A DNA stretch of 34,458 nt, from contig VMGE01000002.1 in assembly GCA_007376395.1 (NCBI GenBank), positions 141,118-175,575 on the forward strand, given 5' to 3'. Shown piece by piece: positions 1 to 34,458 of this stretch. Made by a program: the position numbers and the translations under genes. Origin of the DNA: Microgenomates group bacterium Gr01-1014_5. Lineage in GTDB: Bacteria; Patescibacteriota; Microgenomatia; UBA8517; UBA10165. Positions within the stretch are counted from its first letter, which is position 1, and each line of letters opens with the position of its first letter. The notes under the pieces were generated by a model, which did no database searches, was not told where the DNA came from, and saw only the letters and a program-made list of their open reading frames with translations.

Positions 1-1236
1 ATTGCTGTGTTTTTATTTTTATTTAATGGCGGCCTGGGTTTTCTCTGGTTTTTTGCGGATTTTCAAAGACTGGGTTGGAATGTCTTTGAAAATTTACCGC
101 GTGAATACACCCTCTTAAGTACTGTTGCCAATATCGAATGGGCTAATATCATCACTCGGGAAATAATTCCCCAAAGAGGGTTCTTGCTTGGATTGCCTAT
201 TGTCATGTTAAATCTTGCTCTTTTTTGGAAATTATACAAGGAACCTAGAAAAACAAAATTCTGGCAATTAACTACGGCAGGGTTTCTGACCGGACTCTTA
301 CCTCTCATCCATATGCATTCACTTGCTGTTACTTTTGGGTTTTTTATTTGGACATTTCTTTTAACACTTAAGAAAGGGCTTTTTAGTAAATGGTTGTATT
401 TTTTATTACCTGCAACCACACTTGCTTTAATCCTCGTCATTATCTTTTATCCGCAACTGGGTAGCAGCTTTATCACATTTCGCCCAGGGTGGCTTGCTCC
501 GGACCGAGGCGACAATCCATTCTTTTTTTGGGTAAAAAACGCCGGGGTGATGCTTTTTCTTCCTCTTTTTGGACTTATCCTGGCTAAAAGGCGGTATCTT
601 GTCTGGTCTATTCCCTTTTGGAGTTTGTTTGTTCTTGCTAATTTATTTTCGTTTCAGCCCTTTGTTTGGGATAACACTAAATACCTTACTTACTGGTGGT
701 TAGGAAGCTCGCTGTTTGCCGCTATATTTTTAGAAAAACTTTTTTCCAAAGGTATCTTTTACAAATTGCTTGGTCTAATCCTTTTTATTACATCTATTTT
801 CTCAGGTACTTTGGACGTTTTAAGAGTCACCCAATACGATCACCAAAAAATCCGCATGTTTGACAACCAAAGCCTCGAGTTTGCCCAGTGGATTAAGGAA
901 AACACTCCTAAAGATTCTGTTTTTTTAACGGCTGATAATCACGACCATCCTGTTCCGGTTTTAACCGGCAGAAGTATTGTTCACGGCTATCCTGCCTGGC
1001 TTTGGACTTACGGCATTGATACCGGGCAGACCAGACAAAAAGTAGAGGCTATATACAACGGCGACACAAATTCGGTCAGTTTTATTAACGAACTAAACAT
1101 CGACTATATCGTTATCGGACCATGGGAAAGGAATATTTTTAAAAATCTCAAACCCGAGTTAATCCAACAAAACTATCTCTTAATTTACCAGAGCAAAGAA
1201 GTGGAAGTGTATAAAGTTAGTCTTTTACAGCCGTAG
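1..1236 (+). CDS. 5'-partial polytopic membrane protein, GT-C-like
   Basis: The reading frame is open from the first base, so the N-terminus lies outside the window; the GTG at 7 is probably internal. About 410 residues are visible. The first ~270 are strongly hydrophobic with many Phe/Trp/Leu-rich helices, so this is a polytopic inner-membrane protein. A soluble tail of ~130 residues follows, containing the stretches FAQWIKENTPKDSVFLTADN and DYIVIGPWERN. That layout (many TM helices, then an extracytoplasmic C-terminal domain beginning with an 'xxWIxxNTPxxSxxL' helix) is typical of GT-C-superfamily or dolichyl-phosphate-mannosyltransferase-like proteins. The catalytic N-terminal loop is not in view, so the family is inferred only. 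It converges on the LCP gene, and both may contribute to cell-surface glycans. Confidence 0.6.
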   Translation: MAVFLFLFNGGLGFLWFFADFQRLGWNVFENLPREYTLLSTVANIEWANIITREIIPQRGFLLGLPIVMLNLALFWKLYKEPRKTKFWQLTTAGFLTGLLPLIHMHSLAVTFGFFIWTFLLTLKKGLFSKWLYFLLPATTLALILVIIFYPQLGSSFITFRPGWLAPDRGDNPFFFWVKNAGVMLFLPLFGLILAKRRYLVWSIPFWSLFVLANLFSFQPFVWDNTKYLTYWWLGSSLFAAIFLEKLFSKGIFYKLLGLILFITSIFSGTLDVLRVTQYDHQKIRMFDNQSLEFAQWIKENTPKDSVFLTADNHDHPVPVLTGRSIVHGYPAWLWTYGIDTGQTRQKVEAIYNGDTNSVSFINELNIDYIVIGPWERNIFKNLKPELIQQNYLLIYQSKEVEVYKVSLLQP

Positions 1237-1241
1237 GCTAC

Positions 1242-1264
1242 AAAGACTTTAGTCTTTTATTGTT
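1242..1264 (+). terminator. Probable intrinsic terminator between convergent genes
   Basis: AAAGAC (1242-1247), a TTTA loop, then GTCTTT (1252-1257), followed by the T-rich tract TATTGTTTTA. It lies just after the stop of the membrane-protein gene and overlaps the 3' end of the converging LCP gene. The stem is only 6 bp and A/T-rich, so strength is uncertain. Confidence 0.45.
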
Positions 1265-2289
1265 TTAGTAAAGTCTTCCAAGGGGCAAGTTTTATTTGAT
1301 AACAAACATTCAATCCATTCTTGTGCTGGTTGCCAGGTATCTGCCCTAGGAATTAAAACATACTGGTTGCCATATTTTGCTGAAAGAGGCGGATTAACCA
1401 AAAATCCGTCTTTTAACACCGCTGATTTAACTCCTGAGTCCCGGGCATTTAAGGCAAGTTTGGCAAATCCGCCCATGTGTGATTCGGGAATATCTGTCTC
1501 TACCGAGTCTTCAATTATTTGCAACACCTGGCTTACCCGTTTGGGATTGAGTAAAAAATCGGTCGAGAGAATTTTATCCTTGACGGCTAAGATAATTTCT
1601 TGTTGACGGCGGGCTCTGGCAAAATCAGACCCTTCTTCCCCTTCTGCATGCCTTGAGCGGGCATATTTAAGAGCAAGTGTTCCGTCCATATGTTGTACTC
1701 CTGTGTTAAACGAAATTGTCTCGTAGCGGCATAAAGTCTTGGGGTCGCCTCCGCAAGTATCAGCCTCGCGGCCTGTAAGCGGATATTGATTGTCTGTAAA
1801 AGCTTTGTCGATCCCTACATCCACCCCGCCCAATAGATCAATCAGCCGCACAAAACCGTCAAAAGAGATAACAACCATATAGTGGACCGGCTCACCCAAA
1901 ATCTGCGATACCCAACGGCGCGCCCATTCAATCCCCAATCCGTCTTGCTCATTGCCATAGTGATAAGCCGTGTTAATCTTTGCCTGCATTTCAGGAATCC
2001 AAATATCCCGGGGTAAAGAAACCATCACTGCTTGGTTTGTATTTCGATCTAAGGAAGCAAAAAGTATCGTGTCTGTTAGACCCGAAGGTTCATTTTTGGC
2101 GCCACCCAAACCCAGAATAACCACGTTTGTACGCCCATTATCTTGCCGGACATATTTCCCGTCCATAACAAAATCCCGGGTAATGCCTAAAGCGCGCGGT
2201 AAATATCCAAGCAAAGGCCCCATATACAAGACCAACAACCCCATGAGGACTAAAAAAACAACCAATTTTGTGTATTTTTTGGTAAACAT
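1249..2289 (-). CDS. LytR-CpsA-Psr (LCP) family cell-envelope ligase
   Basis: A 346-aa membrane-anchored LCP protein. LCP enzymes transfer undecaprenyl-linked glycopolymers onto peptidoglycan or other envelope acceptors outside the membrane. Visible: a short basic N-terminus (MFTKKYTK), one TM helix (residues ~8-25), then the LCP core with NVVILGLGG, the SLPRDIWIP motif carrying the conserved Arg-Asp, VISFDGFVRLIDLLGGVDV, and the Arg-rich catalytic motif YARSRHAEGEEGSDFARARR. A Cys pair near the middle (DTCGGDPKTLCRYE) may form a disulfide. An in-frame ATG at 2322 would add 11 residues, but it overlaps the divergent helicase start and its promoter box. The ATG at 2289, directly before the basic stretch and TM helix, is preferred. 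Regulation is not visible. Confidence 0.88.
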   Translation of the reverse strand: MFTKKYTKLVVFLVLMGLLVLYMGPLLGYLPRALGITRDFVMDGKYVRQDNGRTNVVILGLGGAKNEPSGLTDTILFASLDRNTNQAVMVSLPRDIWIPEMQAKINTAYHYGNEQDGLGIEWARRWVSQILGEPVHYMVVISFDGFVRLIDLLGGVDVGIDKAFTDNQYPLTGREADTCGGDPKTLCRYETISFNTGVQHMDGTLALKYARSRHAEGEEGSDFARARRQQEIILAVKDKILSTDFLLNPKRVSQVLQIIEDSVETDIPESHMGGFAKLALNARDSGVKSAVLKDGFLVNPPLSAKYGNQYVLIPRADTWQPAQEWIECLLSNKTCPLEDFTKTIKD

Positions 2290-2305
2290 ACTAAGAAGCC
2301 AGCTA

Positions 2306-2314
2306 TGGTAAAAT
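2306..2314 (+). promoter_or_regulatory. Extended -10 (TGGTAAAAT) of the UvrD-like gene
   Basis: TGGTAAAAT lies with 6 nt between its last base and the ATG at 2321. A start point 6-7 nt after a -10 box would fall on the ATG, implying a leaderless mRNA. No Shine-Dalgarno can fit. The same box and spacing recur at 10678-10686 and 23446-23454. Confidence 0.6.
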
Positions 2315-2320
2315 CTGAGC

Positions 2321-4291
2321 ATGCGAAGTAATGATATTTTAACTGGTCTTAACCCTAAACAGCAAGAGGCTGTAAGTCACTGGGGGTCTCCTTTGTTAAT
2401 TTTAGCAGGAGCAGGGAGCGGAAAAACACGGGCTTTGACGCACCGTGCGGCTTGGTTGGTTTTGGAAAAAGGGTTTTTGCCAAACAGTTTATTACTTTTA
2501 ACTTTCACCAATAAAGCTGCGGCAGAAATGAAAGAACGGATTGTCAAACTCCTCGCTTCCCACCCAGCTTCACAAACATCTCAGCCATTTGCTGGCACTT
2601 TTCATTCTTTCTGTGCACGTGTATTGCGCCAAAGCGGTAAACCAATTGGCATTAGCCCAAGTTTTGTTATTTTTGATGACGGAGACCAGCAAGATGTTTT
2701 GAAGAGCATTATAGCAAAACTGGGTTTAACAAAGTCTCTAAAGCCGCAAGTTGCTAAGGCGCTGATCTCTGGAGCAAAAAATGAACTGATAAACCCCCTA
2801 GAATACGCCGAATACGCACGCGGAGACGTCCAAAGAAATGTGAGTCATATTTATCTGGAGTATCAAAAGGCGCTAAAAAGAAACGATGCTCTGGACTTTG
2901 ATGATTTACTGGGAGAAACAGTAAGACTTTTAAAAAATGAGGAGCAAATACTTATTAAATACCGCAACCATTTTCAATATGTATTAGTCGACGAGTGGCA
3001 AGACACAAACAAGGCTCAATACGAAATCACCAAAGCGCTAGTCCAACGCGACCACAACTTGACTGTCGTAGGAGACGCAAGCCAGTCGGTGTATAGATGG
3101 AGAGGTGCAGACTACCGTAATATTGAATATCTCAAACGGGATTTTCCAGACCTAAAAACAACCAATTTAGACCAAAATTACCGCTCTACCCAGAATATCT
3201 TAGACGCGGCCTATGGCGTGATAAGCCGTAACAAATCTCACCCCATACTCAAGCTTTGGACCGATAATTTACAAGGAGAAAAAATCGTGCTCTACCCGGC
3301 AAGTTCAGAAATCGACGAAGCAAGTTTCGTTGTATCACAGATACAACAGCTTACAGACCACAGACTACAGTCTACGGCTAGCAACAAAGCGGCAGTAGTC
3401 AGTAGTCAGTCGACAGTAGACCTATCCGACGTCGCAGTGCTTTACAGAACTAACGCGCAATCGCGTGTTTTGGAAGAAGCTTTACTGCACGAAGGAACGC
3501 CCTACGTGCTTTTTGGCGGTACAAGATTTTACGAGCGGCGGGAAGTTAAAGACGTCTTAGCCTATCTTCGCCTTCTTATTAATCCTGAAAACGAGGTTTC
3601 GCGAAACCGCGCAGAAAAACTTGGCAAAACACGCCTCAAGAAGTTAGAACAGTTCATGCAGGATGAAGTTAAAAGAGACGAGGGAAAGGTATATTTAAAA
3701 AACAGTGAAGCTACAACCCGCGAACTGCTCGATAAAGTATTAGAAAACACCGCTTACCTTGAGTTGTATGATGCGCAAAACGAAGAAGATCTTGCACGAA
3801 TAGAAAACATTAAAGAGTTGCGTTCTGTCGCCACCGAATTCCCCAACCCTTATGAGTTTTTAGAGCAAGTCACTCTAGTTGAGTCTGTACAAAATAACAA
3901 AGAGGCTGCTCGCCCGCAACGCCTGAGCGTAAGCGATAGCGGGCGGGTTACGCTCATGACTACCCACTCTGCTAAAGGCTTGGAATTTAAAGTTGTATTT
4001 ATTGTCGGCTTGGAAGAAGGGTTATTTCCACACTCAAGAGCACTCTTGGACAATGAAGAATTGGAAGAGGAACGAAGACTGGCATACGTGGGCATAACCC
4101 GGGCCAAAGAAAGGCTGTTTTTAACTTATGCCCGCCGCAGGCTTATCTTTGGTCAAAGCGGATCTTCTCTTCCGTCGCGTTTTTTATCTGAAATTCCCGA
4201 AAACTTGTTGGAAAATAGTTTTCAAAAGTCTCAGGGCGCGAGTTATTTAAAAAACGAGTTGAAGAATTATCTTAATGATTACGATTTCTGA
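2321..4291 (+). CDS. UvrD/PcrA-type superfamily 1 DNA helicase
   Basis: A 656-aa SF1A 3'-5' helicase of the UvrD/PcrA/Rep type, acting in nucleotide-excision or replication-associated repair. Motifs in order: Q-motif LNPKQQEAV, Walker A GAGSGKT (residues ~31-37), motif Ia LTFTNKAAAEM, GTFHSFCARVLR, motif II VLVDEWQDTNKAQ, motif III VVGDASQSVYRWRGAD, motif IV NYRSTQNIL, motif V THSAKGLEFKVVFIVG and motif VI ERRLAYVGITRAKERL. Motif II has Trp where most relatives have Phe (DEFQDT). A lineage-specific insertion at residues ~345-367, just before the conserved LSDVAVLYRTNAQSR, is encoded by two arrays of 7-nt repeats (3353-3380 and 3393-3420). The protein is slightly shorter than typical UvrD/PcrA (~720 aa) because the C-terminal tail is reduced. 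It is probably leaderless and divergent from the LCP gene. Confidence 0.93.
   Translation: MRSNDILTGLNPKQQEAVSHWGSPLLILAGAGSGKTRALTHRAAWLVLEKGFLPNSLLLLTFTNKAAAEMKERIVKLLASHPASQTSQPFAGTFHSFCARVLRQSGKPIGISPSFVIFDDGDQQDVLKSIIAKLGLTKSLKPQVAKALISGAKNELINPLEYAEYARGDVQRNVSHIYLEYQKALKRNDALDFDDLLGETVRLLKNEEQILIKYRNHFQYVLVDEWQDTNKAQYEITKALVQRDHNLTVVGDASQSVYRWRGADYRNIEYLKRDFPDLKTTNLDQNYRSTQNILDAAYGVISRNKSHPILKLWTDNLQGEKIVLYPASSEIDEASFVVSQIQQLTDHRLQSTASNKAAVVSSQSTVDLSDVAVLYRTNAQSRVLEEALLHEGTPYVLFGGTRFYERREVKDVLAYLRLLINPENEVSRNRAEKLGKTRLKKLEQFMQDEVKRDEGKVYLKNSEATTRELLDKVLENTAYLELYDAQNEEDLARIENIKELRSVATEFPNPYEFLEQVTLVESVQNNKEAARPQRLSVSDSGRVTLMTTHSAKGLEFKVVFIVGLEEGLFPHSRALLDNEELEEERRLAYVGITRAKERLFLTYARRRLIFGQSGSSLPSRFLSEIPENLLENSFQKSQGASYLKNELKNYLNDYDF
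3353..3420. repeat. Two heptanucleotide arrays inside the UvrD-like gene
   Basis: First array: ACAGACC, ACAGACT, ACAGTCT, ACGGCTA (3353-3380). Second array: CAGTAGT, CAGTAGT, CAGTCGA, CAGTAGA (3393-3420). Both have an exact 7-nt period and together encode a loop around residues 345-367 that does not belong to the conserved helicase core. Related units occur in the rpoD leader (25051-25071). Confidence 0.7.
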
Positions 4292-4319
4292 GTACAAATA
4301 CTATATAGATAATACGAAG

Positions 4320-4345
4320 TCCGCCGTAGCTTTAGCGAAGGAGGA
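4320..4345. repeat. Short palindromic repeat supplying the FemAB ribosome-binding site
   Basis: TCCGCCGTAGCTTTAGCGAA followed by GGAGGA: an imperfect palindrome of a family also found at 9184, 12783, 32639 and 33030. Its 3' arm contains GGAGG (4340-4344), 7 nt before the ATG at 4352, so the repeat itself provides a near-ideal Shine-Dalgarno in a region where SD sequences are otherwise rare. Confidence 0.65.
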
Positions 4346-4351
4346 TAAGAT

Positions 4352-5491
4352 ATGACCATACGCGAAGTAACGACTGAAGAACACAGCGACTACAACAGTG
4401 TTGTTGACCATCCTGTGCAAACTTGGGAATGGGGAGAATTTCGGGAAAAAACAGGTAATAAAATTCTGCGCCTTGGTTTATACGATAAAAACAAACTTGT
4501 GGAAGGGTATCTTTTAACCCTGCACCGCCTTCCTTATACCAATCGCTACGTTGCCATGCTTGCCAAAATACCCGCGCCAACCCGACAAATGCTTATGAAT
4601 TTGAGGAATTGGGCAAAGCAGGAGAATATTATTTTTATCAGGCTTGAGCCAAATATAAGTATTGCCAGTAAAAGCTCCCGCCGAATATTTGAACTTTTCA
4701 AAACTTTCAAAATGTTTCAAGGGCGGCCATTTTTTAACAAAAAAACACCCGAAATCGACCTGACTCAATCCGAAGAAGAGCTGTTGAAAAAAATGCACCC
4801 TAAAACCCGCTATAATATTCGCCTTGCCCAGAAATATGGCGTCGAGGTGGCGGAAGACAATTCAGAAGAGTCCTTTGCCCGTTATCTTGACCTAATGGAC
4901 GAAACAACCAAGAGACAAAATTATTTTGCTCATTCTGAACACTATCACAAACTAATGTGGAAAACCCTGCGAACTGGGGGTATTGCTCACTTATTGAAAG
5001 CTGTTTATCCCCCTTCGCGAACCGAGAGCGTCAGCTCGCAGGTCAGAGCGAAGTCTTATTCGCTTCGGAGGGATTCCGCTCCCTACGAAGTGTGGGGAGA
5101 AGATACCCCGACCGCCAGGTCGCGGGAGCTTCATCAAGGAACTACCCTAGCCAGCTGGATTCTGTTTGTGTGGAAAGACAAGTTGTATTATCCCTATGGC
5201 GCCTCAAGCTCTGAACATAGAAACGTCATGGCGCCATACGCCATCATGTGGCAAGCAATTAAATTCGGCAAAAGATTGAATCTTAAAACGTTTGATCTTT
5301 GGGGAAGCGACGAGGCTAAGGGCTATACCAGATTTAAAGAGGGTTTTGGACCGGAAAATATTGAATATTTAGGAACTTGGGACTTGCCGATTAACAACAA
5401 ACTCTATTATCTTTACAGACTGGCTGAAGAAATCCGCTGGAGATTCTTAAAACTTAGGGCTCGCCTTATCCCTTTATCGTCATTCCGTTAA
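4352..5491 (+). CDS. FemAB-family aminoacyl transferase (peptidoglycan bridge), with repeat-derived insert
   Basis: A 379-aa Fem-type transferase (GNAT-like fold). The family uses aminoacyl-tRNA to add amino acids to the lipid II stem peptide, or is otherwise active on peptidoglycan precursors, in the cytoplasm. Diagnostic pieces: TWEWGEFREKTG near the N-terminus, EIDLTQSEEELLKKMHPKTR then YNIRLAQKYGV in the first half, and FDLWGSDEAKGYTRFKEGFG near the C-terminus. Residues 220-261 (nt 5009-5134) form a Ser/Arg/Glu-rich insert between AVY and QGTTLASW, absent from the paralogue at 6812-7663. This insert is built from nested inverted repeats. Start chosen at 4352 because of the GGAGG 7 nt upstream. 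Lies 60 nt after the helicase gene and upstream of an asparaginase-like gene and a second FemAB gene. The amino acid transferred cannot be told from sequence. Confidence 0.87.
   Translation: MTIREVTTEEHSDYNSVVDHPVQTWEWGEFREKTGNKILRLGLYDKNKLVEGYLLTLHRLPYTNRYVAMLAKIPAPTRQMLMNLRNWAKQENIIFIRLEPNISIASKSSRRIFELFKTFKMFQGRPFFNKKTPEIDLTQSEEELLKKMHPKTRYNIRLAQKYGVEVAEDNSEESFARYLDLMDETTKRQNYFAHSEHYHKLMWKTLRTGGIAHLLKAVYPPSRTESVSSQVRAKSYSLRRDSAPYEVWGEDTPTARSRELHQGTTLASWILFVWKDKLYYPYGASSSEHRNVMAPYAIMWQAIKFGKRLNLKTFDLWGSDEAKGYTRFKEGFGPENIEYLGTWDLPINNKLYYLYRLAEEIRWRFLKLRARLIPLSSFR
5009..5134. repeat. 126-nt palindromic element inserted in frame in FemAB
   Basis: The segment is exactly 42 codons and interrupts the conserved FemAB core, where the paralogue reads straight through. 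It contains nested inverted repeats such as GCGAA/TTCGC (around 5057-5073) and GGAGGG/CTCCCT (around 5078-5093), plus GGTCGCGGGA-like G/C-rich arms at the 3' edge. Composition (Ser, Arg, Glu, Pro) differs from the host protein. It resembles in concept the Rickettsia palindromic elements that insert in frame in genes. Confidence 0.6.
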
Positions 5492-5544
5492 GCCCCAAAA
5501 ACAGATTGTGGCTATGCTATAAATTTGCTTAGCCTTATTTCCTG

Positions 5545-5553
5545 TGCTAGACT
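5545..5553 (+). promoter_or_regulatory. Probable extended -10 of the asparaginase-like gene
   Basis: TGCTAGACT with 9 nt before the ATG at 5563. No Shine-Dalgarno is visible in those 9 nt, consistent with a leaderless or nearly leaderless mRNA. Confidence 0.4.
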
Positions 5554-5562
5554 ACCCAAGAA

Positions 5563-6807
5563 ATGGTGTTAACAAAGAGCCCTCTCCCAGACGAGCCGCG
5601 GGATATAGTTTTCTTTAAACTTGGCGGTACTTGGGATATGGTTAAGATAAATGGAAAACTTATTGGTTCAGGAATCTTAGATGACGAAACTTTGCACAAG
5701 ATAGAGAGCTCTCTCGGATATTACAAAAAAAGAGAGAGAAATTTTTTAAAACTTGAGCTTTCTTTAGCAAAGAAGATTGAAGAAGCAACAACAATTAACG
5801 GCAAACGTTCGCTTGATATAACAGAACATCTTAGGTGGGTTCCTAGAATAGCCAAGAGAGTTAAGGGTAAATTCATACCTTTATTCAGTGGCGACAGCGC
5901 TCATTTGCGCCCTTCTCTTATTGCACCCTTCGTGTCCCATCTTTTAAAATTTGCAAACGACAACCCGTCTGTCCAAATAACAGGTGCCCAAGGAACTGAC
6001 TCTGCAGATATTTCTATTCTCACCTTACTTGATGCTTTTACTTTTGACACAAGCCTTCTTCCAATCCTTTTTACTGGTTCTAACCGGTCTCATGGTGAGT
6101 GGAATTCTGACGCTCCAAAAAACTTTATCGATTTAACACAGGTTGTTGGGGCAAATCTTCCGTCGGGGGCATATTGGATTTTCGCTTCTCATGTTTATCG
6201 CGCTAGCGATTTTGTTAAAATCGACCCTCTAGAAAGCAGAAGGATTGAAAACTACACGACATTTTTTTCTCCTCGTCTAACAGCTCGACACACTAAAAAA
6301 GTTATTGAAGAAAACCACATCTTTCGCCCACCCCTTGCGACATCAGCTCCCAAGAGTCATATTTCTCAAAAAATAAAGGCGGCTGACCTCTACCAAGCGC
6401 TTACCAAAACAAGTATTGTAGATTTAGGTGACCAAAAGAATACAGAGGAGGATGTCTCAGAAATATTGAATGACAAAACAAGGGCGGTCATTGTGGCCGC
6501 ACATAGTTTAGGTAATGTAAACAATCCCATCAAACATGCTTGTGTTCAAGCAGCACTGAAAGGTAAATTAATAATTGTGGTAAGCAGGTCTCTTATTGGA
6601 GAGGTAAATGAACGTTATGCCGCAAGCTTGCTAGGAGTAAATGAGAAAGAATTACTAGGAAGCGGAAAAATGGTGATATCTGGACACAAAATGAACAAGA
6701 ATGTGGCGAAAGCGGTTGTCGCAAGAGCGGTGTTAGAAAAATTAGACCAGAAACATACGCAAACTCTTATAAACGTTTATTGTGAATCTCGTACTTTGAT
6801 AAGCTAA
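5563..6807 (+). CDS. L-asparaginase/GatD-like amidohydrolase
   Basis: A 414-aa protein of the asparaginase/glutaminase superfamily, which deamidates Asn or Gln (free, or on tRNA for GatD-type members) using two Thr-centred motifs. Visible: first motif FFKLGGTWDM (GGT, residues ~18-26), second motif ITGAQGTDSADIS (Thr-Asp pair), LFTGSNRSHGEWNSDAPKNF matching the family's 'TGAxRPxxExxSDGPRNL' region, and VIVAAHSLGNVN near the C-terminus, like 'GxGxGNVP'. It is longer than bacterial AnsA/AnsB (~330-350 aa), mainly from inserted segments at residues ~40-110 and ~225-275. Four nt separate its stop from the downstream FemAB gene, so the two are probably one transcript. The physical link to FemAB transferases suggests a role with amidated amino acids or bridge peptides, but the substrate is unknown. 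Confidence 0.8.
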   Translation: MVLTKSPLPDEPRDIVFFKLGGTWDMVKINGKLIGSGILDDETLHKIESSLGYYKKRERNFLKLELSLAKKIEEATTINGKRSLDITEHLRWVPRIAKRVKGKFIPLFSGDSAHLRPSLIAPFVSHLLKFANDNPSVQITGAQGTDSADISILTLLDAFTFDTSLLPILFTGSNRSHGEWNSDAPKNFIDLTQVVGANLPSGAYWIFASHVYRASDFVKIDPLESRRIENYTTFFSPRLTARHTKKVIEENHIFRPPLATSAPKSHISQKIKAADLYQALTKTSIVDLGDQKNTEEDVSEILNDKTRAVIVAAHSLGNVNNPIKHACVQAALKGKLIIVVSRSLIGEVNERYAASLLGVNEKELLGSGKMVISGHKMNKNVAKAVVARAVLEKLDQKHTQTLINVYCESRTLIS

Positions 6808-6811
6808 GTGT

Positions 6812-7663
6812 ATGACAGACCTTCGCCAAACTCCACAATATGCCAAGTATATGCAAATCCTTGGATGGGAAGTTGTTCTGTTGAATAAAGAATTAGGAAT
6901 TACGAATTACGCATATCTAAAAAAGATTCCAATTATCGGTGCTATCGCAAAAATTCAGAGACCAAATAACCTAACACAAAAGCAAATACTCCTATTTCAA
7001 AAAAATAATAATTTAGCTGTAATTTATATAGAACCCTTAATTCATAATTCATCATTCCAAATTCTTGGTTTCAAGCACGCTCGGTCTGCGTTCTTGCCCT
7101 CCAAAACAATCCAAATTGATTTAACAAAGTCCGAAGAGCAGTTACTAAAGGAAATGAAGCCAAAAACCCGCTATAACATTGGTGTAGCCAAAAAGCGTGG
7201 AGTAGACATTAAGGAATCTGCTGATATTGAGGCCTTCGCTAATCTATGGAAATCTTCAGCGAGACGACGCCTTGCGCTTCCTCAAGACAAAGAGATAAGA
7301 GCCCTCTGGGAAGCGTTTGCAGGAAAAGCCTGCTTACTCTTGGCCTACCACGACAACGACCTCGTTGCAGGAGTACTAACTGTAAAATCCCCTGACACAG
7401 CCTTTTATATGTACGCCGGATCAACTCGCGAGGGTAAAAAGCTTTTTGCTCCAACTCTTGTTGCCTGGGAAGCAATAAGACTGGCAAAAAAATTGCGTTG
7501 TAAAACTTTTGACTTCGAAGGGATTTATGACCCCCGCTATTCTTCAACAAAAAGCTGGCGCGGGTTTACAAAGTTTAAGGAAGGCTTCGGCGGAAAAATA
7601 GTCGAATTTCCAAAAACTTTAGTCTATTTTCAGAATCCTCTATTAAGGTTTTTGAATTTTTAA
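6812..7663 (+). CDS. FemAB-family aminoacyl transferase, second copy
   Basis: A 283-aa FemAB-type protein, shorter than the first copy. Same signatures: IQIDLTKSEEQLLKEMKPKT then RYNIGVAKKRGVDI, and near the C-terminus WRGFTKFKEGFGGKIVEFP. Only part of the N-terminal 'TWxWG' region is present (LRQTPQYAKYMQILGWEVVL). Two heptanucleotide arrays are translated within it, at 6890-6910 (around residues 27-33) and 7038-7065 (around residues 76-85). Start ATG at 6812 lies 4 nt after the asparaginase-like stop. It converges on the helicase-nuclease gene with a 4-nt overlap of 3' ends. Presence of two divergent FemAB genes suggests sequential additions to a bridge or stem peptide; this is inference. 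Confidence 0.86.
   Translation: MTDLRQTPQYAKYMQILGWEVVLLNKELGITNYAYLKKIPIIGAIAKIQRPNNLTQKQILLFQKNNNLAVIYIEPLIHNSSFQILGFKHARSAFLPSKTIQIDLTKSEEQLLKEMKPKTRYNIGVAKKRGVDIKESADIEAFANLWKSSARRRLALPQDKEIRALWEAFAGKACLLLAYHDNDLVAGVLTVKSPDTAFYMYAGSTREGKKLFAPTLVAWEAIRLAKKLRCKTFDFEGIYDPRYSSTKSWRGFTKFKEGFGGKIVEFPKTLVYFQNPLLRFLNF
6890..7065. repeat. Two heptanucleotide arrays inside the second FemAB gene
   Basis: GAATTAG, GAATTAC, GAATTAC at 6890-6910; TAATTCA, TAATTCA, TCATTCC, AAATTCT at 7038-7065. Both keep an exact 7-nt period and stay in the FemAB reading frame. The intervening sequence is ordinary coding sequence. Confidence 0.65.
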
Positions 7664-10600
7664 CTGTTAACGCCGCAAAACATCTTGTATTCGCATTCGC
7701 GGCAGAAGAAGCCCTTGTTGCAGGCAAAATCTGAAGTTTCAATTGCCTCTTTAACTTTCATTATTTCCTGAGCCGCATTCTCTAATTCCTCCACTGTTCT
7801 GGTTGTTGAAACTTTTTTACCCAAATCAAAATAATACAAAGAGAGGGTTATTTCCTCTAAATCCCGTCCCAAAGGCGCTTCGTGTACTTTGTTGGCGGCC
7901 ATAGCGTAGACAGAAAGCTGTAAATCTTTTCTTAATTCGCGTTCTGTCGGCACTTCCTTGTGGGAAAAATCGGTTGTTTTGTAATCAATAATCTCAATAC
8001 CATTCTTGGTTTCGTCCACCCGATCGATTACCCCCCCTATTTTTAAATCGCTATTTAGACCGAAAGTGAATTTTTGTTCCAAAAGCACCGGGGGGGTATC
8101 GGGTTTAAATAAATCGCTCTTTAAGTAATTTACTAAATACTCCCTTCCCCGCTTCTTCATTTCAAGTTCATGTTTTTTGTTTTCATAGCCTACCGGTATC
8201 CAGTGTTTGTCCAGCAACTCCAAAATATATTTGTCTGGCTTGCCCCGCGTAGCCGAGTCCGACGAGGCGAAGTGGAGGTTAAAGTCGCGCATTGTGTAGT
8301 GCAGAGAGCTTCCAAAGCTTAAAGGAGCAGAAGCTTGGGTGGGAATTCCTAAAACATAACGCAGTTTGTAATGCAGAGGACAAATCTTAAAACAGTCTAT
8401 TTGGGAATAGCTTAAATAATTAATGGTATGTGGGAGTTTAGAAATTAGAGGCTGGAGGTTAGATTGAGAAGCAGGGGGTGAGAAAGGAGAAAACGAATCT
8501 AAAATAGAAAGCTGTTCGACTTCTACACTTTTGACCGAAGCTTTAGACTTTGGACCAAAAGTTTCTGCGACAAATGGCGAAAGTTTTTTCTCACGCTTGC
8601 CTTCTCCATAGTAGTCTGCCGCAGTCACAAAAACTCTTTCTTTGGCGCGGGTCAAGGCAACGTAAAAAAGCCTCCGTTCTTCTTGTAAATGGTAATCTCC
8701 GTTGGGTAAAATCTCTTTTATTAATTCTTCAGGGATTGGAATCTGCTCTTTTCTTTCGATGGTAGGAAAACGCTGGGCAACTAGGTTAACGACAAAAACG
8801 ACTGGAAATTCTAAACCTTTGCTCGAGTGAATTGTTAGAATATTAACGGCATTCTCGCTTCCCCAATCAAAGTCGGCAGCTCGCGGGGATTCACCCACCT
8901 CGAGACTTAAATCAATCCAATCAATAACTGCATAAATTGAGGCGTCTTCATTTTGTGCTTCAAAACTTTTTAACCGGTCAAAAAGTTTGGATATATTTTG
9001 TGCTCGTTTATCATCGCCAGGAGTCTGAGAACTTCCAAGTTTTTGTAAAATTCCGCTCTCTTCCAAAAATTTATAAAGAATCTGCCCTGCAGTTTCCTTG
9101 GGCACAAGTTCTAAATGTTTATGAATCATTTCAACAAGGCTTTTCATTTTTATCTGAGTGTCGCTTGAAACATGAACGCCTTGCCCCCCCGTAGCCTTTG
9201 GCGAAGGGGGGTCTGCTATCTTTTCTACGGTTTCAAAAAACGAAAGATTGTTTTTCCTTGCATAATTTGCAATCACAGCCAAATCACGAGCTGGAATACC
9301 TACGCAATCCATGGTCAAAACCTTATAAAACGCGGCAGAGTCTTCAAAGTTATATAAAACTTTTAAATAAGCAATTAGCTCTCCCACTTCTTCTTGGCTA
9401 AAAAGTTTCCCTGGCCCTAAAAATTGAAATGGGATTCCAAGCCGGGAGAAAGCTCGCGAAAAAGGTTCGGCGTGATTATTAGCGCGAACCAAAACGGCAA
9501 AGTCTGAATAATTCCGTTTTTCTGTTTCAATCAAATGAAGTACCTTTTTGGCTACTTGATCTGCTTCATCTTCTACTCTCTCTGTATAAATAAATTCCGG
9601 CTCGAATCCTTTATCTTTATTTACCCCGATCAACTCCGATCCTATCGGAGCCAAATCGGGGTTTACCGCCTTGAGTTTTTTGTCGATTTTTTCTACGACT
9701 TCTAACCGATCCGGGTTATTATTTTGAATTAGTTTATAGGCTAAATCCAAAATAACTTGAGTTGAGCGGTAGTTTTGGGTCAGGGCAACAATTTTTGTTT
9801 TAGGATAAGTCTCTCGAAACTGAATTACGTTTGAAATTGCGGCTCCCCTCCACTTGTAGATGCTCTGATCATCGTCGCAGACAACTGTCAAATTCTGTTT
9901 GTCATTAACCAAAAGCTTTACTAGAACGTTTTGCGCGATATTGGTATCTTGAAATTCATCTACCAAAACATATTTAAATTGTTTATGGTAACGAGCTAGA
10001 ACATCTTTCCGCTCTCGGAAAAGCTTTACTGTGTTTGTAATCAAATCTGCATAATCCATTACTCCTTCTTTAGTTTTCATCTCTTCGTACTTGGCATAAG
10101 CCTTTGCCAATTCATCCCACTTTTCTACTTCCCCTTTTTCTATGTTCTTTGTTCTGTGTTCTTTGTTCTTCGCCCAAGCGAGATACTCGCTGGGCGAAAC
10201 ATCTTCATCTTTAAGTCTTGAAAAATGCTGCAAAAGCCCAGCAATAAACCTAGTTGGATTACCAAGAGGACGAAAGTAAGAAAGATCAAGATTAAACAGG
10301 TTTTTGCGCAAAAAACGGATTGATTCCGCCTCAGTCATTAAACGAAATTTTGTGTCAAGACCGATACTTAAAGCCTCATTGCGCAAAACCCGGTCACAAA
10401 AAGAGTGGAAGGTTGAAATCCACATTTGCGTGTAACCATACGGCATAGCGACATCGACTCTTTCCTCCATTTCGCGGGAGGCTTTTTCGGTAAAAGTTAA
10501 GGCTAAAATTTCTTGGGATAAAGCACGGCCGGAAATAATTAAATGTTTAATCCGCTCAGTAACAACAGTCGTTTTACCTGTTCCTGCGCCTGCAACTATT

Positions 10601-10671
10601 AGAAGAGGACCTTCGCCATGCTCTATCGCCTCTACTTGTTGTTTGTTTAACCGGAGTTTATCTGAAGCCAT
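7660..10671 (-). CDS. UvrD-type helicase fused to a PD-(D/E)XK nuclease (AddA/AdnB-like)
   Basis: A 1003-aa helicase-nuclease, likely acting in double-strand-break end processing. Helicase motifs: LNKQQVEAIEHGEGP, Walker A VAGAGTGKTT, ALTFTEKASREM, STFHSFCDRVL, motif II VLVDEFQDTNIAQN, VCDDDQSIYKWRGAA, LTQNYRSTQVIL, IHSSKGLEFPVVFVVN and ERRLFYVALTRAKERV. The last ~250 residues form a PD-(D/E)XK domain: YSQIDCFKICPLHYKLRYV, then the catalytic IGGVIDRVDE...IEIIDYKTTDF. It ends with a Cys cluster, FACNKGFFCRECEYKMFC, like the 4Fe-4S clamp of AddB-type nucleases. Three stretches look like repeat-derived insertions: KNKEHRTKNIE (heptad array 10138-10172), PPSPKATGGQG (palindrome 9184-9211) and possibly a Ser/Pro-rich linker near 8444-8490. 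The ATG at 10671 is 6 nt behind TGGTAAAAT. No RecC/AddB-type partner is in the window. Confidence 0.9.
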   Translation of the reverse strand: MASDKLRLNKQQVEAIEHGEGPLLIVAGAGTGKTTVVTERIKHLIISGRALSQEILALTFTEKASREMEERVDVAMPYGYTQMWISTFHSFCDRVLRNEALSIGLDTKFRLMTEAESIRFLRKNLFNLDLSYFRPLGNPTRFIAGLLQHFSRLKDEDVSPSEYLAWAKNKEHRTKNIEKGEVEKWDELAKAYAKYEEMKTKEGVMDYADLITNTVKLFRERKDVLARYHKQFKYVLVDEFQDTNIAQNVLVKLLVNDKQNLTVVCDDDQSIYKWRGAAISNVIQFRETYPKTKIVALTQNYRSTQVILDLAYKLIQNNNPDRLEVVEKIDKKLKAVNPDLAPIGSELIGVNKDKGFEPEFIYTERVEDEADQVAKKVLHLIETEKRNYSDFAVLVRANNHAEPFSRAFSRLGIPFQFLGPGKLFSQEEVGELIAYLKVLYNFEDSAAFYKVLTMDCVGIPARDLAVIANYARKNNLSFFETVEKIADPPSPKATGGQGVHVSSDTQIKMKSLVEMIHKHLELVPKETAGQILYKFLEESGILQKLGSSQTPGDDKRAQNISKLFDRLKSFEAQNEDASIYAVIDWIDLSLEVGESPRAADFDWGSENAVNILTIHSSKGLEFPVVFVVNLVAQRFPTIERKEQIPIPEELIKEILPNGDYHLQEERRLFYVALTRAKERVFVTAADYYGEGKREKKLSPFVAETFGPKSKASVKSVEVEQLSILDSFSPFSPPASQSNLQPLISKLPHTINYLSYSQIDCFKICPLHYKLRYVLGIPTQASAPLSFGSSLHYTMRDFNLHFASSDSATRGKPDKYILELLDKHWIPVGYENKKHELEMKKRGREYLVNYLKSDLFKPDTPPVLLEQKFTFGLNSDLKIGGVIDRVDETKNGIEIIDYKTTDFSHKEVPTERELRKDLQLSVYAMAANKVHEAPLGRDLEEITLSLYYFDLGKKVSTTRTVEELENAAQEIMKVKEAIETSDFACNKGFFCRECEYKMFCGVNS
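9184..9211. repeat. Short palindromic repeat within the helicase-nuclease gene
   Basis: A C7 run, GTAGCCTTTGGCGAA, then G6: an imperfect palindrome of the same family as 4320-4345. On the coding strand it reads in frame as PPSPKATGGQG, between FETVEKIAD and SSDTQIKMK, where a surface loop is expected. Confidence 0.6.
10138..10172. repeat. Five-unit heptanucleotide array in the helicase-nuclease gene
   Basis: TTCTATG, TTCTTTG, TTCTGTG, TTCTTTG, TTCTTCG: five 7-nt units in 35 nt. On the coding strand it gives the Lys/Asn/Glu-rich stretch KNKEHRTKNIE between 'SEYLAWA' and 'KGEVEKWDEL'. Confidence 0.75.
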
Positions 10672-10677
10672 GTAAGC

Positions 10678-10686
10678 ATTTTACCA
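10678..10686 (-). promoter_or_regulatory. Extended -10 (TGGTAAAAT) of the helicase-nuclease gene
   Basis: On the minus strand TGGTAAAAT is followed by GCTTAC (6 nt) and the ATG at 10671, implying a leaderless mRNA. A 15-nt block containing this box (AAGCATTTTACCACG on the plus strand, 10674-10688) is duplicated at 11052-11066. Confidence 0.6.
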
Positions 10687-10712
10687 CGAGTGTTGCGTTG
10701 TGAAACGGGGAG

Positions 10713-10721
10713 TGGTATAAA
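10713..10721 (+). promoter_or_regulatory. Extended -10 (TGGTATAAA) of the 77-aa gene
   Basis: TGGTATAAA with 5 nt before the ATG at 10727, divergent from the promoter at 10678-10686. Consistent with leaderless transcription. Confidence 0.5.
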
Positions 10722-10726
10722 GCTAT

Positions 10727-10960
10727 ATGGGTCACGAAGGCGAAAAGGCACTCGATGTTGTGCCTTGTAATGTAACAACAGAGACAGAAAATCAGACTAG
10801 AGCCATAACTCCACCTCCAATAGAAGAAATCAGAGCAGCTTTAAGACGAGCAGGAGATAACGCAGAAAGGGAAAGGGCTGATTTTAGAAGAAATATGCCA
10901 GACGGACCTTATCCCAAAAATATTAAGTGGCGAAAAAGGAAACCGTATTATTTGGTCTAA
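10727..10960 (+). CDS. Small charged hypothetical protein (77 aa)
   Basis: No family recognised. The protein is hydrophilic with no TM segment: an acidic N-terminus (MGHEGEKALDVV), a Pro spacer (TPPPIEEI), an Arg/Glu-rich probable helix (AALRRAGDNAERERADFRRN) and a basic aromatic C-terminus (NIKWRKRKPYYLV). Evidence that it is real: a TGGTATAAA box at leaderless spacing, and a terminator-like hairpin 12 nt after the stop. It sits between the divergent helicase-nuclease promoter and the 3' end of RmuC, bracketed by 15-nt direct repeats (10674-10688 and 11052-11066), which may mark it as an inserted or duplicated cassette. Confidence 0.55.
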   Translation: MGHEGEKALDVVPCNVTTETENQTRAITPPPIEEIRAALRRAGDNAERERADFRRNMPDGPYPKNIKWRKRKPYYLV

Positions 10961-10972
10961 ATCTGAGGAATT

Positions 10973-10988
10973 AAGCAAGTTGCTTTTT
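10973..10988 (+). terminator. Possible intrinsic terminator after the 77-aa gene
   Basis: AAGCA, an AGT loop, TGCTT, then TTT, with further T-rich sequence (ACGTTTTTTC). The 5-bp stem is weak, but the position just behind the stop codon at 10960 supports it. Confidence 0.4.
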
Positions 10989-11014
10989 ACGTTTTTTCAA
11001 ATTCTCAAAAAAAG

Positions 11015-11049
11015 CTGAGTGCTGCTATCTGTTTGCTGTAAGCTATAAT
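11015..11049. repeat. Intergenic heptanucleotide array
   Basis: CTGAGTG, CTGCTAT, CTGTTTG, CTGTAAG, CTATAAT: five units of 7 nt between the 77-aa gene and the 3' end of RmuC. Same 7-nt period as the arrays inside coding genes. Confidence 0.55.
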
Positions 11050-11073
11050 GCAAGCATTTTACCACGCGAATGA

Positions 11074-11961
11074 TCAATTTACTGGCATACTGATCTCTTT
11101 AACTTCTGGCTCGTCAGAAGCAAGCTTGCTTACATCTTCGTGGGTTTCTTTACCCAACCTGCGGGTCGTAGAAATCTTTTGACCAAGAGTGCTAAAACTT
11201 GAAAAAACTTGGCTCATCATGTTTGAGGCGTTGTTTAGATGCTTGCCTAAAACCCCTAAACCTTCTTCTACTTTAAAGTAGTCTTTTTCTACGGCACGGA
11301 TAGCAGATAAAATTTCCCGCGCCTGGGATTCAATTTTTTGTCCCTCAAATGACATTAAAATCGATTGTAAAAAAGCATAAAAAGTCGAAGGGCAAACAGG
11401 TAAAACCCGCTTCTCTTGTCCATACTCCCAAAGTCCCTCTGCATTGCAAATCTCGTAATATACATTTTCTGACGGAATATACATTAAGGCAAAATCAATC
11501 GTACCTTCGTCAGTTAAAATATATTTCTTGGAAATATCGTCCATATGTTTTTTAACATCCCGGGCGAACTCTTTTTCGTACATCTTTTTGTCTGCTTCGT
11601 TTTCTGCTCCCATCATTTTCTTAAAATTCTCCATGGGAAACTTTGAATCAATTGGGATTACCCCACCGCTGGTTGTAACCGCGGCATCAACTATGGCACC
11701 AGATTTAAAAGCGTATTGGAGGTGAAATTTTTGTTTGGGAAGCATTTGAGTTAAAAGCTCTTTTAAGACTTGTTCTCCTATGTTGCCCCGCAACTTCGGG
11801 GAACGCAGAAATTCTTGCAAATCACGCATATTGCGCCCTATTTCACTCATCTCGCCTACTGATTTTTGTACGCCCATAATTACACGGGCGGCGTTGTCCA
11901 AACGTTCGTTAAAAGTTTTAGCTTGTTCCTCAAGACGGGAGTTGGTCGTCTGCATGAGCAT
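11074..11961 (-). CDS. rmuC: RmuC-family DNA recombination protein
   Basis: A 295-aa RmuC-like protein. RmuC proteins carry a PD-(D/E)XK-like nuclease fold and limit recombination at inverted repeats. Visible: N-terminal coiled coil (NSRLEEQAKTFNERLDNAAR), the core GNIGEQVLKELLTQMLP, IPIDSKFPMENFKKM (the Asp and the Ser-Lys of the nuclease motif), DFALMYIPSENVYYEI and the C-terminal heptad region GKHLNNASNMMSQVFSSFS. RmuC normally begins with a membrane anchor. Here a TM-coding ORF with its own promoter begins at 12028 but runs in another frame and ends shortly after the RmuC ATG (see separate entry). The coordinates cover only the frame that is open. Confidence 0.85.
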   Translation of the reverse strand: MLMQTTNSRLEEQAKTFNERLDNAARVIMGVQKSVGEMSEIGRNMRDLQEFLRSPKLRGNIGEQVLKELLTQMLPKQKFHLQYAFKSGAIVDAAVTTSGGVIPIDSKFPMENFKKMMGAENEADKKMYEKEFARDVKKHMDDISKKYILTDEGTIDFALMYIPSENVYYEICNAEGLWEYGQEKRVLPVCPSTFYAFLQSILMSFEGQKIESQAREILSAIRAVEKDYFKVEEGLGVLGKHLNNASNMMSQVFSSFSTLGQKISTTRRLGKETHEDVSKLASDEPEVKEISMPVN

Positions 11962-12028
11962 TAAACCAGGCTAGAAAAAAGAAAGCAAAAGCTATACCGC
12001 CAAGAATAAAGAAGAGTTCAGCAGACAT
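11935..12028 (-). pseudogene. RmuC N-terminal membrane anchor, out of frame
   Basis: From ATG 12028 this frame reads MSAELFFILGGIAFAFFFLA, WFNAHADDQLPS, then stop: a perfect single-TM anchor like that of other RmuC proteins. It overlaps the in-frame RmuC body that starts at 11961. Removing one A from TTTAATG near 11962 would join them as ...FLAWFMLMQTTNSRLEEQ. Either a one-base insertion (real or assembly error), or two coupled ORFs. TGGTACAAT (12037-12045) lies 8 nt upstream of the ATG, supporting 12028 as the true start. Confidence 0.6.
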
Positions 12029-12045
12029 GGTATGATATTGTACCA
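12028..12045. promoter_or_regulatory. Back-to-back extended -10 boxes between rmuC and a membrane-protein gene
   Basis: On the plus strand TGGTATGAT (12028-12036) faces the gene at 12076. On the minus strand TGGTACAAT (12037-12045) faces the rmuC anchor ATG at 12028. The two boxes are directly adjacent on opposite strands, so a single small region would serve both directions. Confidence 0.5.
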
Positions 12046-12075
12046 CAGCCTTGTCCGCCGGCAGGCGGGTTCGAC

Positions 12076-12402
12076 ATGCTCAAACCTAGACAGAAAATTA
12101 TTAGAAAAAATTTCGTTGCTACTTTTTTACTCACCTTTCTTCTCTGGACAATTTGGGCAATTTTATTCTTTTTTACCCCTCCGGAATATTTCCTGACGCC
12201 ATTAGTTTTTTTGTTAATTAGTTTCCTGGCAATTCTTTTTACTTTTGCCTTACTTTTTGCTAATACAAGGCGGGGTTTATTGGTAGCACTTGGAGCTGTT
12301 GCCTTTATGGCACTGCGTTACTACGAAATCGGAAACTATTTGAATTTGTTACTTCTTGCTGGCGTCCTTTTAAGCCTTGAATATTACCTTTCAAACAATT
12401 AA
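12076..12402 (+). CDS. Small four-TM hypothetical membrane protein
   Basis: A 108-aa protein: a basic cytoplasmic N-terminus (MLKPRQKIIRKNF), then about four hydrophobic helices (FLLTFLLWTIWAILFFFTP; TPLVFLLISFLAILFTFALLF; LLVALGAVAFMALRYY; YLNLLLLAGVLLSLEYYL). No catalytic motif or named family recognised. The leader between the putative start point (~12043) and the ATG holds a G/C-rich palindrome (CCGCCGGCAGGCGG, around 12053-12066). The stop codon is followed directly, in the same frame, by a truncated TrpR-like coding remnant. Confidence 0.6.
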   Translation: MLKPRQKIIRKNFVATFLLTFLLWTIWAILFFFTPPEYFLTPLVFLLISFLAILFTFALLFANTRRGLLVALGAVAFMALRYYEIGNYLNLLLLAGVLLSLEYYLSNN

Positions 12403-12612
12403 GTCGCAAAAAGAGTCGCGGTTTCTTACTGGCTCGATAAAAAACGTAGCTATGAAAATATTCACGAAAACCTGAAAGTTTCCAGCGCCACAATCGCCGT
12501 AATTCAAAATTCAATGAAAGAGCCTGGCGTTAGGCTCGCGCTTCAAAAGATTAAAGCAGAAGAATGGGCCAACGTCTGGACCCAAAAAATCCGCAAATTT
12601 GTCAAAGTATAG
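12403..12612 (+). pseudogene. 5'-truncated TrpR/YerC-like DNA-binding protein remnant
   Basis: Directly after the TAA at 12400-12402 the same frame stays open for 69 codons. It reads AKRVAVSYWLDKKRSYENIH then ENLKVSSATIAVIQ, which matches the second half of the Trp-repressor/YerC fold ('AKRLAIA...LLEGKSYREIAEELGVSTATISRV'). The N-terminal half is missing and no ATG, GTG or TTG precedes the homologous region, so the fragment is probably not translated from its own start. It ends with WANVWTQKIRKFVKV and TAG. The upstream deletion probably also removed the promoter. The metG leader promoter overlaps its last codons. Confidence 0.6.
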
Positions 12613-12628
12613 CCACGAGGAGTATACT
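12599..12628 (+). promoter_or_regulatory. Promoter of the metG leader
   Basis: TTGTCA (12599-12604), an 18-nt spacer, TATACT (12623-12628), then 9 nt to the leader ATG at 12638. A start point 7-9 nt after the -10 box would make the leader peptide mRNA leaderless or nearly so. Confidence 0.6.
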
Positions 12629-12637
12629 TAGCGCTAT

Positions 12638-12685
12638 ATGAATCAAGCCTCCAAAATCATGACTGCCATGATGATGATCGCCTAA
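12638..12685 (+). CDS. Methionine-rich leader peptide of metG
   Basis: Fifteen codons and TAA: MNQASKIMTAMMMIA. Beyond the start codon there is one Met at codon 8 and three consecutive Met codons at 11-13 (12668-12676), a composition expected of a peptide whose translation rate reports charged tRNA-Met. The ORF is followed after 6 nt by segment 2 of a four-segment attenuator, and its own codons 3-6 contain segment 1. No independent function is implied: the act of translation is the signal, as in trpL or pheM leaders. Confidence 0.75.
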   Translation: MNQASKIMTAMMMIA

Positions 12686-12755
12686 AGCGGTCTGGAGGTT
12701 GTTGTTATCAAAATAATTAATTACACTAACCTCCAGTAGGAGGTTTTTGCTTTTC
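12646..12755 (+). promoter_or_regulatory. Transcription attenuator of metG (mutually exclusive hairpins)
   Basis: Four complementary segments. Segment 1: AGCCTCCA (12646-12653, inside the leader ORF). Segment 2: CTGGAGGTT (12692-12700). Segment 3: AACCTCCAG (12728-12736). Segment 4: GGAGGTT (12739-12745). 2:3 is a perfect 9-bp antiterminator. 3:4 (7 bp, AGTA loop) plus TTT GC TTTT is an intrinsic terminator. 1:2 frees segment 3. A ribosome waiting at Met codons would cover or sequester segment 1 and leave 2:3 to form, allowing read-through. A ribosome at the stop codon (12683-12685) would cover segment 2, so 3:4 forms and transcription ends. With no translation, 1:2 plus 3:4 also terminates. 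Confidence 0.75.
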
Positions 12756-12782
12756 TACAGCCTTTTTACAAATAGCAAAGCA

Positions 12783-12809
12783 TCCTTCCGAAGCTTTAGC
12801 GAAGGAGGA
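12783..12809. repeat. Short palindromic repeat with the metG ribosome-binding site
   Basis: TCCTTCCGAAGCTTTAGCGA followed by AGGAGGA: same family as 4320-4345, sharing the core AGCTTTAGCGAAGGAGGA with that copy. GGAGG (12804-12808) lies 14 nt before the metG ATG, longer than ideal, so its use as a Shine-Dalgarno is less certain than at FemAB. Confidence 0.6.
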
Positions 12810-12822
12810 TTATTCAACTATC

Positions 12823-14247
12823 ATGAACAAATACTACGTCTCAACACCAATCTACTATGTCAACGACGTGCCGCATATTGGCCATGCCTACACCACACTT
12901 GCTGCCGATGTTTTAGCGCGCTACAACAAGCAACTTGGTAAAGACGTCTTTTTTCTGACTGGTACCGACGAGCATGGTGCCAAGGTCGCTCAAGCAGCAA
13001 AAGATGCTGGGAAAGAGCCCAAAGAGTATGCCGATTCAGTTGTTTCTGGATTTCAGGATGCCTGGAAACTTCTTAATATCGACTTCGATCACTTTATAAG
13101 AACAACAGACCCTAGGCATGAGAAAATTGCTTCAGAAGTTTTACAAAAGATTTTTGACAATGGATATATCTATGAAGGTGAATACGAAGGTTTATATTGC
13201 GAGGGCTGTGAGAAGTTTTTAACAGAAGCAGACTTAGTCGATGGTAAATGCCCCCTTCATCCGAACAAAGAACCCGTCCAACAAAAAGAAAAGAATTATT
13301 TTTTTAAACTTTCAGAATTCCAAAGTTGGCTTATTGAAATCTTTGAGAAAGACGAAGTCAAAATTCTTCCGGAAAGCCGCAAAAATGAGGTTTTAGGAAA
13401 ACTTAAACTGGGATTGCAAGATATTTCTGTTTCCAGAGCCGAAGTATCTTGGGGAATTCCTGTACCTTGGGATAATTCACAAACGATTTATGTCTGGGTA
13501 GAAGCACTGCTTAATTACCACACAGCAACTAAATTCCTAGAAGGTAAGGAAAAGTTTTGGCCAGCAGACTTACACCTCGTGGGAAAAGACATTTTATGGT
13601 TCCATACAATTATCTGGTGTGCTCTACTCAAGGCCGCCGGGATTGAACTTCCAAAACAAGTCTTTGCGCATGGATTCTTCACTGTTAATGGCCAAAAGAT
13701 GTCTAAATCGTTGGGTAATGTTATCTCTCCAAAAGAATTAGTAGACAGATACGGTGTAGATGGCGCACGCTATCTCCTCCTGTCTGCTTTTCCGTTTGGC
13801 GATGATGGAGATTTCTCATTTGAAAAGCTCGATACAAAATTTAATGCAGAACTGGCAAATAATCTCGGAAATTTGGTATCTCGTGTTGCTAAATTATGCG
13901 AAACTGGCAATGTTGATATTGGCCCACAACAGCCAAATTCTCAGCACCATCTACCCTTTACAGAAAAACATATCCAGAACTTAGAATTTGATTCTGTCTT
14001 ACAACTGGCAACTGGGTATGTTGATCAAGTTAACAAACAAATAGATGAAACCAAACCTTGGGAAAATATAGAAAGCAAACACCATGTGTTAATTGAACTC
14101 GTAGACACATTACGGCAAATTGCTTATGAAATTAGACCATTCGTCCCAGAAACAGCTGAAAAAATTCAAAACCAGTTTAAAGGGCCAAAAATTAAATCGG
14201 GTGAGCCCTTGTTCCCCCGCCTGCAACGCTTTGCCCGCTCGCAGTAG
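12823..14247 (+). CDS. metG: Methionyl-tRNA synthetase
   Basis: A 474-aa class I aminoacyl-tRNA synthetase charging tRNA-Met. HIGH signature at residues 18-21 (PHIGHAYTT), FLTGTDEHGAKV, a Cys/His zinc-type knuckle in the connective region (YCEGCEKFL ... GKCPLHP, one knuckle only), the anticodon-domain entry, and KMSKS at about residues 292-296 (NGQKMSKSLGN). There is no C-terminal EMAP/Trbp111 tRNA-binding domain, as in short MetRS. The last ~6 residues (RFARSQ) come from the palindromic element at the gene's 3' end rather than from conserved sequence. Expression is probably controlled by the leader-peptide attenuator upstream. It heads a run of envelope-glycan genes. Confidence 0.96.
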   Translation: MNKYYVSTPIYYVNDVPHIGHAYTTLAADVLARYNKQLGKDVFFLTGTDEHGAKVAQAAKDAGKEPKEYADSVVSGFQDAWKLLNIDFDHFIRTTDPRHEKIASEVLQKIFDNGYIYEGEYEGLYCEGCEKFLTEADLVDGKCPLHPNKEPVQQKEKNYFFKLSEFQSWLIEIFEKDEVKILPESRKNEVLGKLKLGLQDISVSRAEVSWGIPVPWDNSQTIYVWVEALLNYHTATKFLEGKEKFWPADLHLVGKDILWFHTIIWCALLKAAGIELPKQVFAHGFFTVNGQKMSKSLGNVISPKELVDRYGVDGARYLLLSAFPFGDDGDFSFEKLDTKFNAELANNLGNLVSRVAKLCETGNVDIGPQQPNSQHHLPFTEKHIQNLEFDSVLQLATGYVDQVNKQIDETKPWENIESKHHVLIELVDTLRQIAYEIRPFVPETAEKIQNQFKGPKIKSGEPLFPRLQRFARSQ

Positions 14248-14287
14248 TTACAGCGTTTCGGGCGAGCGTAGCAATGCGGGCAGGCCC
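14211..14287. repeat. G/C-rich palindromic element at the metG 3' end
   Basis: CCCGCCTGCAACGCTTTGCC and CGCTCGC on the left are matched, imperfectly, by GGGCGAGCG, TAGCAATGCGGGCAGG on the right (around 14259-14284), with the metG stop inside. It supplies the last codons of metG and abuts the truncated start of the next gene. It may also act as a terminator or processing hairpin, but no T-tract follows. Confidence 0.5.
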
Positions 14288-14369
14288 GCGAATTTAATAT
14301 GAGAGATCCACGGCAATTACAGCCAGTATTGCCCACCTGCGGGTTCAAGCATCAAAAAAATTTGATTGG

Positions 14370-15623
14370 GTGGGCGAGGCAAAATCATTCCAGGATTGGG
14401 ATAAAGTTCAGCATTTTGTGGTTATTTCAACCTACAAAGAACCTCTTCATATTCTGCAAAGAACTTTAACCTCTTTAGCAAACCAGGACTTGCCAACTAA
14501 ACAAATACATCTTGTTTTAGGCATGGAAACGAAAGAAGACGAGGGAGTAAGAACAGAGAAAGCTAAACATTTAAAAAAGGAATTTGGGCACGCTTTCGGC
14601 AGTTTCTTAGTTACGGTCCATACCTTGGTTCCCGGAGAGGTTGTCGGAAAATCCTCAAACGAACGTTATGCTATTTTAGAAGCCAAAAGAGAGATTTTGG
14701 TCAAAAAAAAGATAGACATCAAATACGCTACCGTCACTTCTTGTGACGCAGACCACACTTATCACCCCAAACACTTCTCTTGTTTAACTTATAAGTTTTT
14801 AGACGATCCTGATAGATACCACAAATTCTGGCAAAGTGCTGTATTTTTTTACTCTAATATCTGGCGGCTTCCTCCACCAACCAGAGTTGTCAACCGCATG
14901 TCCTCGATTTGGAATTTGGCACAACTTCCGAGGCGTGACAGGCTGGTTAATGCCCAAAATTACTCTCTTTCATTTAAGCTTTTAGACGAAACCGGTTATT
15001 GGGACGCTGATCTTATTCCAGAAGATTATCACATCTTTTTTAAAGCTTTTTATAAATCTGGAGGGAAAGTTGAAGTCGAGGCGCTTTACCTTCCACTCCT
15101 TGCCGATGCACCAGAAGGTGATAATTGGATTCAAGCTATTAAAAATCAGTACCTCCAATATCAGCGTTGGGCCTGGGGAGTCTCAGACGATCCCTATGTT
15201 ATTAAAAACTATCTCTTAACTCCCGGTGTCTCTTTTTTCACTAAGTCATACCGTCTTTTAGCTTTGTTCCGAGATCATTTTCTTTGGCCAGTCAACTGGT
15301 TTATTATCACTTTAGGGCTTTCCGTCCCAGTACTCTTAAACCCCGAATTTGCACGAACTACTCTTGGGTATACTCTTCCCGGTCTATCCTCGATAATTTT
15401 AACCGTATCTCTTTCTTTCTTGATAGTAATGATTATTATCGAGAGCTACCACAGACCAGCAGCGCCTAAAGGCTATGCCCGGTGGAAAGTATTTCTCTCT
15501 CCTTTGGAATTTCTACTTCTACCAATCGTTGGCTTTGTTCTCTCTGCGCTTCCAGGACTCGACGCCCACACCAGGTTAATGCTGGGTAAATATATGGAAT
15601 ACCGGGTAACAGAAAAGAAATGA
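14370..15623 (+). CDS. Membrane GT2-family (processive-type) glycosyltransferase, apparently N-truncated
   Basis: At least 417 aa. GT-A fold signatures: VVISTYKEPLHILQRTLTSL, SCDADHTYHP (DxD), IPEDYHIFFKAF (ED, catalytic base region) and QYLQYQRWAWG (QxxRW), the set seen in cellulose-synthase-like GT2 enzymes. Then ~4 C-terminal TM helices (e.g. HFLWPVNWFIITLGLSVPVL). The GTG at 14370 is the first conventional start, but conserved-looking coding sequence in the same frame continues upstream to 14298 (ITASIAHLRVQASKKFDWVG) and ends at a stop next to the palindrome. Homologues have N-terminal TM helices there. So the 5' end is probably lost or frame-disrupted. Overlaps the next gene by 4 nt (ATGA). 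Confidence 0.8.
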   Translation: MGEAKSFQDWDKVQHFVVISTYKEPLHILQRTLTSLANQDLPTKQIHLVLGMETKEDEGVRTEKAKHLKKEFGHAFGSFLVTVHTLVPGEVVGKSSNERYAILEAKREILVKKKIDIKYATVTSCDADHTYHPKHFSCLTYKFLDDPDRYHKFWQSAVFFYSNIWRLPPPTRVVNRMSSIWNLAQLPRRDRLVNAQNYSLSFKLLDETGYWDADLIPEDYHIFFKAFYKSGGKVEVEALYLPLLADAPEGDNWIQAIKNQYLQYQRWAWGVSDDPYVIKNYLLTPGVSFFTKSYRLLALFRDHFLWPVNWFIITLGLSVPVLLNPEFARTTLGYTLPGLSSIILTVSLSFLIVMIIIESYHRPAAPKGYARWKVFLSPLEFLLLPIVGFVLSALPGLDAHTRLMLGKYMEYRVTEKK

Positions 15624-17173
15624 TATACTCGAATCTGGTGCAAATATTTGGTCAAATCAGCCTGTTTACTAAAAAAATCAAGACTACTCCGATTACTCTC
15701 GTTGTTTTCTTAGTTATTTTACTCAGAATTCCCAACCTCTTTGAACCTTATTGGTATGGCGACGAAGCAATTTACCTAACACTTGGCGAAGGCGTAAGAC
15801 AAGGCCTGACTTTATACAAAGACATCTTTGATCACAAACCGCCGTTAATTTATCTTCTGGCCGCCGTTGCCGGGTCTATTTTTTGGTTCAAATTTCTACT
15901 TCTTGTGAGTCACACTGCCTCAGTCTTTATGTTTTGGAAATTGGCAGAAAAACTTTTTAAACAAAGTTCTATACCAGAAAAGAGTCAAAAAAGGGCTGTC
16001 TTTTTAGCTGGAGGGTTTTTTGCTCTCTTTACTACCTTGCCAATGCTCGAAGGCAACATTGCCAATGCCGAGATATTTATGAGTTTACCGATAATTGCAG
16101 GATTACTCTATGTCTTTTCTTTAAAAAGAGAGACGTTTGGCGCTCTGTTTGTTGCAGGAACTATTTTTTCAGCGGCAGTACTTTATAAAGTTCCTGCGGC
16201 TTTAGAAATCGGCGCCCTGTTTGTATTTTGGTTCCTTACGAGTTGGGGAAGTATTGAAAAGCTTAAACATGCTTTTTCTAAAAGTTTTGCTTTGGGTCTT
16301 GGCGTACTTACTCCAATCGCAGTTACGATTGTTTACTACGCTACACAAGGAGCGCTTAATGATTATTTATCAGCAGGTCTTTTGCAAAACTTTGGGTATA
16401 TTGCCAGCTGGAGCGCACCTGTAGTTTCCCAAACACAAGCGTTTAGCGGTGACTTTACTTTCAGAGCGCTTGTTTTAGTTTTAACTGTTTGTGCACTTTT
16501 TCTTCTCAAACGCCGAATTGACCAAACTTTACTTTTTGTTTCGCTTTGGTTTATCTTTGCTCTTTTTGCCATGCTTTTATCTGGCCGTCCCTACCCTCAC
16601 TACATCATCCAAATTATTGCGCCTTTAGGACTTTTACTTGCAATTCTGGTTAATGGCCGAGACTCGCAAAGGTTTTGGACTACGCCGCTTTTTTTAATTT
16701 TCCTGGCAAGTTTAGTTTTTTACAAATTCACGACTTATCCGACGTTATCTTACTACCAAAACTTCCTCTCGTTTGCGGTAGGAGCCAAAACTCACGACAA
16801 TTATTTATCCTATTTTGACCAAAGAATTCCCAGAACTTATCGCCTAGCCCAATACATCGCTCGTTCAACCAGCCCCAGGGACCGTATTTTTATCTGGGGA
16901 ACAGAACCGGAGCTGTACGCCCTTTCCCGTCGTTTGCCGCCAGGCAGATACACCACATCTTTTCATATCAATGATTTTGGCGGTCGCGAAGAAACGCTCG
17001 CCGCCCTAGAAAACAATCCCCCAAAGTACATTTTAATTAACACAAAAGAACAACGGGTTTTACCGGGACTGCGCCCTTTTCTCTATAGCCGCTATATTTA
17101 CCTTGAAAACTTTGGCGAAATTGAGGTTTGGAAAGAAATCGGTCCTGCTCTGATTCGAGCTTTGAGCAAATGA
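15620..17173 (+). CDS. GT39/ArnT-like polyprenyl-phosphate sugar transferase
   Basis: A 517-aa polytopic protein of the GT-C fold, expected to move a sugar from a polyprenyl phosphate onto an extracytoplasmic acceptor. After a first TM (TLVVFLVILLRIPNLF) comes the family loop YWYGDEAIYLTLGEGVRQG then LYKDIFDHKPPLIY, with the acidic DE pair and the DHKPP motif. About 10-11 further TM helices follow, then a soluble tail with RIFIWGTEPELYALSRRLPP. The start ATG overlaps the previous stop by 4 nt and its own stop overlaps the next start by 4 nt, indicating translational coupling in one operon. Acceptor and sugar cannot be read from the sequence. Confidence 0.85.
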   Translation: MIYSNLVQIFGQISLFTKKIKTTPITLVVFLVILLRIPNLFEPYWYGDEAIYLTLGEGVRQGLTLYKDIFDHKPPLIYLLAAVAGSIFWFKFLLLVSHTASVFMFWKLAEKLFKQSSIPEKSQKRAVFLAGGFFALFTTLPMLEGNIANAEIFMSLPIIAGLLYVFSLKRETFGALFVAGTIFSAAVLYKVPAALEIGALFVFWFLTSWGSIEKLKHAFSKSFALGLGVLTPIAVTIVYYATQGALNDYLSAGLLQNFGYIASWSAPVVSQTQAFSGDFTFRALVLVLTVCALFLLKRRIDQTLLFVSLWFIFALFAMLLSGRPYPHYIIQIIAPLGLLLAILVNGRDSQRFWTTPLFLIFLASLVFYKFTTYPTLSYYQNFLSFAVGAKTHDNYLSYFDQRIPRTYRLAQYIARSTSPRDRIFIWGTEPELYALSRRLPPGRYTTSFHINDFGGREETLAALENNPPKYILINTKEQRVLPGLRPFLYSRYIYLENFGEIEVWKEIGPALIRALSK

Positions 17174-17523
17174 TATTTGGTAGGCCTAAAATAATTCCAC
17201 AAGAGCTGTCTATTAAAAAGCCATTCTTTTTTGGTTTAGGAAGTCTTGTTGCCGCTTTGTTTTTTCTTGCTTTCTTCTGGCCTAGTCTACCTCCCCAACT
17301 TCCGCTTTTTTACAGCAAACCCTGGGGAGAAAGCCAGCTTGCGCCAAGCTACTTCATAGCTTTACCGATAATTCTATCAGCTCTTCTCCTTTTTGCTAAT
17401 TCCATTTTTGCGCAATTAGTAGACGGTTATCCGCTAATTAAAAGAATGCTTATCTTTGGCGCAGCTTCGGTTTGTGTCTTGGCAGCAATTACCGTTATCC
17501 GAATAATTCTACTCGTCGTTTAA
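17170..17523 (+). CDS. DUF1648-like small membrane protein
   Basis: A 117-aa protein with three TM helices (FFFGLGSLVAALFFLAFFWP; SYFIALPIILSALLLFANSI; MLIFGAASVCVLAAITVIRI). Between the first two lies LPPQLPLFYSKPWGESQLAP, resembling the extracytoplasmic 'P..LP.HFN..G' loop of DUF1648 proteins. The start chosen is ATG 17170, which overlaps the previous stop (ATGA). An upstream ATG at 17128 lies inside the previous gene and is not needed. Function unknown. Placement inside an envelope-glycan operon suggests an accessory role. Confidence 0.7.
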   Translation: MIFGRPKIIPQELSIKKPFFFGLGSLVAALFFLAFFWPSLPPQLPLFYSKPWGESQLAPSYFIALPIILSALLLFANSIFAQLVDGYPLIKRMLIFGAASVCVLAAITVIRIILLVV

Positions 17524-17526
17524 TAT

Positions 17527-18630
17527 ATGTTTGATTTTACCCAACTTACTACTCTCTTTTTTTCTCCGGCAGGCGCCGCATTTATTATTTCTCTCTTGGT
17601 TACCCCTTTAATTATCAAATTGGCTCCTGTTCTAAAAATCATTGATGATCCAAAAATTCGCCGCCATCCGGCAATTTTACACACCAAGCCCACACCGCGC
17701 GGTGGCGGAATTCCCCTCTTTTTAGCAATCGCCGCGACAAGTCTTATTTTCTTGCCGCAAGACGGGCGGCTTCTTGCCATCTTGCTGGGAGGTTTGGTTG
17801 TTGTCGTTGTGGGTTTTCTTGATGACAAACGCGACTCAAGCCCTTACATGAGACTTGTGGCCCAATTTTTGGCTGCCGGAATTGTTGTTGCTTCGGGAAT
17901 CGGCATCTCTTTTATTTCAAACCCTTTTGGGGGAATTATTGACCTCTCAGGCTTTCAAATTAATTTTTCACTCTTAGGAGCTGAACACAGTCTTTGGATT
18001 TTTTCAGCACTCTTTGGCCTAGCATGGATTGTCGCCTTAATGAATGCTGTCAGCTGGTCGTCTGGGGTTGACGGGCAACTTTCTGGCTTTGCCGCAATTT
18101 CTGCCTTGGTTATTGCTATCTTTTCTCTGCAATACTCTGCCGATATTACCCAATGGCCGGTAACTATTCTTGCGGCTATCACCTTCGGTGCTTTTGCCGG
18201 TTTTTTACCTTGGCACGCTTATCCGCAAAAGATTATGCCCGGGTTTGGAGGAGCAACGCTTGCCGGGTACATGCTCGCCGTGCTTTCCATACTTACAACC
18301 GCCAAGGTGGGTATTTTGCTTGTTGTTTTGGCTATTCCGGTAGTAGACGCCGGGTATTCAATTGTAAGAAGACTAATGTCCGGAAAGTCGCCTGTGTGGG
18401 GTGATAAAAAACATTTACACCACAGACTCATTGCGGCAGGTTGGAGTAAGCAAAAAGTGGCTGTTTTTTATTGGATTTCAACGATGGTGTTGGGAGTTCT
18501 TGCTTTAAATTTGAATGCTACGCATAAGTTCTATACAATTGTAGGTATCACCCTCTTTGTCGGAGCGCTGATTATATGTTTAAATTCTTGGTTGCAGTCA
18601 TCAAAACCGCAAGACCGCGCCAGTGGATAA
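17527..18630 (+). CDS. WecA/MraY-like polyprenyl-phosphate sugar-1-phosphate transferase
   Basis: A 367-aa GT4-type integral membrane enzyme that loads a UDP-sugar phosphate (typically HexNAc-1-P) onto undecaprenyl phosphate as the first step of a surface glycan. About ten TM helices. Motifs: HTKPTPRGGGIPLF, VGFLDDKRD (DDxxD-type), MNAVSWSSGVDGQLSG and the WecA-type cytoplasmic loop KHLHHRLIAAG, which favours WecA over MraY. In the NxxNxxDGxDGL motif of relatives the first Asp is Ser here (SWSSGVDG). Only the second Asp is kept. Overlaps the next gene by 55 nt. 3-nt gap from the preceding gene. Confidence 0.88.
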   Translation: MFDFTQLTTLFFSPAGAAFIISLLVTPLIIKLAPVLKIIDDPKIRRHPAILHTKPTPRGGGIPLFLAIAATSLIFLPQDGRLLAILLGGLVVVVVGFLDDKRDSSPYMRLVAQFLAAGIVVASGIGISFISNPFGGIIDLSGFQINFSLLGAEHSLWIFSALFGLAWIVALMNAVSWSSGVDGQLSGFAAISALVIAIFSLQYSADITQWPVTILAAITFGAFAGFLPWHAYPQKIMPGFGGATLAGYMLAVLSILTTAKVGILLVVLAIPVVDAGYSIVRRLMSGKSPVWGDKKHLHHRLIAAGWSKQKVAVFYWISTMVLGVLALNLNATHKFYTIVGITLFVGALIICLNSWLQSSKPQDRASG

Positions 18631-19526
18631 AAAACCTTGCGATTTTCGCGGCGTTAGTCTTTACAGGACAATTCTATAATCCCGGACTCTTCGACAAGAC
18701 TTTACAAGGCTTTATCGCTTTGACGCTTGTCGTTTCTGCAATCTATTTTATCAACGATATCGCAGACGTACGCTCGGACAAACTTCATCCTTTTAAAAGA
18801 TTCCGTCCAATTGCCCGCGGAGACATTCCTGTTCCAATTGCTCTAATTATCGCCGGGGCAGGCGTATTTGCTGGTTTGTGGCTTGCTAATTCACTTTCCA
18901 ACTTCTTTTTTCTGACTCTGCTTGCTTATCTTCTTTTACAACTTGCCTACACCTTTTGGTTAAAGGAAATGGTAGTTATTGATATTTTAGTCATTGCCAC
19001 GGGTTTCATTATGCGCGTATATGCCGGAGCCTTCTTAATTGACGCCCATCTCTCAATTTGGTTTTTGCTGTGCGTTATTTCTGTTTCGCTCTTTTTAGCA
19101 GCGGGAAAAAGACGCGCAGAGCTTTTTATTCTTCATGAAAAAGCGGCCGAGCACAGAAAAACTTTAAGCCTATACTCCACCGACCTTTTAGACGCCTATC
19201 TTTCCATGTTTGCTACTGCTTCCTGGCTTTCTTGGGCGTTGTTTACTTTCTTCAAAGAAGACGAGACAAAGTTTTATCTTAGCGAGGCCGTATCCCCTAA
19301 TTTACTAGATACTATCCCGCTAACAATCCTTGGCTCAGGCAAGTTATTAATGATGACAATTCCGGTAGTTGTTTTTGGTGTTATGCGTTATTTGCGCATA
19401 GTTTATGAAGGATCCCGTGCAGAAACGCCCGAAAGAGTCTTAATGACCGATAAGCCGCTTGTTATCGCCTTTGCTCTTTGGACTACATTAATCTTTCTCG
19501 TCCTCTACGTCTTTCAGACGGGATAA
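18576..19526 (+). CDS. UbiA-family decaprenyl-phosphate phosphoribosyltransferase-like protein
   Basis: A 316-aa UbiA-superfamily prenyltransferase, nearest in motif pattern to decaprenyl-phosphate 5-phosphoribosyltransferase (DPPR synthase, actinobacterial Rv3806c type), which uses PRPP to make the precursor of polyprenyl-phosphate arabinose. Visible: ARPRQWIKNLAIFAALVF, the first Asp-rich motif INDIADVRSDKLHPFKRFRP followed by IARGD, YTFWLKEMVVIDILVIATGF and MRVYAG, then AAGKRRAELFIL. About nine TM helices. The start overlaps the wecA-like gene by 55 nt, so the end of one and the start of the other are read in two frames. DprE1/DprE2-type epimerases are not in the window. Confidence 0.82.
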   Translation: MFKFLVAVIKTARPRQWIKNLAIFAALVFTGQFYNPGLFDKTLQGFIALTLVVSAIYFINDIADVRSDKLHPFKRFRPIARGDIPVPIALIIAGAGVFAGLWLANSLSNFFFLTLLAYLLLQLAYTFWLKEMVVIDILVIATGFIMRVYAGAFLIDAHLSIWFLLCVISVSLFLAAGKRRAELFILHEKAAEHRKTLSLYSTDLLDAYLSMFATASWLSWALFTFFKEDETKFYLSEAVSPNLLDTIPLTILGSGKLLMMTIPVVVFGVMRYLRIVYEGSRAETPERVLMTDKPLVIAFALWTTLIFLVLYVFQTG

Positions 19527-19555
19527 ACGTCTTCAAGACACAGTAGTTGTCGATT

Positions 19556-20374
19556 TTATTCCACCTTCTTGGCATATTCTGAAGTAACCCAGCCTTCTTT
19601 GTCTTTCTGGTATTCAATTTTATACCAGCTTTCTTTTTCTTCAAGTAAAACATACTCTTCTCCAGGCTTTACTTGTCCTGATTCTGTGGCATTTTTAGTG
19701 GGTGCAGAGCGTACTCTTAAAAACCCTGTTGGCGTATCAGCTATTTTAACTTTTTCCCGCTGCGGCTCTTCCGCAAGGGCAGATTCTTCGTTTGCTTCAA
19801 CCGTATCAAGTTTAGCAAGCATAGCAACAACCGTCAGTTTATACCCTGCTCCGGCGCGCGCCTGAATCTGTCTCTCGCTGTAACCTGCTTGGGAAATTAT
19901 CAGTTTATGCTCGCCGACGGCAATGTCGTTTATCGGCAGTGGAGTAAAACCTCTGTTCTGACCATCTAAATTAACTTGCGCCGCGTCAGGCGTGGAAACC
20001 ACAGTCAAAGTAGCAGTGTTTCCAGACCTTTTCTCAAAGGAAAGGATTTCCCCTGCTGAGGCTTCCTCGATTTCAGCAAAATCTCGCCTAATTACCGTCT
20101 TAACGCCTTGGACTAGCGTTACTTTTGTCCCCCAAGGAGCAAGGCTTGTTTCTGTTGCGATTGGCACTAAGCGGATAGAAATTTCACCTGGTTTTTGCAC
20201 CAATTCAAAAGGGGTCGTTCCCATTTGATCACCGTCGATATAAACTGTGGCTTGAGGAGTCGTCTCAATTTGTAAACCCGCTTGAGCTGGTCTAAGTTTA
20301 GAAAATAGTAAAAACCCGCCAGCCCCCAAGAGCATTAAGATCACCCCCATAACTAACATCCATTTTCTCTGCAT
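19556..20374 (-). CDS. Membrane-anchored PEGA-domain protein with C-terminal SH3-like domain
   Basis: A 272-aa protein. N-terminal TM anchor (WMLVMGVILMLLGAGGFLLF), then two PEGA repeats: LQIETTPQATVYIDGDQMGT followed by TPFEL, and LTVVSTPDAAQVNLDGQNRG followed by FTPLPI. A linker (TVEANEESALAEEPQREKVK) and a bacterial SH3-type domain follow (TGFLRVRSAPTKNATESGQV ... WYKIEYQKDKEGWVTSEYAK). PEGA domains are extracytoplasmic beta modules and SH3b domains often bind cell wall. The protein is therefore likely a surface or wall-associated scaffold. An open frame extends upstream to 20554 but lacks conservation and runs into the lemA promoter. ATG 20374 precedes the TM segment; ATG 20359 is an alternative. 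Confidence 0.8.
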   Translation of the reverse strand: MQRKWMLVMGVILMLLGAGGFLLFSKLRPAQAGLQIETTPQATVYIDGDQMGTTPFELVQKPGEISIRLVPIATETSLAPWGTKVTLVQGVKTVIRRDFAEIEEASAGEILSFEKRSGNTATLTVVSTPDAAQVNLDGQNRGFTPLPINDIAVGEHKLIISQAGYSERQIQARAGAGYKLTVVAMLAKLDTVEANEESALAEEPQREKVKIADTPTGFLRVRSAPTKNATESGQVKPGEEYVLLEEKESWYKIEYQKDKEGWVTSEYAKKVE

Positions 20375-20429
20375 TATAAGTTTTGCCCCGTTCAGCGGGA
20401 TTTGAACAGAATAGCAAAAAGATTTTAAG

Positions 20430-20458
20430 TTGACAACGGCCAACAAAAGACATAACCT
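20430..20458 (+). promoter_or_regulatory. lemA promoter (TTGACA-17-TAACCT)
   Basis: A consensus -35 TTGACA (20430-20435), a 17-nt spacer and a -10 TAACCT (20453-20458), with only 5 nt before the GTG at 20464. The spacing implies a leaderless mRNA and selects this GTG as start. Confidence 0.6.
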
Positions 20459-20463
20459 AAAGC

Positions 20464-21033
20464 GTGGACTTTTTAAAGGCATTAAAACCAATTCATTGGA
20501 TTTTAGGCGCTGTCGCGATTCTGTTTTTAATGGGGTGGAGTTCGTACAACTCATTTGTTACCCAAACAAACGCTATCGAAGGGCAATGGAAGCAAGTCGA
20601 GGTACAATACCAAAGAAGATTTGATTTAATTCCCAACCTCGTCGAGTCGGTCAAGGGTTTACAGGCTCAAGAGCAAAAAATCTTTGGCGATATTGCCAAT
20701 GCGCGCACTGCTTATACTGGAGCAAAGACAACCGACGCAAAGGTCCAGGCGGCAAATCAGCTCGAATCTGGTTTAGGCAGACTTATTGCCATTTTTGAAA
20801 ACTATCCCCAAATCAAATCAGATCAAGCCGTTCTTAAGCTTATGGACGAGCTCTCAGGAACCGAAAACCGCGTCTCTGTCGAGCGCAGGCGCTATAACGA
20901 ATTCGTGCAAAGCTACAACACTGCAACCAGCGTCCTTCCGGGGAAATTCTTTGCCAGCCTTTTTGGTTTTGGCTCCAAGACCTACTTCGAAGCTGCAGAT
21001 GGCAGTGAGAATCCTCCTAAGGTACAATTCTAG
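20464..21033 (+). CDS. lemA: LemA family protein
   Basis: A 189-aa LemA protein: one N-terminal TM helix (IHWILGAVAILFLMGWSSYN), then the coiled helical core with the family hallmark FDLIPNLVESVKGLQAQE, followed by NARTAYTGA, ENYPQIKSD and ENRVSVERRRYNEFVQSYNT. LemA proteins are membrane-anchored helical-bundle proteins of unclear molecular role, commonly encoded with TPM-domain proteins, as here. The start is GTG at 20464, placed directly behind a strong promoter. The TPM gene follows after 3 nt, so the two form an operon. Confidence 0.92.
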   Translation: MDFLKALKPIHWILGAVAILFLMGWSSYNSFVTQTNAIEGQWKQVEVQYQRRFDLIPNLVESVKGLQAQEQKIFGDIANARTAYTGAKTTDAKVQAANQLESGLGRLIAIFENYPQIKSDQAVLKLMDELSGTENRVSVERRRYNEFVQSYNTATSVLPGKFFASLFGFGSKTYFEAADGSENPPKVQF

Positions 21034-21036
21034 TAA

Positions 21037-21939
21037 ATGGGTAAGAGGCTAAAGTCCGCAGTAATTACAGCTATTTTTGCGCTTACACTCTTTTCTTCAT
21101 TTACTCTATCTTTTGCCAAGCACATTCCGTCCCCCTCTGGTCACGTTAATGACTTTGCAGGTGTTTTAACGAATGAACAAAAAACAACTCTTGAAAACGA
21201 TTTAGCAAACTATAAAAGCCAGACCGGTAACGAAATTGCCGTCATTCTAGTCAGTAACTTAGACGGCGGAGATATCGACGATTTTACAGTCCGGGCGTTT
21301 GAAGAATGGAAAATTGGTAATGCCGGAAAAGATAACGGGCTCTTGCTTCTTGCCGCTATTGAAGACCGCAAAATACGTATCGAACCCGGTTACGGCTTAG
21401 AGCCCTATTTAACCGATTCAGAAGCCGGAAGTATCATCCGCGATATTGTTGCTCCTGAATTTAAAAAAGGTGATTACTTTACAGGAATTGTACGGGCAAC
21501 AGAATCCATAAAAATTCAACTCTCTGCCGATCCTGCTAAAGAAGCGCCAAGCGACAAAAAAACTCCTCCCTGGGTCAACATTCTAGCTGAAATAGGCCTT
21601 CCCCTGTTGTTTATTGCAGTCTTGTATCTTTTTGCCTATATGTCAAGAACAAAGAGCATTTGGCTTGGAGGCATAGTCGGCGGAGGAATCGGGGCGGTTG
21701 TTGGACTTATAGCCGCTTCTGTAATTATAGCCTTGATTTCCCTTGTTATACTTGGGGTTTTGGGAACAGTTCTTGACTACATTCTCTCTACAGTTTATCA
21801 AAAGCGTAAAACAGAGGGGAAACCAACCGACTGGTGGCATTCTGCAGGCGGATTTTTCGCAGGTGGTGGACGCGGCGGAGGATTCGGCGGGTTTGGCGGA
21901 GGAAGCTCGGGCGGCGGCGGCTCTTCTGGAGATTGGTAA
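21037..21939 (+). CDS. TPM-domain (YgcG-type) membrane protein
   Basis: A 300-aa protein: signal peptide or first TM (AVITAIFALTLFSSFTLSFA), an extracytoplasmic TPM domain beginning HVNDFAGVLTNEQKTTLEND and including GNEIAVILVSNLDGGDIDDF, GNAGKDNGLLLLAA, RKIRIEPGYGLEPYLTDSEA and IVAPEFKKGDYFTGI. Two TM segments follow (ILAEIGLPLLFIAVLYLFAY; GAVVGLIAASVIIALISLVI), then a Gly/Ser-rich tail (GGFGGFGGGSSGGGGSSGDW) typical of the YgcG group. TPM domains are linked to membrane-protein quality control and stress. It is the second gene of the lemA operon. Confidence 0.9.
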   Translation: MGKRLKSAVITAIFALTLFSSFTLSFAKHIPSPSGHVNDFAGVLTNEQKTTLENDLANYKSQTGNEIAVILVSNLDGGDIDDFTVRAFEEWKIGNAGKDNGLLLLAAIEDRKIRIEPGYGLEPYLTDSEAGSIIRDIVAPEFKKGDYFTGIVRATESIKIQLSADPAKEAPSDKKTPPWVNILAEIGLPLLFIAVLYLFAYMSRTKSIWLGGIVGGGIGAVVGLIAASVIIALISLVILGVLGTVLDYILSTVYQKRKTEGKPTDWWHSAGGFFAGGGRGGGFGGFGGGSSGGGGSSGDW

Positions 21940-21956
21940 AAGTAAACCTCTCACCT

Positions 21957-22188
21957 TTAAACTTCATCCCACCAGCTTAAAATACCTTGTATAACCTTAT
22001 CTCCGCTAGGATCACCAATTCCTCCAGAGATACCTAAATAAAACTCCGTTTGACCTTTACCGAAAGGGGTTTGACCTCTTAAAATTTATAGGCACGTCGG
22101 CTCGCGGGTCGCCAGTTATCCAACTTCTCTCCATGGCGTCTGCCAATCTCTCGTAAAACGGAGCCTCAACAACAGCATTCTCTACCAT
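21957..22188 (-). pseudogene. Frameshifted small gene (76 aa if repaired)
   Basis: From ATG 22188 the frame reads MVENAVVEAPFYERLADAME, RSWITGDPRADVPIN, then shifts. A second frame continues as LRGQTPFGKGQTEFYLGISG, GIGDPSGDKVIQGILSWWDEV and stops at 21957. Removing one T from the TTTT run (plus-strand AAAA at 22081-22084) joins the two perfectly, giving a 76-aa soluble protein. So this is either a recent frameshift or a sequencing indel. TGTTATAGT lies 8 nt upstream. No family recognised. The promoter block CAACTACTATAACATA (22192-22207) is identical to that of the gene ending at 22960. Confidence 0.6.
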
Positions 22189-22196
22189 ACACAACT

Positions 22197-22205
22197 ACTA
22201 TAACA
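22197..22205 (-). promoter_or_regulatory. Extended -10 (TGTTATAGT) of the frameshifted small gene
   Basis: Eight nt before the ATG at 22188, overlapping the 3' end of the TVP38/DedA-like gene. Sixteen nt around it recur exactly at 23405-23420. Confidence 0.5.
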
Positions 22206-22860
22206 TATCGTGGCGGTTTTTTTTCTTAAATTTTCTTACCAAGAAGTTTCCAATTAAAAAAATTAAGGCAGCAAAAAAAGCAAACAAGATACTAACTACT
22301 ATCGACCCTTCAGGACTATTGGTTTTAGAAACAGCATAATACCAGATTACATTTCCCGGAATAATTGCGAGAGCCGTAATAAGTATATAGGTAGAAAATT
22401 TCATAGGGGTTAGTCCGTAAGCATATGAGACAAAATCTCCAATTCCTCCTTGCAGCATCCTAGCGGCGATTAGAGTTATCACTCCATATTCTTTAGATAG
22501 CTTGTCGATTTTTTCAATGGCATCTTTTCCTGCAAATTTACTAACTAAAGATCTTCCCCAAATCCTACTTATCCAAAAGTTAATTGTTGCACCTATAAGA
22601 ACCACAAAATATGTATAAACAATTGCTGTTTTCCCAAATAAATAGAAGCCGCTAACTAAAAAGGGTAATCCGCTGATCGGAGCTATCACATAGCTGACTT
22701 GATGGAGAAGTATCCAAGCTATTGGAGCCCAAGGTCCTGAACTTTGCACAAAATTCTCAATCTCTTCTTGCGGAATTTGCTTACCCCAGAAATACAAAAG
22801 GACTGAAATTAAAATTGCTATGGCTAAACCAGCCTGGAACCTGGGATTTAGTTTGAGCAT
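22198..22860 (-). CDS. TVP38/DedA (SNARE-associated) family membrane protein
   Basis: A 220-aa polytopic protein with about five to six TM helices. Family features: FVQSSGPWAPIAWILLHQVS, PISGLPFLVSGFYLFG, ATINFWISRIWGRSLVSKF, LIAARMLQGGIGDFVSYAYG and LTPMKFSTYILITALAIIPG. In DedA/TVP38 proteins the 'F-R-(F/L)-xPGxxxxxxxG' segment is central to undecaprenyl-phosphate or phospholipid handling; here it appears as AARMLQGGIGDFVSYAYG. TATAAT (22873-22878) lies 12 nt before the ATG at 22860. An upstream TTG at 22890 overlaps that box and is not preferred. Substrate unknown. Confidence 0.8.
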   Translation of the reverse strand: MLKLNPRFQAGLAIAILISVLLYFWGKQIPQEEIENFVQSSGPWAPIAWILLHQVSYVIAPISGLPFLVSGFYLFGKTAIVYTYFVVLIGATINFWISRIWGRSLVSKFAGKDAIEKIDKLSKEYGVITLIAARMLQGGIGDFVSYAYGLTPMKFSTYILITALAIIPGNVIWYYAVSKTNSPEGSIVVSILFAFFAALIFLIGNFLVRKFKKKNRHDML

Positions 22861-22872
22861 ATACCTTATTTT

Positions 22873-22878
22873 ATTATA
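22873..22878 (-). promoter_or_regulatory. -10 box (TATAAT) of the TVP38/DedA-like gene
   Basis: TATAAT on the minus strand with 12 nt to the ATG at 22860; ATAAGG in between may be a weak Shine-Dalgarno. Confidence 0.45.
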
Positions 22879-22959
22879 GCGGGATAACAATAATCCTTCC
22901 TCAAGTCCAAATAAATCGGGTTCAAAAATGCCAGAACTCTTGGTTTTTAGTTAAACTGT

Positions 22960-23403
22960 TTATCGGTCCTGAGGCAAGGAGACGGTCGGACTGTGGATTT
23001 CAAAAGGCCCGGTAATCGCGGTACCTTCGACAGAATAATTCCCTCTATAGCAAAATTCTCTTCTCACGTACCGGCCTTCATATTTAATATTGCCAAAACC
23101 TCCTCTTTTCCTTGCTGCAGCTGAATAAGTTTTGATAAAGGTAATACCCTCAGACGTTGCTACCCCCGAAAACACCGAAAATCCGACTCTGTCGTGAATC
23201 ACACCCTCGATTACATCCACTCCCATTAAATAACCATCAATAATTCCAAGACCCGGAACTACAGAACAGTCTACCGTTTGTGATGTTCTTCTAAGGATCC
23301 ACAGCTGGAAATTTCCTGAACCATTCCCTTCCCATGATCCAACAAGGTCAGGACTGCCCAATCTCTCAATTTCCGTGGAATGTGTTACTGCTTCTGCGCT
23401 CAC
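22960..23403 (-). CDS. Lipocalin/FABP-like small beta-barrel protein (hypothetical)
   Basis: A 147-aa protein without signal peptide or TM. The pattern LVGSWEGNGSGNFQLWILRR ... GVIHDRVGFSVFSGVATSEG ... KYEGRYVRREFCYRGNYSVE then GTAITGPFEI resembles the repeated beta-strands 'YxGxY....GxWxxxGxxxGpFE' of lipocalin-like or DUF1579-like barrels. This is a resemblance in pattern only. Two Cys residues (CSVVPG, REFCYRG) may be structural. The start is GTG 23403, 6 nt behind TGTTATAGT; an upstream ATG at 23472 lies before the promoter and would give an unconserved extension. It is divergent from the gene at 23462, with 58 nt between starts. Confidence 0.6.
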   Translation of the reverse strand: MSAEAVTHSTEIERLGSPDLVGSWEGNGSGNFQLWILRRTSQTVDCSVVPGLGIIDGYLMGVDVIEGVIHDRVGFSVFSGVATSEGITFIKTYSAAARKRGGFGNIKYEGRYVRREFCYRGNYSVEGTAITGPFEIHSPTVSLPQDR

Positions 23404-23409
23404 GCAACT

Positions 23410-23418
23410 ACTATAACA
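23410..23418 (-). promoter_or_regulatory. Extended -10 (TGTTATAGT) of the lipocalin-like gene
   Basis: Six nt before GTG 23403, implying a leaderless message. It lies within the 16-nt block shared with the promoter at 22192-22207. Confidence 0.55.
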
Positions 23419-23445
23419 TACTGCGAAGATTTTCTTTTCTTTCAG

Positions 23446-23454
23446 TGGTAAAAT
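23446..23454 (+). promoter_or_regulatory. Extended -10 (TGGTAAAAT) of the 146-aa secreted-protein gene
   Basis: TGGTAAAAT ends 7 nt before the ATG at 23462. The in-frame ATG at 23456 would lie only 1 nt after the box and cannot be in the transcript, so the promoter selects 23462. Confidence 0.55.
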
Positions 23455-23461
23455 AATGACC

Positions 23462-23902
23462 ATGTCTAGCATTTCAGAGGTAGATTATCCGGCGCGAAGA
23501 GCGTTTCTCGTCAGAGCCGCTTTCCTTGGCAGTGCGCTCATGGCAGGAGTCGTACTCTTAGAGCTTGCCGGGCAAAGAGAAAATACAGAACAGCAGAGGG
23601 CGCGGGTCGTTTTAGAAGATCCAACAATTATCAAGACAGAGTGGATAGTCTCCAACCATCCTGAAATCCCGGAAGGCGGTCTTGCTGTAAGACCGCTTCC
23701 AAAATCCCAAAGTGCCGGAGAAAACAACATTAAACAACTTCCAGCCGGGTATTTAATAAAAGGAGTTCTCTGGAAAGGACAAGGTGGACAAGCGGAGAAA
23801 GGAATTTTAAGCTGGGTGGCGTTTAAATACAGAACAGATCCAAACGATACCAAAGACCTTGTTGGTTTTGTACCGCTAGACTGTTTAACCCCAAAAGCCT
23901 AA
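23462..23902 (+). CDS. Exported or membrane-anchored hypothetical protein with Tat-like signal
   Basis: A 146-aa protein. The N-terminus MSSISEVDYPARRAFLVRAA is followed by the hydrophobic FLGSALMAGVVLLELAG. The ARRAFLV stretch before the hydrophobic core resembles a twin-arginine signal (RRxFL), without a clear signal-peptidase site. The C-terminal ~90 residues are soluble: LAVRPLPKSQSAGENNIKQL, then YLIKGVLWKGQGG ... SWVAFKYRTDP ... LVGFVPLDCLTPKA. These are small-beta-strand, SH3-like in appearance, but no family is recognised. It is divergent from the lipocalin-like gene, and the two may be co-regulated. Confidence 0.6.
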   Translation: MSSISEVDYPARRAFLVRAAFLGSALMAGVVLLELAGQRENTEQQRARVVLEDPTIIKTEWIVSNHPEIPEGGLAVRPLPKSQSAGENNIKQLPAGYLIKGVLWKGQGGQAEKGILSWVAFKYRTDPNDTKDLVGFVPLDCLTPKA

Positions 23903-23930
23903 ATTTATATTTTCTATGATTATATCGGCT

Positions 23931-25016
23931 CTATTCCAAGTAGTCTTGAAGCTTCTTCCGTCTTGAGGGGTGTTTCAATTTTCTTAAAGCCTTGGCTTCG
24001 ATTTGGCGGATACGTTCGCGCGTAACTCCGAATTCTTTACCGACTTCTTCTAAAGTCATCGGTTTATTGCCGTTTAAACCAAAGCGTAATCTCAATACTT
24101 TTGCTTCACGGTCAGACAAAGTGGCAAATACTTCTTCTAAGCTTTCTTTTAAGAGTTCTCGGGAGGCCTGGTCGACCGGTGAGGGTTGGGTTGTGTCTTC
24201 AATAAAATCCCCCAAAAAACTGTCTTCGTCATCGCCAACTTTGGCATCAATCGAAGTAACTTCTTGAGCGATTTTAAAGATTTCGCGCACGCGGTCTGGT
24301 GCAATCTCCATTTCCGTGGCAATCTCTTCAATAGCCGGTTCGCGGCCAAGCTCCTGCATTAACTTTCGTGAGATGCGGAAAAGTTTATTGATTGTTTCAA
24401 CCATGTGGACCGGAATACGGATAGTGCGCGCTTGATCAGCAATGGCGCGGGTAATTGCCTGTCTAATCCACCAAGTAGCGTAAGTTGAAAACTTAAATCC
24501 TTTGCGCCAGTCGTACTTTTCTACAGCACGAATAAGCCCTTGGTTTCCCTCTTGGATCAAATCAAGCAAAGTCAATCCCCGGCCAACATACTTTTTAGCA
24601 ATAGAAACAACCAAGCGCAGGTTTGCCTGAGTTAGTTTTTCTTTAGCACGGCGGTCACTGTTTTCATTTTTTTTGGCCAGATCTACTTCCTCTTCAGGTG
24701 TCAAGAGGCGGAAACGTCCAATTTCGCGCAGATATTGGCGGACTGGGTCTGTTGAAGCTCCGGCGTCAAGCCGGGTTAAAGCTTCGATTTCGCGCTCGAG
24801 TACATCTAGAGATTTGGTTTCGTCAACCAGGTCTGATTCGGTAACCGACTCAAAGACATCGACCCCTTCCCCAATTAGTTGAAAATAAAGCTCGTCAAGC
24901 TCCCCAATACGGTCTTCAGCGTTCGGAAAGACCTCAAGAATCTCATCCTGGGTGAGGAATCCTTGCGATTTACCTTTGTTTAAAAGATCTAACGTGCTTT
25001 TTCGAAGTTTAGCCAT
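23931..25016 (-). CDS. rpoD: Primary RNA polymerase sigma factor (sigma-70)
   Basis: A 361-aa group 1 sigma factor. Region 1.2 [20 protein letters not shown]; region 2 [20 protein letters not shown] then [20 protein letters not shown] and [20 protein letters not shown]; region 3 [20 protein letters not shown]; region 4 [18 protein letters not shown] and the helix-turn-helix [20 protein letters not shown]. The short N-terminus ([20 protein letters not shown]) is a region 1.1-like helix bundle. The HxxE of region 3.0 (PVHMVETI), which reads the extended -10 TG in model sigma factors, is present, in keeping with the many TGnTATAAT-like boxes in this window. Follows dnaG in the conserved dnaG-rpoD order but has its own promoter. 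Confidence 0.97.
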
Positions 25017-25030
25017 ATATTAAAAATACC

Positions 25031-25083
25031 CAGGAAAATCCTGTGCACTGGTTACTGACTACTGAGTACTGTTCTACATTATA
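25031..25083 (-). promoter_or_regulatory. rpoD promoter and leader with heptad array and hairpin
   Basis: TATAAT (25078-25083, minus strand) lies ~60 nt upstream of the rpoD ATG. The leader contains three 7-nt units (plus strand GTTACTG, ACTACTG, AGTACTG, 25051-25071) and a small hairpin CAGGA-TTT-TCCTG (25031-25043, minus) followed by GGTATTTTTAAT, terminator-like but short. Whether the hairpin regulates rpoD cannot be judged. Confidence 0.45.
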
Positions 25084-25108
25084 CCCCCTCGAGCCTATTT
25101 TGACCATA

Positions 25109-26875
25109 CTACAAGCTTTCTGATCTAAGCTTGGTCAGTTGGCGGGATAGTTCTGTTAGTTTTTCTTCAAAAGAAACTACCTCTTCCTGCTTTCCTTGGG
25201 ATTCAAACTCCCGGATTTTGAACGTTAGTTTTTCTATCTCTTCTTTTATCTGCATCACCGCCAAATTTCTTTTGGCGGATTCTATTTCTTTTTTAACAAA
25301 TTCAGGATCGTTATGTTCGCCAGAAGCAAGAAAAAGGCTGGCAAACAAGTCAACCAATTCGTCTGGGAGTTTTTTAGCAAAGGCTACGGGATCAAAGTTT
25401 TCAATCTTGCCATTATATTGATTTTGCAACTCCTTAATAATTCTTTTTGCTCCCGGTGATTGGAAAACGGCCGTTGTGTCTTCCTCTTGCAGAGTACTTG
25501 GAGAAAAATTAAGCAATAAGGATAAAAGGTGCTCTTCTGTAATAACCCTGCCTGTTCTTACCTCTGAACTTTTCTCTTGGGAATATTGCACAGCGGCCTG
25601 TTTTACCTCTCTTTTTGCAACTTGCGAGAGCACTGCTTCTTCCGGAACCTGCAATCTTTGAGCCACAATCTTCACACAATGGCTTTTGATAATCTCGTCC
25701 TCTATCAAAGCCAAAATAGGGGCAATCTCGCGGCTTATTTTAGACTTTCCTTCGGTTGTTTCGGCGTCATACCTTTTAAACACAGAATTGATTAAAAAGT
25801 CGTGCACTTCTTCCGCGTTCTCTAGAGCCTTTTTTAAACCCTCTGGATCCTTATCCGCCATCTCATCCGGATCCTTGTATTCACCTAAAACAGCAACTTT
25901 GACTGAAAATCCCTGGGCGCGCATTGTTTCCAGACCGCGCCTGGCGGCCGCGTCACCTGCAAAATCGCTGTCCAGGGCAAGCACAACTTCCGAGCAAAAA
26001 CGGAAAAGGAGAGACGCCTGGTCTTCTGTTAGAGCCGATCCTTTTATCGCAACCACGTTTTTTATCCCCACCTGCCAACAAGAAATACAATCCAGCTCGC
26101 CCTCGACAATAATTGCCCGACCGGCCTTTTTAATTTCACTGCGCGCAACATCAAGCCCGTAAAGAGTTCTGCCTTTTTTGTACACTTGCGTGTCAGGACC
26201 ATTAATATATTTTGCTACTTCACCACGGTCTTCTATTACTCGCCCGGCAAACGCCAAAACATTCCCCAAATGGTCTTTTAGAGGAAAAATGACCCTCCCT
26301 CGAAAGCGGTCGAAATATTGACTGCCCCGAAATACAACAAGACCGGCATTTTCAATAACTTTCGGGCTATACCCTCTTTTTTTAGTCAAATAATCAACTA
26401 GCGCCGAGGGTTGGTCCGGAGAGTATCCTAATCCAAAAGCTTTTATTGCCTCGGCGTCTACCTTGCGCTGTTTTAAATAAACTCTCGCCTTTTCTCCGGC
26501 TTTGTGTGTATTTAACACGTACTTATAAAACTCGCCTGCAGTATAATTTATCCTGTATATTTCCTCTCTTTCTTCGTAGCCGGTAAAGCCTTTTAACGGC
26601 TTTAATTTAACCCCAACCCTGTCTGCTAGTATTTTTAAAGCTTGCGGAAAGTCGACTTTTTCAAATTCCTGGACATAACGAAAACAATCGCCTCCCAAAC
26701 CGCAACCAAAGCATTTGAAAATTTGCAATTCCGGAGTAACCATAAAAGAAGGCGTTTTTTCGCCATGGAATGGACAAATACCTTTAAAGTTGCGGCCTGC
26801 GCGCTTCAGCTCAACAGACTCTGAAATGAGCTCAACAATATCAATTTTTCTTTTAACTTCTTCAATTTGATCCAT
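25109..26875 (-). CDS. dnaG: DNA primase
   Basis: A 588-aa replicative primase. N-terminal CHC2-type zinc ribbon: CPFHGEKTPSFMVTPELQIF then KCFGCGLGGDCF. Catalytic core with FGLGYSPDQPSAL, the FRGRVIFPL motif, FAGRVIED, and the TOPRIM motifs IIVEGELDCISCWQVGIKNV and LALDSDFAGDAAARRG, with the acidic residues for metal binding. The C-terminal ~150 residues are helical and Lys/Glu-rich (MQIKEEIEKLTFKIREFESQ), as in helicase-binding domains. ATG 26875 is chosen; an upstream TTG at 26902 overlaps the TATACT box at 26904-26909. It forms the dnaG-rpoD pair with the gene downstream. Confidence 0.96.
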   Translation of the reverse strand: MDQIEEVKRKIDIVELISESVELKRAGRNFKGICPFHGEKTPSFMVTPELQIFKCFGCGLGGDCFRYVQEFEKVDFPQALKILADRVGVKLKPLKGFTGYEEREEIYRINYTAGEFYKYVLNTHKAGEKARVYLKQRKVDAEAIKAFGLGYSPDQPSALVDYLTKKRGYSPKVIENAGLVVFRGSQYFDRFRGRVIFPLKDHLGNVLAFAGRVIEDRGEVAKYINGPDTQVYKKGRTLYGLDVARSEIKKAGRAIIVEGELDCISCWQVGIKNVVAIKGSALTEDQASLLFRFCSEVVLALDSDFAGDAAARRGLETMRAQGFSVKVAVLGEYKDPDEMADKDPEGLKKALENAEEVHDFLINSVFKRYDAETTEGKSKISREIAPILALIEDEIIKSHCVKIVAQRLQVPEEAVLSQVAKREVKQAAVQYSQEKSSEVRTGRVITEEHLLSLLLNFSPSTLQEEDTTAVFQSPGAKRIIKELQNQYNGKIENFDPVAFAKKLPDELVDLFASLFLASGEHNDPEFVKKEIESAKRNLAVMQIKEEIEKLTFKIREFESQGKQEEVVSFEEKLTELSRQLTKLRSESL

Positions 26876-26936
26876 CTCTCGTAGTACTACTCCTCGAGAC
26901 AAGTATAGCGCGGGAAGGCAAATATGGAGTTTTTAC

Positions 26937-27020
26937 AAATCTTTGATTGGCGGAACGTAATCCCGTTTTGCGGGAAACGTTCCAGCAACGTTTAAATTGT
27001 GTAACAATTTATTACGTTGC
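26937..27020. repeat. Double-hairpin repeat, inverted copy away from tRNA genes
   Basis: The reverse complement is identical over 84 nt to 30442-30525. Its core of 71 nt is 26950-27020. It sits between dnaG and the methyltransferase gene. The bases just outside (CACCG on the minus strand) match the last five bases of the tRNA-Ser genes that precede the other copies, suggesting this copy derives from a tRNA-linked one. Confidence 0.75.
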
Positions 27021-27044
27021 GGTGTCTGTTTGAAAATATCCGAA

Positions 27045-27893
27045 TCAGAACGGAAACGGTGATTTCAGGTTTGTCTTTGGCAGCAAATTCTTTTTTCTGA
27101 TAATTGTAATATTTCTATCTAGAGAGATTTCTTTATGACCTAGTGGTTTAGCGTATGGATTGCTTTCGTCTATCGCTATTTCACAATCAAGTTGTCGCAA
27201 TGCCTCAATTAACATCTTGTGTTCAATATCAGAAAAAGAAGTAATGATAATAATTCCATCTTTTCCAACTCTTTGAATGGCCTGCTGGAATATTTTTGCC
27301 CAAGTTTGCTCATTATTAGAAATTTGCTCATGTCGGATTACAACCACATCGACTTCCTTTGGGATTTGTTGATACTGGTCTAAGTTGGTCGCATCGCCAA
27401 CAATAAATTCATAATTATGGGGCAAAACATATTTAGTAACTCTCTCTGAGAAATCTGGGATTGAGTAACCACTGACAGCTCTTGAAATATCCTTCTCGCT
27501 AATGTCTACACCAATTAACTTTACATTGTTGCTACTACTGCCGAGAGTTTCTCCGCCGAAAAAAGCACTCAATACTATTCCTTCCTCACACTCACCACAG
27601 CCAAGATCGAGTATTGTAGTTTGCCTTTCTTGCGGCGGTTTATATCCGGCTCTTTCAACTGTTGAAACGAGCATATTCCAAAAGCGTTGTATATTATCCC
27701 CAGTTTCTCTTGCACCTTCTAAAACTTTTAAATATCTTTCTCGTTCCTCTGGCGTTTCAAATGTTGATAAGGTGTAATCATCAACAAGGTTAGCCCCTTT
27801 TTCTAGTGGTAAGATTCTGGTTGATAATTTAATTTTATCTTTCAGGTCCGTTTCCGGCTGTACTGTAGGTGGTTTTTCAAATGGTGTTTCCAT
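27045..27893 (-). CDS. Class I SAM-dependent methyltransferase
   Basis: A 282-aa protein with a Rossmann-type methyltransferase core: motif I ILDLGCGECEEGIVLSAFFG (residues ~93-110), post-I LIGVDISEKDISRA, motif II region EFIVGDATNLD, VDVVVIRHEQISNNEQTWAK and GKDGIIIITSFSDIEHKMLI. The N-terminal ~85 residues are charged and helical (STFETPEERERYLKVLEGAR). Methyl acceptor unknown. It stands alone between repeats. Just upstream are remnants of an XRE-type regulator, suggesting the locus was disturbed. Confidence 0.8.
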   Translation of the reverse strand: METPFEKPPTVQPETDLKDKIKLSTRILPLEKGANLVDDYTLSTFETPEERERYLKVLEGARETGDNIQRFWNMLVSTVERAGYKPPQERQTTILDLGCGECEEGIVLSAFFGGETLGSSSNNVKLIGVDISEKDISRAVSGYSIPDFSERVTKYVLPHNYEFIVGDATNLDQYQQIPKEVDVVVIRHEQISNNEQTWAKIFQQAIQRVGKDGIIIITSFSDIEHKMLIEALRQLDCEIAIDESNPYAKPLGHKEISLDRNITIIRKKNLLPKTNLKSPFPF

Positions 27894-27897
27894 AATT

Positions 27898-27957
27898 TTA
27901 TTTCATAAAATCATCAATAGTAATTCCCAAACCCTTGGCAATTTTCATCATTTCTCA
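27898..27957 (-). pseudogene. C-terminal remnant of an XRE-family regulator
   Basis: The minus-strand frame reads EMMKIAKGLGITIDDFMK then stop, which matches the end of many Cro/C1-type (XRE) HTH domains ('..LMKIAKALGVSIDDLL'). A stop codon (27955-27957) precedes it and nothing upstream matches the rest of the HTH. Short, so identification is tentative. Confidence 0.4.
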
Positions 27958-28073
27958 ATTGGCGGCAAGTACAATACTATACCTGCCTGCAAGATGCAGG
28001 GTTGTATCTTGCGGAGGAGGTGAGATTTGACAATTTGTGCAAACAAATTGGTTGTTCACCCACGCCGCGTAAG

Positions 28074-28159
28074 CGGAGGGTAGAGGATTCGAACCTCTGC
28101 GGGTCTTGCGACCCAACTGTTTTCGAAACAATCGCCTTAGACCACTTGGCTAACCCTCC
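28074..28159 (-). tRNA. tRNA-Ser (anticodon CGA)
   Basis: Acceptor GGAGGGT/ACCCTCC, discriminator G, D-arm GCC..GGC, anticodon stem ATTGT/ACAGT with loop TTCGAAA (CGA), long variable arm GGGTC-GCAA-GACCC, T-arm AGAGG TTCGAAT CCTCT. CCA is not encoded. Reads UCG. Its first 23 nt overlap the 3' end of the Nudix gene. Confidence 0.95.
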
Positions 28160-28598
28160 CAATCCCTTTTTCTAAAACTTCTTTTTCACTCTTGAAAGAT
28201 AATTTTTTTAATGCTTCTTCTTCCAGCACCCAAACCGCTTCTTCTATTTCGTCCTCCCATTGCTTTTCTATTTTTGTGTCTTTGCCGTCCGTCGATTTCA
28301 TTAAATAAAAAACCACCACTTTAAATATTTTCTCTGTGTCCTGGACGAAAAAATACTTAATATCTTCTATCTTTTCCAATATCTGAGCACGCACTCCTGT
28401 TTCTTCAAAAATTTCCCGGATTGCTGTATCGGCTGACTTTTCGCCTCGGTCAATTTTTCCTTTTGGCAATTGCCAGCGTTTTGTCCCTTTGGGTTTAATT
28501 AACAACCACTCCCGTAAGTTGTGATTTTTGCGGAAAACTGCTCCTCCAGCGGAAAAGTGGCGAATTACTTTAATTTGGCTTTCTTTTCTTTTTGCCAT
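28137..28598 (-). CDS. Nudix hydrolase
   Basis: A 153-aa Nudix protein. The intact Nudix box GKIDRGEKSADTAIREIFEE followed by TGV fits GX5EX7REUXEEXGU, so it should bind metal and hydrolyse a nucleoside diphosphate-X substrate. Nearby WQLPKG and FFVQDTEKIFKVVVFYLMKS are typical strands. Closest in style to the AP4A/MutT-like group; substrate unknown. The gene overlaps the upstream degenerate Nudix gene by 34 nt. At its 3' end the last seven codons (GRVSQVV region) and stop lie within tRNA-Ser(CGA). Confidence 0.88.
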   Translation of the reverse strand: MAKRKESQIKVIRHFSAGGAVFRKNHNLREWLLIKPKGTKRWQLPKGKIDRGEKSADTAIREIFEETGVRAQILEKIEDIKYFFVQDTEKIFKVVVFYLMKSTDGKDTKIEKQWEDEIEEAVWVLEEEALKKLSFKSEKEVLEKGIGRVSQVV

Positions 28599-29005
28599 TG
28601 ACGCAAGACATCGTTTGCCTGACCTAAAACTTTCTGTTCACGGGCAAGCTCTAATTTGCGGCGAGCGCTGCTATATTTAAGCCACGATCCGTGAAGTGTG
28701 GCTGGGAATTCAGGTTTGCCTGTTCCTTGGCGCATTAAATAAACAATAACCCGCGCGTCTTGGGATTGCCCATTGTTTTTAATAGTCACATTCATCCGCC
28801 CAGCCTCTTCAAGAACAGTAATGCGCAAACCAGCACTTTCTTTTAAGTAACGGATTGCAGCGCTAACCGAGGATTCACCTCGCCTAACGTCGCTTTTAGG
28901 AATTTCTAGGCTATTATTGTCCTTAGATTTAACCAAAAACCACTCGTTCTCCCCGCTTCTCTCCCTAAAAGCTAATGCTCCAGCAATTAATTTATCAGTG
29001 ATCAT
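28565..29005 (-). CDS. Degenerate Nudix-fold protein
   Basis: A 146-aa protein with overall Nudix layout: LIAGALAFRERSGENEWFLV, a box-like segment SDVRRGESSVSAAIRYLKES then AGL, and ARVIVYLMRQG. In the box the REUXEE core reads RYLKES, so the metal-binding Glu pair is lost and hydrolysis is unlikely; a binding or regulatory role is possible. The C-terminal ~40 residues are basic and helical (SSARRKLELAREQKVLGQAN). ATG 29005 chosen; an upstream GTG at 29029 would overlap the tRNA-Arg gene. Tandem with the intact Nudix gene, overlapping 34 nt. Confidence 0.75.
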   Translation of the reverse strand: MITDKLIAGALAFRERSGENEWFLVKSKDNNSLEIPKSDVRRGESSVSAAIRYLKESAGLRITVLEEAGRMNVTIKNNGQSQDARVIVYLMRQGTGKPEFPATLHGSWLKYSSARRKLELAREQKVLGQANDVLRQWQKEKKAKLK

Positions 29006-29024
29006 GTTTATATTTGGCAGTTTG

Positions 29025-29096
29025 TGCACCCACCCAGAATCGAACTGGGATCAGCGACTCCGCAAGCCGCTACTTTATCCGTTAAGCTATGGGTGC
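29025..29096 (-). tRNA. tRNA-Arg (anticodon GCG)
   Basis: Acceptor GCACCCA/TGGGTGC, discriminator A, D-stem GCTT/AAGT, anticodon stem GCGGC/GTCGC with loop TTGCGGA (GCG), T-arm CCCAG TTCGATT CTGGG. CCA not encoded. Most bacteria read CGN with tRNA-Arg(ACG) edited to ICG; here the first anticodon base is a genomic G. Confidence 0.9.
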
Positions 29097-29117
29097 TCAC
29101 GTAGTGAGCGCACATAT

Positions 29118-29147
29118 GGTTCTGGCGAGCCAGGTTCATATGAGTGT
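29118..29147 (-). repeat. Hairpin with GAACC direct repeats upstream of tRNA-Arg
   Basis: On the minus strand GAACC-TGGC-TC-GCCA-GAACC (29118-29137): a 4-bp stem flanked by GAACC on both sides. It is preceded by ACACTCATATG, weakly similar to the tRNA-Arg 5' end (GCACCCATAGC). The same GAACC-hairpin-GAACC design is found upstream of two tRNA-Ser genes (30310-30333 and 30558-30580). Confidence 0.45.
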
Positions 29148-29156
29148 TTTTAATTT

Positions 29157-29708
29157 TTAACCCTCGAGTTGAACTCTTTTTGAAAGCCAGGAGGCAGCTT
29201 TATCTAAAAAGTTTGGCGCCGCTTCTTCATAAACGAGCCTTTCCTCGAGCTCGCGTCGCAAACGTTCTTTGTCTTGGCTTTGGATAACCATTTCCAGCCT
29301 CCACGGAGCTCTTACAGCCTCAACAATTAACAGTTCTGTCCCAAACGTTCCGAAACGGTCAGAAAACCAAAATCTCGTCAATTCATCCCAACCATACTTT
29401 TTACCCGCAAAATAAAGTCCCTTGTTAGTTAACTTATGTTCGACCTCTTCAGGCGGAATTGTCGAGAGCACGTAAAGTAAAAAATATAAAGCCGCTATCA
29501 CCGCTACCGGCAATAACCCTTCCAAAAAGAACATAACTAAACCAACAAGAATAGCGATCGCTCCAACAGTCGTAAAAAACTGCCGGTCGCGCCTCTTAAA
29601 TGGTCTAACTGGGGCACGCCAGGTGAAAAGATCTTCTTCGCGAACGTTTTTCAAAGTGCTCTCGGCGTCATCTTGCAGGGTAGTATGGGCTTGTTTTTCG
29701 GGCTCCAT
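29157..29708 (-). CDS. Two-TM hypothetical membrane protein
   Basis: A 183-aa protein. A charged cytoplasmic N-terminus (EKQAHTTLQDDAESTLKNVR) leads to LFTWRAPVRPFKRRDRQFF, two closely spaced TM helices (TVGAIAILVGLVMFFLEGLL; PVAVIAALYFLLYVLSTI), then a soluble domain with HKLTNKGLYFAGKKYGWDEL and RFWFSDRFGTFGTELLIVEA. That domain has the strand-helix character of bacterial PH-like (bPH) domains, ending in a helix (KERLRRELEERLVYEEA). No named family assigned with confidence. TGGTATACT (29728-29736) lies 19 nt before the ATG. Confidence 0.65.
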   Translation of the reverse strand: MEPEKQAHTTLQDDAESTLKNVREEDLFTWRAPVRPFKRRDRQFFTTVGAIAILVGLVMFFLEGLLPVAVIAALYFLLYVLSTIPPEEVEHKLTNKGLYFAGKKYGWDELTRFWFSDRFGTFGTELLIVEAVRAPWRLEMVIQSQDKERLRRELEERLVYEEAAPNFLDKAASWLSKRVQLEG

Positions 29709-29727
29709 TGCAGGGTTTTGTGCTCTA

Positions 29728-29751
29728 AGTATACCACTTTTCTGGTATAAT
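29728..29751. promoter_or_regulatory. Divergent extended -10 boxes (membrane protein and tRNA-Ser)
   Basis: Minus strand TGGTATACT (29728-29736) serves the gene at 29708. Plus strand TGGTATAAT (29743-29751) serves tRNA-Ser(GCU), whose 5' end is 52 nt downstream. Six nt separate the two boxes. Confidence 0.6.
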
Positions 29752-29761
29752 GGCTAGGTTT

Positions 29762-29788
29762 GGTAGGTCGCACAAGCAAAGCTTGTGC
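29762..29788 (+). repeat. tRNA 5'-end mimic and hairpin in the tRNA-Ser(GCU) leader
   Basis: GGTAGGTCGCA (29762-29772) copies the tRNA start GGTGAGGTCGCA (29804-29815) with one base missing. It overlaps a perfect 8-bp hairpin GCACAAGC-AAA-GCTTGTGC (29770-29788). Both lie between the promoter and the mature tRNA. Confidence 0.5.
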
Positions 29789-29803
29789 TTCCTTCCATTT
29801 CAT

Positions 29804-29891
29804 GGTGAGGTCGCATAGCTGGTCCATTGCGGGGGATTGCTAATCCCCTGAGTCGAATAGGCTCACGCGGGTTCGAATCCCGCCCTCACCG
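29804..29891 (+). tRNA. tRNA-Ser (anticodon GCU)
   Basis: Acceptor GGTGAGG/CCTCACC, discriminator G, anticodon stem GGGGA/TCCCC with loop TTGCTAA (GCT), long variable arm, T-arm GCGGG TTCGAAT CCCGC. CCA not encoded. Reads AGU/AGC. Confidence 0.95.
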
Positions 29892-29934
29892 CAACGTAAT
29901 AAATTGTTACACAATTTAAACGTTGCTGGAACGT
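29891..29934. repeat. Double-hairpin repeat, partial copy after tRNA-Ser(GCU)
   Basis: First 44 nt of the repeat, from the tRNA discriminator base: hairpin 1 (GCAACGT ... AAATTGT-TAC-ACAATTT ... ACGTTGC) plus TGGAACGT. The second hairpin is missing; the sequence diverges into A/T-rich DNA. Confidence 0.7.
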
Positions 29935-29968
29935 AAAATTACAAAATAATTTGTTCGTTTCGCCCTAT

Positions 29969-29990
29969 GAACCTGTTTTTAAACAGGTTC
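29969..29990. repeat. Perfect 22-nt palindrome
   Basis: GAACCTGTTT-TT-AAACAGGTTC, 10-bp arms, between tRNA-Ser(GCU) and the GIY-YIG gene. No T-tract follows, so a terminator is not clear. It includes the GAACC motif seen near other tRNA leaders. Confidence 0.5.
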
Positions 29991-30048
29991 TCTCAACTCA
30001 CCTTGCACAAGTTAGAGAAGCTAACGCGTGAGTTTTGAAACGAGTTTT

Positions 30049-30309
30049 ATGTACTATACGTACGTTCTGTTCAGCTTAAAGGACAAAAGCTTTTATATAG
30101 GTTACAGTTCTAATCTGAAAAAACGAGTAAAAGAACATGCGCAAGGAAAATCCTTGGCGACAAAACACAAAAGACCATACAAACTAATCTTTTATGAAGG
30201 ATTTATTAATAGAATTGACGCCAAGAATAGAGAAGAGTATTTAAAAAGCGGTTGGGGGTTTAGAAGTATAAATAAAATGTTAGTAAAAACACTTGGTGAG
30301 GTCAGATAA
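30049..30309 (+). CDS. Small GIY-YIG (UPF0213/YhbQ-type) domain protein
   Basis: An 86-aa stand-alone GIY-YIG nuclease-fold protein: YTYVLFSLKDKSFYIGYSSN then LKKRVKEHAQGKS (the GIY..YIG strands appear as TYV and YIG, with the conserved Arg in LKKRVKEH), KRPYKLIFYEGF, and the Glu-containing KNREEYLKSGWGFRSI. ATG 30049 begins at MYYTYV, as in the second copy at 32314-32559; a GTG at 30028 would add seven residues. The gene lies between two tRNA-Ser genes, and its last five codons and stop are formed by the copy of the next tRNA's 5' end (30291-30308). Confidence 0.8.
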   Translation: MYYTYVLFSLKDKSFYIGYSSNLKKRVKEHAQGKSLATKHKRPYKLIFYEGFINRIDAKNREEYLKSGWGFRSINKMLVKTLGEVR

Positions 30310-30333
30310 GAACCTGCGCTAGCGCGCAGAACC
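30291..30333 (+). repeat. 5'-end mimic of tRNA-Ser(GGA) with GAACC hairpin
   Basis: ACTTGGTGAGGTCAGATA (30291-30308) is identical to 30355-30372, which is the start of tRNA-Ser(GGA) plus 4 upstream nt; offset 64 nt. It is followed by GAACC-TGCGC-TAGC-GCGCA-GAACC (30310-30333), a 5-bp stem between GAACC direct repeats. Confidence 0.6.
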
Positions 30334-30358
30334 TTGTCTTTCTCTCCGCGTACAACTT

Positions 30359-30442
30359 GGTGAGGTCAGATAGCGGTTTATTCTACGCGCTTGGAAAGCG
30401 CGCGAGCGCAAGCTCACGCGGGTTCGAATCCCGCCCTCACCG
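30359..30442 (+). tRNA. tRNA-Ser (anticodon GGA)
   Basis: Acceptor GGTGAGG/CCTCACC, discriminator G, anticodon stem CGCGC/GCGCG with loop TTGGAAA (GGA), long variable arm CGAGC-GCAA-GCTCA-type, T-arm GCGGG TTCGAAT CCCGC. CCA not encoded. Reads UCU/UCC. Confidence 0.95.
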
Positions 30443-30525
30443 CAACGTAATAAATTGTTACACAATTTAAACGTTGCTGGAACGTTTCCCGCAAAACGGG
30501 ATTACGTTCCGCCAATCAAAGATTT
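30442..30525. repeat. Double-hairpin repeat after tRNA-Ser(GGA)
   Basis: Full 71-nt repeat (30442-30512) plus 13 nt (CAATCAAAGATTT) shared with the inverted copy at 26937-27020. Hairpin 1: GCAACGT/ACGTTGC outer and AAATTGT/ACAATTT inner stems. Hairpin 2: GGAACGT/ACGTTCC outer and TCCCG/CGGGA inner stems. No long T-tract. Confidence 0.8.
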
Positions 30526-30543
30526 TATGTTGCTAAGACATTC

Positions 30544-30580
30544 GGAGGGTCGGATAAGAACCTGCGCTATGCACAGAACC
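30544..30580 (+). repeat. 5'-end mimic of tRNA-Ser(UGA) with GAACC hairpin
   Basis: GGAGGGTCGGATA (30544-30556) copies the tRNA start GGAGAGGTCGGATA (30599-30612) minus one base. It is followed by GAACC-TGCGC-TAT-GCACA-GAACC (30558-30580), the same element as at 30310-30333 with a mismatch in the stem. Confidence 0.55.
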
Positions 30581-30598
30581 TTGTCCTCCTTTGAATTA

Positions 30599-30682
30599 GG
30601 AGAGGTCGGATAGCGGTTCATTCCAGAGGTTTTGAAAACCTCCGTCCGCAAGGACTCGTGGGTTCGAATCCCACCCTCTCCG
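30599..30682 (+). tRNA. tRNA-Ser (anticodon UGA)
   Basis: Acceptor GGAGAGG/CCTCTCC, discriminator G, anticodon stem GAGGT/ACCTC with loop TTTGAAA (TGA), long variable arm GTCC-GCAA-GGAC, T-arm GTGGG TTCGAAT CCCAC. CCA not encoded. Reads UCA and probably other UCN. Confidence 0.95.
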
Positions 30683-30752
30683 CAACGTAATAAATTGTTA
30701 CACAATTTAAACGTTGCTGGAACGTTTCCCGCAAAACGGGATTACGTTCCGC
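30682..30752. repeat. Double-hairpin repeat after tRNA-Ser(UGA)
   Basis: Full 71-nt copy, identical to 30442-30512. After it 30753-30853 holds no recognisable gene or site. Confidence 0.8.
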
Positions 30753-30853
30753 TAGTTGGGAAATGTCTTGGGTACCAATTTTTAATCTTACTTCTCAATT
30801 AAAATGATTAATGAGCCAGGATTGGGCATCAATCCTTGCAACACCTCTACTGC

Positions 30854-30898
30854 TTGACATGTTTTACCAAATCTTATAAACTTAGCTAAGTTAGCTAA
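30854..30898 (+). promoter_or_regulatory. Toxin-antitoxin promoter and likely operator
   Basis: TTGACA (30854-30859), a 15-nt spacer and TATAAA (30875-30880). Directly after it come two copies of the self-complementary octamer TTAGCTAA (30882-30889 and 30891-30898), one G apart, at the expected start point. Such tandem palindromes at a TA promoter are typical binding sites for antitoxin autoregulation. Confidence 0.6.
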
Positions 30899-30906
30899 TT
30901 ACCACC

Positions 30907-31140
30907 ATGCACACAGTTAATATTCACGAAGCGAAGACTACTCTCTCTAAGCTCATAGTCAAAACCCAAAATGGAGAGGAAGTCATTATAGCCAAGGCTG
31001 GAAAACCTGTGGCAAAATTGGTTGGCTACAAAGCTGCCGTTAAACCACGAAAAGCAGGATTATTGAAAGGTAAAATTTTTGTGCCGGATAACTTCAATGA
31101 TGAAGACGAGGAAATAAACAAGCTCTTTTATGGCGAGTAG
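30907..31140 (+). CDS. Phd/YefM-type antitoxin
   Basis: A 77-aa antitoxin. The N-terminal DNA-binding Phd fold is clear: MHTVNIHEAKTTLSKLIVKT, then GEEVIIAKAGKPVAKLVGYK. The C-terminal toxin-binding tail (LLKGKIFVPDNFNDEDEEIN then KLFYGE) is acidic and likely disordered until bound. It neutralises the PIN toxin encoded 46 nt downstream and probably represses the shared promoter through the TTAGCTAA palindromes. No clear Shine-Dalgarno. The last codons lie in the first unit of a 19-nt tandem repeat. Confidence 0.88.
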   Translation: MHTVNIHEAKTTLSKLIVKTQNGEEVIIAKAGKPVAKLVGYKAAVKPRKAGLLKGKIFVPDNFNDEDEEINKLFYGE

Positions 31141-31179
31141 CCTCTTTTATGGCGAATAGCCTCTTTTATGGCAAGTAAC
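31123..31179. repeat. Three tandem 19-nt repeats at the antitoxin stop
   Basis: CTCTTTTATGGCGAGTAGC (31123-31141), CTCTTTTATGGCGAATAGC (31142-31160) and CTCTTTTATGGCAAGTAAC (31161-31179). Each unit contains a TAG or TAA. The unit length is not a multiple of three. It fills most of the gap between antitoxin and toxin. Confidence 0.8.
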
Positions 31180-31186
31180 CTAATTA

Positions 31187-31582
31187 ATGGTGAATAACAC
31201 AAGTTATCTTCTTGATACTAATATTCTCCTTTGGTGGGTTGATGATAATAAAAGATTAAAAAGGTCGATTTATAAAGTAATACAAGACAAAAATAATCAA
31301 ATCTTAGTAAGCGTGGTCAGCGCTATAGAAATTAGTATCAAAAACAATTTAGGAAAACTGCCTTTAAAAACTAGTCTTGAGAGAATATTTGAAGGTTCTG
31401 AGTTTGAAGTGTTGGATATTGGCCTTAGCCATGCACTAGAGCTCAATCGGCTACCTCTCCATTCTGGACACAGAGATCCGTTTGACAGAGTTTTAATCTC
31501 CCAAGCCAAAGCCGAAAAATTAACTTTAATTACTTCTGACGAAAAAATTTGGAAATACAAACTTTCTATATTAAAAGCTTAA
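31187..31582 (+). CDS. VapC-like PIN-domain toxin
   Basis: A 131-aa PIN-domain ribonuclease of a type II toxin-antitoxin pair. Catalytic acidic residues are in YLLDTNILLWWVDD (first Asp), VSAIEISIKNNLGKL (Glu) and the HRDPFDRVLISQAKAEKLTL segment (Asp pair), followed by ITSDEKIWKY (last Asp). The pattern matches the PIN subgroup that partners Phd/YefM-type antitoxins. Expected to cleave tRNA or rRNA when freed from antitoxin. Co-transcribed with the antitoxin upstream and convergent with comF, 4 nt apart. Confidence 0.9.
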   Translation: MVNNTSYLLDTNILLWWVDDNKRLKRSIYKVIQDKNNQILVSVVSAIEISIKNNLGKLPLKTSLERIFEGSEFEVLDIGLSHALELNRLPLHSGHRDPFDRVLISQAKAEKLTLITSDEKIWKYKLSILKA

Positions 31583-31586
31583 AGTG

Positions 31587-32288
31587 TTAGCGAGCCAGAG
31601 TCAGGCACCAAACGCGTTTGAATCCCACCTTTTTTAACACTTTTACCGCCTCAAGCATTGTTGCGCCGGTTGTCCAAACATCGTCGAACAAAACAATTGT
31701 CGAGAGATTAGAGATTGGAGAATTAGAGATTAGAGTAAAAACGTTTTGGACATTTTCCTTCCTTTCTTTTCCTTTTAGTCCGACTTGCTGTTTTGCCATC
31801 TTTGAGCGCACTAATAGATTTGTCATTTGCCAACCCATAAGCTGAGCCAATATTTTACCCACCTCTTCCACATGGTTAAAACCGCGCCAGTTGTTTCGTG
31901 TCCAGTGAAGCGGGATAGGCACCAAGACCAATTTGTCTGTCCATTTTGGAGAGGCTGGGGTGCTTCTTTTTATATTCTTGAGTGTGCCGGACGCAGGGAC
32001 GGCTAGGCTTAAACCTACATCTGTAACGTATTTGTATTTTAGCTTCAAAATAAGTTCCCTGGGAGCTTTCTCGTACGCCCAAATTGAAGTGAGTCCGTCC
32101 GGGGAAAATCTTTTTCCGCACTGTACGTGTATCGCTCCGTCAACCGAGGAACGCTCGCACCTAGGGCATGATTGAGGAAAATACAGCTTTGAAGACTGGA
32201 TACAAGAAACACAAAAATAAGTTCCAAACTTGCCGCACCCGGCACATTTTTTAGGAAAAAGAAAGTCTAAAAGACTCACAATTCCCAT
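31587..32288 (-). CDS. comF: ComF family (phosphoribosyltransferase-fold) protein
   Basis: A 233-aa ComF-like protein. N-terminal zinc-binding Cys cluster CAGCGKFGTYFCVSC plus CPRCERSS, a middle segment IWAYEKAPRELILKLKYKYV, and a C-terminal PRTase domain with VPIPLHWTRNNWRGFNHVEE and the PRPP loop VLFDDVWTTGATM. ComF acts in the cytoplasm during uptake of single-stranded DNA in competent bacteria, but many genomes carry it without proven competence. The stretch TLISNSPISNLSTI just before the PRPP loop is encoded by a 7-nt repeat array (31704-31735), a lineage-specific insertion. Confidence 0.9.
   Translation of the reverse strand: MGIVSLLDFLFPKKCAGCGKFGTYFCVSCIQSSKLYFPQSCPRCERSSVDGAIHVQCGKRFSPDGLTSIWAYEKAPRELILKLKYKYVTDVGLSLAVPASGTLKNIKRSTPASPKWTDKLVLVPIPLHWTRNNWRGFNHVEEVGKILAQLMGWQMTNLLVRSKMAKQQVGLKGKERKENVQNVFTLISNSPISNLSTIVLFDDVWTTGATMLEAVKVLKKVGFKRVWCLTLAR
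31704..31735. repeat. Heptanucleotide array inside comF
   Basis: GAGATTA, GAGATTG, GAGAATTA (8 nt), GAGATTA, GAG. On the coding strand it encodes TLISNSPISNL just upstream of the PRPP loop. Confidence 0.7.
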
Positions 32289-32313
32289 TGTAGCCCCACT
32301 CCACTTCGTTTCG

Positions 32314-32559
32314 TTAGGGGTATTTACTGATTAGACGTTTGTTGCGGAAAGCAAAACCAGAGCTAGATTTTAGGTATTTTTCAAAGGAAATTGCTTTTGG
32401 CTTGGACTTAAAAGCACAATAGAACACCAACTCTTTATTAGTTGTCCTCGTATGAACAACCAGCCCTTTAAAATGTGTTTGTATTCGCTGTTTTAGGTTT
32501 GAAGAAAAGCCTGTGTAATAAGTGCCGTCTTTAAGTCCGAGGATGTAAACATAGTACAC
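32314..32559 (-). CDS. Small GIY-YIG (UPF0213/YhbQ-type) domain protein, second copy
   Basis: An 81-aa stand-alone GIY-YIG protein: MYYVYILGLKDGTYYTGFSS then NLKQRIQTHFKGL, NKELVFYCAFKSKPKAISFE and KYLKSSSGFAFRNKRLI. In the second half-motif the usual YxG appears as YTGF. It is related to the copy at 30049-30309 (shared MYYxY start, SSNLKxR). Such small proteins are common next to RNA genes in this type of genome; their substrate is unknown. It lies between comF and ssrA on the same strand. Confidence 0.78.
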   Translation of the reverse strand: MYYVYILGLKDGTYYTGFSSNLKQRIQTHFKGLVVHTRTTNKELVFYCAFKSKPKAISFEKYLKSSSGFAFRNKRLISKYP

Positions 32560-32584
32560 ACTTTATCATAGCAATAAAAGCATC

Positions 32585-32665
32585 CCACTTCGTCAAGACT
32601 TCGCGGGACACCACGCTGTTTTACTTCTTGGTGCTGCGCACCGCGAAGCTTTAGCGGAGTGGTGG
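32585..32665. repeat. Palindromic repeats downstream of ssrA
   Basis: Two imperfect palindromes. One near 32583-32608 (TCCCACTTCGTC ... GACTTCGCGGGA). The other at 32639-32665, CACCGCGAAGCTTTAGCGGA then GTGGTGG, has the same AAGCTTTAGCG core as the family at 4320 and 12783 and overlaps the tmRNA 3' end. They may act as a processing or termination structure. Confidence 0.5.
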
Positions 32666-33023
32666 AGACGGAGGGAGTTGAACCCTCATCCGGCAAAACA
32701 ACCTTAAACGCGTCTACAAGCTTAGGTAATTGATATTTTTTAACAAACACATCTTCAAAAACCAAAAGTGCTAGTGTTTGCCTGATCTAAATTTTGTTCA
32801 AAACTCGATCGATGTTTTGAACTATCTCAACTAAGGTTGACACCCGTACTTTGCGGTTGAGCGCACAAAATACAGATGCAGACTAGTTTACGCGTATGCG
32901 TAAGCTAAACCTGATGGAACGGATTCATCCGTACCAGTTAGTTTTTAGTTCTGTTTAACGAGTATTAACCAAACTCGGCTTGCTGCGTGTTAATGTGCTT
33001 TCCCGTCGAAACCTAGCATCCCC
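32660..33023 (-). ncRNA. ssrA: Transfer-messenger RNA (tmRNA)
   Basis: 364 nt. The 5' end GGGGATGCTAGGTTTCGACG carries the universal GGTTTCGACGGG block. The acceptor stem GGGGATG pairs with CGTCTCC at the 3' end, and T-arm GAGGG TTCAACT CCCTC and an encoded CCA follow. The tag ORF most likely resumes at GGT (minus strand 32935) after AAAACTAACT, as in the Gly-resume tags of Bacillus, and reads GTDESVPSGLAYAYA then TAA (32888-32890). A small hairpin ACGGA-TGAA-TCCGT lies inside the tag. Rescues stalled ribosomes together with SmpB, encoded directly upstream. Confidence 0.95.
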
Positions 33024-33029
33024 ATGGTA

Positions 33030-33057
33030 CCCTTCCAAAGTTTTAGCGTTGGAGGGT
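33030..33057. repeat. Short palindromic repeat between smpB and ssrA
   Basis: CCCTTCCAAAGTTTTAGCGT then TGGAGGGT: an imperfect palindrome of the same family as 4320-4345, ending on the smpB stop codon and 6 nt from the tmRNA 5' end. Confidence 0.55.
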
Positions 33058-33488
33058 CAACGGTCTTTCAAGGCTATTTCTGCCTCGCGGTCAAGATCTT
33101 TGCGCCGCGTAGCTTCGCGTTTTTCAAACTGTCTTTTGCCTCGCGCTAAAGCCAGTTTTGCCTTGATCAAACGCCCCTTATTATATAGCGAAACAGGCAC
33201 AAGAGTCAACTTTTGCTGTTTCATTTTTGTCTCCAGAGACGTGATTTCAGCTTTGTTTAAAAGAAGTTTGCGCAGACGCAAAGGATCATGTCCTTGAATT
33301 CCGCCATGCGGAGGGATGTTTACACCCACCAGCCAAGCCTCACCGTCCCGAATACGCACAAAAGAGCTTCCGAGCTCAGCCCGACCCAGTAATAAGGATT
33401 TAGCCTCGTTACCTGTTAAGGCGATTCCAGCCTCGATACTCTCTAGTAAAAAATAGTCGTGCTTTGCGCGGCGATTAAAAATTTTCAC
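33057..33488 (-). CDS. smpB: SsrA-binding protein SmpB
   Basis: A 143-aa SmpB, which binds tmRNA, brings it to stalled ribosomes and mimics codon-anticodon pairing with its C-terminal tail. Visible: NRRAKHDYFLLESIEAGIAL then TGNEAKSLLLGRAELGSSFV, LVGVNIPPHGGIQGHDPLRL, RKLLLNKAEI and LVPVSLYNKGRLIKAKLALA, then the basic tail RGKRQFEKREATRRKDLDRE. The start is GTG 33488, 6 nt behind TACAAT (33495-33500), so probably leaderless. ssrA follows after 33 nt, a natural functional pair. Confidence 0.96.
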   Translation of the reverse strand: MKIFNRRAKHDYFLLESIEAGIALTGNEAKSLLLGRAELGSSFVRIRDGEAWLVGVNIPPHGGIQGHDPLRLRKLLLNKAEITSLETKMKQQKLTLVPVSLYNKGRLIKAKLALARGKRQFEKREATRRKDLDREAEIALKDR

Positions 33489-33494
33489 ACCCTA

Positions 33495-33500
33495 ATTGTA
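33495..33500 (-). promoter_or_regulatory. -10 box (TACAAT) of smpB
   Basis: TACAAT on the minus strand, followed by TAGGGT and the GTG start at 33488. The 6-nt spacing is that of the other presumed leaderless genes. No strong -35 is apparent. Confidence 0.45.
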
Positions 33501-33503
33501 CAA

Positions 33504-34458
33504 CTACAAGGGAAGTTCCAACACCTTTTCATTAGTTAAAAGGAAGATTTTCTCTGATTTTTTAGAAACTACAAAGTCTACTGTCTCGGCAATCTGGGGA
33601 GCAAGATACTGTTTTTGGTAAACACCCCTTTTTGACAACTCGACGATTCTTGAATTGTTTTTGTCTAAAAGATAAAGGCTGTCTAAATCTTCGACTGCGT
33701 ATATTGCTAAAGCCCCTGATAATGGTTTTTCTAATCCTGACGGCTTGATTAAACTAGGAGCCCCCTTGGTATACCTTAAAATTGTTCCATCTTGGTTTAA
33801 TGTCCAGATCGACCCGTCAATTGATATATCAATAACGCCGGAAAAGTCAGGCGTTACTCCAGGAGCCAGCCAGCGCTGTTTAGCGCTAAAATCTCCTTCT
33901 GTCCCCGAATAACGCCAAATTTCTCCCTTTTTGTCCAAGAGGTAAACATTACTGCCAAAAACTCCTATTTTTGCCGGATCCACCCACTCCTCATCCGATT
34001 TTATTTCGCGCGCCACTATCCCTTTTTTATCCAGCTCTGTAATTCCATTGTCTCCCAGAGAAAAATAACGCCCGGCGTAAAGCGCAATTGATTTCGGATT
34101 TTTAAGCTTTTCCGGACCGCTAATGACTAGTGTTTCTTTAGCCGAAGAAGTCGAGATAATGCGCTGTCCTCCTTTATCTAAAATCGCCAAGGTTTCTTGG
34201 TGTAGTGCAAGCTCGCTGGCAGAAACGCCTTTGCGGACGAGCGACAAGTCTAAAAATACAACTGCTTCTTGCCTTACTTCACCTAAAATGTTTGGCGTCT
34301 CGTTTTGGATTTTAACTATTAAATCGCTTAATTCTTCATCTTTTATCCCGCGGCGAAGGAGCTCGTCCGCAACCTGTTTGGCTTGTAAAAAAAGCTCCCG
34401 GGACCTTTCGGAGTTAACTTCTTTTTGCACAATTGATTCTTCGTAAGCGCTTTGCGCC
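33504..34458 (-). CDS. Partial protein with C-terminal beta-propeller-like domain
   Basis: The frame is open to the window edge (residues AQSAYEESIV precede the GTG at 34430), so only the C-terminal ~318 residues are seen. An N-terminal helical stretch (ERSRELFLQAKQVADELLRR) leads into repeated short strands: YFSLGDNGITELDKKGIVAR, VFGSNVYLLDKKGEIWRYSG, SIDGSIWTLNQDGTILRYTK, YAVEDLDSLYLLDKNNSRIV and KIFLLTNEKVLELP. The repeating '(Y/I)xLDKxGxIxRY' blades suggest a beta-propeller (NHL/PQQ-like). The missing N-terminus may hold another domain. Function unknown. Confidence 0.6.
   Translation of the reverse strand, partial: AQSAYEESIVQKEVNSERSRELFLQAKQVADELLRRGIKDEELSDLIVKIQNETPNILGEVRQEAVVFLDLSLVRKGVSASELALHQETLAILDKGGQRIISTSSAKETLVISGPEKLKNPKSIALYAGRYFSLGDNGITELDKKGIVAREIKSDEEWVDPAKIGVFGSNVYLLDKKGEIWRYSGTEGDFSAKQRWLAPGVTPDFSGVIDISIDGSIWTLNQDGTILRYTKGAPSLIKPSGLEKPLSGALAIYAVEDLDSLYLLDKNNSRIVELSKRGVYQKQYLAPQIAETVDFVVSKKSEKIFLLTNEKVLELPL

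Follow-up and report, generated by a model that had tools for sequence, protein, structure and literature searches.

The tag encoded by the tmRNA gene in the window, i.e. in the whole analyzed stretch of 34,458 nucleotides, ends in AYAYA, and comparison of tag tails and protease genes across the order and the phylum suggests that this tail has probably been re-tuned to the protease Lon after the loss of ClpXP, in parallel to the mycoplasmas. The locus comprises the following features:

32660..33023 (-): tmRNA (ssrA) gene, one-piece, CCA encoded (RF00023 and ARAGORN)
32888..32935 (-): tag reading frame GTDESVPSGLAYAYA followed by UAA (ARAGORN and covariance-model alignment)
32933..32935 (-): resume codon GGU (Gly) (covariance-model alignment and upstream motif profile of 138 relatives)
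32936..32944 (-): frame-setting segment AAACUAACU, with UAA at -5 to -3 (profile of 138 relatives)
32915..32936 (-): hairpin including the resume codon, inner stem ACGGA/UCCGU (folds and native-versus-chimera covariation)
32879..32913 (-): helix 5 with the tag end, UUACGC-AUAC-GCGUAA (folds)
33057..33488 (-): smpB, 143 aa, directly 5′ of ssrA on the same strand (PF01668, 2e-44; NCBIfam equivalogs over cut-off)

The window tmRNA scored 149.2 bits against Rfam RF00023 (gathering score 47), with all of the model (positions 1-374) covered. As read from the sequence, GGGGAUG and CGUCUCC are paired in its acceptor stem, with G3 opposite U, and are followed by CCA; the G3-U pair of the tmRNA acceptor stem serves for alanylation. 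A frame-setting UA(A/G) 5′ of the resume codon and a stop codon in helix 5 are both present, and so is the gene for the partner protein SmpB (33057-33488). Since this SmpB is closest to proteins of Candidatus Microgenomates (59% identity) and Woesebacteria (49-52%), the genome, called G000 here (0.93 Mb, 96% complete), is that of a candidate phyla radiation bacterium, and the locus serves ribosome rescue by tmRNA/SmpB in a Microgenomates (Woesebacteria-like) member of this group.

ARAGORN assigned gene positions 89-136 to the tag frame, i.e. 32935 down to 32888, which gives a tag of 15 aa with the tail AYAYA and Tyr as penultimate residue. Exactly this tag at 32888-32935, with an ending of -AYAYA and not -ALAA, had been proposed in the initial annotation, and it was confirmed by both ARAGORN and the RF00023 covariance model. 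The annotation had also advised to check the resume codon with a covariance model, as another frame with a standard -LAA tag would have spoken against it. The alignment upheld the frame, GGU-ACG being placed opposite GCa-AAC of the model and the preceding CUAACU opposite AUAAuU. In the upstream motif of 138 relatives, A is found at -4 in 138/138, T or C at -5 in 134/138, A at -3 in 125/138 and T at -1 in 106/138, and the segment 5′ of the window's resume codon agrees with this profile. An -LAA frame is ruled out because the covariance-model alignment leaves none and because the resume-codon segment fits the profile. A sequencing accident in one genome is ruled out as well, as the tail type is common to relatives.

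Whole-genome searches found a tmRNA over cut-off in 49/57 genomes of the order and in 169/192 sampled genomes of the phylum. Among the matches listed, 196 loci were fetched (weaker matches and some second matches per genome were left out), from which 186 tags were read, the other 10 having no readable resume codon. For 49/186 tags the start was not the one given by ARAGORN; it came from our own motif scan (40) or from reading covariance-model alignments and frames by hand (9). The tags form three sets, namely 51 from the order (with genome G004 counted twice for its two tmRNA loci), 24 from other ClpP-lacking genomes and 111 from ClpP-containing genomes. In 7/57 order genomes, the threshold of E <= 1e-12 was not reached by any tmRNA match; these include G013 and G023, each a single contig, and G028, with a completeness of 99%. 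Real loss, a divergent form or loss at the filter may be the cause. A LOOT RNA (RF03000, 59.1 bits) was found at L037:2098-2211 (-), close to the tmRNA of G052.

The comparison with related tmRNA tags that had been recommended showed the aromatic-alanine tail type to be common across the order. An aromatic residue (Tyr, Phe, Trp) occupies the penultimate place in 30/51 tags and is found among the last four residues in 41/51; 44/51 tags are Ala-terminal and 36/51 carry Ala at -3. Tags ending in [YF]A[YF]A make up 18/51 in the order, 4/24 in the other ClpP-lacking genomes and 4/111 in the ClpP-containing ones. For YAFA the respective numbers are 11/51, 2/24 and 1/111, and NYAFA ends 6/51 and 1/24 tags, hence seven from ClpP-lacking genomes in all, versus 0/111. 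Aromatic residues at -2 do occur in 30/111 tags of ClpP-containing genomes, two of which have tags ending in AYAYA. The body and the length of the order tags are strongly variable and their tail types are mixed. The tag of G044 (L028) consists only of AKAEL before the stop, with a fitting resume codon, and that of its genus-mate G045 has 23 residues; a frame error or a decayed tag are possible explanations. In the Ala codons at -1 and -3 of the order tags, each of the four bases occurs at the third position, with an entropy of 1.84 and 1.98 bits there versus 0.47-1.16 bits at the first two positions. The aromatic residues at -2 are mainly encoded by four codons, TAC, TTT, TTC and TAT. Because the Ala codons are free in their third base and the aromatic -2 residues come from four main codons, the constraint acts on the peptide.

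The initial annotation had named ClpXP/ClpAP and SspB as readers of the C-terminus and had asked for the ClpX/ClpP or Lon repertoire. Profile searches of the 57 order genomes found neither ClpX over cut-off (0/57) nor SspB (0/57), and ClpP passed the cut-off in 4/57 with weak matches throughout. Lon passed it in 54/57 and FtsH in 51/57, with some match in 57/57 for each of the two. In the window's genome, the ClpP search gave nothing at E <= 0.001, the sole match to the ClpX model (26 bits) falls inside FtsH, and Lon is full-length, with N-domain, AAA and protease domain. As ClpX, SspB and nearly all ClpP are missing, the named partners are unlikely to be the readers here. The further suggestion of an altered degradation specificity is partly supported, by the aromatic-alanine tails shared in the order, the missing ClpX and SspB, the near absence of ClpP and the full-length Lon; as far as sequences can tell, the earlier interpretation seems right in its direction. 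Besides Lon, about 53/57 order genomes (hand count) contain a protein made up of the Lon AAA module, without N-domain and without protease domain. In G000 it has 347 aa (L255:459-1502, on C7, outside the window; E 7.5e-104 against TIGR00763), and it could be a helper or a competitor of Lon.

In the phylum sample (n = 192), ClpX passed the cut-off in 3 genomes, ClpP (E <= 1e-12) was found in 154 and Lon (E <= 1e-150) in 36. Lon without ClpP occurred in 26 genomes, ClpP without Lon in 144, both in 10 and neither in 12, where low completeness of some genomes may mimic gene absence. Lon and ClpP are thus nearly exclusive across the 192 genomes, and the window belongs to the Lon branch. Since ClpP is present in 154/192 genomes and ClpX in only 3, all of one family, another unfoldase must serve most ClpP of the phylum. 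The loss of ClpX alone was considered as a driver of the tail change; the tags of the three ClpX genomes end in LAA, LAA and IAA, which, coming from a single family, is suggestive only.

For the comparison of tails and proteases, the order was initially set wholly ClpP-, and G123 (ClpP match 1e-28) was counted as ClpP+. G004, G019 and G050 have ClpP matches far below the usual strength; the result stayed the same when these three were flipped and G004 was represented by one locus only. Several tail measures were compared, none of them fixed beforehand. An aromatic residue in the last four was found in 53/64 of Lon+ClpP- versus 42/102 of Lon-ClpP+ (p 8e-8) and [YF]A[YF]A within the last seven in 27/64 versus 6/102 (p 2.7e-8). 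Two aromatics in the last six occurred in 38/64 versus 27/102, and an aromatic at -2 in 34/64 versus 29/102. Kinship was handled by collapsing to one value per family (14 versus 58 families) and permutation, after which the first measure gave p 0.0007 and two aromatics in the last six p 0.011, whereas an aromatic at -2 was not significant (p 0.20). A strict rule by which genomes without ClpP carry an aromatic at -2 was rejected on this ground. Outside the window's own order, the link held for an aromatic in the last four (13/16 versus 42/102, p 0.006), but neither for -2 (5/16 versus 29/102, p 0.77) nor for two aromatics in the last six (7/16 versus 27/102, p 0.23). Tail and protease are therefore truly but loosely associated, and a single order contributes much of the association.

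Recognition by ClpXP depends most on the last two C-terminal alanines (PMC7652416). The window tag resembles the canonical E. coli tag AANDENYALAA, which is read by ClpXP/ClpAP and SspB, in being short, Ala-terminal and added by tmRNA/SmpB, but its penultimate Ala is replaced by Tyr, so that it ends in -YA in place of Ala-Ala, and G000 has neither ClpX nor ClpP. A closer counterpart is found in the mollicutes (Mesoplasma/Mycoplasma). According to the literature, the M. florum tag ends in NYAFA and is read by this organism's own Lon (PMC9382460), mycoplasmas retained only FtsH and Lon among the AAA+ proteases (PMC8138137), and the ALAA tail is conserved in bacteria except mycoplasmas (review, PMC3985003). 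As in that system, ClpXP is absent from G000, Lon and FtsH are kept and the tail is of the aromatic-alanine type; the NYAFA ending of M. florum recurs identically in the 6/51 order tags. Differences are that the phylum is another one, that the window has AYAYA and not YAFA, that its 15-aa tag is shorter than the M. florum tag sequence given in PMC9097571, and that the present case is known from sequence.

The mechanism we propose would run as follows. ClpX, SspB and almost all ClpP are gone from the order, in which Lon and FtsH are retained; in place of the ClpXP signal Ala-Ala-COOH, the tag has an aromatic-alanine tail (AYAYA); and Lon would recognize the C-terminal (Y/F)A(Y/F)A and then degrade the tagged protein, a switch that would have evolved in parallel to the NYAFA-ending, Lon-read tag of the mycoplasmas. 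The resume-codon hairpin, 5′ of the tail, would be folded in free tmRNA and opened once the mRNA-like part enters the ribosome. We infer both the role of the hairpin and Lon as the reader, the latter being the most likely candidate because gene content and tail type are the same as in M. florum and the mycoplasmas. For the wider picture the chances appear evenly balanced: the Clp protease may have disappeared from the class Microgenomates and from some further families of candidate phyla, and a Lon-read degron may have arisen there independently, in some genomes with the very NYAFA of the mycoplasmas, with the tail following the protease and the resume-codon hairpin strong only in the Clp-less branch.

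FtsH as the main reader is an unlikely but not negligible alternative. Various hydrophobic or aromatic tails would then suffice, and their drift would follow from the loss of ClpXP only. FtsH is as widespread in the order as described above, and for E. coli a review names it as a protease of some of the tagged proteins (PMC3985003). On the other hand, it is the Lon+ClpP- genomes that tails with an aromatic in the last four accompany (the distribution of FtsH being known for the order only), and the nearest known ending, NYAFA, is the one read by Lon in M. florum (PMC9382460).

The YA repeat might also be a by-product of RNA structure, with the helix 5 palindrome UUACGC..GCGUAA forcing Tyr-Ala codons in the absence of any degron selection. 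Folding of the G000 tmRNA places the stop codon in the stem of helix 5 and the penultimate Tyr codon in its loop. In a subset of the order tags including G000, a stem UUACGC/GCGUAA spans codons -4, -1 and the stop, and TAC at -4 and GCG at -1 are associated (8/18 versus 2/32, p 0.002), which is what such a by-product predicts. Several observations speak against it: the penultimate aromatic codon lies in the loop in G000 and in others with the same stem, aromatic -2 codons are less paired than other -2 codons (1.2 versus 1.55 nt over 50 order tags), and the codon usage described above shows four main codons for the aromatic -2 and free third bases in the Ala codons. Tyr at -4 is thus partly fixed through base pairing of its codon with the stop and the codon of the final Ala, Tyr at -2 is free in the loop, and the YAYA repeat is partly RNA and partly peptide. 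RNA structure alone was not accepted as a simple claim for the aromatic tail and is kept as a minor, rather improbable rival. Most improbable is a degenerate tail, with ClpXP gone, tags drifting and only rescue (not degradation) left, for although the variable length and body of the order tags, the mixed tail types and the bare AKAEL of G044 would suit it, the Ala at the end of 44/51 tags and at -3 of 36/51 and the codon-position entropy typical of protein-level constraint speak against it.

If a tail re-tuned to Lon is correct, this would be a second lineage with the mycoplasma-type switch, and a natural experiment within one phylum, where the end of the tag would change with the protease, the Lon/ClpP split making degron-protease co-evolution testable by comparison. 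Controlled protein degradation, where the pair from M. florum is in use today, would also gain new tag/Lon pairs. Among the papers listed in our literature searches, none dealt with this link between tag and protease in candidate-phyla bacteria; a tmRNA sequence database (PMC11915505) probably lists such tags singly.

A hairpin directly after the resume codon had been noted in the initial annotation. Such a hairpin exists, but the resume codon is part of it, with its first two bases and the preceding base paired, and from the resume codon to +19 the energy is -8.6 kcal/mol (38/1000 shuffles as good). Across the order, pairing is kept as the bases change (GGC/GCC, GAC/GUC, GCA/UGC, GCU/AGC). 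Covariation was measured by a chimera test, in which the 5′ ten bases were swapped between sequences, after exclusion of too-short tags and near-identical sequences. In the order (n = 41), the native mean was -4.03 kcal/mol versus -1.54 for chimeras, and 0/3000 chimeric controls reached the native value; the same was true (0/2000) for the 12 most different order sequences. The signal was less marked in the other ClpP-lacking genomes (n = 22, z -5.5, 0/3000) and small in ClpP-containing ones (n = 79, 35/3000; n = 32, 488/2000; n = 15, 101/2000). Frames shifted by 12 bases gave no hairpin signal (n = 18, z +0.6), and frames shifted by 24 bases a slight one (n = 19, z -2.1), which the proximity of helix 5 leads one to expect. 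A plain test of resume-codon pairing against shuffles was weak (30/48 versus 23.3 expected). Compensatory changes thus preserve the hairpin throughout the order, but hardly in ClpP-containing relatives.

Elements of this kind have been described. An E. coli hairpin U88-A100 is reported that may protect the resume codon (PMC8363625), and a helix m was proposed in 2005 from energy calculations, with comparative analysis undecided (PMC1168896). Like these, the present structure is a hairpin formed locally where the tag frame starts, with the resume codon inside it; unlike them, it is backed by covariation, and it is longer (footprint of about 20 nt, inner stem of 4-5 pairs). What seems to be new is the strong covariation in the Clp-less branch. 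It adds comparative evidence for a hairpin at the resume codon, for which these sources had relied on E. coli density and energy calculations.

Some further genes lie near the tmRNA in the window. A small GIY-YIG domain protein (PF01541, 2e-13) is encoded at 32314-32559 (-), 100 bases past the tmRNA 3′ end, and an ORF resembling it is found at 30028-30309 (+) beside tRNA-Ser genes. The region 28073-30683 contains five tRNA genes in 2.6 kb, namely four for tRNA-Ser (cga, gct, gga, tga) and one for tRNA-Arg, and tRNA-Ser genes are located near tmRNA/smpB in several relatives as well.
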